The notes under the pieces were generated by a model, which did no database searches, was not told the origin of the DNA, and was given only the letters and a program-made list of their open reading frames with translations. Positions 1-64,000 of a DNA stretch of 64,000 nucleotides are shown here, one piece after another. The DNA is from Diplonema papillatum. Lineage: Eukaryota; Euglenozoa; Diplonemea; Diplonemida; Diplonemidae. Within the stretch, counting starts at the first letter, position 1. Each line of letters begins with the position of its first letter. The translations under genes and the position numbers were made by a program. Location: NCBI GenBank assembly GCA_030068145.1, contig JAPJBO010000318.1, forward strand, positions 62,001 to 126,000. The letters run 5' to 3'.

Positions 1-674
1 ACGCAGAAGGAGAGGCAGCCGCGCGTGGAGACTGCAGCCGAAGCAGGGAAACGGAAGGGGCGGAGGTTGTTGACTGGCTCCTCCACAGCCCGTTCTCGAA
101 ACGCCAGTACAAAAAAAGCTACGGTACGCACCGAGGTCAAGAGGGTGGGGAAGCCAGTTGGCGGCCTCAGGAACGCGTTCTGGGACCGTGTTCGGTCGCA
201 CAGTTCGCCGTCTCGTCGCGTCGAGGGTTGGAACACGACCCGTACGGCCACGGCGAGGGAGGCATCAGTGACGGTAGCAGATACGGAAGAAATTCTGCGG
301 GTTGGTGTCAAGATGTGGGCGGAGACCACCCTCGGGATCGGCAGAATTTATGGCGCCGGTTCGAATATGCATGTACGGTAGCCCGAGGCTTGCCGACCAA
401 TGCGGATTCGGTGAGCCTTTTTGTTCTAGCCACCTATAGGTGCGCCCTCAGGGCCTTCTGTCCTACGCCAAGGCTTTGTCGGCGGTGTTTTGCCACATGG
501 GCAGGGACAACCACCCGCTGCGGGCGCTGGCGTGCGGCCAATGCCGTGTGCGCAGGCGGAGCCAATACCTCGGGAGCTGCTTTTGCAGTGGGCGCAAGCT
601 CAGGAGAGCTCGGTTAGTCTGGTGGCGCTTCTGGCGGTTGGGGGAAAGTGTGCACCCTCTCCTTTTTATAATTC
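1..674. other. No recognisable gene
   Basis: Only short overlapping open frames occur and none resembles a protein family I know. Composition is moderately GC-rich, with a transition into the minisatellite that begins near position 675. Confidence 0.4.
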
Positions 675-1130
675 CTGCTGGTGACCTGCCGCCGCTTGCT
701 GCCGCTAGCTCGGAACCTGCCGCAGCTTGCTGCCTCTAGCTCGGATACTGCGGCCGCTAACTTGGAACCTAGCTGCCGCTAGCTCGGAACCTGCCGCAGC
801 TTGTCCGCTATCTCGGATACTGCGGCCGCTAGCTTGGTACCTAGCTGCCGCTAGCTCGGAACCTGCCGCAGCTTGCCCGCTATCTACTGCGGCCGCTAGC
901 TTGGAACCTGCCGCAGCTTGCCCGCTATCTCGGATACTGCGGCCGCTAGCTCGGAACCTGCCGCAGCTTGCCCCCTATCTCGGATACTGCGGCTGTTAGC
1001 TTGGAACCTAGCTGCCGCTAGCTCGGTACCTGCCGTTGGCTCGCTCGGTACCTGCCGGCTGAGCTTGCGGACACAGGTAGACAAGCTATAGGGTCGTCGG
1101 ACCCAGTTTCCGAGCTAGCGGACACAGATA
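675..1130. repeat. Degenerate GC-rich minisatellite
   Basis: Irregular tandem repetition of segments such as GCCGCTAGCTCGGAACCTGC and CTATCTCGGATACTGCGG. Units of about 30-60 bp alternate with deletions. Open frames across it on either strand are by-products of the repetition. Confidence 0.8.
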
Positions 1131-1689
1131 GAGGAGCGTCTCTGTCAGCGCCGCAGCCCTACTTAGGTGTGCACTCAGCCATCACAGGGTCTCAGATCTT
1201 GCCAGAACTGCGCAAACAAGCAAAAGGTCGGACGACACACCAATCTCTACGCCCACAAATCGTGAGTTGAAAAAGACTGGGGGTTGTATCTCTGAGCCCC
1301 ACCCCCCCCTCCCAGTCCATGCAGGACCGGCTGCAATCCCATGTGTTCTAGCCGTGTTGCGCATATGGCACCCGGGGGAACTGGCCAACCTCATCACCAC
1401 CGAGCATATACTTTGGCAGACAACCGTGGCAACCTCCAGGGCCTGAAGCGAAGCTTCACCGCACGAAGATCACAACGCTAGTAGAAAGAAAAGGAGGAAG
1501 AAGAGGCGGATCGTCGGAGACATATCGATGCCCAAAGGGGCAGACGCAATCGTTTTCTTTCGTTTTTCTTTCTGGAAGATTGGGCTTGCAATGCTGGGGT
1601 TGCGGGGGGGGGGGGGGGATTGGAATACGTACGAGGAGGAGGGGCCCGAGAAGGGTGGGGCACACAACCGGCGTTCTTCACAAAAAAAA

Positions 1690-1925
1690 TCGTATGGCGC
1701 TTTCTTTTGTTTGTGCGCACTAGCGGAACTCATCTGTTGGTAAGTTTCATGCAGTACGCTGCCAACTACTAATTAATAGTACCAACATTGCATTGTTTAA
1801 CACGAAAAAATCGTATGGCGCTTTCTTTTGTTTGTGCGCTCATAACGGGACTCACCTGCTTTGGTAAGTCACGCTGCCAACTACTCTTTTGGTACCAACC
1901 AGTGCACTGCTAACACGAAAACGAA
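1690..1925 (+). repeat. Two tandem copies of a roughly 120-bp dispersed repeat
   Basis: Both copies start with TCGTATGGCGCTTTCTTTTG and carry TTTGTTTGTGCG, then a segment with GCTGCCAACTACT, then AACACGAAAA. A related copy lies at about 4430-4560. The TTTTGTTTGTGCG end and the GCTGCCAAC core also occur in the inverted-repeat element at 15648-16245, so these may be internal-deletion relatives of that family. Confidence 0.6.
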
Positions 1926-2448
1926 AAAGCTCAGGCGGGCGAAAATTCGGGGCAGGGGATTAGTTTCCGTTGCAGATTGACCGACGGTCTAAATCTGCAA
2001 GCCGGACTTGGCCGGCGGGAAAAAAAAAAAGTTCAAAAAACGGTGTTCAAGGTAAATCTAGGCGGGGGGTATGGTGTTTGTAGCAGTGTGCTGAAGGTGC
2101 TGGAAGGCTGCTGAGACCCAGCCGCTGCCGTTCAATTTTGTTCAGCTTCGGGTCGGCAGGTTGCAGCTGCCACTGTGCTTCATTACCGGGCCAAGGTCCT
2201 GTTTGACAGTTGAGTATCCCACACGGGCTGAGAGTTGCCCACACATGATAAAGGGGGGGCGGAGTTATTTTTGCCCAAATTTTTCGTCGCGCCTTCGGCG
2301 CGATGTTGCTAAAAATAACGCTAAAAATGTTGTTGTAAGCACGGCGGTGCACACCAAAACCGTCGACCTATTATCACAGGAATCATAGGAAAATAGGTCC
2401 CCAGGTCTACCCCCTTCAGCTGCCTGACGAGACTGTCTGTTTACGATT

Positions 2449-2760
2449 TGGACTGTTTTTGGAGCGCGTCCCCATATGGCACCCAACCCACAGGGAACCC
2501 AGAAGCATTCGGAAACCCCCGAAAAGCTTGATCCAGACTGGTGTAGGTTGAAAAAACGCCCGCAAAATGTGTCGCCAAACTGACGGGGCGACCATAATTG
2601 ACCCATAAAGGACCCATGAAGACCGAACGAAGTTGTGGAGATGTGTCGGCTCCGCCCCAAGACGTCGTACATCGGCGAAAACGGCACCCAAACACCGCCC
2701 AAAACCACCCCACAGTAACGGTCTAAATCTGCAAACCCCGGAAGCCTGCAAACTAATACC
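2449..2760. repeat. Dispersed repeat, inverted relative at about 50690-50850
   Basis: Segments with GGGAACCCAGAA, GAAACCCCCGAAAA and CGCCCGC recur as their reverse complement near 50700-50845. There is no coding potential I would defend. Confidence 0.45.
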
Positions 2761-3670
2761 CTGATTCGGGCGGCAAAAAAAAGAACATTTCCGGAGTTGG
2801 GGCTTGCACTGATAAACGAAGCAACGGACGATCAGCATCAACTGACCAAAGGTGATGGAAATGATAAGGCAAAAGTTTCTTGTTCTTCGCGTGTACAGGG
2901 TATAAACCTCTCTGGGGGGGGTTTTCCTGTATTAGCACTTTTTTCGTTGGCTTCGTTTTCTCTTTCATGTGCAACCGTTGTTCCGGAAATGTTCCCGTCA
3001 GTACAGATGTACTATTAAAAAAAAAACAAGAAGTCGCAGCTCTGGACAAGACAGATGGAAGAAAGAACGTGTTTTCATTCTTCGTTTTTTATCACGTAAG
3101 GTGGGGGGTCGGTCCTGCTACAGGTTATGTTGGGTCTCCCGACTCCAGTCAGCACGAACCCAAGAGGTCTAGTTAACGATTTCCTGCAGGTCGGTTAATG
3201 TCCATCTGTCTTGTGTAGTAGAAGATATAGGACAGAGAGGCACGCGGGAGGAGCCAAGGGGACTACTTCTGCGACCCCGGACTTGGCGGGGGATCGCTAG
3301 ATCATCCTCCAAGGCGGTGTGTAGTAGTAGAGGTCCTTGGCCAGTGGCATGCGTATAGGAAAAGTACGTCCTGCACCAAGACCGGGGCACGTGAGCAACG
3401 CGGGGACTAACGGCGATACATCCATCGTCCTGTACGGCTCAGGGACCGGCCTAAAATACCGACCTTCTAATCCACAAACACGTAGAACGTGGGGGGGCCG
3501 AGATCGCTTTCCTCGCGAACGTGAACTCGGTGTCGGTCGCAAGAGCCACGGAGGTGGCATGACACATAGGAACCTACCACCTGTCTAGAAGGTACGAAAA
3601 TGGTATCAAGTGGCGTGCCACCATCCTAAGATACTGCTGTAGTGCGGATACCGAAGGCCGTAGCAAAAGC

Positions 3671-4092
3671 AATGCACTGACAGCAAAACGACTAACGATG
3701 CAGTGCCTGACAGAAAAACTAGGCATCCGGTGTAGTAAACTTTTAGTAGAAGATACACGACAACACTGGACCACGGCACACAAAAAGATCAACAGCTGCT
3801 GCTGCTGCTGTGCACAGATACGAGACTCTTTCCCAGCACCCAGTCCCCAGGGTTCTCCCACGGATATAAGAGGACAAAGTCAATGCACTGACAGCAAAAC
3901 GACTAACGATGCAGTGCCTGACAGAAAAACTAGGCATCCGGTGTAGTAGACTTTTAGTAGAAGATACACGACAACACTGGACCACGGCACACAAAAAGAT
4001 CAACAGCTGCTGCTGCTGCTGTGCACAGATACGAGACTCTTTCCCAGCACCCAGTCCCCAGGGTTCTCCCACGGATATAAGAGGACAAAGTG
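3671..4092 (+). repeat. 211-bp direct tandem duplication
   Basis: Positions 3671-3881 are repeated almost base for base at 3882-4092. Each copy contains a short GCT run (CAGCTGCTGCTGCTGCTG) and ends with CGGATATAAGAGGACAAAGT. The near-identity implies a recent duplication. Minus-strand frames with a QQQQQ run span both copies, but nothing identifies a protein. Confidence 0.9.
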
Positions 4093-4790
4093 TTGGGATA
4101 TAAGGGAATATTCCACCTTATATATTTTTCTTCTTTTGTGTTTCCGACGATCCCGTGGACGGTGGGACGTACAGATTGGTGTCTTTCGACCTTTTGTTTG
4201 TTTTGTGAGGTTCAGCTTGGCGCGTGTGGTCGGTGGGCTTTTTTTTTTTTTTTTTCGCTGGCTATATATATAATTCAAACGGGCCGCTGAGCTCAAAACC
4301 CGGTTCCCATGCCTGTGGTTTGGGCACGTGCTGGCGCCTTGCAGCGCATCCCAGCCGTGGTTTTCGGGTGGGATCGATCGCGATCAGAGGGTCGCTATGG
4401 GCGGGCTCGGTTTCGCTTTGCGGCTTCAAAAAAAATTGTGCGGCGCTTTCTGTTGTTTGTGCGCACTAGCGGAACGCTCCCGCTTTGGTAAGTCGGAAAA
4501 GTTGCATGCAGTACGCAGCCAGCTACGAATTTCCTGTGGTAACAGTACTAACAATATACGCAAGAAAGGGACAATCGGCAAGCGTGCCGTGTTGTAACGC
4601 CCTTCACAGGTGGACACACTACACGCGCACAACCAGAAATATGTGGATTGGAAAGTCGACATCTTTAAAGTCTCTACTTCGTACCGAAAAATACATTTAT
4701 TGAGAGGTACGGGTAGTAAATTGAGTCGAGCTATTGTCCGGGTGCGTACAACGATTCTGTTGTGCACAAGGCATCCTATATAGTCAAGCT
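4093..4790. other. No recognisable gene; dispersed repeat copies
   Basis: Contains the GTGTCTTTCGACCTTTTGTT repeat (about 4180, also near 9993 and 23081) and the TTGTTTGTGCGCACTAGCGG repeat (about 4453). A T tract lies at 4240-4255. Confidence 0.4.
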
Positions 4791-5062
4791 ACTCTGTCCG
4801 AGAGTGAAGACAGGTCCAAGTTGTGCGCGGCACTAGTGCGTCACCATGGTCTACTACACAAGCGACTCTGTCCGAGTGTGAAGACAGGTTCTACTTGTGC
4901 GCGGCACTAGTGCATTACGATGGCCTACTGGACAAGCGACTCTATCCGGAGGTTCCAGTTGTGCACGCACTAAGGCGTCACGATGGCCTATTAGACAAGC
5001 TACTCCGCCCGAGTGTGACGACAGGTTCTAGTTGTTGTCTAGTTGCGTCACCAAGGCCTCCT
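4791..5062 (+). repeat. Minisatellite, four units of about 70-76 bp
   Basis: Units begin ACTCTGTCCGAG and carry AAGACAGGTTC, GTTGTGCGCGGCACTAGTGC, CATGG and ACAAGCG. The third unit has a short internal deletion. Confidence 0.75.
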
Positions 5063-5325
5063 TGTTTGTACTTCTCGGAGGCCGTCTGTGTCCTTCCGTC
5101 TTGCACGTGCAAATCCGACAGAGCCCTGACCTGAACGCCTCAACCTCAAAATCTTCTCCTGACTCTCGTTTGGTGCCACCTTGAGGGCCCAAACGCAGCT
5201 GGCCACTAACCGCCCCACCGTCCCTCGCTATTCCAGAGTGAAAGTCCGCTTGGAACTGCGGGGGTTCAGCGTCTCCGGGGTTGTAACGTACGCGAGCCCA
5301 TTCACCTTGCGGCGAAAACCTTCCA
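5063..5325. other. Intergenic; one diverged dispersed-repeat copy
   Basis: 5233-5275 holds a diverged copy of the AGAGTGAAAGTTCGCTTGAA ... TCTCCG dispersed repeat seen at about 12335, 21646, 47550 and 52011. It runs into the palindrome array. Confidence 0.5.
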
Positions 5326-5604
5326 GTTCAGCGTCACTTAGAGTGAGCATTCAGCGTCACTTAGAGTGAGATCTCACTCTAAGTGACGCTGAACTGCAAA
5401 AGTCCTGGTTCAGCGTCACTTAGAGTGAGATCTCACTCTAAGTGACGATGAACCACCAAAATGCGGTTCAGCGTCACTTAGAGTGAGCATTCAGCGTCAC
5501 TTACAGTGAGCATTCAGCGTCACTTAGAGTGACATCTCACTCTAAGTGACGCTGAACCGCAAAAAACCTGGTTCAGCGTCACTTAGAGTGAGATCTCACT
5601 CTCG
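5326..5604. repeat. Array of palindromes built from one 20-bp unit in both orientations
   Basis: The unit TTCAGCGTCACTTAGAGTGA occurs seven times forward. It occurs three times in full and once in part as its reverse complement. Adjacent forward and reverse units form long palindromes: 5350-5393 is a perfect 44-nt palindrome centred on AGATCT, 5407-5454 has one mismatched pair, and 5513-5558 and 5571-5602 are further examples. Such sequence could extrude as cruciforms. It lies 366 bp beyond the 3' end of the reverse-transcriptase ORF; no functional link is shown. Confidence 0.95.
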
Positions 5605-5969
5605 ATGCAGACTATCGCCACAGATTCTTTTTGCATTCTAACCCAAACGATTACTCGGCGATCACACTTTTACATGCAGCGTATTTTTAGACTGTTTTTC
5701 TAAAAAAAAAAAAAAAAAACAGAAGCGTGGCGGCAAATATCTGAGACCTGTTTCGAGTTTTAAGAAGAAGCCGATACTATTTTTGCATTGTCATTTCTTT
5801 TCTACACGGACTCCGTTCACGAGTCAACTCGATAACGTATTATTTTTTCCCCCCACTTTCTTTTTTTTTTTCCGGCGGACAACTTTGTGTCGGATATTCC
5901 TCTCACTGCCCACCCAGGGGTGGTTGGTTCCGTAGGGCAGGTTTTGTCTATCGGCGGGAGTTGATTGGG
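5605..5969. other. AT-rich 3' flank of the RT-USP ORF
   Basis: Contains an A18 tract at about 5702-5719 (plus strand) and a T10-rich stretch at about 5861-5872, which reads as an A tract on the strand of the RT ORF. The second could be a remnant of a 3' tail, but no target-site duplication was found. Confidence 0.4.
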
Positions 5970-8051
5970 TTACCGTCTGGCTCCTAATTTAAAGGGGGGA
6001 GCAAAAAAAAGTTTGTTTTTCACTTTCTTTATCAGATCCTCTACTGACTCGGTGTAGGGCTTCTCCCTGTTTTTGAGTTCAACCATCAGGAACGGTTCTG
6101 ACGCCGGCAGTGCTCGTGAAGACTCTTCGCATGTTGTACACGTTGTCAGTCGGGAGTATGTCACCGTCGCTTGGTCGTCGTCGTCGTCCGTTACGCAAGA
6201 GCGTATCCACGTCAACAGTTCGTGCACGTCCCGCTGCGCGGAGTCGTCTGTCGTCGTGTCGAAGACAAGGCTTCGTAGTGTGGCCATTGTTCCGTGGATG
6301 TCACGGCCTGCGTCGAAATCCGTGAACAGCTGCTGCACCTTCAACTGGTTGGTGTTCGGGTGCGAAAGGCCTGCGAGCTGCAGTCGGAAGGAGGTCCTTC
6401 GCGCCAGGAACTGAACGCTGGCGGCAAAGAAACATGAGTTGCGGATGTTCCTTATGCCGTTGCGTCCAGGTGGGTTTGTTGGCTTCGTCGCAAGGTGCGT
6501 AGTGCTGGTGGGTTCGGGTTTGTGTGGCGACGTTTTCTGCGGCGAGGTTCTCCCGGGTGGAGGTCTCGGTGAAACATCGGGTGGTTGCGGTGAACGGATG
6601 CTGATGTACGGTTTCTCTTCGTTGGTCGAGCGTCCTTCGTCAAAGGCCTTTCCGACGAAGTGGTAGAACCGTGATAGCACTCGCGCATCCAGTTCGTACT
6701 TCCCGTACGTTTGCGCAACGAACGTGTCGAACGTGTGTCGGAGTTCCCGTCCAGAGAATCCACGGTTGCGGAGTCGGTAGTGGACCTTCATGATCTCGAC
6801 TTTCAGATCTGGCATATTGTTACATATGCGCGCTGCTCGAATCAGAGCGCCTTTGAAGATCGAGGTTCCGGTGTTCCGTGGTACCGTTGATTCGACGTGC
6901 GTGTACTTGATCGGATACCAGGGGAATTCCTCACCCTTGTCCAGGACGGACATCCGAATGAAGTCCGTTTTGGTATCCCTCTCCATCCGGATCCGCATCC
7001 CCAAAAAGACTACGTCGTCGACACCTTTCGATGTTTCTCCGTACTCCATGCCGTAGACAGATTCCGGCGGTGGTCGAACGCCCCAGGTCAAGAAGTCATC
7101 AATGAATCTGACGCTGTCGGCGTGATTCCTGGCTTCTTCTTGCAATCCGTTTGCGACCAGGCCGTCGATGTACTGCTTTTCGCACCAGTAGCAGTATAGG
7201 TTGGCGAGGTCCGGGCTTGCATTGCCGCCCATGGGGATTCCTGTGACCTGCTGGTAGCACTTTCCGCCGTTCGTGACGAAGGTGTTACCGACAATGAATT
7301 CGACCAGTTCCCGAATCTCTGCGACACTGTAGGAGGTTGTGTTCGATGCGTCTGGTTTCCCAAACTCGAAACGGTGCTTGGCTCGTTGGGCTTCCACGTT
7401 CGCTCCTTTTTCGGACGTCATGTACTCGAAAGCCTCCGCAACTGCAGACATGACATAGTCAACGATCTGATTCTGCGGAATCTTTGTGTACATTTCTTTG
7501 AAATCGAAAGTTCGTGGCGTCTTTTTGCGAAGTCGTGCGTAGTTCGTCTTTACGTGCACTGCTACGTCATCGACCGACTCGACGACGAAGAAACGACGTA
7601 TCCCCGTTTGCGAAAACGTCGCTTCGTCCTTGCTTCGGAGCGTGGCTAGAACCAGCTTCAGCAAACCGGAGGCTTCTTGGTGGGCAGGGGTAGTTGATGC
7701 ACGTGTCTTCACTCGTTTCTTGTCGCGGCCTTTTTCGTCTCGGTCCTTCTGTTCGTTTTTCTTCTCAATGTTCCCTTTCTCCGACACGCCGGCAATGTAC
7801 CGCCTCCGTGGCTCGGGTTTATGGAGTTTCGGGATGCCGTAAAGGTACGGTAGGATGTTGGTGTGTGTGAATTGACGTGACTTGTTGAAGTCATGGTGTC
7901 GTTTGAGCACGTCTTCAATCGACTCGCCAACTTCCTGGTACGTTGAGCTCTCTTGTAACTCGCTCCGTAAAAGTTCCTTGTACTTTTCCTTGCAGATAAA
8001 CCCAAAGTCATGGGACGTCTTATCAACAGGGAGAAATACGAGGCGCGCCAC
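5970..8051 (-). CDS. Reverse transcriptase fused to a USP-like deubiquitinase domain
   Basis: An uninterrupted 693-codon frame. Residues 5-30 hold a pre-RT block with PVDK and FICK. IPKLHK is at 73-78. RT motif A, FDFKEMYTKIP, is at 182-192 (Asp183). GIPMGGNASPDLANLY is at 271-286, and the catalytic FIDD box is at 316-319. The MYTxIP, GxxMG and FIDD set resembles Penelope-like and related GIY-YIG-associated retroelements. A basic/acidic low-complexity insert lies at about 92-125. After a proline-rich linker (486-528), NGIRNIRNSCFFAASVQF (531-548) matches the USP cysteine box (Cys540), AQRDVHELL (605-613) matches the QQDxHEF box, and CTTC (638-641) matches the start of the zinc-binding region. 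The USP histidine box is absent, so the domain is truncated or continues in an unseen exon. There is no ATG at the 5' end: the frame opens with GTG after an in-frame TAA and an AG (AAACAG). It is head to head with the 8361-9527 ORF. Confidence 0.85.
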   Translation of the reverse strand: MARLVFLPVDKTSHDFGFICKEKYKELLRSELQESSTYQEVGESIEDVLKRHHDFNKSRQFTHTNILPYLYGIPKLHKPEPRRRYIAGVSEKGNIEKKNEQKDRDEKGRDKKRVKTRASTTPAHQEASGLLKLVLATLRSKDEATFSQTGIRRFFVVESVDDVAVHVKTNYARLRKKTPRTFDFKEMYTKIPQNQIVDYVMSAVAEAFEYMTSEKGANVEAQRAKHRFEFGKPDASNTTSYSVAEIRELVEFIVGNTFVTNGGKCYQQVTGIPMGGNASPDLANLYCYWCEKQYIDGLVANGLQEEARNHADSVRFIDDFLTWGVRPPPESVYGMEYGETSKGVDDVVFLGMRIRMERDTKTDFIRMSVLDKGEEFPWYPIKYTHVESTVPRNTGTSIFKGALIRAARICNNMPDLKVEIMKVHYRLRNRGFSGRELRHTFDTFVAQTYGKYELDARVLSRFYHFVGKAFDEGRSTNEEKPYISIRSPQPPDVSPRPPPGRTSPQKTSPHKPEPTSTTHLATKPTNPPGRNGIRNIRNSCFFAASVQFLARRTSFRLQLAGLSHPNTNQLKVQQLFTDFDAGRDIHGTMATLRSLVFDTTTDDSAQRDVHELLTWIRSCVTDDDDDQATVTYSRLTTCTTCEESSRALPASEPFLMVELKNREKPYTESVEDLIKKVKNKLFFAPPFKLGARR

Positions 8052-8360
8052 TGTTTATAGGCCTTTGTTTTATGTAATTTTAATTCATACCTTCCCTAGT
8101 GTCGCCTACCTAAAGGCCCCTTTTCCTAAAAGGCGGCACTAACACGGGAAGCCGTCGGTGAGGATGAGACATTCTCCATGCAAATACAGGGAACCCTATT
8201 GAGACCGTCTTCCCGCCTCGCGTTTTCAGGCAAAAAGGCGACACTGACAAGGGCTAAACGGAGGCGACACTAACACGGGGGGGTAGGTAAATCGTTAATT
8301 ATTTTCACTCAAATTTCGCAAAGCAAGCACTGGGAAAATCGGAACTCCAAGGGCAACCGT
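8052..8360. promoter_or_regulatory. Head-to-head junction between the two retroelement ORFs
   Basis: This 309-bp interval separates the 5' ends of the two divergent ORFs. It carries GTGTCGCC (about 8100) and, facing it, GGCGACACT twice (about 8238 and 8263), plus GCGGCACTAACACGGG. These look like short inverted and direct repeats. It could be a bidirectional promoter or filler at an inversion junction; the sequence alone does not decide. Confidence 0.4.
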
Positions 8361-9527
8361 GTGTCGCAACAATTGCGAAAGCGAGGCCGAAAGCTCTACG
8401 CGTGTCCGATACAGAATGTTCCGGAACGGCTGTACGTACAGCCCGCTGACTTCGCGCGCGTTGCTCTCCCTATCGAAGATTTCTGGATCAAGTGGCTAAA
8501 CCCGCCCTTGAACATGACGAATCGGCGCCACGGAGAGAGGGTCAACCGCAAGGCTGCAAAGAAGAAGAAGAGGCAACGTCCACCGCAACGCCTCCGCAAA
8601 CGACGCACCGACGGCAACGTCTGGCACCGCATGGTAAACGGTGAACTCCACATTGACACCTCCCCGGGCTTCTGTTCTGGGTTGAGGAAACAATTGGACC
8701 ACCTGCTGACACTCCCACAGGACCGGTTGGGAACATACGACATGGCAACATGGCACCCCAATCGCGCCCTACGCCTCCGCACGTGGCTGAGAACCTTCGT
8801 TCGAGGAAAGGACGTAACGGAAAAAGTACGTACCCTCGAGCGGCTCCTCAGTACGCGCATTCGCAACAGAACCGAGAAGCCGGCAGCCCCCCCACGACGA
8901 TATTTTAAGCTGACACACCATCACCCGGCACAAGACCGAACAGCAATAGCCGGCGTCTTGTCACGCGCACGGGTTCGCGAAACATGCCCCAACCCGGCCG
9001 TCCTCAAAAACCTCATGGTGAGCAACCGACTGAAGCCACCTCTGGTAACCCTCGTCAGCAACGTCACCGAAGTAAGTTACGAAGCGAACCAACCGACTAG
9101 CTCAAGCTCGGTTTGTCCATGCATGCAGCATCTAACACCACACCGCGCGGACCTTGGTGGACACGCTTTAGGACTTGCAACGGACCTGAAGACCGACGAA
9201 GCCCTCCTTTCGCTCTTTCGGAAAGGACGCAAGTACCGAGTCGCGAGTAGCCCGATGACGATGTACGACTCGATAAGGCACGACGTCGAGGAATTCGTGA
9301 ACTCGAGCTTCCCGAAATCGAGCGAGGAGGAGAAGACCAGATTTGCAACGACTCTGGTCGAAGAGTTCGACGCCGTCCTTGGAACGCTCAACGCACACAC
9401 CGACGAACCTCAACTCCGAGACGCCATACGAACCCTGAAAAAGCTCCAGGAGCGCCACACTGTGCACCGCACCGTGGGCCTGCAGCGCCGCCAAAGCGGC
9501 GCCGCCAAAAAGAAATTGATTCGTTGA
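8361..9527 (+). CDS. Probable amino-terminal half of a GIY-YIG-associated retroelement protein
   Basis: 388 codons without interruption. The open frame extends upstream to about 8274 without an ATG, so the 5' end is probably truncated or spliced. Residues 38-51 (IEDFWIKWLNPPLN) resemble the carboxyl end of GIY-YIG nucleases, with a catalytic-type Glu followed by WI..L.PPLN. The GIY and YIG strands themselves are not visible. A lysine/arginine-rich stretch lies at about 55-85. CPC at 252-254, then GGHALGLATDL and LFRKGRKYR, correspond by family pattern to the CxC...GH...TGDL...L..KG..FR block that immediately precedes the PVDK...FICK block in related animal proteins. Here that next block is on the opposite strand, at the start of the 5970-8051 ORF. 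The homologous part ends near QERH (about 9463), and about 20 further codons run to the stop. Confidence 0.65.
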   Translation: MSQQLRKRGRKLYACPIQNVPERLYVQPADFARVALPIEDFWIKWLNPPLNMTNRRHGERVNRKAAKKKKRQRPPQRLRKRRTDGNVWHRMVNGELHIDTSPGFCSGLRKQLDHLLTLPQDRLGTYDMATWHPNRALRLRTWLRTFVRGKDVTEKVRTLERLLSTRIRNRTEKPAAPPRRYFKLTHHHPAQDRTAIAGVLSRARVRETCPNPAVLKNLMVSNRLKPPLVTLVSNVTEVSYEANQPTSSSSVCPCMQHLTPHRADLGGHALGLATDLKTDEALLSLFRKGRKYRVASSPMTMYDSIRHDVEEFVNSSFPKSSEEEKTRFATTLVEEFDAVLGTLNAHTDEPQLRDAIRTLKKLQERHTVHRTVGLQRRQSGAAKKKLIR

Positions 9528-11360
9528 TCCACAAAGAGTGGGTGCCGAGAATAATAATCAGGATTTATAAATTAGCGGCCGATAAATTATAAGCCACGCG
9601 TATTACTGGCCTATAAATCAGAGGCTGGACGGTACCGTTTCTATATTTCTTTTTTTCTTTCGCGCTTCTCGTTCTTGGCAGCCCCCTCTCGCCAGCGAGA
9701 GGAGAGGAAAATACTCGATGGACCGCCTTGGGGCTGATTTCTAGCGTTATTTGTAAATTAGAAGGTAGGTACCGTAATTGGAATAATGTTGAACTGGATT
9801 AAAGCTGGAATGGGTAAATGACAGACCGGGTAAAACCTGGGACACCCGGGGGGGTGTCCCAGACACCCGGGGGGGTGTCCCAGGCAGTCACCTGCGTGAC
9901 TGCACCAGTCGTGCTCCTGCAGCCTCCTATGACAGCGGCATCTAGGGGTCGAGCCGAGTATTGAGCACCCGAAGGCGCGGGTAAGCACCAGGTGTCTTTC
10001 GACCTTTTGTTTGTTTTGTGAGGTTCAGCTACATGTGATCGGTGATCGGTGGGCGGGGGGCATGGATAAGAATAAGAAGCTATACTTTTTTTCTGTTGCT
10101 TGTGTCCTCGTTTTTCTCGTGTGCCCTCTTCCTCTTTTTCCTTTCCTCCCTTGTTTTCGCTGGGTTGAAGTGTTTATGCGTTGGAACAGGCTCTGTTTTA
10201 GAGTGAAAGTTCGCTTGTTTTGGTAGAGGGAAGGGTTAGCTTGAAACACCAAGGGGGGGGCGTGGAGGAGGGATGCATTGAACAGACACGAAGGTGGCCG
10301 TGGGTGGGGGCCATGAAACGGATACGGAAAGGAAGAGAGAAGAGATGCTTTTCGCGCCCGGTGCGGTCAGTCTCCGCCACTCCTCGACTCGGTCTGTAAT
10401 GCAGCACACGCGCAAGGTTTGTTTAGAACGTACAACGCCCAGTATGACCCGACTGCCGCTTGCCCTTGCTCCAGTACAGCATATCGGGGGCCGCCGCGCA
10501 AGCTTTATTTAGAGTTATAGTTCGCTTGGGAATCCAGGATTTTAGAGTCTCCGCTGGTGGGTTTGGGGGGGCATGCATGGCTTGTTTCGTGTACACTTTA
10601 CTTGCTTGCTTTGGGCAAGTCACCGCAGAGCCAAAACCTAGATTTTCGGCTGAAACCGGCGTTTTTTGCTTGGTCAAGGCAAAGTGCTAAAGTCCCCTGT
10701 CTTCAAAATATTACAAGTTTTTTTTTTCCCTACCAAAAAGAATACTCGACGTAGCTGCGTCGACTCCGAATGGAAGGGAGGAAATATAGAGGTAAAAGGG
10801 GCAAATAGGTTCGTAACAATTTGCGACCGAGTGTATTTTTTAGAGTGAAACCCCCGCCCCGCCATCAGTGTGTTTTCTCGACGCTCGGTGGTTGCGGCCG
10901 ACTCTTCTTGCAAAGCGGTAGACCCCTCCTTAACATTGAGTTCATTTATGCACACGAACCACATCTCCTCAATAAGAAATGTACACCCCGTACATCCCGT
11001 TTCAAGTCACTGCACCCCGGACTCGCACTCCGGATTGCGGGAGTGGTTTTGCGGTCGTTTGTGCGGTCGGCCCCACTCCCTCAATGCGGGAGTGGGAAAT
11101 GCGGGAATGGCACTCCGTCAATTCGGGAGTGGCACTCCAAGAAGTGCTTTGACTTTAGTCTTGGCCCCCCACTTTCCTAGAGTGAAGGTTTCTTTTAAGA
11201 GCTGTATCGCTGTTGTGCAAAGGAGTCAGCAGGTTCTTCAATCTGAGCCGGCCACACCCCCTGCTGACAGACTGCTGGTAGACTGTGACAGGCAGCAGCA
11301 GGCACTTCGATGCACTTCCGGGAAACAGGGTGAAAGCCCACCAATAGACACGCGAGGGGA
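9528..11360. other. Gene-poor interval with dispersed repeats
   Basis: No gene is recognised. Dispersed repeats include 9765-9835 (again at 34558-34625, with GTAATTGGAATAATGTTGA), 9990-10050 (GTGTCTTTCGACCTTTTGTT family) and 10199-10222 plus 10507-10552 (AGAGTGAAAGTTCGCTTG family). 10745-10850 carries the GAATGGAAGGGAGGAAATA family. 11020-11135 is rich in GGGAGTGG and its complement. Confidence 0.45.
9838..9884. repeat. Two adjacent G/C-rich hairpins
   Basis: Two near-identical inverted repeats of the form GGGACACCC...GGGTGTCCC lie side by side. Stems of 8-9 bp would form stable hairpins. They follow a repeat (9765-9835) whose other copy at about 34558 lacks them. Confidence 0.75.
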
Positions 11361-11364
11361 GGGA

Positions 11365-11650
11365 TTGCAAAAACGTGCTTGGAATGGATATGTCCTCAAC
11401 ACCGCACTGGTCCCGTCTGCGCCGTGTTTTCGGTCCTTTAAGCCACGGACACATAAAGGCGGACCATCATCAGCGCGGAACCTGCGTGTCTGCAGACCGG
11501 ACTGCGGTGTGAGTCTGGTTTGTCAGGCGGCTGTTCGTAGCTCGTCACAGCCAGGACCACCCGTGCTACCGTGCTACCAGAGCACAGGCGAATCCGTTTC
11601 GGGGGGGTAGAAGGCCCCTACAACTCTACAGGCATGAGCAATCAGTGTGA
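11365..11650 (+). repeat. Dispersed repeat R1, copy 1
   Basis: Starts near GATTGCAAAAACGTGCTTGG and runs through CAACACCGCACTGGTCCCG, GTTTGTCAGGCGGCTGTTCG and ACCACCCGTGCTACC to AGCAATCAGTGTGAGGGGGG. Other copies lie at 34770-35300 (split by a TIR element) and 44385-44720. The copies are similar enough to show insertions and deletions between them. Confidence 0.85.
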
Positions 11651-11896
11651 GGGGGGGTCTCCGGCGCAAGGGGTGGGTAAGCGAGGTTGCGGTGGTTTGC
11701 TGTGGTGGGCCGTTTTATTTGTTCTTCTATTTTTGCCGTCACTTTTCTTAAATGACACCCCGGTGACTTCGAGCGCGCCTTGGCTAGCCGATGTTGGTAA
11801 AGGTTGTTCCGACCAATTATTTTCCATTCTTGAGATCTTCAAGAATCGATCCGTTGCTGTTTCGTTTCCTTTTCGTTTTCTTCAAGAGGGCGGCGG

Positions 11897-12215
11897 ACTT
11901 GGTACCAGGGAAAGCCTGCTACACGGGAGCCAAGCTTCACGTGTTCGGCGGTACTGCAGAGCCACGGGCCCACGGGTCAAGTGGCTACCGATTTCCCAAA
12001 CTAAAGCATCAAGGCTTGGCGCACCTTGGGGCTTGGCGCTCGCGCTGAACACAAGCTCGTCGAGACGGTCAGCCACAGGGCAGAGCGGACGGGGTTGTGG
12101 GACTGTGCTGCCTCCGACTCAAGCTTTGCAAGCTGTGGTTGACCGTCACGTTCCTGGACCAGGAGCAGCCTTTTTCTTCTTCTTCTTCTTCTTCTTATTC
12201 TTATTCTTCAAGGGG
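11897..12215 (+). repeat. Dispersed repeat R2, copy 1
   Basis: About 300 bp from GGTACCAGGGAAAGCCTGCT to a (CTT)n run, nearly identical to 17918-18215. A minus-strand frame stays open in both copies. The nucleotide identity is so high that an open frame in both is not evidence of coding. Confidence 0.85.
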
Positions 12216-12904
12216 GCGGACGCCTGCGTGTTAAGAAGTCGGTGACTTTTTTGAGTCTCCGATTGGCGTTGCGAGGCGGGCAGTGGGAGTCCCTTGAGAG
12301 GTTCGGTCAGAGTTCAGGGCGCAAGGACGCGTGTTTTAGAGTGAAAGTTCGCTTGAAACTCCGGGGTTTTAAAGTCTCCGGGTGACCTTCGTCAACATAG
12401 TCACAGAAGATATCCTTCGTGCTCTGGTGTCGTAAGAGTGGTGGTTACACGAGGTAAGAGAATCGGTGGGTAAATTGGTTGTTGGTCGTTGGTGGTTTCG
12501 GCCATTATGAACATACCTTACCTACGGTAGGCCCTTCTCAGTATGTTGCCGCAGTAAGGTGGCTGTCTGTCTTCGGTGCTGCTTATGGGGTTTCTTCGGT
12601 CAGGTCACTTTTTCGGGTTATTAACGACAGAGAAACTCGTAGGTTGACAACCGCATGCACCCGTATGCTCCTCCGCAGTTGCACCTGTCAGGGCTATACA
12701 AAAAGGCATGTATACACGGTGTGCTCCAGCACCGGGTGAGGGAGTTAAACTGTGCGGTCCATTTTGCGGGTGTGTAGCATGCCCGCAATTCCGGTGTGTG
12801 GATTCAGTGTGACCAGCTGTGTTTGCTGGTGTCCATTGGATTTCACACTGGATTTGAGGGTGGCACACCTGAATTTTCACTCTGGACTTGAGCGGATTGG
12901 GACG
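12216..12904. other. No recognisable gene
   Basis: Holds a good copy of the dispersed motif TTTTAGAGTGAAAGTTCGCT...TTTTAAAGTCTCCGGGTGACC at about 12333-12387. Otherwise unremarkable. Confidence 0.4.
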
Positions 12905-13600
12905 CTGGATTCGCAAGGTGTGGCACCACCGGTTCTCCCACCGCCCCCTGTTGCTGGGGCGTCCGTGGACGCGAACGGGGGCCTAGCCGCGTTGGTTAAG
13001 GACCTGTACGCGGTGGTGGAGCAGCAGAAGGCGGAAATCGCCTCGCTGCCCGGACGGCTTTCGGGGCTACCGGCTGCCAGCCTGTCGGCTGCTGCCTTCG
13101 ACGGGCCGGCTGCAGCAACCCATCGTTCCCTACTGCATCACATTCTCTTTCGGTGTGCACTAGCTGCAGCAACGTATCGTTCTTTGTGCACTATATGCAG
13201 CAGTCTATCGTTCCCTACTGCATCTAAGTATCTTTCGGTGTCACTAGCTGCAGCAACGTATCGTTCCCTACTGCATCACATTCTCTTTCGGTGTGCACTA
13301 GCTGCAGCAACATATCGTTCCCTGTGCACTAACTGCAGCAGTCTATCGTTCCCTCCTGCATCTAAGTATCTTTCGGTGTGCACTAGCTGCAGCAACCAAT
13401 CGTTCCCTACTGCATCACATTCTCTTTCGGTGTGCACTAGCTGCAGCAACCTGCCCGTGCGGTACAGTCTGAAGGATGTCCGCGAATGGACGGATGTTGC
13501 GGCGTCCGACCCGCACGGGCTCGTTCGCGACCTCCATTCGGAGTACGTGGCTGGGTACGTGCGGAGCCCCGGGGGGGCGCGTTCTTGAAGGCGAGCTTCG
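12905..13600 (+). pseudogene. Unrecognised ORF invaded by a minisatellite
   Basis: A plus-strand frame reads plausible protein at about 12950-13110, including a short amphipathic, coiled-coil-like stretch (LAALVKDLYAVVEQQKAEIA). It reads plausibly again at about 13465-13570 (REWTDVAASDPHGLVRDLHS). Between them lies a tandem repeat translating as repeated AAATYRSL. The frame is lost after about 13588, while another frame stays protein-like to about 13690. A retroelement gag-like relic is possible; no family motif is visible. Confidence 0.3.
13118..13450 (+). repeat. Minisatellite, units of about 50-54 bp
   Basis: Units combine GCTGCAGCAAC, ATCGTTCCCTACTGCATC and TCTTTCGGTGTGCACTA in about seven copies with variable lengths. 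Confidence 0.85.
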
Positions 13601-13833
13601 AGAAGCTGAAGACGTGGATCCTTGGGGTCGCAGCCGGGTCGGCGGGGTGGTCGGCCAACGAAGAGCGCACTGGATTTTTGCCGGAGTTTACCGCAGCTAA
13701 CACCCCCCGCCCGGGGTTGGAGTGCACCGTAGCTACACCACTGTGTGATATCAGGACCATCCACAGCTGGTTGGAGACAACCTACCAACCACATCGAGCT
13801 CCTGATGTATCAGCACGTAGGGCATACATCACG

Positions 13834-13994
13834 TAAGCCGGGCCATCCCTATCTCCTGGAACTGCATCAAATTGCCTGCCGCTGTTCATTGTAGCAAATC
13901 GAGGTCCACCACAGTCTATCAGGTCCATCCCTATCCCCTAAAACTGCATAGAATTGCCTGGAGCCGCATTCTTCTTGTTTTATCACAGTCTACG
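13834..13994 (+). mobile_element. TIR element family A, copy truncated at the right end
   Basis: Starts TAAGCCGGGCCATCCCTATC and matches the interior of the elements at 19428, 20625, 34800 and 58962 (ACTGCATC...TTGCCTG, ACAGTCTATC). The right terminus with GGACCGGCTTA is missing and the sequence passes into unrelated DNA. Confidence 0.7.
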
Positions 13995-14068
13995 GGCAAC
14001 AGACAGGTATGGAGTGCCGCTGCGCTTTTTTCCTCTTTTCCTGTTTTTGCACATTCACTGTGCTTGGG

Positions 14069-14825
<757 letters not shown>

Positions 14826-15212
14826 GACTTTGGTTTAGGGCACCACTGCTAACCATAAAGCATATATAATCCCTGCAGGAACCACCTTTCTTAACCAAAT
14901 ACGGACGGACGACGCCATTTGGCGCAGTTAATTCATTGATGTCGCTAGAGACGGATAAGCTACGGAACCCCACATGTGAAGCAGCTAGCCGTCTTCCCAT
15001 CATTGGATAAGTAAAGCGACATCAAGAGTGTAGTGGTGTTTCAGTGCTGCGGCCCCTACCCTGAATTCGGAGCATTTTTGCTTGTTTTCTGGAGAAGTGG
15101 TTTAGGGCACCACTGCTAGCCATATAGCGTACATAATCCCTGCGGGAACCACCTTTCTTAACCACGTACGGACGGACGACGCCGTATTGCGCAGTTAATT
15201 CATTAATTAACG
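14826..15212 (+). repeat. Two direct copies of a roughly 115-bp repeat
   Basis: 14826-14940 and 15099-15210 both carry GGTTTAGGGCACCACTGCTA, ACCACCTTTCTTAACCA, TACGGACGGACGACGCC and CGCAGTTAATTCATT, separated by about 160 bp. A third, inverted trace (CCGTCCGTACGTGGTTAA) lies at about 15533. Confidence 0.8.
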
Positions 15213-15309
15213 CGGGTATCTGCTGAGAGGCCACGGGTGCCCGTCCTGGGTCACTTCCGTGTGTATTCATTCAGCGTCGAGGTGCGCATTTGAAAGATCT
15301 GCCACGAAA

Positions 15310-15470
15310 AATCTTCCAAATGTGGCAAGCACATGTGGGGGAAAAAAATAGATCAAAATCCACATGTGGTACCGGTGGATCCACACGTGGGGGAAAGAAA
15401 ATCCGAAAAAATTAACGTGTTGAAATCCACACGTTCCACACGCGGGGCGTAAGCCCTGCCTACGAAACCC
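15310..15470. repeat. CCACACGTG-rich repeat, inverted relative at about 18245-18545
   Basis: Alternating CACATGTGG, CCACACGTGG and GGCGTAAGCCCTGCC. The second locus carries the same blocks in the opposite order and orientation (GGCTTACGCTCCACGTGTGG). No gene seen. Confidence 0.65.
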
Positions 15471-15647
15471 CTTTTGAGTATGACCCAAGGTTTGCCTTGA
15501 AAAGTCCAGTTTCCCAAACTTAACACCCACCCTCCGTCCGTACGTGGTTAAACTAAAAATACGAGGCTCGTTATTCGCACAAACGAGGCTGATACATAAC
15601 TGATGATGATGATTATGGGAAGAGTAGTTTTTGCAGTAGCCTGATCG

Positions 15648-16245
15648 TTTTGTTTGTGCGTATGTGCTATCACCTGTATGGTAATTTCCACAGTACGCTG
15701 CCAACCGTCACTTTTTGATAATGACAACCGCGGTTGTTACCATAAAAAAAAACTGGATTCAGGACCGCAAGCGAAAACGCCACGGCTTGCGGCGACGAGC
15801 TTCTCACATCCTCCAACATTTCAATGCATGTTTGGTGGGGAATAATATTCTCCTCCTTGGTGTGCGTCTCATGCTGCAATTAGCTCCAGTCTCAGTGCCG
15901 CTGCGTAAAAGGGTAAGTAGAAAACGAACCAACTGTTAATGATCTTCGCATTTCCATCGTGGCGCCTCAGGACACGGAAAGCTAGGGGGCGGGATGGTGG
16001 GTAAGCAAGAGCGTGAGCGGTTGTGTGATGGAGCGAGAGGCCCTGTTTCACAGTATATCATTAGTCGGTTAATATTAATCTTCTAAGACTAGCGTCTTAT
16101 ACGACAAAAAAAAACAGCTAGACACCCCGACTGTCATCCCTCTTTTTTTTGGCAACAACCGCGGTTGTCATTATCAAAAATTGACGGTTGACAGCGCACT
16201 GTAGAAATCACCGAAACAGGCGGTAGCACATACGCACAAACAAAA
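15648..16245. mobile_element. Long-TIR (foldback/MITE-like) element
   Basis: 15648-15741 and 16151-16245 are imperfect inverted repeats of about 95 bp, starting TTTTGTTTGTGCGTATGTGC outside and ending at CAACCGCGGTTGTT inside. The 410-bp interior encodes nothing recognisable. Its right half (15955-16105) resembles 39690-39880, and related left ends occur at about 23500 and in the repeats at 1690 and 4430. No convincing target duplication was found. Confidence 0.75.
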
Positions 16246-16251
16246 GAAAGA

Positions 16252-17418
16252 GAGAGAGAGAGAGAGACGAGTTAGAGTGCAGGGACCATCTCTCCGAGGA
16301 GTATCCGGTCGCCCCACCACTATCCCGTACTACTACGGCGGGCGCAAGTCGTTGCGCCGTGGGCGCGGAGCGAGCCGTGGCGCTGTCAAAGATGATTGTT
16401 GCACCGATGGTGGCGCAGCCGGGGGCGTTCTGACTGGCGGACGAGACCGCCTGGCAGGCGTGTGTTGACACGTTGTTTCGCGGGCTCTCCTCCTTTTGGC
16501 AATAGCCCGCCCTATGGCGGCGGCTAGCATCTTGACAGAGAATCTCAACTCCCACTGAACATAGGGTACGTCGTGCGGATATTCAGGCACGGCATCGTTC
16601 CAGCTGTTACGGGCGCAAATTGTTTCCAGCTTGCCCAACATCCACTCGGTCTTCCGTCCAGCCGCAAAGCGTGGGCGGTGGGTACAACCCGGCATAGCCG
16701 GCGCACCAAAACAGCGGAGGGAACAGACCCCCTGCCGCCACTTCCCAGGGAAGGAGGCGACTCCTGAGTCGGCGCAGCACAGGTCGTTGATAGCTCGCAT
16801 AAGGTACCCAATTTGCAGCCCCTTCTCGGCGAAGGTTCTCCCTGGGAGCTTCGAACGCGTAAATGCCTCAAAATCAAGCGCGAGTTCCACGCCTGTCGTC
16901 GGGAGAGGGTTGGAGCTGACCCACGATAGACTCCGCAGCCAGAAGACCAACGTCGCTGCGAAGCGGGTTCCGATGTTGGTTGTTAGCAACTTACGACTGT
17001 CCGTTGCTAAGTGTACGTCGTATTTCGTCGACGCACCTGAGGCGAGTTCCCAAGGGCGTGTTGCCGCAAGGCTCCGCTGCGCCTGCGCCATCTCGATTGA
17101 GGTCGTACCGATCAGCCTCTGGATCTTCTCCAGGAGGTCAGGAGGGTTCCCGTAGGGGGGTATCCCTCTAATGCACAAGCACTGGGGCATGTCCCGGACC
17201 ATCGCCTCAGCAATGCGAAACCGGGATCGCAGCTCGTTCCATCTACAACCTGGGCCCGGACATTGCCAGTAGTAATGCCACAGGGTCCCCGTCGCACCGC
17301 TGTCGCAGAACTCGCAAAGAAATGTAAAAACGGGTTTTTGCCTGGAGGCTTTTCGTGTTATTCTGCAGATGCTTTGAGCTATCGTTGTGCCTATGCTTTC
17401 AGTCGTCTTCTTAACCAT
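16252..17418 (-). pseudogene. Carboxyl-terminal part of a LINE-like retrotransposon ORF
   Basis: A 361-codon frame (16333-17418). Its first third contains CEFCDSGATGTLWHYYWQCP, the CxxC...H....C zinc-knuckle pattern found after the RT domain in many non-LTR elements. The remainder (including LRSLSWVSSNP, RSLRCFGAPAMPG, WELRFSVKMLAAAIGR) is like the uncharacterised tails of protist LINE-type polyproteins, and its last part recurs in the relic at 50461-51064. No RT catalytic motifs are present, so the copy is 5'-truncated. On the minus strand the stop is followed by only about 65 bp and then a (TC)n run at 16252-16267, which looks like a microsatellite 3' tail. Confidence 0.55.
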
Positions 17419-17486
17419 GGTTAAGTGCGCAAATGGTGTCAGCCGAAGCTGGTAAAGCTTCGGCGCCGCCCACGTTATGTTTGTTT
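17419..17486. other. Short spacer before the direct repeat
   Basis: Contains GCCGAAGCTGGTAAAGCTTCGGC, an inverted repeat with an 8-bp stem, directly upstream of the LINE-like frame. Confidence 0.4.
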
Positions 17487-17845
17487 AGCATTGAGTTCTT
17501 TTAAGTACATGAACCACATGGATTAGCATGCACTAAGCGACCACCACGGCCAATGCGATTGAGAACATGCACCTCGTGGATATTTCCATACTGCTCAAAG
17601 TGCTCTCGCAGGCGTTCTTCGTCCATTGTTGACGGCAGGTTGCCTACACCTTTCGTTTCTGCTTCACTGCAACGCGCCCGCTCTCTGTCATATTCGTCTC
17701 GAGCACCCCCAGTCGTCCCACAGCCCCCCACCCCGTGCTTCCGTGTCCTGAAAACTCAAGGTGAAGACAAGGCGGAGGCTAGCTACGGTTCAGAACTGAG
17801 TTCTTTTACGTACATGAACCACATAGATTAGCATGCACTGTACTG
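17487..17845 (-). pseudogene. RRM-domain exon fragment between two direct repeats
   Basis: On the minus strand at about 17560-17690 the translation VGNLPSTMDEERLREHFEQY followed by GNIHEVHVL matches the first half of an RNA-recognition motif (RNP2-like VGNLP, then the first helix and second strand). The rest of the domain, including RNP1, is missing. The fragment is bracketed by two copies of a roughly 48-bp repeat (17487-17534 and 17798-17842) carrying TACATGAACCACATGGATTA. The same repeat brackets an unrelated coding-like segment at 56928-57525. This is probably a captured or duplicated exon rather than a working gene. Confidence 0.55.
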
Positions 17846-17917
17846 TGCGGCTGCCAAACATCCTGCGGCACCGCGCAAGGTGGTAAACCGCTCTTCTGTT
17901 TTCTTTTCGATTGCTTA

Positions 17918-18215
17918 GGTACCAGGGAAAGCCTGCTACACGGGAGCCAAGCTTCACGTGTTCGGCGATACTGCAGTGCCACGGGCCTACGGGTCAAGTG
18001 GATACCGATTTCCCAAACTAAAGCATCAAGGCGTGGCGCACCTTGGGGCTTGGCGCTCGCGCTGAACACAAGCTCGTCAAGACGGCCAGCCGCAGGGCAG
18101 AGCGGACGGGGTTGTGGCACTGTGCTGCCTCCGACTCAAGCTTTGCAAGCTGTGGTTGACAGTCACGTTCCTGGACCAGGAGCGGCCTTTTTCTTCTTCT
18201 TCTTCTTCGATTGCT
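17918..18215 (+). repeat. Dispersed repeat R2, copy 2
   Basis: Nearly identical to 11897-12215, including the terminal (CTT)n run; the copies differ by scattered substitutions. Confidence 0.85.
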
Positions 18216-18974
18216 TTTGATGGGGCATGCAGGCCTGACATCAGGGCTTACGCTCCACGTGTGGAACGTGTGGATTTCCACACGTTAATTCTTTTTGGAT
18301 TTTGTTCCCCCACGTGTGGATCCACAGGTACCACATAGTGGATTTTCATTTATTGGTCCACATGCAGGGGGAGTCTAGGCCCACTAGTGGTCAAGGCCGC
18401 ACAGCCAGGTGTCGCCAAGTCCAGTAGCTACCTAGCGACGCTATTTTTTTTTTTGCCGTCGCACATGAGGGGGAAAGGTTTTTTTCCCCCTCGAACCTTA
18501 AGCGCCCACATGTGGACCACACGTATTTCCTCTGAGACCGAAAACGGAGCGTAAGCCCTGCCTGACATGCAAGAATGGAAAAGCTGGGATAGTCTCGTTC
18601 CCCCTTCAGTTATAGGTAGTTTTTTTTTGTAGATAGAAAATGCAGTTCCAGTAGCCCATTGCTGACAGTCTGTCGTGTCGAGTGCTCATAGGCACACTTT
18701 GGCCTGGATTGCCAGCTTGTTCCTTTTTTTTTGTTCTTTTTTGGTGTTAGAAATCTTTGCAGATCCCATAGGGTTTAAAGGATTTTTCCCGAGAGAATGG
18801 TCGTTGTATGGGTAAGTCATCACCACTATCCACGCACAGGCGCAGAAGGGAGGGGCAAAGAGAACTCCCCAAACCGGCCGGATATAGTCAGCGCGCGCCA
18901 TCTGCTCGGGGGAAGGACCTGATTGCAGTTTTTCGTGTTATGTCAGGTGCTTGCACCAAATGGTTTTCGAAGGA
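18216..18974. other. No recognisable gene; CCACACGTG-rich repeat and T tracts
   Basis: 18240-18545 is the inverted relative of 15310-15470. T/A homopolymers lie at about 18444 and 18725. No coding signal. Confidence 0.4.
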
Positions 18975-19275
18975 AAATACTCGACGCGGCCGCTTCTTGA
19001 CTCCGAAAGGAAGGGAGGAAATACAGGAGGTAGAGGGACGAATACAATACAAACGGAATCGGTTTCGGTCTTCGCTTCCACCGCCGTGTGTTGTTTCTTC
19101 GCGGACTTTTTTGCCTGTTGTGGTTGTGTGTATTGTCGTGTAGGGGTAGACCCGCGTGAGCTCACGTCCGTTCAACACGTGGTCGGTAGTACAGCACTTG
19201 GGATTCCTTTGGTTTTTTGTCTGGCAGCTTTGTCGAGCGTTTCCTTCCAAGCTGGCGCTTTATGTACAAAAAGAG
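18975..19275 (+). repeat. Dispersed repeat R3, copy 1
   Basis: Blocks GACTCCGAAAGGAAGGGAGG, CCGTGTGTTG, TGTCGTGTAGGGGTAGACCC, TCCGTTCAACACGTGGT, CAGCACTTGGGATTCC, GTCGAGCGTTTCCTTCCAAG and CTGGCGCTTTATG. Related copies are 39018-39285, 47885-48080 and a 3' piece at 32080-32150; the 5' block also occurs at about 10745. Confidence 0.8.
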
Positions 19276-19427
19276 GGAGAAACAGGGAGTGCAAGACCTC
19301 CGTATGCATGGGAATGAAGACAGGAAATGGAGCTGGAGCTGTCCTTTTTCTTCGTCACACGTTTTTTACCCTCAACGACAGCAAGTGTCAAACTAGTCCA
19401 CCCGAAGGCAGTTGAATTCTCCAGGCA

Positions 19428-19607
19428 TGAGCCGGTCCGTCCCTATCTCTTGAAACTGCATCGAAGTGCCTGCCGCTGTTTATCACAGTGAATCACGGTC
19501 CACCACGGTCTATCAGGTCCATCCCTAGTCCCTAGAGCTGCATCGAATTGCCCGGTGCTGTATTCTTCGGTCTATCGCGGTCTATCAAGAGGGGATGGAC
19601 CGGCTCA
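19428..19607 (+). mobile_element. TIR element family A, complete copy with AGGCA target duplication
   Basis: 180 bp with terminal inverted repeats TGAGCCGGTCC...GGACCGGCTCA (about 20 bp imperfect). The flanks are AGGCA at 19423-19427 and 19608-19612. The interior consists of two related halves, each with GGTCC.TCCCTA, GCTGCATCGAA or CTGCATCGAA, and CGGTCTATCA. It has no coding capacity. Confidence 0.9.
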
Positions 19608-20399
19608 AGGCAGGTTTTCTCTACCGGCGGAAGTTGTTTGGGTTTGAGTGGTCCTTCCCCCTTACGGTTGATACCATTTGAGGCGTGAAAGTTGATTGGA
19701 CTAGTTTCCCTCCCCCTCCCCCTTTTTTGGAGTGAAAATTCGAAAACTCATTCTTGCTTGAAACTTCCGGGGTATTTGTTCAGAGTCCTAAAGTTCTTTT
19801 TTGTCTTCGTCTTTTTGGGCGTGCAGTAACTTCTCCCGCCTTGCTTGCGACTGCTAGAACGCACGGGCTTCGTCTTCTTTTTTAGAGTGCAAGTGCTTTT
19901 TTGTATAAGCACCTGCTTCGTAGGAAATGCTTGAGGAGACTGCCAGTTGCGAAATATCAAAGGAGGGTAAATGTGCTGTAGCCCACACGAGACACAGGTA
20001 AATCTGGGTTTAGTGGCGGGCGTAAGCGTTCAACAAAAAAAGATCCATTTTGTAGTTGTATTGCTTTCTCCCCCTCTAGCCTCCTTCGAAATGAGCACAA
20101 GGCAGTCCCTCGAGATTTTTTTTTCGGTTACAATCTGGAAAGCAAAGTTGGCAAGAGCAAAATGGAAGTGGGTCCACTCGCTGGTAAGGTTTTCACAAGA
20201 TTTTCGCCCACCCATGAGCACCCCAGACCGGTTGTCGTCCGCGAGCCTTCTGGGTTCTTTCAGTTTGTTTCGGGTTCCCTTTCGTTCTTCATTTTTTCTC
20301 ATCGGGAGTCAGGGTTATCTTGGAAGAAGAACCTGTTCTAGCGTTTTCTTTTTAAGGTTTCGCCGTTTAAAACCTCAAAAAAAATATTAAATTAAAGAT
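19608..20399. other. No recognisable gene
   Basis: 20029-20130 (AACAAAAAAAGATCCATTTT ... GGCAGTCCCTCGAG) recurs at 26762-26855 and, inverted and partial, at about 52703-52755. The copy at 26762 abuts the first channel-gene fragment. Confidence 0.5.
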
Positions 20400-21310
20400 C
20401 CGGTGAGCATTGCTAAGCAGGCACCCGCGGCATCCGGTACCGCATGCAATTTGCACCAGCCAGCACCGTACGAGTGGTTGTCCAACGATGCAATTTGCAC
20501 TAACGAGGCATGAGGCACCGTTCACAAGCGTTTGTCTGAAGAGCAATGCATATTGCTCTTGACAGGCACCAAGCATCTTTACGAGTCCGACTACGCACTT
20601 TTCCCTAGCTACGCATGAGGTATCTAAGCCTATCTCCTGGAACTGCATCGAATTGCCTGCTGTTCATTGTAGCGAATCGAGGTCCACCACAGTCTATCAG
20701 GTCCATCCCTATCCCCTAGAGCTGCATAGAATTGCCTGGAGCTGCATTCTTCTGTCTATCACAGTCTATCAGGAGGGGATGGACCGGCTTAGTATCTTTC
20801 ACAAGTGTGTTGGTCTGGAGAGCAATGCCATGGACATGAGCCATCGCGGTATCGCGCACGCAGGTGCTTGTCTGATGTCGAGAGAGCGCTGCAAATTGCT
20901 CTGGCACCAAGCATCCCTGCGAGTCCGACTACGCACTTTCCCCTCGCTAGGCATGAGGTATCTTTCACAAGTGTGTTAGTCTGGAGAGCAATGCATACTG
21001 CTCTAGACAGGCACCAAGCATCCCTACGAGTCCGACTACGCACTTTCCCCTCGCTAGGCATGAGGTATCTTTCACAAGTGTGTTGGTCTGGAGAGCAATG
21101 CCATGGACATCAGCCATCGCGGTATCGCGCACGCAGGTGCTTGTCTGATGTCGAGAGAGCGCTGCGAATTGCTCTAGACAGGCACCAGACATCCCTACAA
21201 GCGCGTGTTTGTTCGAATATGCCTGTGCCCTAGCCAGGCGTGAGAAATCTTTCACAAGTGTTCGCCCGAAGCCGAGAGAGCAATGCAGTTGCCTCTAGCC
21301 CGGCATCAGG
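20400..21310 (+). repeat. Complex tandem repeat, units of about 100-190 bp
   Basis: Repeated blocks: GCATGAGGTATCTTTCACAA, GTGTTGGTCTGGAGAGCAAT, CATCGCGGTATCGCGCACGC, GAGAGAGCGCTGC and CTACGAGTCCGACTACGCAC. Three to four units are recognisable and one is interrupted by a TIR element at 20625-20791. Confidence 0.8.
20625..20791 (+). mobile_element. TIR element family A, copy with GTATC target duplication
   Basis: 167 bp, ends TAAGCC...GGACCGGCTTA, flanked by GTATC at 20620-20624 and 20792-20796. It sits inside a tandem unit whose other copies at about 20951 and 21059 read GCATGAGGTATCTTTCACAA without an insertion. That gives an internal empty-site control for the insertion. Confidence 0.92.
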
Positions 21311-21408
21311 TACTTATTCGAGCTGCCTTTGGGCTGACCTGTGTTGTTGTTTTAGCGCTATTTGTGGATTCGAATGTAGGTGTCTTCTTTTATCTATACG
21401 ATGAAGTC

Positions 21409-21527
21409 CCCCTCAGAAGCTGGAGTTTAAGCTGGAGTTAAAAAGCGGGTGTCACACCGGCTTTTCGGGTGTGACGCCCGCCCGAAGTGACTCGGGCACA
21501 CCCTCTCTAACTCCAGCTTCTGAGGTA
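21409..21527. repeat. Large imperfect hairpin
   Basis: CTCAGAAGCTGGAGTT near 21413 pairs with AACTCCAGCTTCTGAG near 21508. An inner GTGTCACACC / GGTGTGACG arm adds to it. The upstream flank (TTTAGCGCTATTTGTGGATT) resembles 9740 and 50028, suggesting one dispersed family. Confidence 0.7.
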
Positions 21528-21643
21528 CCGCGTGTGACACAAGGATAATGCGTAAAACCCGGGAGTAGCGTTCTCTAGGTAATTGTCAGAAGACACGGCC
21601 GCGCAGGGGTAACTCTGCACCCTCTCCCCTACAGGCGTGTGGG

Positions 21644-21832
21644 GGTTTTAGAGTTAAAGTTCGCTTGAAATTCCGGGGTTTTGGGGTCTCCGTGTGACCG
21701 TTCATGAATGGGTTCTCTTTAAAGCATGCACTAAATATACAACCCGTAACCATAAAGCCCTTTCTTGCTCTTAGTGCATGCTTTCGTTTTGGGTTATGGC
21801 TAGCCATATCCGGGACTGTTTTGCATGAGTTT
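21644..21832 (+). repeat. Dispersed repeat R4 with an internally inverted segment
   Basis: Begins GTTTTAGAGTTAAAGTTCGC and follows 52009-52170 closely. However, the segment AGCATGCACTAAATATACAA ... CCTTTCTTGCTC (about 21723-21773) is the reverse complement of the corresponding stretch at 52079-52130. The outer parts remain in direct orientation and end GGCTAGCCATATCCGGGACT. Confidence 0.85.
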
Positions 21833-21859
21833 TCGGGAACACGGCACGGGCCCATAAGT

Positions 21860-22035
21860 TTTTAGCCACGTGCAGTGTGCCCAAGTTGGACTTTCTGATC
21901 ATGATCATTTGCCAATTTGCCACCTGGAACCACGTCCAGGTTTTGGGTTCAGGGTGGTGCGGTCAACGAAAACTCTATTTTCCCTTTCTACTTTCTCTTA
22001 CTCTCGCGGTGTACGGTTTTGTCCCGTGTCATCGA
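21860..22035 (-). repeat. Dispersed repeat R5, copy 1
   Basis: Minus-strand copy of a repeat with TTCGTTGACCGCAC, CCTGGACGTGG, TGATCATGATCAGAA and CATGTGGCTAAA. Other copies: 24823-24958, 39405-39570, 52563-52695 and 52768-52892. Confidence 0.85.
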
Positions 22036-22854
22036 GCGGTATGCAACTAAGTAGCGGTATGAAACATTGAGGGGGCTGACCCTGTATTCTTTTGTTTTCT
22101 TGAAAGTATGCCAATACTGCAGGGAATAGTTGACTAGACCTCTTGAGTTTGTGCTAACCACGAATTGGGGGGTCGGGAGAACCTACAAAGCCAAAAGCAG
22201 GACCGACCCCCCCCGTTCGTGAGAAAAAGCGAAGAATAAAAACACCTTTTTTCCATCTATCTTTGTCAAGAGCTGCAACTCAACTATTCTCACCGGAAGG
22301 TCAGTTTTGGACAAAGCAGGTGCTTACACACAAAAACTTCAACTAAAAAAGACAGCGCAAAACTTTTGATCCTAAGTACCACATGCATAATGCGCTAGGT
22401 AGTATTCTGCGGCTAACAAGCCAAAACGCTTTGTCTTCGTCCCACCGCACTGCTCGCCGGATATAGTACGACTGGAATGGTATCCTAATCCATACGGTCG
22501 GTAGGTCCATTTGTTCTAGGGTAGGCATATTTCGAGACTGGAGGTCCTATGAACATGCAATGTGAATAGCCTCTATTCGAGCCAACCCGGCTTTTTTAAA
22601 GTTGCGAAAAGTGTATTGTTTTTGAACTAGATAATAGCGCGGAGTTAGCTTTTTTTTTCCCTTCCGAAAGGTATGCGGGCGGCAGAGCGACCGGTTGTCG
22701 GCCTTCAGACCGGTAGGCCCGGATTCGAAACCCGCCTGTCACATTTTCCCGGTCGAAGATTGTTTCGAGGTTTGTTGCGTTTCGGGGTCTCATGTGCCCG
22801 AAATTTGCGTTTCTTGCGGAGTTTCTCAGTATCTCGCGGTATTTGGGTCACTCT
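22036..22854. other. No recognisable gene
   Basis: 22130-22245 is an inverted relative of 3080-3175. A tRNA-like stretch at 22675-22742 was examined and rejected. Confidence 0.4.
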
Positions 22855-23010
22855 GTCGGCCCCGGAAGAGGGCCGGCGGGGAGGGGACGGACGGGAAAAG
22901 GCTGCCCCAGGGGGGCGGCGGGGGGGGTCCGGGGGGGGCGGCCCCCCCCCGGGTACGAGCGCCAAACCTTACCCGTGCTCGGTGGGTCGGAGGGGGGTGT
23001 TCCCCCCCCA
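22855..23010 (+). repeat. G-run-rich segment
   Basis: Runs of three to nine G alternate with C runs on the same strand (for example GGGGGGGTCC and GGCCCCCCCCCGGG). Both strands could form G-quadruplexes. No gene seen. Confidence 0.6.
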
Positions 23011-23309
23011 CGAGCACCGACCTTACGCTTCGTGCCCGAATTTTTGTGTTTCCGACGATCCGAATGGACGTACATATTGGTGTCTTTCGACCTTTTGGAT
23101 GCTTGTGAAGTTCAGCTTAGTGCGTGCTTGTGGTGATCGGTGGGGTTCCCAAAAGAAAATGTTCCGTGCTATCGTATCTTCGAGCTAGACTTGATCTCGT
23201 GCATTAGCCAAGTGGCCCATTCTGTTGCTTTTCCGCTGGGCTCCTTATAGCGGACTCGCGCGCAAACAGACAGTATGACTGCTGTGTTGTTGTTTTTTTT
23301 TTTAGTACC

Positions 23310-23465
23310 AGCGCTTAGCGAACTTAGCAACGCCCGAACTTAGCAACGCCCGAACTTAGCAACGCCCGAACTTAGCAGCAACTTAGCTTCACCAGAACTC
23401 AGCAGTGCCCGAACTTAGCTTCGCCCGAACTTTACTGTTCCCCGAACTTTAACTGCTGCCTCCAG
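23310..23465 (+). repeat. Short minisatellite
   Basis: CGAACTTAGCAACGCC repeated about eight times with variants (CGAACTTAGCTTCGCC, CGAACTTTACTG). Confidence 0.85.
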
Positions 23466-24822
23466 TCTCGCCACGCGCCGGCCTTTGCCGAGCGCACGTA
23501 CTTTTGTTTGCGTACGTGAGTGAACCCTGTTTTGAACTATTTAGCACAGCACGCTGCCATCCGACACTTTTTGATACATACAAGCAAGCTTGTTACCATA
23601 AGAAACACACATCCCAACCCCACACGACGGGGAGCTTCTGTGTCCGCGAACAAACGCAACGGAAAGAGTGCGACTGGCATACCATCGATTGTGACGCCCC
23701 ACGATGCTGCTGGCCTAGGTATCGACTTCGGCGTGTTTGGAAACGACTGGTCCGAATCAGCCTGAGACATGATCTCTGCAAAGCGTTTGTGTCCATTTGC
23801 AAAAAGCACAGATTCTTTGACGATCACCGCTTTTTACACTCGTTCTCTTCTCTACTTACTATCTTTCTCTCTTTTACTCACTTTGGGTCTTTGGCTAGCC
23901 AGAAATCGGAAGACTCCTGCGACCGACACCACGAACACATTCGCAATGAATGTGGCCCTGGGCCGCCCCATCACGGGGGTTGGGAGGAATCTCAGCTTAA
24001 TGGATTAGACAAAACACTGCGTAACGTATACCACCTATAGGAGTGCAGGTCCGTAATAATAAGGTTATGAAACGTTGAGGGCACTAGTCCTCTTCATTCT
24101 TTTTCACCGCGGTTCAGGGATTATTCTAATCCCCAAAATTCGGGAACAAATAATAGAAATCCTCTCTCCTATGCTTGTGTCTGTCACTCATGTCCACCGC
24201 TCCTGCTCTGCTTGCCGCGCGCCGTATGGTTGGAGTAAAGGTGAAGCCAGAAAGCTGCTAATCTTGCTGCTGACCACATGAAGTGGTGCATCATTGCGCG
24301 AAGTCGCTTGTGTGAGGTCGGGTTTGCGGCAAACCTGTCGTTCGGATTATTATTAGTCTTCAAAGAAAGTTGAAGTATGGCTAGACAAGCTTATTTGCCT
24401 ACAGTAGTAGTAGTAGTATGTGTCGTCTGCCGAAGCAACCGGAGACAGCAGGCGCAGGGGGCAGGTCTTGCTTTACTTTTCTCTTCTTCATGGAGACCCG
24501 CCCCCGGCAATCCCGACCAATCACTGTCGAGAAAGGTTTGCGCCTATTGTGATGAGGTGGTTGACCAGGCCCCCACGAAGCCTTATACACAACACGGCTA
24601 CAACACGAGGATGCAGCCCTGCTTAGGTGTGCACTCAGCCATCAGGCCATTGGCTAAGCACCACTTTTGTGGCCCTCTATTCGCCGGGCGGTGCTGTCAG
24701 CACTTGTTCCGCGTCGCATCAAGTACATGATGCTGGCGGTTGGGGGATCGGCGACCGCGACTCAATGAAGGTGCGGTCAACAGTGTCGCCACGTGAAGGC
24801 CCCCCCATGACACCTACAACAT
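23466..24822. other. No supported gene
   Basis: A left end of the 15648-type element is visible at about 23496-23605 (TTTTGTTTGCG..., CACGCTGCCATCCG, CTTTTTGATA). Remaining frames are short and unconvincing. Confidence 0.4.
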
Positions 24823-24958
24823 GATTTTCGTTGACCGCACTACCCTGAGCCCAAATCCTGGACGTGGTTTCAGGTGGCAAATTTGGCAAATGATCATGAT
24901 CAGAAGGTCCTACTTGGGCGGTTCAGTTTCCTCACACATTGCATGTGGCTAAAAAAAA
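24823..24958 (+). repeat. Dispersed repeat R5, copy 2
   Basis: TTTTCGTTGACCGCACTACC ... TGATCATGATCAGAAGGTCC ... CATTGCATGTGGCTAAAA, nearly identical to 39448-39570. Confidence 0.9.
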
Positions 24959-24973
24959 AGAACTTAAAATAAA

Positions 24974-25590
24974 ATGTCGACTTACTCCGAAAGGGTGGTC
25001 ATAGACCTGGGCCAGATGGAAGACCAACTGGACCACCTACTTGCGATCAGCGGGCCAAAGGCAGAAGCGGCAGACGTCATTGCGGAATCCCCGGGGAATT
25101 GCGATATTGGGCAGGGCGGTGAAAGACTACTACCATGCCGCGGGGTTCTTCTCCGAGAACGCCTGCGAACTGCTCGTGCGGAATCCCGACGAAGCAGTGG
25201 AAAAAGTCATCGACGCCGTAGCCGAGAAGGGGGTTTCGGCGCACCTCGTTCAATGGGCGAAACCAGAGGAAGGATGGACCCGGTTGGATGCGTTCCGGAC
25301 CAAAGCCAGCCGCACCTGGAGCTCCGGAAAGCGCTGAGGCTGACAAAGGCAGAAGGGAGGATCGTCCGGGACAGCGCAAACGGGTTCACCATCTACGTCA
25401 AAGACGGGTTGTCCTCCGGGGTATTGGGCCCCCTGTCAGACCTCGCCCATGCAGCCGGGATCGCAATGAAGCACAACAACGCAGGAACCAGCTGCGGAGA
25501 GAGAGACAGGAACAAGTGCGTCAAGAGTTCGGTGTCACCGGAGTTGATCGGCTCGCGCATCGTGTAGAGCGGGTGTCGAGGTGGTGATGG
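24974..25590 (+). pseudogene. Frameshifted ORF, possibly a transposon-encoded protein
   Basis: Starts ATGTCGACTTACTCCGAAAG with plausible protein (MSTYSERVVIDLGQMEDQLD). Protein-like sequence then moves to another frame (AVKDYYHAAGFFSENACELL, NPDEAVEKVIDAVAEKGVSA) and returns near 25320 (LELRKALRLTKAEGRIV, GFTIYVKDGLSSGVLG). At least two frameshifts are needed, so this is a decayed gene or contains unrecognised introns. I recognise no family. It begins directly after a dispersed repeat, which hints at a mobile-element origin. Confidence 0.4.
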
Positions 25591-26861
25591 GGAAGCTCCG
25601 AGTGCAGCCAGTTCTTGGCCTTCTCCCAGGGTTGATAGTCTACGTGGTTAAAGGGCTAAGCGAAGAAGTGGACGTAGGGCCAGCTTCACGTCTCCGTTCG
25701 GAGGGGACATCCGCTTTGAGACACTGGACTACCTCGTTCGGAGGGAGGAGGTGAAGAGAAAGCCGGGGGCTCGGGCTCCCACGAGCATTGACCGTTTGAG
25801 CGACAGCAGTGAAGCGACGGGCGTGGACAAGGTGGCAGAGTGAGAAGTAGAGGCACCCACAACCAGGATCGGGAGGTGAGGCGAGGATGGAACCAGAGTC
25901 GACCCCAATAGGTGCAAAACTCGAGCCCGGGCCTCGTGGAAAAAGCGGATGAGGCACTCAACAGCGACAAACCTTCGCTTTTCGGTCTGACGGCAGAGAC
26001 AACTGGGTCGCCTGCTGTAGGAGACAAGCGGCCCAAGCAAGAGCGGAGACTGACCACCAGCGAAGACACCGGTGCATTCGGCAGGTGAGTTGTTACACAC
26101 TTATTATCGGATGCCGACTTCCATGGCCATCGTCCTGCTGTCAAGATGCACCGACACGCTTTGTGGGATCTGATGAGCGATCACTCGGACACCTTAAGTC
26201 AGCTCTCGGTTCATCCCGCGTCGCCAGCCCTGCTTACCAGAAGTGGCCCACTTAGAACCAGGATTCTACGTCAGGGTTCAATGAAGTAAGGAGCATTAAC
26301 CCGTCCCCACCCGATAAGTAGCAATGGGCTCGTTACCAACTGAAGTGCCAACGGACCCTTTTTGCGCCACTAACCATCAAGCCTCCTCCCGAACAATAAC
26401 GCCGCGAGTGCCGCCGGCACCGCATCACCGAGAAGAACCCCAGCCATCATCAACCAACCAACGATCCTGCCTTCATCCCCCGATCATCCCTAATGCTCCT
26501 ATCCCCCGAGCAGTAGCTACGTCAACAATTCGTCCATCAACAACAACATCAGCATCATCATCATTATCACCAGCAGCACCATCACCATCACCATCACCAT
26601 CACGTCGAACCGCTGCACCGCTGTTACCGCTGTTACCACGCAATCACAACACCGCCGTAGATCCCCCACACACATTCCCCGGCCACCAGCCAACCAACCA
26701 CAAGGACCTTCATTCCAATCAACGATTCCTAGCCACTGCGTGGTCCCTGGGGGTCCTGATGCGTAAGCGTTCAACAAAAAAGACCCATTTTGTAGTTGTA
26801 TTGTTTCTCCCCCTCTAGCCTCCTTCGAAGTAAGCACAAGGCAGCCCCTCGAGTATTTTTT
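25591..26861. other. No recognisable gene; ATC/ACC-rich tract
   Basis: 26535-26610 is a simple (ATC/ACC)n tract. 26762-26855 is the repeat also found at 20029. Frames here look random. Confidence 0.4.
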
Positions 26862-27437
26862 TGGCCTTCACGAATATCTTTAACGGGGAAATTTGCACAC
26901 CGGTTGTACCTTGGTTGGCGTCGATAGACCGTGGGGAGAGGAGGTTGCCGGATCGGGACCCCAGGACGACGGAGCTGCCGAGCCCCGTCACCGACGACAG
27001 CGTGGCGTTGAGGCTGAGCCCGTACACGTCGTCCTGCGGGCTGGTGGCCCGCGAGCTCGCGCCCTCCTGCAGACTCGCCAGGCTGCGCATGGTCCCGTCC
27101 AGGCACGGGGACCCTGGCCGGATTGGGCGGCGGGGGGAAATCTTAGTTTACTGCTCTGCCACAACACTGCCTCTCGTGCATGATTGATGCTAGCATCAAG
27201 TCTTCTTTTCGAAGAAGATGTCTATAGAAAGTCTTCTTGTAAAAAATGACGAAAGGGAGTGCAGGACCGTAAATAGGGGCTATGCTGAAATTTAACGAGG
27301 GAAAAATGTGGCTTAGGGTTTAATGTTTGATAACAGAACACTATGCTACAATGAAGATGTTGTCAGAACGCAAAAACTAGAAAAGGAAGAGAAGAGTGGC
27401 ACTCCCTAAGTAGGGTATGAAACCTTTTTTTTTTTTT
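26862..27437 (-). pseudogene. 3'-end copy 2 of channel gene 1
   Basis: About 265 bp (26862-27128) repeats the last coding part of the channel gene at 28041-28302 (translation SLASLQEGASSRATSPQDDV). It breaks at CCCTGGCCGGATTGGGCGGC, where the gene continues with a different spacer. The following 310 bp is shared with copy 1. The offset to the next copy is 577 bp. Confidence 0.9.
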
Positions 27438-27974
27438 TTGGCCTTCACGAATATCTTTAACGGGGAAATTTGCACACCGGTTGTACCTTGGTTGGCGTCG
27501 ATTGACCGTGGGGAGAGGAGGTTGCCGGATCGGGACCCCAGGACGACGGAGCTGCCGAGCCCGGTCACCGACGACAGCGTGGCGTTGAGGCTGAGCCCGT
27601 ACACGTCGTCCTGCGGGCTGGTGGCCCGCGAGCTCGCGCCCTCCTGCAGACTCGCCAGGCTGCGCACGGTCCCGTCCAGGCACGGGGACCCTGGCCGGAT
27701 TGGGCGGCGGGGGGAAATCTTAGTTTACTGCTCTGCCACAACACTGCCTCTCGTGCATGATTGATGCTAGCATCAAGTCTTCTTTTCGAAGAAGATGTCT
27801 ATAGAAAGTCTTCTTGTAAAAAATGACGAAAGGGAGTGCAGGACTCCGTAAATAGGGGCTATGCTGAAATTTAACGAGGGAAAAATGTATCTTGGGTTTG
27901 AAGGGGAGGCTTAGGGTTTAATGTTTGATAACAGAACACTATGCTACGATGAAGATGTTGTCAGAACGCAAAAA
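27438..27974 (-). pseudogene. 3'-end copy 1 of channel gene 1
   Basis: 27439-27705 repeats the end of the gene with very few differences, with the same breakpoint as the neighbouring copy and a T tract at its left edge (an A tract in gene sense). The offset to the gene is 601 bp. It cannot encode a channel. Confidence 0.9.
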
Positions 27975-30900
27975 CTAGAAAAGGAAGAGAAGAGTGGCAC
28001 TCCCTAAGTAGGGTATGAAACCTTTTTTTTTTTTTTTTTTGGCCTTCGCGAATATCTTTAACGGGGAAATTTGCACACCGGTTGTACCTTGGTTGGCGTC
28101 GATAGACCGTGGGGAGAGGAGGTTGCCGGATCGGGACCCCAGGACGACGGAGCTGCCGAGCCCCGTCACCGACGACAGCGTGGCGTTGAGGTTGAGCCCG
28201 TACACGTCGTCCTGCGGGCTGGTGGCCCGCGAGCTCGCGCCCTCCTGCAGACTCGCCAGGCTGCGCATGGTCCCGTCCAGGCACGGGGACCCTGGCCGGA
28301 TCAACGGATTGGGCGGCGGGTTGGGAGGCGGCTGGTCGGGAAATGACGAGGTTTGCGGGGTTTTCGCCGGGTGCTGCTGCTGGTTGTGCTGGTGGTGGGT
28401 TTGGCTGGCCTGCGGGGCGATTGGCTGGCTGGTTTTTTCGATGACGAGACCGAGGGTGTTGAGCAGGGCTTCCACCATGTGTTCGACGCGTTGTACGGTC
28501 TGCGAGGTGTTTTCGCAGCGGTCTTCGAGCCTCGAAAGTCGGGCCGTCAGCTCGAGGAAGGGTCGAGAGCCCCTTGCGATCGGCGCCGGGTGCAGCGTGA
28601 TGTCCGGCAGCTTCTGCCGGTAGCTTCCGGCGGTCGGCGTCGTCGCCTTCCGCCGCAGCGGCGACGAGCCGGGACGGTCCTCACCGTCGGTGCTCACGCT
28701 CTGCACGGAGTCGTGCCTCGATATCCTTTTGTCGGCGTATCCAGCTCCCGCCACCCCTCGCGACCCATCGCTGTTGAGATCCAACGCAAACGGAGTGTTC
28801 CCTGTGTGGCTAAGAACCGACCCACTCCCCCTCCCTTCCGAGTCGAGCGCCCCTACCTCCGGTGAGTCTGGCACGAAGGTAGGCGGCAGCAAAGTGAGGG
28901 CGACGACCCCCGTCGCCTGGAAGGAATCTTCTATCAGTTGCAGCATCTGGTGGCTGTCGACTTGCTCGTCTTCGATCGACGCGAGGTGCATCCCCGGGAC
29001 GATCCCGACGCGCGAGGCGGCGCTGTTGTCGTCGACCGCCGCGACGACAAAACCCTCGGAGGCCTCCTCCCACGAAATGCCCAAAAAATCGCTCGGTCCC
29101 GTCATTTCGAGCTTGAACACCGTGCCGTGGGTGCTCTGCTGGATCTGCCGCTTGACCATCTCCTCCTGCACCGCCTGCTTCATCGAAGAATACTTCCGTA
29201 TCAGCCCAAAGAAGTCGCCCTTGTCAAGGCGGAAGAGCTCACAGTACGTCAGCGTCGTGATGCTTGCGGTCCGCTTGCTCTCCGTCAGCAGCGCAATCTC
29301 GCCGAAAAACCCACCCGGTTTGATGACCCCCCACAGATCGCCATCCGGGCTGGTGACCTCAGCGAGGCCGTGGCCGAGGAAGAACATCTCCTTCCCGTCG
29401 TCGCCGGCTTCGATGACCCGCCGTTCCGGTTCCAAAACGAAGTTTTTCAGCGCGTTCGCGAGGCTGATGAGGCACTCGATCGGCTGGTGCTTGAACATCG
29501 GGACTTGGCTGATGAACTTCATTCGCACGAACAATCCGACGCGGTTGCGCATCACGCTCGGCAGCGACGACAAGACCTTCATAAACTCCCCACTCAAATC
29601 GCTGTGCAGCTGGTGGTACTGGAACGCGAGAACTTCGCACGCAAGCTGGTCCGGGATGTTGAACTTGTTGAGGACGCTGAGCGTCTCCTTCATCTTGTCA
29701 ACTCGCTCGCTCTCCACGTCGCCCTTCTGCATCCTCGACGAGATCTTCGAAATCACGATGCCGTTGACCACGACGCCGACGATGAACAAAAACGTCGCGA
29801 AAAGCTGCTCCACCCGGGTGTCTACCGGCACGTCTCCGTACCCAACCGTCGTGACGGTCATCACCGCCCAGTAGAGGGACTGCACATAGGAGTACTCTTT
29901 GTCGGTGGTACCTCGCACTCCTCCGATTTTGAGGAGGATCCAGCAGATGGTTATGAGGTTGATCGCGAGGGCGCAGTAAAAGACCAGGCGGAGCATCGGA
30001 ACCACGGAGTACTGGTACTTGACGGAGTGCGGGCCCAGCTTGACGGGGGTAACGACTTCGAAGAGTCGGCGAACCGCCAGCAGCTTGAGGAGGCGCAGGT
30101 GGGAGAAGCTGAGGTACAGCCACCCACCCAAAAACCCTTCTCCGAACACCAGCAGCAGGACCAAATCCACCGGCATTGCCGCCAGCACGTCGGTTGCCAA
30201 CCCGGTCTGCGCGTACTTCGCCCGGATCCTCCGCTTGTCCTCCACCAGCGTGCCGGAAGCGCTGTCCAGGTACCCCGTGTTCAGCCGAACCGCGATGTCG
30301 GCTATAAAAATGGTCGACGCAAAGACTTCGAGGACGGTCTGCCCGATTTCGCCGGCGATCAGACCGCTGCGGCTCATCGCGTACTGGGCCGGGATGAAGA
30401 TACCGTAGTACAGGCAACACGCCATCAGGAGCGTGTCCCAGTACCACAGCTTCATGTCGTCGGGTTGGATGCATTCCGACCGCAGCGCTGTGCGTGGGGT
30501 AAAAATATCTTGTTTTTCTGTTGTTTATACAATTTCTGCACGTACATAGAGTTGCTTCGTAACCTTTCACGGGGGGCGACTATAGATGGCCTGGCCACGT
30601 AGGACCGTAATGTTTACAGAGTGAAAGTTCGCTTCTTCAGAAAACACGAATTTTCTAAGATCTCAAGCGTACCGCAAGAGTATAGATGGTAGGACCGTAG
30701 TTAACACACAGTGAAACTTCGCTTTTTCAGAAAAACACGAATCTTCTATAAGATCTGCTAAACGTACAGCATGAGTAACTTCGTGACGCCAACCCGGGTT
30801 GGGCGTACTTCGCCCGGATCCTCCGCTCGTCCTCCACCAGCGTGCCGGAAGCGCTGTCCAGGTACCCCGTGTTCAGCCGAACCGCGATGTCGGCTATAAA

Positions 30901-32641
30901 AATGGTCGACGCAAAGACTTCGAGGACGGTCTGCCCGATTTCGCCGGCGATCAGACCGCTGCGGCTCATCGCGTACTGGGCCGGGATGAAGATACCGTAG
31001 TACAGGCAACACGCCATCAGGAGCGTGTCCCAGTACCACAGCTTCATGTCGTCGGGTTGGATGCATTCCGACCGCAGCGCTGTGCGTGGGGTAAAAATAT
31101 CTTGTTTTTCTGTTGTTTATACAATTTCTGCACGTACATAGTTAGAGGACGAGTTGCTTCGTAACCTTTCACGGGGGGCGACTATAGATGGCCTGGCCAC
31201 GTAGGACCGTAATGTTTACAGAGTGAAAGTTCGCTTCTTCAGAAAACACGAATTTTCTAAGATCTCAAGCGTACCGCAAGAGTATAGATGGTAGGACCGT
31301 AGTGTTAACACACAGTGAAACTTCGCTTTTTCAGAAAAACACGAATCTTCTATAAGATCTGCTAAACGTACAGCATGAGTAACTTCGTGACGCCAACCCG
31401 GTTTGGGCGTACTTCGCCCGGATCCTCCGCTCGTCCTCCACCAGCGTGCCGGAAGCGCTGTCCAGGTACCCCGTGTTCAGCCGAACCGCGATGTCGGCTA
31501 TAAAAATGGTCGACGCAAAGACTTCGAGGACGGTCTGCCCAACTTCGCCGGCGATCAGACCGCTGCGGCTCATCGCGTACTGGGCCGGGATGAAGATACC
31601 GTAGTACAGGCAACACGCCATCAGGAGCGTGTCCCAGTACCACAGCTTCATGTCGTCGGGTTAGCGCTGTGCGTGGGGTAAAAGGCTTGTTTTTTTAGAC
31701 TGTTTCTTGTAGTAAGCGGTGGGTTTTTTGAAGTCTCCGTTTGACTTGTGAGGCGAGGGGGAAGGGGGGGGTTTCCTTTTGTGCTGTTAGAGCAGGGTCT
31801 GGGCAGTGTGTTTTCATTCCTTTACGTACTTTGTGTCGCTTTTACTTTACTGTTTACTGTCACATATGGTTGCGCATCGGTGTAACTTCGTTTTTTCTGT
31901 CATTCACACAATACTGTACGTACATAGTTCGACGACAGGTTGCTTGATAATCTGGTACCCCGTGTTCAGCCGAACCGCGATGTCAACCGGGTTTTCGCAT
32001 CGACGCTTTGATGCAAGATGTCGAAGGCAGTGGTTTGAGACCAAATTGTCAGATTAATAGTAGAGTCATACGACTTCAATCCCTTCGGTTCTTTGTCTGG
32101 TAGCTATTGTCGAGCATTTCCTTCCAAGCTGGCGCTCATGTCGCTCATGTAACAACAAAAACACTTCCGGCAGACCTGTGTTCAATCGTTCGATTGTCTT
32201 GTCGGACTTGCCGAGGACGCCACGTTCCATGACGGAGCTGGACTTGAGAGAAACTTCCGATCGCTTCGCCCGGCGCCTGGCAGCGAGGTTGCTTACCATC
32301 CTGCGAGCCGACGGCGGGACTGAGAGCGGCCGGAGGTTTTCTTCGGTGAGCAGGTTCGCGGAGCTCCTGCCGAAGGTGCGCTTCATGAACTCCGACTCCG
32401 ACGACCGCTTGCCCTGCTCGCCGGCCTGCGCCAGCAGCGTGATCCCGTTGGTGCTGCCATTGTGCGGCTGCTCCGAGTCTGCGTGCGAGCTCTCGCTGCC
32501 AAACCCCCTGCTGGGCCCCCGGACCAAGCGGTGGTTGCTCGACCGCTCGTCGGGAGACTGCAAGTTGGGCGACTGCAAGTTGGAGGCGGAGAACGATGGA
32601 CCTTGTGCTTCCAACGTCAAGGGTGACGCGGGCACTGCCAT
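27975..32641 (-). CDS. Cyclic-nucleotide-gated K+ channel-like protein with a PDZ-like domain (channel 1)
   Basis: Two exons, 992 aa predicted. Exon 1 is 32641-32176: its ATG directly follows an in-frame TGA. The phase-1 donor ACAG|GTCTGC joins the acceptor CACAG|CGCTG at 30487, and exon 2 runs to the stop at 27975. The joined sequence KSDKTIERLNT-ALRSECIQPDD aligns with channel 2 at the same place, which supports the splice. Six-TM channel of the CNG/HCN/EAG type: membrane segments run from about residue 168, with an S4-like LRLLKLLAVRRLF. The K+-type filter TVGYGD is at 369-374 and a C-linker follows. A cyclic-nucleotide-binding fold lies at about 484-591, with FGEIALL (550-556) and KRTASI supplying the phosphate-binding Arg. 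A PDZ-like domain follows at about 624-690 (VGIVPGMHL), then a coiled-coil-like segment and a proline/glutamine-rich tail. Likely a plasma or ciliary membrane channel. The terminal KKKKKK comes from an A tract, so the exact C-terminus is uncertain. Confidence 0.9.
30783..31145 (-). pseudogene. Intronic copy 1 of the 5' part of channel 1 exon 2
   Basis: Lies inside the channel 1 intron (30488-32175). It repeats S1-S2 coding sequence together with the splice acceptor CACGCACAG|CGCTGCGG, then diverges after about 300 bp of coding sequence. Offset from the gene is 592 bp. The frame from its acceptor stays open through MKLWYWDT...ERRIRAKYAQ and stops soon after. Confidence 0.9.
31384..31680 (-). 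pseudogene. Intronic copy 2 of the 5' part of channel 1 exon 2
   Basis: As copy 1 but with about 17 bp deleted just downstream of the acceptor (GTCGGGTTAGCGCTGTGCG). Offset from copy 1 is 604 bp. Substitutions versus the gene are few, so the duplication is recent. Confidence 0.9.
31681..32079. other. Intronic sequence of channel 1
   Basis: AT-rich intron. A fragment at about 31952-31985 (GGTACCCCGTGTTCAGCCGA) is a further short piece of channel 1 exon 2. 32080-32150 matches the end of repeat R3. Confidence 0.6.
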
Positions 32642-32819
32642 TCAGCCCACACCCCCTCCCCTTCCACCCACTCCCAGCTCCTTCGGTTAATTGTATGACG
32701 CCGGTGTTTTCGCATTCTTCGCCTGTTCTGAAATTTCACTCGCAAAAAGGGTTTCCCATCGCTGTGCTACAGTGTGTGTGTACACTTGATAAACGTGAGG
32801 CTGTCACCCGCGACAGAAC

Positions 32820-33390
32820 AGTCTAAAGACAGTCCGCCAAGACAGTATAAAGACGCACTAATCGACAGAACAGTTTGAAGACAGTCCGCCAAGACAGTAT
32901 AAAGACACTCTAATAGACAGAACAGTTTGAAGTCAGTCCGCTGAGACGGTATAAAGACACTCTAATAATAGCCTGATGACAGGATACTTTCGGTGAGCAG
33001 GTTCGCGGAGCTCCTGCCGAAGGTGCGCTTCATGAACTCCGACGACCGCTTGCCCTGCTCGCTGGCCTGCGCCAGCAGCGTGATCCCGTTGGTGCTGCCA
33101 TTGTGCGGCTGCTCCGAGTCTGCGTGCTTATTCGCCTGTTCTGAGATTTCGCTCGCAAAAAGGGTTTCACATCGCTGTGTTACAGTGTGTGTGTACACTT
33201 GATCAACATGGGTTGTTTCACCCGCGATGAAACAGTCTGCAGAAGACAGTTTGAAGACACTCTCTTAAGGGTTCTGTCACCCGCGATAGAACAGTCTAAA
33301 GAAAGTCCGCTAAGACAGTATAAAGACACTCTAATAGACAGAACAGTTTAAAGACAGTGGTATAAAGACACTCTAATAATAGCCTAATGA
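32820..33390 (+). repeat. Minisatellite upstream of channel 1
   Basis: Units of about 60 bp with GACAGAACAGTTTGAAGACA, GTCCGCCAAGACAGTATAAA and GACACTCTAATA, interrupted by an exon-1 fragment. Confidence 0.8.
32989..33135 (-). pseudogene. Upstream copy 1 of channel 1 exon 1
   Basis: Repeats 32338-32485 of the gene with a 6-bp deletion (CTCCGACTCCGACGACC to CTCCGACGACC) and a few substitutions. Flanked by the minisatellite. Confidence 0.88.
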
Positions 33391-33398
33391 CAGGATAC

Positions 33399-33528
33399 TT
33401 TCGGTAAGCAGGTTCGCGGAGCTCCTGCCGAAGGTGCGCTTCATGAACTACTCCGACGACCGACCGCTTGCCCTGCTCGCCGGTGCGCCAGCAGCGTGAT
33501 CCCGTTGGTGCTGCCATTGTGCGCCAAT
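33399..33528 (-). pseudogene. Upstream copy 2 of channel 1 exon 1
   Basis: More decayed copy of the same exon-1 segment, with small insertions (AACTACTCCGACGACCGACC) and a deletion (GCCGGTGCGCCAGC). It runs straight into the CATGGCACTTGCACTTCACT minisatellite. Confidence 0.85.
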
Positions 33529-34065
33529 GCGAAACCCGCAAAGGAAGTGTTAACTGTCTTCCATGGCACTTGCACTTCACTGCTCTCACTGCGTATCCCG
33601 CGAAAGAAGTTCTTGACTGCCTTCATGGCACGTGCACTTCACTCCATAATAATGATAATCCCGCAAAGGAATTTTTCGACTGGCTTCATGGCACTTGCAC
33701 TTCACTGCTCTCACTGCGTATCCCGTGAAAGAAATACTTGACTGTACTACCGTCAATGCGAAACCCGCAAAAAGTTGCTTAACTGCCTTCCATGGCACTT
33801 GCACTTCACTGCTCTCACTGCGTATCTCGCGAAAGAAGTGCTTGACTGCCTTCATGGCACCTGCACTTCACTGCACTCAATGATAATCCCGCAAAGGAAG
33901 TGATCGACTGCCTTCATGGCACCTGCACTTCACTGCACTCAATGATAATCCCGCAAAGGAAGTGATCGACTGCCTTCATGGCACTCGCATCCCGCTGCTC
34001 TCACTGCGTATCTCGCGAAAGAAGTGCTTGACTGCCTTCATGACACCTGCACTCTACTATCCTCA
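33529..34065 (+). repeat. Minisatellite, units of about 60-120 bp
   Basis: Blocks CATGGCACTTGCACTTCACT, GCTCTCACTGCGTATC, CGCGAAAGAAGTGCTTGACT and AATGATAATCCCGCAAAGGA in about nine partial units. A stray unit occurs at about 51232. Confidence 0.85.
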
Positions 34066-34235
34066 ATGCTCATCCTTCGAAGAAGAGACGATGACAACAA
34101 TAAAAGGCGGGTGAGAACGGTGAGGACAAAGGTAAAAAGTCTTTGCCTGTCGTGACGGTCACACCCACCGGCTGCCGCCTCCGCGACAGAGTAACGGTAC
34201 CTACGGTATGTGGGGGATTGCAAGAACGTGTTTGG

Positions 34236-34556
34236 AATGGGTATGTGCTCAACCCACTTATTATGAGGTCTCACATGTTATGTCACTTGTCAACAGGGGA
34301 CTTTTTATCATGCGATGGGTATGTGCTCAACCCACTTATTATGAGGTCTCACATGGTATGTCACTTGTCAACAGGGGACGTTTCATCATGCGATGGGTAT
34401 GTGCTCAACCCACTTATTATGAGGTCTCACATGTTATGTCACTTGTCAACAGGGGACGTCTTATCATGCGATGGGTATGTGCTCAACCCACTTATTATGA
34501 GGTCTCACATGTTATGTCACTTGTTAACAGGGGACTTTTATCATGCGATCATGTGT
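34236..34556 (+). repeat. Tandem repeat, four units of about 78 bp
   Basis: Units contain GGGTATGTGCTCAACCCACT, TATTATGAGGTCTCACATG, ACTTGTCAACAGGGGAC and ATCATGCGAT. The first unit grows out of the start of an R1-like sequence (TTGCAAGAACGTGTTTGGAA). Confidence 0.9.
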
Positions 34557-34769
34557 ACAGGTACCGTAATTGGAATAATGTTGAGCTGGACTAAAGCTGG
34601 AACGGGTAAAATGACAGACCGGGTTATTGGATGAATGGGGCCAGGTTTTTCGGCATTTTTTTTTCGGGGTTTGCGACTTTGCGTAAGTTGCAGAATATTC
34701 ACGACCCTGGTGATTGCCCGAGCCTTCGGGTGCTCAAAATCCTCAACTCGCAATCAGTGTGAGGGGGGG

Positions 34770-35300
34770 TATTGCAAGAACGTGCTTGGAATGTATATGT
34801 GAGCAGGTCCCCGTCCCTATCTCTTGAAACTGCATCGAAGTGCCTGCCGCTGTTTATCACAGTGAATCACGGTTCACCACGGTCTATCAGGTCCATTCCT
34901 AGTCCCTAGAGCTGCATCGAATTGCCCGGTGCTGTTTTCTTCGGTCTATCACGGTCTATCAAGAGGGGATGGACCGGCTCAATATGTGCTCAACACCGCA
35001 CTGGTCCCGTCTGCGCCGTGTTTCGGTCCTTTAAGCCACGGACACATAAGGCGGACTCATCAGCGCGGAACCTGAGAGTCTACAGACATGCCGCGGTGTG
35101 AGTCTGGTTTGTCAGGCGGCTGTTCGTAGCTCGTCACAGCCAGGACCACCCGTGCTACTAGAGCACAGGCGAATCCGTCACGGGGAGAAGGCCCCTACAA
35201 CCGTGTCTGAGCAACCAGTTAAAAAAACTCAGGGCACTCGCCCTGATTGTGACTGCGACTCGCTAGGCAGCACTGACTTGTCTTCTATTACGGTGTGAGG
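34770..35300 (+). repeat. Dispersed repeat R1, copy 2, split by a TIR element
   Basis: 34770-34799 and 34982-35300 together reproduce the R1 unit seen at 11365 and 44385. The break lies in GGAATG(TATATG)TGCTCAAC and is filled by the family A element. Confidence 0.9.
34800..34981 (+). mobile_element. TIR element family A, complete copy with ATATG target duplication
   Basis: 182 bp, TGAGCAGGTCC...GGACCGGCTCA, flanked by ATATG at 34795-34799 and 34982-34986. The uninterrupted R1 copy at 44385 reads GGAATGGGTATGTGCTCAAC at the same place, giving a second internal empty site. Confidence 0.93.
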
Positions 35301-36114
35301 GGGGGTAGGGACACCTTTCTTTCGGGGCAGAGAAGGGCTATCGTGGGAAAGAGGGAGGCTAAGGGGAGATGGCGGGAGGTCCTACGGAAGTGGGCACCCG
35401 TGTTTCGAAGAGAGGTTGACGTACAAGAAGAGGACTGGACCGAACAAAGCTCGACGAGGCTTTGAAAAGAACGAGTGAAAGGGAACGTGAGACACAAGTT
35501 CCCCCCCTTTTTTTTTTTTTTTTTAGCGTTTTTCTTTTTTTGATTTCGTGATTTCTTTAAGTAGGCATGTGCTCAGGGGGGTAATAGCTACGATTTCTTT
35601 GCGCTGCCGAGTTCTATTCTGACGAAGTTTTCAGGAACCTGCAAAACGAGGGGAATATCGTATCCACGGGTGCTCGCTGGAAGAGAAAAGAAAACGGAGA
35701 AGAAGTAAAACTTGACAAAGAATCCAACACGGCGAGTGTGCTTTTTATTTTCCGCAGGTGAGGTGTGAATGGGGGAGGACGCCTGGAGGCTGCTGTCACA
35801 GTGTTTTCCCCATCAGTTCACCCGCACAAGTCTTCCAGCAAGGAGCCACACTTCGTGTCAATATTCCCAAAAGTACTTTAGTACTGACTAAAAATCTTAG
35901 TTGTGTAGCGAATAGCGGCAGAATATTAGTGGTTGATGCTTAGGGCCTCCCGTGCATGATAGATGCACTAGCACCGAGTCTTCTTCGAAGACGATGTTGT
36001 GGACGTACATTTTCTTCGTTTTTAGGACAAGGCCCACATTTGGCAACAGTAGCTTTTCTGCATCTGCTGTGAGAAAGTTGAAAGTTTGCCTGAATGGGCG
36101 TGTGAAAGGGCGTC
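35301..36114. other. No recognisable gene
   Basis: A T17 tract lies at about 35508-35524. 35940-35995 resembles the spacer shared by the channel 1 3'-end copies (CGTGCATGAT...GTCTTCTTCGAAGA). Confidence 0.4.
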
Positions 36115-36300
<186 letters not shown>

Positions 36301-37019
36301 TTGTGTGTTTAAAAATGAAAGCGAGAATGTGGGGTAAGCCCTGATTATTAGATTCACGGTTAAACGAAGCTAGCGCACAAGGTTTGCCTGATCTCGCACC
36401 TACTTTCCGATACCAAATAGATGCTCTATTCAAACTCGACTTCAGTCGCGTTATTAATAGTGATCCCGACGAACCGATGTCTTTCGACATTTTGCTTGTT
36501 TGCGAAAGTTGCTGCGAAAGTTCAGCTCACAACAATTCTCGCGGTCAATCTGCGGGCGCAGAATAACACGAAAAGCCTTTAGGCAAAACCCCGTTTGTCA
36601 CATTTCTTCCAGACCTTCTTGCATGTTGCCCGCAATGAAGTGTCAGCTTGGAAACTGTTACGAACAAGAACACTCACCCTTTTTTCAGCCTCTTTTTGTG
36701 TTTTTTTTTTTTTGAGGAATTCCCCGCACTTTTTCGTTAGCGGGAGCACTGAGCCCGGTAAATCTCAGTTTACCCCCGGCTTTAGGCAAGACACTGCCTC
36801 TCATGCATGATTGACGAAGGGCGAGCCCCCTGCGTAGTAGTAGTATGTGTATGACACATCGTCCCCTCCAAATTCGGACAACAACCGACCCAACGAGTGT
36901 GTTGTCCGAACCGTGACCCAAACAAAGTAGAGAGACAGACGAGTTGGAGTGCAGGAACTATCTCTTCGGCCATACACTTCCAGAAACACCAAATCATCGT
37001 GTACGAGGCTCGGTGACCA
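36301..37019. other. No recognisable gene
   Basis: 36705-36815 repeats 44842-44885 in part (GAGGAATTCC, CACTTTTTCGTTAGCGGGAG). 36930-36965 (GACGAGTTGGAGTGCAGGAA) resembles the end of the LINE-like element at 16268. Confidence 0.4.
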
Positions 37020-38655
37020 TGTCGTGCGTCTGCAAAGAGAACGCACTCTCGGAAAAGACCAAATCGTCATCTACGAGGTGCGGTGACTTTGTCGTGCAAG
37101 GGTAGTGCACTCTCAAAAATGACCGAGAATCGTCATCTACGAGGTTCGGTGATCTTGTTGTGAGTCTGCAAGAAGGAAACACTCCCAGAAACACCGAATC
37201 GGCATCTGCGAGGTTCGGTGATCTTGTTGTGAGTCTGCAAGGAGGAAACACTCCCAGAAACACCGAATCATCATCTACGAAGTTCGGCGACCTTGTTGTA
37301 GTCGGCAAGGAGAATACACTCCCAGAAACACGAATCGGCATCAACGAGGTTCGGTGACCTTGTTGTGAGTTTGCAAAGAGAATACACTCCCAGAAACACC
37401 GAATCATCCTCTACGAGGTTCGGTGATCTTGTTGTGAGTCTGCAAGGAGGAAACACTCCCAGAAACACCGAATCATCATCTACGAAGTTCGGCGACCTTG
37501 TTGTGAGTTTGCAAAGAGAATACATTCCCAGAAAACGAATCGGCATCAACGAGGGTCGGTGACCTTGTTGTGAGTTTGCAAAGAGAATACACTCCCAGAA
37601 ACACCGAATCGGCATCTGCGAGGTTCGGTGATCTTGTTGTGAGTCTGCAAGGAGGAAACACTCCCAGAAACACCGAATCATCATCTACGAAGTTCGGCGA
37701 CCTTGTTGTAGTCGGCAAGGAGAATACACTCCCAGAAACACGGAATCGGCATCAACGAGGTTCGGTGACCTTGTTGTGAGTTTGCAAAGAGAATACACTC
37801 CCAGAAACACCGAATCATCCTCTACGAGGTTCGGTGATCTTGTTGTGAGTCTGCAAGGAGGAAACACTCCCAGAAACACCGAATCATCATCTACGAAGTT
37901 CGGCGACCTTGTTGTAGTCGGCAAGGAGAATACACTCCCAGAAACACGGAATCGGCATCAACGAGGTTCGGTGACCTTGTTGTGAGTTTGCAAAGAGAAT
38001 ACACTCCCAGAAACACCGAATCATCCTCTACGAGGTTCGGTGATCTTGTTGTGAGTCTGCAAGGAGGAAACACTCCCAGAAACACCGAATCATCCTCTAC
38101 GAAGTTCGGCGACCTTGTTGTAGTCGGCAAGGAGAATACACTCCCAGAAACACGAATCGGCATCAACGAGGTTCGGTGACCTTGTTGTGAGTTTGCAAAG
38201 AGAATACACTCCCAGAAACACCGAATCATCCTCTACGAGGTTCGGTGACCTTGTTGTGAGTTTGCAAAGAGAATACACTCCCAGAAACACCGAATCATCC
38301 TCTACGAGGTTCGGTGATCTTGTTGTGAGTCTGCAAGGAGGAAACACTCCCAGAAACACCGAATCATCATCTACGAAGTTCGGCGACCTTGTTGTAGTCG
38401 GCAAGGAGAATACACTCCCAGAAACACGAATCGGCATCAACGAGGTTCGGTGACCTTGTTGTGAGTTTGCAAAGAGAATACACTCCCAGAAACACCGAAT
38501 CATCATCTACGAAGTTCGGCGACCTTGTTGTAGTCGGCAAGGAGAATACACTCCCAGAAACACGGAATCGGCATCTACGAGGTTCGGTGACCTTGTTGTA
38601 AGTCTGCAAGGAGAATGCACTCCCAGAAACACCGAATCATCATTTACGAGGTTCG
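37020..38655 (+). repeat. 69-bp minisatellite, about 24 units
   Basis: Units carry GAGGTTCGGTGACCTTGTTG, GAGTTTGCAAAGAGAATACA and CTCCCAGAAACACCGAATCA. Many units are 69 bp (23 codons), others 66-68, so the frames shift repeatedly. Two sub-types (GTTTGCAAAGAG and GTCTGCAAGGAG) alternate, suggesting expansion in higher-order blocks of two to three units. The first two units are diverged. Confidence 0.95.
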
Positions 38656-40439
38656 GTGTCCGCATCGACGCTGAACGATAGCGATGAGAGGCCTGTTGGT
38701 TTCGTGTTCCGGTGAAGAGCTTCGTGAACGCTCATTTCGTGCAAAGCCCGAATAAGACACTGGTCAATCCACTGCCTGCGGGTTCTGTGGGATCCGGACT
38801 GTCGCTTTCGGGCCTGGAAGGTTCGAATGCCTTCCTGCTTTCCCACACTGACCTCTGACAAGAAGCTGTCTGACTTCCGGGTAGTCGTATCTGGCCTGCC
38901 CCCCCTTGTCGCACCCTGACTTCAGATAGCCTTAGTGGGCTCAACTGCTAGCCGGCCAGGCGAGGTACACTTAAACTTTTTTTACGAAGCGCGGATTCTA
39001 GGTCATTCCGGCACTTGCTGCTTCGACTCCGAATGGAAGGGAGGAAATAAGAGGTAATACAATACAAACACAATATGATTTGTTCTTCGCTTACACCACC
39101 GTGTGTTGCTTTCTCACTCAGGATTTGACCTGTTCTGTTGTGTGATTTGTCGTGTAGGGGTAGACCCGCACCTCACCTCCGTTCAACACGTGGTTCGGTA
39201 GTTACAGCACTTGGGATCCCTTCTGTTCTTTGTCGGGCAGCATCGTCGAGCATTTCCTTTCAAGCTGGCGCTTATGTAAAAACATCCAGGGTTTGCTGGT
39301 TTTGCCGGGTGCGCACTGGAATTCACCTACTGCTTATTCGTATTACACGCCACGTACTAATTTCTAGTACCAACAATGCGTGAAGGTAACCCTCAACTCA
39401 AAAAACCGTACACCGCGAGAGTAGGAGAAAGTAGAAAAGGGAAACTAGAGTTTTCGTTGACCGCACTACCCTGAGCCCAAATCCTGGACGTGGTTTCAGG
39501 TGGCGGCAAATGATCATGATCAGAAGGTCCTACTTGGGCGGTTCAGTTTCCTCACACATTGCATGTGGTTAATAATACATCCTCCTCCTACTGCGTGTGC
39601 TGGCTCCGTCTGCTGCTTCGTCTCCCCCGTCGCGGATGATGCATAAATCGAAAGTAGAAAGGTCAGGCAGTGATTCGGCGTGTTTGTCACAATCGTCGTG
39701 ACGCCTCAGGCCACGGTTTCAGAAAATAGGGGGCAAGGATGGGTGGGCAAGCGAGGGGTGAAGTTACGATGTTGTCGGGATAGCGACGGGGTAATTTTAA
39801 CCTGGTAACGTAGTGTTCGGTATTCGTCGGATATATTCATCTTCTAAGATCTGCGATCTTCTACGACAAAAAAAAATTGCTCTGGATCGTTGGAAAAGAC
39901 GGCCGGAAAACGTCCATCCATTGGATCAGCCGATGCCAGTGCAAAGACCTCAAACGTTCTCAAATGTTCCTTGTTCGTTTTGTCGAAGAAATGCGTAGTT
40001 TTGTTCGTTGTCCTTGTTCGTTGTCGAAGAAAACAAACCTCGTGGGGGCGGGTTCAGCAATGGTGGCGGATCGAAGTCGTCATGATCGTACTGTGGTGGG
40101 TCAAGTAGATTATGTGAAACCCCGACAAGGAATTTTGGGTTGCTGAGTGGGTACGGAGAGAGCACAACATACAGCAGACAAGGCCCTGTTCTTCACCAAA
40201 AAAAAAAAAAAAAAAAAAAAAAAAAGAATCCTCAAAACAGGCCCGTTAAAAAGGGTTTTAACCACAGGAGTTCCGGTGAATTTTCCTTTGTGCTCGAAAG
40301 GCCAGAGACACGGAGGCTGCAGGACCCGCAGGACCCACAATAAAACTCACCTTTGCGGAAATCGACCACCCCCCCCTGGGGGTCTGCAGCAATTCGGTGG
40401 TTCACAGACCGGATTTCGAGCGCCATGACTCTTCAACAG
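38656..40439. other. No supported gene; repeat copies R3 and R5
   Basis: 39018-39285 is an R3 copy and 39405-39570 an R5 copy. 39690-39880 resembles the right half of the 15648 element. 40199-40226 is an A28 tract. Other frames are short. Confidence 0.45.
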
Positions 40440-41235
40440 AGAGCAGCACACAGCACAATGCAGAACACACAACCGAAGGCACAGACAGAAGAGAGCACAA
40501 CATACAAGACAGAACTGCACTCTACAAACAGCACACAGCACAGCAGAACACACAACCGAAGGCACAGACAAAAGAGACCACAACATACAGCAGACAGAAC
40601 TGCACACAACAGAGAGCAGCAACACAGCACAATGCAGAACACACAACCGAAGGCACAGACAAAAGAGAGCACAACATACAAGACAGACCTGCACTCTACA
40701 AACAGCACACAGCACAGCAGAACACACAACCGAAGGCACAGACAAAAGAGACCACAACATACAGCAGACAGAACTGCACACAACAGAGAGCAGCACACAG
40801 CACAATGCAGAACACACAACCGAAGGCACAGACAGAAGAGAGCACAACATACAAGACAGAACTGCACTCTACAAACAGCACACAGCACAATGCAGAACAC
40901 ACAACCGAAGGCACAGACAAAAGAGAGCACAACATACAAGACAGACCTGCACTCTACAAACAGCACACAGCACAGCAGAACACACAACCGAAGGCACAGA
41001 CAAAAGAGACCACAACATACAGCAGACAGAACTGCACACAACAGAGAGCAGCACACAGCACAATGCAGAACACACAACCGAAGGCACAGACAAAAGAGAC
41101 CACAACATACAGCAGACAGAACTGCGCTCAACAGCGAGCAGCACACAGCACAAAGCAGAACACACAACCGAAGGCACAGACAAAAGAGAGACAGAACTGC
41201 ACTCAACAGAGATCACGAGCACGCAATACAGAGAG
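40440..41235 (+). repeat. AC-rich, T-poor minisatellite
   Basis: Blocks ACACAACCGAAGGCACAGAC, AAAAGAGACCACAACATACA and GCAGCACACAGCACAATGCA recur in about eight units. The plus strand has very little T. Long frames on both strands (Thr/Gln-rich on plus, Cys/Leu/Val-rich on minus) are consequences of the composition. Confidence 0.93.
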
Positions 41236-41844
41236 AGAGGCGAGCTAGAGTGCACAACGGTACACAGCCGGCTCCTATTCCCTCAGTAAACTGCACTACA
41301 AAGCAGACAGCACACCTAGCAAGCTTGCTTGAGCGCCTTCGGCGCGTCACGTTGGAATCCTCACGTTTCTGAGCGAACTCCTCATATCCACTCGCCAAAA
41401 GCGAGGTTGGAGGGGTAAGCAAAAACTGACAACGCAGGCCCCACCGTTTGACCCCTTTTTGTACTCCCCCCTTCGAGGGCATAGCACACAAGAGAAAGCA
41501 GAGCACAAGAGAGGACACAGAACACAACAGAGAGCACAACGTACAGAAAGCACTCCTCACAACGGAGAGCTCACATAACACACCACAAAGGACAGCACGC
41601 AGCATAGCACAACTGAGAGCACAGCACAAGAGAAAGCGCGGTACACAGCAGACAGCACACAAAACCTAGAGCACTGCGTACAGCAGAACACAAAGGAAAG
41701 CACACAAAACACACTACAATGGACAGCACACAAGAGAGTACAGCGCACAACTGAGCACAGCGCACGAGAGAGTACAGCACCCAACAGAAAGCGCGGTATA
41801 CGCAGAGCAGACAGCAGACAACACACAAGAGAGAACACAACACA
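41236..41844 (+). repeat. AC/AG-rich degenerate repeat
   Basis: Continues the same composition (GAGAGCACAAC, CACAGCAGACAGC) after a short unique stretch at 41240-41470. No acceptor-plus-coding candidate for a further exon of channel 2 was recognised here. Confidence 0.6.
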
Positions 41845-43212
41845 CCTCGTCGCTGAATGTAGTCCCCCGGAGGCTGCCCTTCTCGCTGACACACGGGAGG
41901 TCGACCCTGAGGCTGCTGCCGGCCTGCATCGCGGCCAGCACCTGCTGGATGCTGTCGACGCCGGCGCAGACCTTCGACAGCATCTGCGAGTGCAGCTCCC
42001 TCCGCTCCTCGAGCCGCCGCAGCCGGCCGTGAAGCTCCAGGTGCCGCCTCCAGCGAACTTCGAGCCGTGGGGAGACAACACAGCACACAACAGAGAACAC
42101 AGCACAGCAGAACAGACAGCAAAGCACACGATACAGGGAGCACAGCACAAGAGAAACACAGCAGAGAACAGACAGAACCGCACACAATAGAAAGCAGGGC
42201 ACAACAACGAACAGCACACAGCAGACTGCAAAGAACGCAACAGAGAGCACTGCGTACAGCAGGAAGCATTGCACACGAAGGAGAGCACACAAAACACACT
42301 ACAATGGACAGCACGCAAGAGAGTACAGCACCCTACAGAAAGCACGGTATACAGCAGCCAGCAGACAGCAGACGACACACAACCGAGAGTACAACACACA
42401 AGAGAGAACACAACACACCTCGTCGCTGAATGTAGTCCCCCGGAGGCTGCCCTTCTCGCTGACACACGGGAGGTCGACCCTGAGGCTGCTGCCGGCCTGC
42501 ATCGCGGCCAGCACCTGCTGGATGCTGTCGACGCCGGCGCAGACCTTCGACAGCATCTGCGAGTGCAGCTCCCTCCGCTCCTCGAGCCGCCGCAGCCGGC
42601 CGTGAAGCTCCAGGTGCCGCCTCCAGCGAACTTCGGGCCGTGGGGAGACAACACAGCACACAACAGAGAACACAGCACAGCAGAACAGACAGCAAAGCAC
42701 ACGATACAGGGAGCACAGCACAAGAGAAACACAGCAGAGAACAGACAGAACCGCACACAATAGAAAGCAGGGCACAACAACGAACAGCACACAGCAGACT
42801 GCAAAGAACGCAACAGAGAGCACTGCGTACAGCAGGAAGCATTGCACACGAAGGAGAGCACACAAAACACACTACAATGGACAGCACGCAAGAGAGTACA
42901 GCACCCTACAGAAAGCACGGTATACAGCAGCCAGCAGACAGCAGACGACACACAACCGAGAGTACAACACACAAGAGAGAACACAACACACCTCGTCGCT
43001 GAATGTAGTCCCCCGGAGGCTGCCCTTCTCGCTGACACACGGGAGGTCGACCCTGAGGCTGCTGCCGGCCTGCATCGCGGCCAGCACCTGCTGGATGCTG
43101 TCGACGCCGGCGCAGACCTTCGACAGCATCTGCGAGTGCAGCTCCCTCCGCTCCTCGAGCCGCCGCAGCCGGCCGTGAAGCTCCAGGTGCCGCCTCCAGC
43201 GAACTTCGCACA
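41845..43212 (-). pseudogene. Three tandem copies of part of channel 2 exon 3
   Basis: Copies at 41845-42078, 42418-42651 and 42991-43212, with 573-bp spacing between the first three unit starts. Each reads (minus strand) RLRRLEERRELHSQMLSK ... TTFSDE and then a GAG|GTGTGT donor into AC-rich repeat. Relative to the copies at 43544 and 44074 they lack bases in the GGAGGCGGGCACCC region, so they cannot be read in frame with upstream exon sequence. Confidence 0.85.
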
Positions 43213-43543
43213 CAACAGAGAACACAGCACAGCAGAACAGACAGCAAAGCACACGATACAGGGAGCACAGCACAAGAGAAACACAGCAGAGAACAGACAG
43301 AACCGCACACAATAGAAAGCAGGGCACAACAACGAACAGCACACAGCAGACTGCAAAGAACACAACAGAGAGCACTGCGTACAGCAGGAAGCATTGCACA
43401 CGAAGAAGAGCACACAAAACACACTACAATGGACTGCACGCAAGAGAGTACAGCACCCTACAGAAAGCACGGTATACAGCAGCCAGCAGACAGCAGACGA
43501 CACACAACCGAGAGTACAACACACAAGAGAGAACACAACACAC

Positions 43544-43929
43544 CTCGTCGCTGAATGTAGTCCCCCGGAGGCTGCCCTTCTCGCTGACACACGGGAGGTC
43601 GACCCTGAGGCTGCTGCCGGCCTGCATCGCGGCCAGCACCTGCTGAATGCTGTCGACGCCGGCGCAGACCTTCGACAGCATCTGCGAGTGCAGCTCGCTC
43701 CGATCCTCGAGCCGCCGCAGCCGGCCGTGCAGCTCCGGGTGCCCGCCTCCAGCGAACTTCGAGCCGTGGGGAGACGGCAGAGGGGAGCGATTCCCGGTGG
43801 CGGAGGAGTTCAAGCGCTCGCGCATGGAGATGGAAAGGGTGTGCGCGGACATCGCGACGGAAGACGTGCTGCCGATCGTCCGCTTCAGCTTGCCGGGGAA
43901 CGTCTTCTTCTTCAGCACCGGCGCGGGCA
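43544..43929 (-). CDS. Probable exon 3 of channel gene 2
   Basis: The acceptor CCTCCACACAG|TGCCCGCG is at 43930/43929. The phase is compatible with a donor at the end of channel 2 exon 2 (GCGG|GTGCTG at 46690/46689): joining gives DPA-V-PAPVLKKKTFPGK. The exon ends GACGAG|GTGTGT at 43544/43543. The encoded 128 residues end in a coiled-coil-like segment (LHGRLRRLEERSELHSQMLS in the paralogous copy) that aligns with PFLELTARLSRLEDRCENTS of channel 1, at the same distance after the PDZ-like domain. This is an inference from phase and paralogy. A later exon must exist, because the frame has no stop before the donor. Confidence 0.55.
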
Positions 43930-44073
43930 CTGTGTGGAGGGTAGACCGGGTGAGGAACTGTGAAAAAAAAATCCAGGTTTTGCCTAATAGCTTGAGTGGG
44001 GGGTGTGTGGTCCTTTTTGAGGTGAATTGCGCCTGTCGTTGCCTCTCCCTTAAGGTTGCAGCCCAAGGAAACC

Positions 44074-44358
44074 AGATGCTGTCGACGCCGGCGCAGACCT
44101 TCGACAGCATCTGCGAGTGCAGCTCGCTCCGCTCCTCGAGCCGCCGCAGCCGGCCGTGCAGCTCCGGGTGCCCGCCTCCAGCGAACTTCGAGCCGTGGGG
44201 AGACGGCAGAGGGGAGCGATTCCCGTTGGCGGAGGAGTTCAAGCGCTCGCGCATGGAGATGGAAAGGGTGTGCGCGGACACCGCGACGGAAGACGTGCTG
44301 CCGATCGTCCGCTTCAGCTTGCCGGGGAACGTCTTCTTCTTCAGCACCGGCGCGGGCA
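44074..44358 (-). pseudogene. Second copy of channel 2 exon 3, truncated
   Basis: Same acceptor (CCGCACACAG|TGCCC) and nearly the same coding sequence as 43544-43929 as far as VCAGVDSI, then breaks into unrelated sequence at about 44073. It is the exon copy nearest to exon 2, so it could be spliced first, but it lacks the downstream donor. Confidence 0.6.
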
Positions 44359-44384
44359 CTGTGTGCGGAGGGTTGACCGGGTGG

Positions 44385-44720
44385 ATTGCAAGAACGTGCT
44401 TGGAATGGGTATGTGCTCAACACCGCACTGGTCCCGTCTGCGCCGTGTTTCGGTCCTTTAAGCCACGGACACATAAGGCGGACCATCATCAGCGTGGAAC
44501 CTGAGTGTCTGCAGACAGGACTGCGGTGTGAGTCTGGTTTGTCAGGCGGCTGTTCGTAGCTCGTCACAGCCAGGACCACCCGTGCTACTAGAGCACAGGC
44601 GAATCCGTCACGGGGAGAAGGCCCCCACAACCGTGTCTGAGCAATCAGTTAAAAAACTCAGGGCACTCGCCCTGATTGTGACTGCGACTCGCTAGGCAGC
44701 ACTGACTTGTCTTCTTTTTA
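44385..44720 (+). repeat. Dispersed repeat R1, copy 3 (uninterrupted)
   Basis: From GATTGCAAGAACGTGCTTGG to GCAGCACTGACTTGTCTTCT. It provides the empty site for the element at 34800. Confidence 0.9.
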
Positions 44721-44894
44721 CGGTGGCAATCTGCGAAGTAGACTCCGTTGACCGGGTGGGGGGCGAGGAACTGTGAACGGGAAAAAGGTGAGGAATTCCT
44801 CATGAGGAATGCCTCACCCTCTTTTTTCCAGCCTCTTTTTTTTTTTGAGGAATTCCTCGCACTTTTTCGTTAGCGGGAGCACTGGTTGCAGTTT
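44721..44894. other. Palindromic GAATTC-rich spacer
   Basis: GAGGAATTCCTCATGAGGAA is a small palindrome. 44842-44885 repeats part of 36705-36760. Confidence 0.5.
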
Positions 44895-45620
44895 TTACAA
44901 AGTAGTTGTCGTCGTCGTTGTATGTCGTAGACCGTTGAAAGCGTCAGGGCGATGTTGTTGGCAAGCTTGGTGTGCGAGGTTTTCGTCAAGAAGTGCTGCG
45001 GTGATGGCTCTTCGTACTTCCCCGAGGTCGAGGTCGCATTGCTGCCCGTTGCCGAACGGTCCGTCGATGTTGGCGAAAACGTGCAGCAGTGTTGCTTGCG
45101 TCCGTTTTCCTGTCACCCAAGCGTTTTTTGTCAATTTTTGGTGCTTGACACTGCCCTCGTAGAGTGCGCGTCGAAGGTGACCGACGACCAGCTGACAACC
45201 TCCCGTAGTCCGCCACCGGGCCCGTGGCCCGCATGAGGGAGACCACGCAGACGAACCCCGCGCACGAGTTCAACAGGGCCAGGGCCGTGTGTGGGTCCGG
45301 GAGGCTGGCAATGGCCCTCGCCCGCTTCTCGGCCCTGTCCAGGACCTTCGCCACCGCCTCGGACCCACAGGGTGCCCCCAGAATCTCCCAGCTCTCCAGT
45401 GAACACCGGGTCAATGGCCGCGAGCTCATCCGGCCCCCGCTCGCCCGCGAGACAGACCACCTCGCTCTTCCCTCTATTGAGGTCCATTCCTACCGCGCCC
45501 CCCTCCAGCTCGAATGCGGCGAGCCACGCGATCAGGTGCCCCCATAGCCCCGCCGCGGCGCCATCATCCAGGTAGAACGCTCGCGCGTCTAGCTGGGACA
45601 CCCGCAACGCGTCCGGTTGC
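44895..45620 (-). pseudogene. Frameshifted LINE-type reverse transcriptase relic
   Basis: The minus strand reads FYLDDGAAAG (the catalytic YLDD-type box) and then GMDLNRGKSEVV, both typical of non-LTR RTs, in one frame to about 45385. After a frameshift, LGAPCGSEAVAKVLD, ALALLNSCAG and VSLMRATGP follow, matching the RT thumb region. A further shift near 45190 leads to LHVFANIDGPFGNGQQCDLD. Upstream RT motifs are absent. It may be the polymerase part of the family whose tail is at 16252-17418. Confidence 0.7.
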
Positions 45621-45711
45621 GTGCTGGGGGTGCCGGCTCCTGTACCGGGGGGGTACAAGTGTCAACATCGCTTCCCATAACTTTGCTATCTGGACAGACT
45701 TCGGACAGACA

Positions 45712-46140
45712 AGGCTTTTATAGGTATTCTGGGACGGAGTTAACACATACTAGACAGGACCGAGTCTCTATCGCTGCCCGACGCGTCGATCCCCCGCCGG
45801 GTCCAGCAGCTCGAGCCGATCTGCGAAGGACGGCTTGTTGCTTTTTCGGAGTGAGCTCGTGTCCGTGTTGTCGAGCACCGGAGACCCGACGGCCTGCAAC
45901 GGCAGCGGCTGCACGGGGGACGGCGGGTCGAAGGTGACCTGCAAGTCGGTCAGCTTCTGGCTGGTCATCGTGTGGTTGTTTGAGTCGTTGTCAGGGTCGC
46001 TGTTGGGCGGCGACGGCCGCGACAGGTTGCTGGGGTTGCGGTGCGAGATGACGTCTTCGACGGTGGCGAAGGGCGGCAGGAAGCCCAGCTCCACTTCTTC
46101 CTCGCAGTGGAAGACAAAATCGAGGCTCTCGAAAAACCTC
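45712..46140 (-). pseudogene. Duplicate of the 3' end of channel 2 exon 2
   Basis: Repeats 46597-47028 (translation FESLDFVFHCEEEVELGFLP ... FADRLELLDPAG) at an offset of 896 bp. At the end of the coding part the gene's GCGG|GTGCTGAAAATC donor region is replaced by GCGGGGGATCG, so the proposed splice site is lost in the copy. Confidence 0.9.
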
Positions 46141-46330
46141 ATCTCACCACTGTTTCTCACTGTCCCCACCAGTGGTTTCTCCTGTCACCGCTGTTTCTCA
46201 CTGTCCCCACCAGTGGTTTCTCCTGTCACCGCTGTTTCTCACTGTCCCCACCAGTGGTTTCTCCTGTCACCGCTGTTTCTCACTGTCCCCACCAGTGGTT
46301 TCTCCTGTCACCACTGTTTCTTACTGTCAC
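46141..46330 (+). repeat. 43-bp minisatellite
   Basis: Four units of CACTGTCCCCACCAGTGGTT plus TCTCCTGTCACCGCTGTTTC, followed by decayed units to about 46480. Lies directly against the duplicated exon-2 end. Confidence 0.9.
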
Positions 46331-46603
46331 CCACTATCGTTTTACTGTCCCCCACTACTTTGTACCGTCGACACTGGTTCGTACTGTTCTCTCCAGCGCT
46401 GCCCGCACTCTGCTTTTCGCAGTGTCCCACTGCTTCTGTCTCTATTCCTGTCTTCACTATTTCTTACTGTCCCCAGCAATATTTTCGTCGATGTTCCCAC
46501 TGTATTTTTCACTAATAAAATGTTGAAGCTTCTTGTCTTGTTCTTTCGACTGTTTCGAGTCTTAGGAGCCGTGTTTTGTGTCTACGGTCGACAGTCAAGG
46601 CTT

Positions 46604-49835
<3,232 letters not shown>

Positions 49836-49885
49836 TTTCGCAGATCCCCTGACGGCCTGACAGGCCTGCTGGGGTTGCTATCTTG

Positions 49886-50460
49886 AATATGACCCCCCCT
49901 AGACAAGATCTCCTTTGTGCCCTGAGTGGTAAGTGTGTGCTTGCGTGTTTTCAGGAAGTCAACTCAGTTGTACGTGCCGGGGCAGGATTGGCCTGTTAGT
50001 GCATGATGTGGTGGGGTGAATTTGATCTAGCGTTATTTGTGGATTAGAAGGTCGGTATTTTAAAGTCTCCGGTTGACCGTAGAGGCTTGGGTATGGCGGG
50101 GGTCTTGATCGTTGGGCTAATCTGCTCCCAAACACGCTGCCAGCGTTCTCTTTCGTAAGCAATTTTGCAGTTTACAATGCATTGTTACTAAGAACAACTT
50201 CCCTCCAACGACACAACGATACGACTGCAAGTGTCAGACGGGGTAATTCAGACAACTACTCCCTGAACTGTTCGAGGCTGCGAGAGACTGATACACAATG
50301 GAGTTGAAGCCATGACTGTTTTTTTGAGGCTGCTATAGACTAGGTAGACAAGGACACAGTGAAGTCCAAGACTTGTCTGTTTGAGAGGCGGCTGAAGCGA
50401 GATTCTCTGACGAACGGACAACAGCACTTTACCTGAAAATGGGGCAGCTTCACCTCATCC
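49886..50460. other. No recognisable gene
   Basis: 50028-50085 belongs to the GCGTTATTTGTGGATTAGAA / AAAGTCTCCGGTTGACCG dispersed family. Nothing coding is supported. Confidence 0.4.
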
Positions 50461-51064
50461 TCATCTTAGTTGACTTCTCTTATGACAGTCGACGTCATAA
50501 GACCATCTCTCCGTGGATTCTCCGGTCTCATCACTTCTCTTCGTGCTGCTACGGCGGGCGTAGGTCGCAGCAGGTTGCGGCTCTGCTACAGTGAGTGGCG
50601 GCGCCGGAGTTGGCACTGCAGCGGGGTGCTCTAGCCGGCGGGTGAGTGTATGGACCTCATGAGTTTGTGCCAACCACGATTTGCGGCTGCTGGGGGCCCC
50701 CCTTTTTTCGGAACAGGGGTCTTTTAGGGTCCTTTTAGGGTCCCGGAGGTTTGGCGACAGATTTCGCGGGCGTTTTATGAACCCACACCGGTGTGGTTCA
50801 AACTTTCCTGGGGGTTCCGATTGTTTTTTGGGTTCCCTGAGTCGGAGAACCCAACTGCAGTAGCAATACCTACGGTTAACGCTGCGGCCGTCTTCTTCCT
50901 CGCAGCCTGCGCGGCCTACGGCGGCGGCTAACACCTTGATGGGAAACCTCAGCTTCCTTTGAGCGAAGGCTAGTCCTGCGGATAGACGGGTTTGGCGTCG
51001 TTCCAGCGGACCACCCACAAACTCGCCTACCCTCATTGTTTGCGCAAGAGACCCGCAAATCCAC
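50461..51064 (-). pseudogene. Relic of the LINE-like C-terminal ORF
   Basis: The minus strand reads KLRFPIKVLAAAVGRA, matching WELRFSVKMLAAAIGRA of the 16252-17418 element. The nucleotide blocks CCATCTCTCCG, TACTACGGCGGGCG-like and GGCGGCTA are shared. About 230 bp of unrelated DNA (50645-50875, related to the 2449 repeat) interrupts it. Confidence 0.6.
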
Positions 51065-53158
51065 TTATTGAACCCCTGTGCCTCCCGAGGTCAGTCTCCT
51101 CCGCTTCACGGTCTTCAGGGGCTATCTTGCTGAAGGAACGCCGAAGAACGCAGTACGCGAACTTCCCCTGATGTCGATTTGGGTGGGGCGTTCCCCACCC
51201 AATTCGACTGACTTGACACTAGCGCGTGAACAGTGCTTGACTGCCTCGATGGCACCTGCACTTGCAGCTCTCGAATGCAGCCCGTTCTCGTTGTCATATG
51301 ATAGCACAGCCGCGGCTGGTCGATTGAGGCCACAGAGCACCAGCAAAGGGAAAGGGAGAAACAAACAGAAAAAGACAGCAAACTAACCACGAGGAATGGC
51401 CGGAAAGCACAGCTCTTGTGACTTGATCTTTTTCCCCCCCCCCCCCTTTTCTTTCTTTTTGCCCCCCGCTGCTTCAAAGTTCTTGTTCCTTGGTTGTCGA
51501 GCGCGCGCGATACATGTTGACGGAGGTTCGCCCCCCTTTAAACGATGTCGAATGTTTTGGACGTGACAACAGCATGGTTCTCATTGATACTTGAGGGGCT
51601 GCCTTATATGCTAACTCCGACGGAGGCTGGAGGCAGTGCAACTAAAGGATCCTGAAAGACCCCTCTGTTGCCGAAAAGAGGGTCGTCAGAGACCCAAAAC
51701 TGGAAAACAACCACTCAGGTGGCCCTAAAACGCTCCGGAAATTCAGGAGAAGTGGTCGATGCTCGTTTAGGCTGAAATAATGGCTGAATTGTGCGATTTG
51801 ACCCCGTGCGCGGTAGGTCAAACCGCTGCCGACGTTCCTTTTCAGCTGTAACAAGTATGCTCTCTAAGGAGGTAGTGACTGGGACCCAGTCACTGGGTAT
51901 CGCAAAAAAAAAAAAACAAGGCGAAATCACCACAAGGCATTTCCTTAAGGACGTTGAAGTATGGCTAAAGATAAAGTGGTGTCACCTGAGACAAAGTGGG
52001 GGCTTTTTTAGAGTTAAAGTTCGCTTGAAATACCGGGGTTTTAGGGTCTCCGTGTGACCGTTCATGAATGGGTTCTCTTAGAGCAAGAAAGGGCTTTATG
52101 GTTACGGATTGTATATTTAGTGCATGCTTTCGTTATGGGTTATGGCTAGCCATATCCGGGACTGTTTGTGACCGACACCAACCTTTTTTCGTTGCGAACG
52201 CTTCACTGCTTACGCCGGCCACTCCACCAAGATTTACCTCTGGTTTATGGGGGGACAACACAATCGTACTTTGAGGTTTCGCAACCCAAGCAAGTGCCTT
52301 GCTTTTCAGGGTTGAGGAATTCGAATAAGCCCCACACGACTCGCCCGCCTCAGTTTTCAGACTGTTTCGAGTTTTAAGGATCCGGTTTTTTGTTCAGCCG
52401 TTCACAAAACAGTGCGTGCGGACGGCAAACCCGCAAAGATTGTGTTCGGTTGCTGAAAACGCTGAACTCAAGAAGCCTCGTCAACTACAACACCTCTCTG
52501 TTAATATGTGCCTCCTTTCAAATTAGTCGGTGGGGCCGCGATGGTCCAGGGGAGATAACTAAAGCTTTCGTTGACCGCACCACCCTGAACCTGAATCCTG
52601 GACGTCGTTTCAGGCGGCAAATTGGCAAATGATCGTGATCAGAAGGTCCTACTACTTGGGGCGGGTTCAGCTTCCTTGCACATCGCGCGCCGTGTGGCGA
52701 AAATGCTCTCGAGGGACTGCCTTGTGCTCATTTCGAAGGAGGCTGGAGGGGAGATTACTAAAGCTTTCGTTGATCGCACAATACCCTGAACCCGAATCCT
52801 GGACGTGGTTTCAGGTGGCAAATTCGCAAATGATCATGATCAGAAGGTCCTACTTGGGCAGTTCAGTTTCCTCACACATTGCATGTGGCTAAAAGAAAAT
52901 AGGAGAAGAAGAAAAAAAGACGAGTGACCGGATGATGAGTGGGCTAGGGTGTGAAGATGGTGGGGGCATGGGAGCGGGTGGGTGGTTGATCGCAGCTAGA
53001 CGGAAGTAGGAGTAGGTGGGGGGCTCTCCGCTGCACTTATTGGGGGTCCACGTGCCCTGAATGCTTCTCGAGTGAAACCAGACTCTCGAAAAGCGGGTGT
53101 AGGGTGCCCGTGCAAGCAGAATATGGCGGTGGAAGAGTACGAGTTGTGTATCATGCAG
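51065..53158. other. No supported gene; repeats R4 and R5
   Basis: 52009-52170 is an R4 copy (direct form). 52563-52695 and 52768-52892 are two R5 copies flanking a piece of the 20029-type repeat (52703-52755). 51430-51465 is a C/T tract. Confidence 0.45.
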
Positions 53159-55131
53159 GGTCAAAACCTTGTGTCTTTTGAAACATTCGTCAGAGACGCG
53201 CCGATGCAGGAGTAGATAGTGGTCGGAGAATACGAGTACGTCGTGTCCTTCTTGGTCGAGAACGAGATCGAGAAGAAGTCGACACAGACGAGAGGTCGAA
53301 CACCAAAATTCCCGCAAAGCAGTGTCCTGACACTGACACACTGCAAGAAAAAGTGTTTCTACGCACTCTTTTTCGAAACGTTCGTCAGAGACGCGCCGAT
53401 GCAGGAGTAGATGGTGGTCGGAGAGTACGAGTACGTCGTGTCCTTCTTGGTCGAAAACGAGATCGAGAAGAAGTCACGGCGCAGCGTCAGCCCCGCGTCA
53501 CCGGCCGGCGTGAGGGGGCCCAACCTGACACGGGTGACGTTGTCCGGCGCGATGGCAGCCAGGAGCAGGCAGAACAGCTGGTGGTGCGAGTCGACGTTGC
53601 CGCCCTTCTTCACCTGGTCGAGAAGCAGTCCAGCTGCGGCGAGGCCGATGTCCTCCGCCGTCACCTGCTTCTGCATCGCGTTCTGGTCGCAGTGCAGCTC
53701 TTCCGACAGCACGGCACAGTCAGAATAGCATCCACTTGACGAGAAAACAGTCGCCTGAACGAGTGGAACAACTAGTCAGAGACTGATGCAGGAGTATGGT
53801 GGGAGTGAGTACGTTTCCGTCGTGTCCTTCTCGGTCGAAAACAATACCGAGAAGAAGTCACGGAGACACAACACAGACGAGAGGTCGAACACCCCAGAAT
53901 TCCCGCAAAGCAGTGTCCTGACACGGACACACTGCAAGAAAAAGTGTTTCTACGCACTCTTTTTCGAAACGTTCGTCAGAGACGCGCCGATGCAGGAGTA
54001 GATGGTGGTCGGAGAGTACGAGTACGTCGTGTCCTTCTTGGTCGAAAACGAGATCGAGAAGAAGTCACGACACAGCATCAGCCCCGCGTCACCGGCGGGC
54101 GTGAGGGGGCCCAACCTGACACGGGTGACGTTGTCCGGCGCGATGGCAGCCAGGAGCAGGCAGAACAGCTGGTGGTGCGAGTCGACGTTGCCGCCCTTCT
54201 TCACCTGGTCGAGAAACAGTCCAGCTGCGGCGAGGCCGATGTCCTCCGCCGTCACCTGCTTCTGCATCGCGTTCTGGTCGCAGTGCAGCTCTTCCGACAG
54301 CACGGCTCAGTCAGAATAGCATCCACTTGACGAGAAAACAGTCGCCTGAACGAGTGGAACAACTAGTCAGAGACTGATGCAGGAGTATGGTGGGAGTGAG
54401 TACGTTTCCGTCGTGTCCTTCTCGGTCGAAAACAATACCGAGAAGAAGTCACGGAGACACAACACAGACGAGAGGTCGAACACCCCAGAATTCCCGCAAA
54501 GCAGTGTCCTGACACGGACACACTGCAAGAAAAAGTGTTTCTACGCACTCTTTTTCGAAACGTTCGTCAGAGACGCGCCGATGCAGGAGTAGATGGTGGT
54601 CGGAGAGTACGAGTACGTCGTGTCCTTCTTGGTCGAAAACGAGATCGAGAAGAAGTCACGACACAGCATCAGCCCCGCGTCACCGGCGGGCGTGAGGGGG
54701 CCCAACCTGACACGGGTGACGTTGTCCGGCGCGATGGCAGCCAGGAGCAGGCAGAACAGCTGGTGGTGCGAGTCGACGTTGCCGCCCTTCTTCACCTGGT
54801 CGAGAAACAGTCCAGCTGCGGCGAGGCCGATGTCCTCCGCCGTCACCTGCTTCTGCATCGCGTTCTGGTCGCAGTGCAGCTCTTCCGACAGCACGGCTCA
54901 GTCAGAATAGCATCCACTTGACGAGAAAACAGTCGCCTGAACGAGTGGAACAACTAGTCAGAGACTGATGCAGGAGTATGGTGGGAGTGAGTACGTTTCC
55001 GTCGTGTCCTTCTCGGTCGAAAACAATACCGAGAAGAAGTCACGGAGACACAACACAGACGAGAGGTCGAACACCCCAGAATTCCCGCAAAGCAGTGTCC
55101 TGACACGGACACACTGCAAGAAAAAGTGTTT
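53159..55131 (-). pseudogene. Tandem 591-bp repeats of the RCL1 3' end
   Basis: The last part of the RCL1 coding region (55132-55488) recurs at offsets of 591, 1182 and 1773 bp (copies at about 53359-53715, 53950-54306 and 54541-54897). All break at CTCTTCCGACAGCACGG. Between them is a further diverged half-copy of the C-terminal coding end (about 53785-53945 and equivalents). A partial, more diverged unit at 53159-53340 closes the array. The two middle units are almost identical to each other; the outer copies share other variants with the gene (for example GCCGGCCGGCG). Confidence 0.93.
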
Positions 55132-56232
55132 CTACGCACTCTTTTTCGAAACGTTCGTCAGAGACGCGCCGATGCAGGAGTAGATGGTGGTCGGAGAGTA
55201 CGAGTACGTCGTGTCCTTCTTGGTCGAAAACGAGATCGAGAAGAAGTCACGGCACAGCGTCAGCCCCGCGTCACCGGCCGGCGTGAGGGGGCCCAACCTG
55301 ACACGGGTGACGTTGTCCGGCGCGATGGCAGCCAGGAGCAGGCAGAACAGCTGGTGGTGCGAGTCGACGTTGCCGCCCTTCTTCACCTGGTCGAGAAGCA
55401 GTCCAGCTGCGGCGAGGCCGATGTCCTCCGCCGTCACCTGCTTCTGCATCGCGTTCTGGTCGCAGTGCAGCTCTTCCGACAGCACGGCGGTGGCGGAGGT
55501 GGATTCCGATACGAGGGTCAGCCCATAGCCAGAGGACAACCCAGCCTCCTCCCCCGTGAAATGATCGGCTGCGATGAAGATATCTGGCAGCAGCTTCAGC
55601 AGGAGCCCCTTCGCGGTCGAGATGGCCCTGTGCGCCAAATCGGGCGACGTTCTGCAGGAGAACGCGACGCCGCGAATTCGCTTGATTTTCCCGCGCTCCG
55701 TCAGGTCGGTGCAGGTCAACTTCCGGACGTTTTCGCTGGTGATCACGACTTCGCCACCCCCCCTCGGCTCGACGCCTCTCTTCCTGATGCGGATGGCAGC
55801 TTCCACGCCGAAGTGCTTGAGCAGCGGGATGGTCACCGTACGAAGGACATCCACGCCTAAATCGGTCTGGTTGTTGCTAACGCCGTGCAGCGTCGCGCTC
55901 AGCGGCTTCTTCGCGAACGGCGCCAGCAGCAGCAAGGGCTCTGCGCAGTACCCCACGCCCCTGGCCAGCGTGCAGTCGTGCACGACGGCCCCGCCGACGA
56001 TGACGCCCGGCTTGAACTTCACCCGGGTGCCCGTCTCGTTGATCTCGATGACCGTCCCGTTGGTGACCTTGTCCATGAGCCGCAAGAAGTTCACTTCGTG
56101 GTCCTTCAACCCGACAGTCTCGCCCTCGGTCCGGATGTTCTCGAAGTTCACGGCCTTCCCGGACAGCAGCGAGCAAACGATCGTGTGCCGGAAGTACCCT
56201 GTCCCGTTCACCGAATACGTCGTTTTAGACAT
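55132..56232 (-). CDS. RCL1: RNA 3'-terminal phosphate cyclase-like protein (U3 snoRNP-associated pre-rRNA processing factor)
   Basis: 366 aa from ATG at 56232 (MSKTTYSVNGTGYFRHTIVC), single exon, close to the usual 370-residue length of RCL1. RCL1 acts in the nucleolus with BMS1 in early 18S rRNA maturation and has the RtcA fold without cyclase activity. Family features seen: FRHTIVCSLLSGKAV near the start, FKPGVIVGG at about 72-80, KRGVEPRGGGEV at about 163-174 (the family's RG.PPGGGG-type block) and the C-terminal IYSCIGASLTNVSK matching the usual end of the family. The catalytic His of true cyclases is not evident, which fits RCL1 rather than RTCA. An upstream in-frame GTG would add three residues and is unlikely. 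The 3' end is repeated three times downstream and an internal piece upstream. Confidence 0.95.
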   Translation of the reverse strand: MSKTTYSVNGTGYFRHTIVCSLLSGKAVNFENIRTEGETVGLKDHEVNFLRLMDKVTNGTVIEINETGTRVKFKPGVIVGGAVVHDCTLARGVGYCAEPLLLLAPFAKKPLSATLHGVSNNQTDLGVDVLRTVTIPLLKHFGVEAAIRIRKRGVEPRGGGEVVITSENVRKLTCTDLTERGKIKRIRGVAFSCRTSPDLAHRAISTAKGLLLKLLPDIFIAADHFTGEEAGLSSGYGLTLVSESTSATAVLSEELHCDQNAMQKQVTAEDIGLAAAGLLLDQVKKGGNVDSHHQLFCLLLAAIAPDNVTRVRLGPLTPAGDAGLTLCRDFFSISFSTKKDTTYSYSPTTIYSCIGASLTNVSKKSA

Positions 56233-56595
56233 CTTCGGCACGTTTTCGCCTTCGTTTTTAGCGTTTTTCTCTGATGATGTGACTGATGGGGAGGACCTGG
56301 GGGAAAAGAAATCTTAGCATTGAAATGTTTTTGGCAGCAATGCCTATAGTTCGATGTCATAATCAAGTCTTCTTGGGAGCTGACGAGGCTGGATTTGTGG
56401 GATCATCAAGTTCTTCATGAAAAGAAGTTAACACTTGATGAAGTGACGCTCTATACCAAGGTTTTAATCAGTAGTCAGACTGGGAAGTAGCTGCCAGCAT
56501 GAGCTTCTCCGTCCACAGATGCTTTTGGGAGTTTTTCGGCTTTCGACTTGCTCGAGAGAAGTAGTTCGACTGGGAAGCAGCTGGAATTATAGTCG
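56233..56595. other. Upstream region of RCL1
   Basis: No further gene. TCAGTAGTCAGACTGGGAAG and AGTAGTTCGACTGGGAAGCA (about 56467 and 56561) are a short direct repeat. Confidence 0.4.
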
Positions 56596-56815
56596 GCTTG
56601 AGCTTCATCAGCGGGATGGTCACTGTACGCCAGTGTGTCAACGGTCTGGTTGTTGCTCAGCGGCTTCTTCGCGAACGGCGCCAGCAGCAGCAAGGGCTCT
56701 GCGCAGTACCCCACGCCCCTGGTCAGCGTGCAGTCGTGCACGACGGCCCCGCCGACGATGACGCCCGGCTTGAACTTCACCCGGGTGCCCGTCTCGTTGA
56801 TCTCGATGACCGTCC
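56596..56815 (-). pseudogene. Upstream internal copy of RCL1 with deletions
   Basis: Repeats 55815-56055 of the gene but lacks about 20 bp (around GAAGGACATCCACGCC) and about 20 bp (CTAACGCCGTGCAGCGTCGC). It breaks at GATGACCGTCCC. It covers residues around GVIVGGAVVHDCTL. Confidence 0.92.
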
Positions 56816-56927
56816 CAGTGTAACCTCACCTGCTTTGGGATCCCCTCGGCTGTTAGTTGTCGACAACTTTTTTTGTATTGAGGTGTCATTCAGATGTAAA
56901 TCCAAAGCGCCCATGTCGAATTTTGTT

Positions 56928-57525
56928 AAGCATTGAGTTCTTTGAAGTACATGAACCACATGGATTAGCATGCACTGCCTTGAAAGTCAGGTTATCGGAT
57001 GACGTCGTCACCTGCCATTGCGTCGTCAAGGTCGAGCATTTGTGGAGCTAGCGGGGTTTGGCTTTCTTGCGATTCCAAAGACTGAGTCGGCGAGTACGAG
57101 GGCGGGCAGGAGTGCCCGTTTTCCACTTTCCAGGGCATTGGTGTGCCCGTGGTCCCCGGTCGTTTCTGAGAGCTGCTTGCCCTCGGTACCTTCTTCTTCC
57201 TTCGATGCACCCCTGAGTCGGGTGTGGTCGCCTTCGTCTTCTTCCGCTTGCGGCCGGCGATCGGGCCTTCCTTCGGGGTGCCGAGCACCCTCTTCTTCAG
57301 CGCTGGTCGTTCGCTGGTTCCTGGCGTTGGTGGCGGCCTCTTGGTCGCCCGTCCGGTCGTCGCCGTCTCCTTCTTCGTTGCCGCGAGCGGCGCTCGCTTT
57401 CCTACTGGCGTTTCCCGCTGTACACCCACCTGGGTGGGTGAGGAGGGCCTCTTCTTCTTTGTTAAGCATTGAGTTCTTTTAAGTACATGAACCACATGGA
57501 TTAGCATGCACTGCCTTGAAAGCAG
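56928..57525 (-). pseudogene. Coding-like basic tail fragment between two direct repeats
   Basis: 56928-56990 and 57461-57525 are near-identical copies of the repeat with GCATTGAGTTCTTT, TACATGAACCACATGGATTA and GCATGCACTGCCTTGAAAG. Between them a minus-strand frame encodes a lysine/proline/threonine-rich sequence (AGRKRKKTKATTPDSGVHRR) ending MLDLDDAMAGDDVIR and a stop. No family is recognised. It could be a nuclear-protein tail or a retroelement ORF1 end. The bracketing repeat is the one around the RRM fragment at 17487-17845. Confidence 0.4.
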
Positions 57526-57779
57526 CGGCTGCCAAAAACTTGCCGTGACACCTATGATCAAAGAAAAGGAGGAGGGAAAGTCTTCTTCATGGTCTGTTTT
57601 TCCGTACTTTTCTTTGAATTCCCGCCCCGACGCCGCGGGCTCTCGCTTAAATTTACAACTGAAGAAGGGAACGAGAGGGCACCAGCGGAGGAAGGAAACA
57701 TACAAGCAGACGGGCGCTTCGTTTTGTTTGTGCGTGCCGGTTGATCGTTTTCCCACTTGCCTTCGCTTTCAGGCCAGGT
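57526..57779. other. Spacer
   Basis: Short interval with no recognised gene. Confidence 0.3.
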
Positions 57780-58128
57780 CTGAAATCAACCACCACCGAA
57801 ACACGCTGGCTACGTCTTTTTCGGCCTTGAGAATACATGGTATGACAACTTGCATTTCATTTAGGTCAGGAACTCTGAAAATCAACCACCGAAACACGCT
57901 GCCTACGTCTTTTTCGGCCTTGACAATACATTGTATATATGACAACTTGCATTTTGGTCAGGAACTCTGAAATCAACCACCGAAACACGCTGCCTACGTC
58001 TTTTTCGGCCTTGCCAATACATGGTATGACAACTTGCATTTCATTTAGGTCAGGGACTCTGAAATCAACCACCGAACCACGCTGTCTACGTCTTTTCAGC
58101 CTTGACAATACTTGGTATGACAACCCGC
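57780..58128 (+). repeat. Minisatellite, four units of about 80-95 bp
   Basis: Units contain TGAAATCAACCACCGAAACA, CGCTGCCTACGTCTTTTTCG, GCCTTGACAATACATGGTAT and GACAACTTGCATTTC. Confidence 0.9.
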
Positions 58129-58162
58129 AAGATTGCTAGTACTCAAGCGGCGCGGGGTTCAC

Positions 58163-58930
58163 TGCGAGCTGACTCAAGGTGCCCGAGTGAATATCCCACG
58201 AAGGTATCGGTACATTTGACAGCACGACTGGCGAGGCCAGCCGAACTGGTGGTGACACAAGGTGCTCGAGTGAATATCCCACGAAGGTATCGGTACATTT
58301 GACAGCACGACTGGCGAGGCCAGCCGAACTGGTGGTGACACAAGGTGCTCGAGTGAATATCCCACGAAGGTATCGGTACATTTGACAGCACGACTGGCGA
58401 GGCCAGCCGAACTGGTGGTGACACAAGGTGCTCGAGTGAATATCCCACGAAGGTATCGGTACATTTGACAGCACGACTGGCGAGGCCAGCCGAACTGGTG
58501 GTGACACAAGGTGCTCGAGTGAATATCCCACGAAGGTATCGGTACATTTGACAGCACGACTGGCGAGGCCAGCCGAACTGGTGGTGACACAAGGTGCTCG
58601 AGTGAATATCCCACGAAGGTATCGGTACATTTGACAGCACGACTGGCGAGGCCAGCCGAACTGGTGGTGACACAAGGTGCTCGAGTGAATATCCCACGAA
58701 GGTATCGGTACATTTGACAGCACGACTGGCGAGGCCAGCCGAACTGGTGGTGACACAAGGTGCTCGAGTGAATATCCCACGAAGGTATCGGTACATTTGA
58801 CAGCACGACTGGCGAGGCCAGCCGAACTGGTGGTGACACAAGGTGCTCGAGTGAATATCCCACGAAGGTATCGGTACATTTGACAGCACGACTGGCGAGG
58901 CCAGCCGAACTGGTAGTGACACAAGTTGCT
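58163..58930 (+). repeat. 83-bp minisatellite, nine near-identical units
   Basis: Period exactly 83 bp from 58252 to 58916. Units carry GTGACACAAGGTGCTCGAGT, GAATATCCCACGAAGGTATC and ACAGCACGACTGGCGAGGCC. Only the first and last units differ noticeably. All three minus-strand frames are open throughout. Confidence 0.97.
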
Positions 58931-58961
58931 CGAGTGGTCGGTTCATCCGAATACCCAACAT

Positions 58962-59131
58962 TGAGCCGGTCCGTCTCTATCTCTTGAAACTGCATCGAAG
59001 TGCCAGCCGCTGTTTATCACAGTGAATCACGGTCTAACAGGTCCATCCCTAGTCCCTAGAGCTGCATCGAATTGCCCGGTGCTGTATTCTTCGGTCTTTC
59101 ACGGTCTATCAAGAGGAGATGGACCGGCTCA
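58962..59131 (+). mobile_element. TIR element family A, copy next to the TPR gene
   Basis: 170 bp, TGAGCCGGTCC...GGACCGGCTCA. Flanks AACAT and TACGT agree at only three of five positions, so the target duplication has decayed. It lies 120 bp beyond the stop of the 59252-61222 gene. Confidence 0.85.
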
Positions 59132-59251
59132 TACGTGTTAATGAGTGTGCTACAACGCGCATCTGCATGTTCACCGGGTCCTGGCGAGGCTACAGTCCTG
59201 CAGGATCTGCAGAACTTGCGGCTAGTAGACTTCGACAGCCTTTCGCCTTTT

Positions 59252-61222
59252 TCACCCTTCAGGAGCAGGGTCGTCGGGAGCACCCCCCGTTGCCCGTGCT
59301 TCTCCTTCTGCGGGTTTGCCCTCCTCCTCTGCCGCAGCTTCAGCGGGCGGGGCTTCCGCGGCGTCGGATTCTTGCTCTGGCACGGCGGTGCCTTCGTCTT
59401 GCGATGCTGCTGCTGCTGCTGCTGGTTCGGGTGTGTCTTCGGTGGCTTGCTTGGATGCCGGAGGGTTGTCTCCGGTCGCATCGGCGGCGGCTTCGCCCGA
59501 CTGCGTTTCCGGGGTGGTGTCTTCTTGCGGTCCAGTGCCATCAGTCTCGCCTGACTTGGGTACTTGGCGAGTCTCTGCTTCTGGCTCAGCTTCGCCTGAT
59601 GCAGGCGCAGGGGAAGTCTCTTCTTTGGGTCCAGTGCCATCAGCTTCGCCAGCCTGGGCTTCTTGCGGTTTATTGCCATCACCTTCACCAGCCTGGGGTG
59701 CAGTGCCATTCCCTTCTCCAGACTGGGCTTCTTCGGGTGCAGTGTCATTCCCTTCTCCAGACTGGGCTTCTTCGGGTGCAGTGCCATTCACGTCTCCAGA
59801 CTGGGCTTCTTGGGGTGCAGTGCCATCTTCCTCCCCTACCTGGGCTTCTTGGGCGTCACCTTCTCCAGATTGCGCACCTTGGGGAGCAGTGCCATCACGT
59901 TCTCCAGACTGGGCTTCTTGGGGTGCATTGCCATCTTCCTCCCCAGCCTGGGCTTCTTGGGGTCCAGCGCCTGGATCAGCTTCGCCCGGAGACGGCGCTT
60001 GCTTCCGCCTGCTCTCGTCGGCGGCGAGCTTCCTGGCCGCCCGTCCCCTGTGGACGGCTTGGATTTTGACCGCCGCGGCGTCTGCTTCGGCGCCGGCGGG
60101 CAGCGCATCGGCGGCAGCGTTTCCCTGCTCCTGCTGGGCGGGAGCGTCGTCGTGGGGGGGGTCCAAGTAGTGTTCGGTCGAATCAGGTACTGGGTATCCA
60201 ACCTGCGTCATGTAGGACTCGATGACGGAGACCGTCGCGTGCGAGACTCCATAAACCCGCTTGTGGATTTCGAGGGACTGGCACAGCGTCTCCTGCGCGT
60301 CTGAGTGGTCCGAGATCCACACGTAGTACAATCCGAGGACGAGGGTGGCCTTCCCCGTGCACGGATGGACCGTGGTGAAGCGGTCGGTCTGCAACCCAAC
60401 GATACCTTTGTGCATCCGCAGCGCATCCTGCACGTTGTCCTCCCCGAGCTTCTCGACGGTGACCACCCCCTCCGGCCGTGCTTCCGTCCCGAATGGTTCG
60501 TACTGGAAGGACAGCGTCAGGTGGTCATACCAGATGTCCTTCACCTTGTCGTAATATGCCATCGCCGCCTCCATCCCGCCCATCGCTGCGAACACGTTGC
60601 CCAGGTCGAAGTACCCGAACGACGTGAGGATGCTGTTAGGTCCGTTCAACTCCGTCAAGAAGTAGGTAGCTAGGGCAAGCTGCTTCAAGGCCGCGTCAAG
60701 CCTGCCGTCCGACGCGTAAAGAAGCCCGTAGGTTTGGTGGAGCTCTGCTTGAAGGGCGGTGTCGGTGGAGGAGTTTTTGAGGATGATCCACTGCGCGAGG
60801 GAAAGGAATTCTTCCGCTGCTTTAAACCGGTCCATGTACTGGTTGGTGCGGGCAAGGTGGAAGTAGGAAGGGATGAGCTTCAGCGACCCGGGGGAATAAT
60901 ACGACTCTTTGAGTTTCAGCGCCTTCAGCCCGCCTTCTATGGCGGCCTTCGCGTCGCCTTCTATCAGCAGGCGGCGGCAGGCCGCCTGGCAGCCGTCGAG
61001 CAGCGTTTCGATGGCGTCGGCGACCCGCTCGCCCTGCTCTTCGCGCGCCCGAGACGCGTTCAAACCCCCGCGGGGGGCGGTGCGGAGGGCGTTGAGCTCG
61101 TTGAAGCGGACTTCGACAGCCTGCCAGTCCACAGCTTCGGCGTCCAGCTCCTGCCTTCCGAGCGTCAGCGTCGTCTCCACGTCGGCTACCTGCATCGCCT
61201 TCTTCTTCGTCAGCCGCGACAT
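59252..61222 (-). CDS. ZMYND12-like TPR protein with IQ motif and acidic repeat tail
   Basis: 656 aa from ATG at 61222 (MSRLTKKKAMQVADVETTLT), single exon. Residues from about 60 to 330 match the tetratricopeptide part of ZMYND12-type axonemal proteins: ALKLKESYYSPGSLKLIPSY, AEEFLSLAQWIILK, LHQTYGLLYASDGRLDAALK, FGYFDLGNVFAAMGG and YYDKVKDIWYDHL. The MYND zinc finger found in animal members is absent. ZMYND12 works with TTC29 in axonemes in animals; a ciliary role here follows from the family and is not shown. AVKIQAVHRGRAARK near the middle is an IQ-type calmodulin-binding motif. The last 250 residues are acidic, with repeated GTAPQEAQSGEGDG-like units, then alanine/glutamate-rich sequence. 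A 5'-end copy lies 630 bp upstream and a TIR element downstream. Confidence 0.85.
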   Translation of the reverse strand: MSRLTKKKAMQVADVETTLTLGRQELDAEAVDWQAVEVRFNELNALRTAPRGGLNASRAREEQGERVADAIETLLDGCQAACRRLLIEGDAKAAIEGGLKALKLKESYYSPGSLKLIPSYFHLARTNQYMDRFKAAEEFLSLAQWIILKNSSTDTALQAELHQTYGLLYASDGRLDAALKQLALATYFLTELNGPNSILTSFGYFDLGNVFAAMGGMEAAMAYYDKVKDIWYDHLTLSFQYEPFGTEARPEGVVTVEKLGEDNVQDALRMHKGIVGLQTDRFTTVHPCTGKATLVLGLYYVWISDHSDAQETLCQSLEIHKRVYGVSHATVSVIESYMTQVGYPVPDSTEHYLDPPHDDAPAQQEQGNAAADALPAGAEADAAAVKIQAVHRGRAARKLAADESRRKQAPSPGEADPGAGPQEAQAGEEDGNAPQEAQSGERDGTAPQGAQSGEGDAQEAQVGEEDGTAPQEAQSGDVNGTAPEEAQSGEGNDTAPEEAQSGEGNGTAPQAGEGDGNKPQEAQAGEADGTGPKEETSPAPASGEAEPEAETRQVPKSGETDGTGPQEDTTPETQSGEAAADATGDNPPASKQATEDTPEPAAAAAASQDEGTAVPEQESDAAEAPPAEAAAEEEGKPAEGEARATGGAPDDPAPEG

Positions 61223-61545
61223 CTTCACTCTTTACTCCCGAATTCGGAATTCAGAAAACGCAACGCAGCCGCACGCCACCTTCCCGTTCCGGGGAAGGGT
61301 GCCCTTTCGTTGTTGTCTTGTCTTTGTTTTCTTCTCCTCCTGCCAGGAAGGTGTTTTAGAGAGAAAAACCGCTTGAAATTCCGGGGTTTAGAGTCTTCGG
61401 ATGACGTTAGATCAAGTGGGTGTATTGAGACCGTTGCTTGCCTGCCAGAAAACAGCTTCGATAGCCACCTATAGATAGAGTTAGAGTTGTGCGCTAGCTT
61501 CGTGTAACCGTGAAATCTAATAAGCAGGGCTTACCCCAAACCCGG
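61223..61545. other. Upstream region of the ZMYND12-like gene
   Basis: Contains a diverged AGAGTGAAAGTTCGCTTG-family copy (TTTTAGAGAGAAAAACCGCT, about 61354-61405). No gene. Confidence 0.4.
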
Positions 61546-61832
61546 GGGAATCGTACGACTCTTTGAGTTTCAGCGCCTTCAGCCCGCCTTCTATCAGCAG
61601 GCGGCGGCAGGCCGCCTGGCAGCCGTCGAGCAGCGTTACGATGGCGTCGGCGACCCGCTCGCCCTGCTCTTCGCGCGCCCGAGACGCGTTCAAACCCCCG
61701 CGGGGGGCGGTGCGGAGGGCGTTGAGCTCGTTGAAGCGGACTTCGACAGCCTGCCAGTCCACAGCTTCGGCGTCCAGCTCCTGCGTTCCGAGCGTCAGCG
61801 TCGTCTCCACGTCGGCTACCTGCATCGCCTTC
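61546..61832 (-). pseudogene. Upstream copy of the 5' end of the ZMYND12-like gene
   Basis: Repeats 60892-61202 with few substitutions. One 24-bp deletion removes the sequence between two GCCTTCTAT direct repeats of the gene. It breaks at TGCATCGCCTTCT, just before the start codon region, and passes into an AAACTGCGGGGTTTTAAAGC repeat. Confidence 0.93.
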
Positions 61833-61907
61833 TGAAACTGCGGGGTTTTAAAGCCTCCAAGGTGACTTTAAATCAACTGAGTGTCTTGAGACCCTTACTT
61901 GCTTTAG

Positions 61908-63145
61908 TTCAATACAGCTTATCGTTGTTCTTGCTCTGTTTCTGGATCGTAGTCTGCCCTGTTTCTGGGTTCAATACAGCTTATCGTTGTTCTTGCTCTG
62001 TTTCTGGATCGTAGTCTGCCCTGTTTCTGGGTTCAATACAGCTTATCGTTGTTCTTGCTCTGTTTCTGGATCGTAGTCTGCCCTGTTTCTGGGTTCAATA
62101 CAGCTTATCGTTGTTCTTGCTCTGTTTCTGGATCGTAGTCTGCCCTGTTTCTGGGTTCAATACAGCTTATCGTTGTTCTTGCTCTGTTTCTGGATCGTAG
62201 TCTGCCCTGTTTCTGGGTTCAATACAGCTTATCGTTGTTCTTGCTCTGTTTCTGGATCGTAGTCTGCCCTGTTTCTGGGTTCAATACAGCTTATCGTTGT
62301 TCTTGCTCTGTTTCTGGATCGTAGTCTGCCCTGTTTCTGGGTTCAATACAGCTTATCGTTGTTCTTGCTCTGTTTCTGGATCGTAGTCTGCCCTGTTTCT
62401 GGGTTCAATACAGCTTATCGTTGTTCTTGCTCTGTTTCTGGATCGTAGTCTGCCCTGTTTCTGGGTTCAATACAGCTTATCGTTGTTCTTGCTCTGTTTC
62501 TGGATCGTAGTCTGCCCTGTTTCTGGGTTCAATACAGCTTATCGTTGTTCTTGCTCTGTTTCTGGATCGTAGTCTGCCCTGTTTCTGGGTTCAATACAGC
62601 TTATCGTTGTTCTTGCTCTGTTTCTGGATCGTAGTCTGCCCTGTTTCTGGGTTCAATACAGCTTATCGTTGTTCTTGCTCTGTTTCTGGATCGTAGTCTG
62701 CCCTGTTTCTGGGTTCAATACAGCTTATCGTTGTTCTTGCTCTGTTTCTGGATCGTAGTCTGCCCTGTTTCTGGGTTCAATACAGCTTATCGTTGTTCTT
62801 GCTCTGTTTCTGGATCGTAGTCTGCCCTGTTTCTGGGTTCAATACAGCTTATCGTTGTTCTTGCTCTGTTTCTGGATCGTAGTCTGCCCTGTTTCTGGGT
62901 TCAATACAGCTTATCGTTGTTCTTGCTCTGTTTCTGGATCGTAGTCTGCCCTGTTTCTGGGTTCAATACAGCTTATCGTTGTTCTTGCTCTGTTTCTGGA
63001 TCGTAGTCTTGCACTGTTTCTGGGTTCAATACAGCTTATCGTTGTTCGTGCTCTGTTTCTGACTGTTTCTGGGTTCAATACAGCTTGTCGTTGTTCTTGC
63101 TCTGTTTCTGGATAGTAGTCTTTGCACTGTTTCTCGGTTCAATAC
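61908..63145 (+). repeat. 62-bp satellite, about 20 units
   Basis: Period 62 bp from 61908 to 63025 (TTCAATACAGCTTATCGTTG, TTCTTGCTCTGTTTCTGGAT, CGTAGTCTGCCCTGTTTCTG). The internal units are essentially identical. The last two are shortened and substituted, so the array decays towards its right end. Confidence 0.98.
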
Positions 63146-63691
63146 AAGGGCGAAGGACGTATCTGCGGCTGCTGCGGCAGCTGCCCGGTGGCAACCCCAC
63201 ACGCAGAACGCGGGGAAGGGGAACCTGTTTCCCAACTACATTGAAGCCCCTTCCCGACCGTAGCATCCGAGGAAGGTGCAAACAAGGAGGGTGCTACAGT
63301 AGCCGTGCACGGGTCTTGGGCGCGTGCCTAGGTCTCCCTGCTCACCTACCAGTGTGTTCCTGGTCGTTGCCCTAATTTGTTGCATTCGTGTGTCTGTCAC
63401 TGCTAGATGGAGTGGTGTTAGTAGCCGGTGGCGACAGTCCGGCAGTCCTGTGACTCGCACCCAACGACTGCCTACCATAGCCGTGCGAGAGGCCCAATTT
63501 ATCATGAAGGAACGGAGAGAATACGAAAAAAAAATGAAAAGCGAAGAGAAGATACTAAAAGGGCACGGCTCGATCGATCCAACCTCGACGGCTACCCGCA
63601 CGGTCCCCTGTAGTAAGGCCATTTGCTGTGATCTTACTAAAAAGAAGTCTAACCTGATTTACTGGAAAGGGATTTGAGGTTAAGTACACTT
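63146..63691. other. Unidentified sequence upstream of the rRNA fragment
   Basis: No 18S, ITS or 5.8S sequence was recognised here. AGAAGTCTAACCTG at about 63644 recalls the conserved GGAGTCTAAC of 28S rRNA but is too short to call. Other parts are unrecognised. Confidence 0.35.
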
Positions 63692-63913
63692 GTTGGGACC
63701 CGAAAGATGGTGAACTATGCCTGGATAGGACGAAGCCGGGGGAAACCCTGGTGGAGGTCCGTTGCGGTGTTGACGTGCAAATCGCTCGTCAAAGCTGGGT
63801 ATAGGGGCGAAAGACCCATCGAACCATCTAGTAGCTGGTTCACTCCGAAGTTTCCCTCAGGATAGCTAGAACCAAAACAGGAGTTACGCCAGGTAAAGCG
63901 AATGATTGGAGGC
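63692..63913 (+). rRNA. Partial nuclear large-subunit (28S) rRNA sequence
   Basis: About 220 bp matches conserved eukaryotic LSU rRNA: TTGGGACCCGAAAGATGGTG, GACGTGCAAATCG, GGGTATAGGGGCGAAAGAC, ATCGAACCATCTAGTAGCTG, TCCGAAGTTTCCCTCAGGAT and GGTAAAGCGAATGATTGGAG. The order and spacing are normal. The preceding 600-700 nt of a 28S gene are missing upstream, so this is a rearranged or pseudogene fragment unless rDNA is fragmented in this organism. Matching stops after GGAGGC at 63913. Confidence 0.85.
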
Positions 63914-64000
63914 ATGCAGCTATATATGACTAGTGCCCCTAGTCATTCTCACTGGACCTTGGGGTGATCCGCCTACTTTTTTTAGCAGAAGTCTTCACAG
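63914..64000 (+). other. Non-matching sequence after the 28S fragment
   Basis: TGACTAGTGCCCCTAGTCA at about 63937 is a hairpin with a 7-bp stem. CTTGGGGTGA at about 63958 could be where the rRNA (…GAGGCCTTGGGG…) resumes after a roughly 44-nt insertion. The window ends before this can be tested. Confidence 0.4.

Follow-up and report, generated by a model that had tools for sequence, protein, structure and literature searches.

The open frame at positions 5970 to 8051 of the window (the whole stretch of 64,000 nucleotides analyzed here, from the marine flagellate Diplonema papillatum) raises the question of whether a retroelement reverse transcriptase (RT) can carry a USP-type deubiquitinase in the same protein. 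A preliminary description had reported such a fusion within one uninterrupted frame. The frame (P0001) does span exactly these positions, with 693 codons, but it lies on the minus strand, a point missing from that description. Its translation contains the RT motifs FDFKEMYTKIP, GIPMGG, and FIDD, then a proline-rich linker, and then the USP boxes NSCFFAASVQF with Cys540, QRDVHELL, and CTTC, all as had been claimed. The profile searches suggested at the time gave a divided answer. The tail of the window copy matched the Pfam UCH profile at an E value of 4.9e-4, but its 20.2 bits are below the cut-off of 23.9 (the whole frame gave an E value of 0.0073), and residues 1 to 480 matched RVT_1 at an E value of 0.032, again below the cut-off. 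The weak UCH score is that of the window copy alone, which stops within the USP domain. Indeed, the search for relatives with the same domain order returned UCH E values of 3.6e-15 to 5.8e-23 in complete relatives (P0003, P0009, P0013, P0016, P0064, P0071, L013, L026, L031, and L032) and of 1.6e-9 in P0067. The proposed fusion is thus borne out by fused homologues that carry a complete, profile-matched USP. Sequence comparison confirms that the frame encodes a Penelope-like RT and a proline-rich linker, followed by a predicted USP of which only the N-terminal half is present. Only residues of about 4 to 680 (window 8042 to 6012) derive from the element; the last 13 to 14 codons have no counterpart in P0003.

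Intact copies encode in one frame a variable N terminus, a GIY-YIG nuclease domain, an N domain, the RT, the proline-rich linker, and a complete USP. In 30 of the 52 scored genomic matches, the frame runs for at least 1400 codons without a stop and covers P0003 from residue 1 to at least residue 869. L013 (1437 aa), which belongs to the window copy's own subfamily, has GIY-YIG at residues 230 to 317 (25.9 bits) and UCH at 59.7 bits; L026 (1503 aa) has GIY-YIG at residues 296 to 383 (26.5 bits; cut-off, 22.6) and UCH at 58.7 bits. Pfam UCH scores in intact copies range from 58.7 to 82.2 bits, against the cut-off of 23.9. A second family shows the same domain order with a Cys/His cluster added C-terminal to the USP, and 24 of its 34 match rows are full length and stop-free. 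The GIY-YIG scores there are at the cut-off (22.9 bits in L031 and 22.4 bits in L032, and likewise in P0064, which gave a UCH E value of 1.3e-20). The best protein matches were DIPPA_ proteins, with 91 to 98% identity over the matched parts, and P0013, P0016, P0067, and P0071, which are of other origin, have the fusion too. A search of NCBIfam gave nothing above the cut-off. Several D. papillatum gene models (P0004 to P0008) stop within the USP.

The window copy itself is young, with 99.65 to 99.80% identity to the intact L013, but it is dead and rearranged, as its 5' part is inverted and it is truncated both within the GIY-YIG nuclease and within the USP (Table 1). The truncated USP retains the Cys box, with Cys540 at 6432 to 6434, as its sole catalytic box, along with QRDVHELL and the first CxxC pair; the second CxxC pair, the His box, and the Asp are missing. 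The L013 segment matched by the inverted part, which also matches P0014 residues 253 to 633 at 98% in protein, directly adjoins the L013 counterpart of window 8043 to 6013, and the plus-strand frame at 8274 to 9527 was accordingly rejected as a separate element. The C-terminal piece of GIY-YIG left in the window had no Pfam match. An intron in place of the truncation was also rejected, given that a tblastn search of the window with P0014 residues 1 to 252 gave nothing at an E value of ≤1e-3, although a very short exon could escape such a search. Rfam matches to microRNA families at 5326 to 5602 were below gathering scores and stem from a palindromic repeat. Comparison of the feature with a phage collection and viral contigs found nothing. 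Internal initiation, as treated for Penelope/Poseidon in the relevant sections of PMC11167929, could yield 3'-truncated copies like that of the window.

Table 1. Parts of the rearranged element copy in the window
Feature	Position	Strand	Evidence
3' element part: RT, proline-rich linker, N-terminal ~150 residues of USP	6013..8043	-	99.80% identity to L013 4669-6699 over 2031 nt
Open frame P0001, 693 codons	5970..8051	-	
RT region, about residues 4-480	6612..8042	-	Alignment to P0003 and other RT relatives; RVT_1 E 0.032 (residues 1-480), below cut-off
Proline-rich linker, about residues 481-530	6462..6611	-	Alignment to intact subfamilies; highest dN of all segments
Truncated predicted USP, about residues 531-680	6012..6461	-	UCH E 4.9e-4; alignments; P0003 homology stops at 6012
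Frame end without clear homology to the element	5970..6011	-	
Filler, 278 bp, between the oppositely oriented parts	8044..8321	.	Inverted repeat near 8096-8273
Inverted 5' element part: C-terminal GIY-YIG piece and N domain preceding the RT	8322..9453	+	99.65% identity to L013 3536-4667 over 1132 nt
Open frame P0002, 417 codons, carrying the inverted 5' part	8274..9527	+	

The element is best explained as an endonuclease-bearing Penelope-like retrotransposon. This assignment leans on relatives, on the GIY-YIG domain, and on the arrangement of repeats because the RT falls below the RVT_1 cut-off and no solved RT was matched. The L026 RT scored 14.0 bits against a cut-off of 29.6, and RVT_1 was not listed by Pfam at an E value of ≤0.1 for L013, L031, or L032. 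The RT of Penelope-like elements is sister to that of telomerase; a PDB search with an RT profile built from 52 relatives gave no match at an E value of ≤0.01. The window frame has the conserved RT motifs, and there is homology to relatives above the cut-off, such as P0031, which scored 34.3 bits with RVT_1 and was matched by P0001 at an E value of 6.4e-29. Direct repeats (pseudo-LTRs) of 383 to 436 bp, with 99 to 100% identity and a spacing of 5.7 to 5.85 kb, occur in L015, L019, L022, L023, and L030, and tandem copies are present in contigs C510 and C2819. By self-comparison, 12 of 14 loci have element-spaced direct repeats or tandem copies; the other two, L026 and L028, have no element-spaced direct repeat within the stretch examined. 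Target-site duplications are frequent on Penelope-like insertions but not universal, and no exact repeat of ≥8 bp was found at the ends of eight copies, except for C-tract matches (L021 and L019).

A profile of four USP tails matched 97 distinct PDB chains at an E value of ≤1e-3, and among the best 60 of these the top matches were USP12 (E = 1.8e-15), then USP46 and USP18; chains named ubiquitin carboxyl-terminal hydrolase 8 were also matched. The catalytic Cys, His, and Asp (or Asn) are present in all seven complete USPs inspected and in the four subfamily representatives. Two zinc-binding Cys pairs are not strictly required in every USP; here, two CxxC pairs occur in P0003, P0009, P0013, and P0071, P0016 and P0064 have CxC as one of their two zinc-type pairs, and P0067 has a single pair within the domain. 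In the same seven complete USPs, a Tyr directly follows the catalytic His, and the pertinent part of PMC7391069 presents an aromatic residue in this position as characteristic of proteases that cleave after Gly-Gly, deubiquitinases included. The element USP thus shares with USP12/USP46 (peptidase C19) the Cys, His, and Asp boxes, the zinc-type Cys pairs, and the aromatic residue, but it belongs to a retrotransposon protein and, at about 276 residues in this family, is somewhat shorter than the matched stretch of USP12.

The USP was probably captured more than once. Of the eight USP-bearing rows in the RT tree, seven form one clade, while the eighth, P0071 (UCH E = 2.9e-18), lies far from it, and a single USP clade was rejected by the AU test (p = 5.8e-44). 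Within the wider clade of 14 rows that holds the main USP group, P0017 carries a Josephin domain instead, at residues 649 to 775 (41.9 bits; cut-off, 26). Repeated capture is suggested because of these two placements. A single-sequence search of the P0017 Josephin region against the PDB gave no match at an E value of ≤0.01. The tree comprises 60 of the 69 rows of alignment A5, leaving out incomplete or chimeric models (P0014, P0063, P0020, and P0021) and rows with short sequences or very long branches (P0078 to P0082); A5 itself is without the near-duplicate D. papillatum models P0004 to P0008 and P0010 to P0012 and without P0026, P0028, and P0069. The AU test was run after an earlier quick tree of 65 rows was known, with the tested group defined by domain and not by tree. 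The separate USP tree used as host USPs a subset of 12 high-scoring matches, some of which may themselves be mobile. P0019, nested in the USP clade, has no USP. A Ulp1-like (CE-clan) protease in P0065 was set aside, as its His...Gln...Cys pattern was seen by eye only and had neither Pfam nor PDB support.

Given the weak Pfam scores of the single window copy, the fusion might have been an artefact of assembly or gene modeling, or a chance read-through. It recurs, however, as open frames on many contigs in 30 of 52 matches, in the second family, and in P0013, P0016, P0067, and P0071 from other sources, and we reject this explanation as refuted. A USP captured by chance and retained without function would fit the loss of its C-terminal half from the window copy, the gene models that end inside it, and its absence from P0019, but is largely refuted by selection. 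Between intact subfamilies the USP is under purifying selection, with dN/dS ratios of 0.25, 0.11, 0.11, 0.12, 0.15, and 0.09 in six pairs, which are rough because USP dS exceeds 1 in five of the six. The same pairs gave 0.05 to 0.12 for the RT and 0.23 to 0.64 for the linker, and one pair of the second family gave 0.13, 0.04, and 0.60 for USP, RT, and linker, respectively. USP dS is comparable to that of the RT. In the sole unsaturated pair, A-B, the USP ratio of 0.25 is twice the RT ratio of 0.12; differences within subfamilies are too few for a test (two nonsynonymous and no synonymous in the USP of A1-A2). With the catalytic residues kept in all seven complete domains inspected and the USP recurring in separate lineages as well, a functionless passenger is highly improbable.

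We therefore turn to what the domain might do. That the protein has the identity given above and a functional USP, whatever the substrate, appears very likely from the sequences. The USP would act as a Gly-Gly isopeptidase attached to the retrotransposition complex, and most likely it would deubiquitinate the RNP of the element itself or host proteins nearby. Its main job may be to keep the element's own protein or RNP free of ubiquitin, which could let it escape the proteasome long enough for reverse transcription; this is the least certain step, and we favor it only tentatively, at rather less than an even chance. Deubiquitination of host proteins for silencing or quality control would be an unlikely alternative, and roles other than those named here are still less probable. 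A USP tethered to the nuclease and RT could also deubiquitinate histones or repair factors where the element inserts. USP12/USP46 and ubiquitin carboxyl-terminal hydrolase 8, which are the best solved relatives by profile and a further match, respectively, among those listed, act on histones, and a tethered enzyme would work where the nuclease cuts. Likeness to USP12/46 does not predict the substrate, however; Pfam found no chromatin-reader domain in L026, L013, L031, or L032 at an E value of ≤0.1, and the same target would have to serve both the USP of the second family and the relative with the Josephin domain. We regard this chromatin role as possible but somewhat unlikely. Processing of the element's own polyprotein, or removal of a modifier other than ubiquitin, is improbable. 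According to the relevant part of PMC7391069, proteases for other Gly-Gly-ending modifiers share the aromatic gatekeeper, but among the four subfamily representatives conserved Gly-Gly pairs occur in only three places, all within the GIY-YIG and RT cores, and the linker, the expected location of a processing site, has none; cleavage at a conserved Gly-Gly thus found no support.

Craig et al. 2021 reportedly described Penelope-like elements, named Naiad/Chlamys, with a (permuted) N-terminal GIY-YIG nuclease. In the D. papillatum elements, too, a single ORF has GIY-YIG ahead of the RT, and there are direct repeats as well as copies in tandem; they differ in the C-terminal USP after a proline-rich linker and, in the second family, the Cys/His cluster. 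Canonical Penelope/Poseidon elements also combine GIY-YIG and RT in one ORF and are arranged in tandem with pseudo-LTRs; in the sections of PMC11167929 devoted to them the nuclease is C-terminal and no deubiquitinase is described. In a further difference from them, Rfam found no hammerhead ribozyme in the D. papillatum element. Capture of a protease of the ubiquitin-related class by a transposon has a parallel in Helentrons, but the relevant part of PMC6431247 concerns an OTU-like protease on a DNA transposon, whereas here a USP, and once a Josephin domain, is on a retroelement. We found no USP on a retroelement in searches of open-access papers.

There is perhaps an even chance that a deubiquitinase is a standard, exchangeable part in one Penelope-like branch, taken up in the same position following the RT as a USP (at least twice) or as Josephin, that amplified element USPs outnumber host USPs in D. 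papillatum, and that one such USP is now part of the metallo-beta-lactamase-USP protein L033, perhaps through element-host transfer. P0009 and P0064 are annotated as ubiquitin carboxyl-terminal hydrolase 26 and putative ubiquitin carboxyl-terminal hydrolase 16, respectively, and automatic annotation can miscount transposon proteins as host deubiquitinases in such genomes. Retroelements depend on host ubiquitin systems. A conserved USP attached to the element's RT and nuclease would offer a direct handle on the ubiquitination step that limits retrotransposition, and the element also shows that retroelements can acquire ubiquitin hydrolases as cargo recurrently.

The uninterrupted frame that the preliminary description had read as a reverse transcriptase (RT) fused to a USP-type deubiquitinase is present, at 693 codons, and carries every motif named there, including Cys540. 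The USP profile UCH was seen at an E value of 0.0073 with the whole frame and 4.9e-4 with the tail alone, and RVT_1, the RT profile, was seen at 0.032 with residues 1 to 480, all below the curated cut-offs. The closest proteins are gene models of the diplonemid flagellate D. papillatum itself, at 91 to 98% identity over the matched parts. The copy in the window begins within a GIY-YIG domain and ends within the USP, whereas the frame of an intact copy of the same subfamily, L013, continues to L013 position 7081; because the copy stops there, the window USP is missing its second zinc pair together with the His box and the Asp.

Features of the window and the corresponding positions in the intact copy L013
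Position	Strand	Feature	L013 position	Identity or remark
5321-5602		Dense palindromic repeat array based on TTCAGCGTCACTTAGAGTGAGATCTCACTCTAAGTGACGCTGAA		~400 bp past the element's truncated end
5970-8051	minus (8051 down to 5970)	693-codon frame		
6013-8043	minus (8043 to 6013)	Element, 3' part	4669-6699	99.80%
8044-8321		Other sequence (filler)		278 bp
8096-8273		Imperfect inverted ends, TTAGTGTCGCC type		Within filler; resembles a small non-autonomous transposon
8322-9453	plus	Element, 5' part	3536-4667	99.65%
27975-30524	minus	Long frame, ion channel-like		By eye; cyclic-nucleotide-binding-like part; related to the next
46604-49877	minus	Long frame, ion channel-like		By eye; cyclic-nucleotide-binding-like part
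55132-56313	minus	393-codon frame, RNA 3'-terminal phosphate cyclase-like		By eye

The two element parts, separated in the window by the filler, adjoin each other in L013, and therefore the 5' part has been flipped with respect to the 3' part. Judged from these alignments, the window holds a single element whose two parts face opposite ways. The inversion may have arisen during insertion or afterwards; twin priming is an example of the former. In Adineta, Penelope elements with inverted structures have been described (PMC3846280). The 3' truncation of the window copy could stem from internal initiation of reverse transcription, as reported for an Anolis Penelope element (PMC11167929). Within the filler, inverted ends gave four matches at no more than one mismatch, the only ones in the whole window, where 0.8 were expected.

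The fusion recurs in the genome. A search of the 271-Mb D. papillatum assembly with P0003, a protein of the window element's own family, gave 52 scored matches from 1573 first-look candidates, a lower bound, and 30 of the 52 run without a stop from residue 1 to at least residue 869 of P0003 in frames of at least 1400 codons. From the first ATG, the open reading frames measure 1503 amino acids in subfamily A, 1437 and 1420 in B (the window's), 1422 and 1412 in C, and 1408 in D. Intact copies encode, in order, a variable N-terminus, GIY-YIG, an N domain, RT, a proline-rich linker of about 50 residues, and the USP. The order is identical in a second family, represented by P0064, which adds a C-terminal Cys/His cluster that looks, by eye, like a zinc finger. 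Of 34 match rows for that second family, 24 span the full length without a stop, and among the remaining ten some represent a single copy split over two rows. The order is also unchanged in a subfamily at 67% identity (L031).

In 12 of 14 loci, self-comparison revealed direct repeats with element spacing or copies in tandem. Five (L015, L019, L022, L023, and L030) have direct repeats of 383 to 436 bp, 99 to 100% identical and 5.7 to 5.85 kb apart, five (L013, L016, L018, L021, and L029) have element-spaced repeats of other lengths, and L024 (contig C510) and L027 (contig C2819) hold tandem copies; L026 and L028 showed no element-spaced repeat within the stretch compared. Such arrangements are in keeping with pseudo-LTRs as they occur in Penelope-like elements. 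The eight copies examined for a target-site duplication showed none, and Rfam gave no hammerhead in window positions 4000 to 11000 or in five loci. When 5' ends were compared (L030, L023, L022, L021, L015, L029, L019, and L018), a C/G run of at least 5 lay between 40 bp before and 10 bp after the end in all eight copies, directly at the element's starting T-run in six; runs of at least 5 ending no more than 3 bp upstream have a background of about 1.2% of window positions. The element likely prefers homopolymer-C/G insertion sites.

A profile built from the tails of four proteins (P0003, P0009, P0013, and P0016) matched 97 distinct PDB sequences at E values up to 1e-3, the best being USP12 (1.8e-15), and the best 60 of the 97 were all USP-kind ubiquitin carboxyl-terminal hydrolases or USP18, some of them engineered fusions. 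Single tails also matched, P0064 to USP12 (1.2e-9) and P0071 to USP15 (6.8e-5). The Cys, His, and Asp/Asn boxes occur in all seven complete domains examined and in the four subfamily representatives. The catalytic His is directly followed by Tyr in the same seven domains and by Phe in L031; an aromatic residue there marks deubiquitinases and other Gly-Gly-cleaving proteases (PMC7391069). On profile and motif evidence, the tail of intact elements is a USP.

Nei-Gojobori dN/dS ratios for the subfamily pairs A-B, A-C, A-D, B-C, B-D, and C-D were 0.25, 0.11, 0.11, 0.12, 0.15, and 0.09 in the USP, 0.12, 0.06, 0.07, 0.07, 0.08, and 0.05 in the RT, and 0.38, 0.32, 0.64, 0.36, 0.37, and 0.23 in the linker, and one pair of the second family gave 0.13, 0.04, and 0.60, respectively, with USP dS exceeding 1 in all but one of the six subfamily pairs and in the second family. 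In the only unsaturated pair, A-B (USP dS 0.23), the USP ratio is still well under 1; copies inside subfamilies A and B differ too little for dN/dS. The USP changes faster than the RT, yet the constraint on it is clear. Its dS is comparable to that of the RT, and therefore the USP has accompanied the RT ever since the subfamilies diverged.

Among 80 related proteins from protein searches, UCH scored above cut-off in P0003, P0009, P0013, P0016, P0064, P0067, and P0071, and below it in P0015, which keeps the Cys box alone. Seven of these eight fall in one RT clade of 10 in a 60-row tree (support 100/100), together with P0019, which lacks such a domain, and with two transcript fragments, P0070 and P0072. 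A wider clade of 14 (100/100, inner order without resolution) adds P0017, P0065, and P0066/P0018. P0017 has a Josephin domain (41.9 bits against a Pfam cut-off of 26), and in P0066/P0018 no Pfam domain was seen beyond the RT. By eye, P0017 (843 amino acids, JGI contig) also has, past its RT, a Cys-rich cluster at the C-terminus; an Ulp1-like protease suspected by eye in P0065 was not supported. P0071 branches elsewhere in the RT tree, and a single RT clade of all eight USP rows was rejected (AU p 5.8e-44).

In a USP tree that included 12 sequences taken as host USPs, the nine element USPs other than P0071 grouped with moderate support (85/83), and P0071 fell elsewhere on a long, weakly supported branch. 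Among the nine falls L033 as well (contig C9, about 544800 to 546900), where a metallo-beta-lactamase domain is fused to a USP that is 51 to 55% identical to that of the second family and nests with it. A single clade of the ten element USP rows was rejected (AU p 1.5e-4) because of both P0071 and L033. At least two captures of a USP and one of a Josephin domain are the simplest reading, and loss and exchange may also have played a part. For L033, candidate explanations are a donor-related host gene, a domesticated protein, and another mobile protein.

A UCH search of the genome gave at least 149 matches (of 935 candidates), every listed one above cut-off, with host genes matching exon by exon. 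Among the matches listed, three recurring bit scores make up 95 of 149 rows, namely 85.3 (43), 76.5 (41), and 85.9 (11). L031, taken from the rows at 85.3, and L032, taken from those at 76.5, are both GIY-YIG-RT-USP elements, and of the 41 rows with the latter score 20 fall within P0064 matches. Copies of the P0003 family, at about 60 bits, lie under the lowest match listed. Thus most of the USP matches listed for the D. papillatum genome appear to belong to these elements. The main text of the genome paper, which reports about 2500 retroelement-type gene models, includes neither Penelope nor ubiquitin (PMC10161547). Among the open-access papers listed by searches for one, no title or abstract beginning described a deubiquitinase in a retroelement; a Penelope-like term and a deubiquit- term occur together in PMC12910113, and Craig et al. 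(2021), a study of permuted Penelope elements, may mention one.

Intact copies thus hold an unbroken frame for three enzymes, the USP among them under constraint. As protein families, GIY-YIG nucleases nick DNA, such RTs copy RNA at the nick, and USPs cleave after the Gly-Gly of ubiquitin. The element's USP, flexibly tethered, would deubiquitinate proteins in the vicinity of the retrotransposition complex. Action on histones or repair factors around the target is rather unlikely, action on host silencing or quality-control factors is somewhat less probable again, and other roles are improbable; we tentatively favor, as its main role, protection of the element's own protein.
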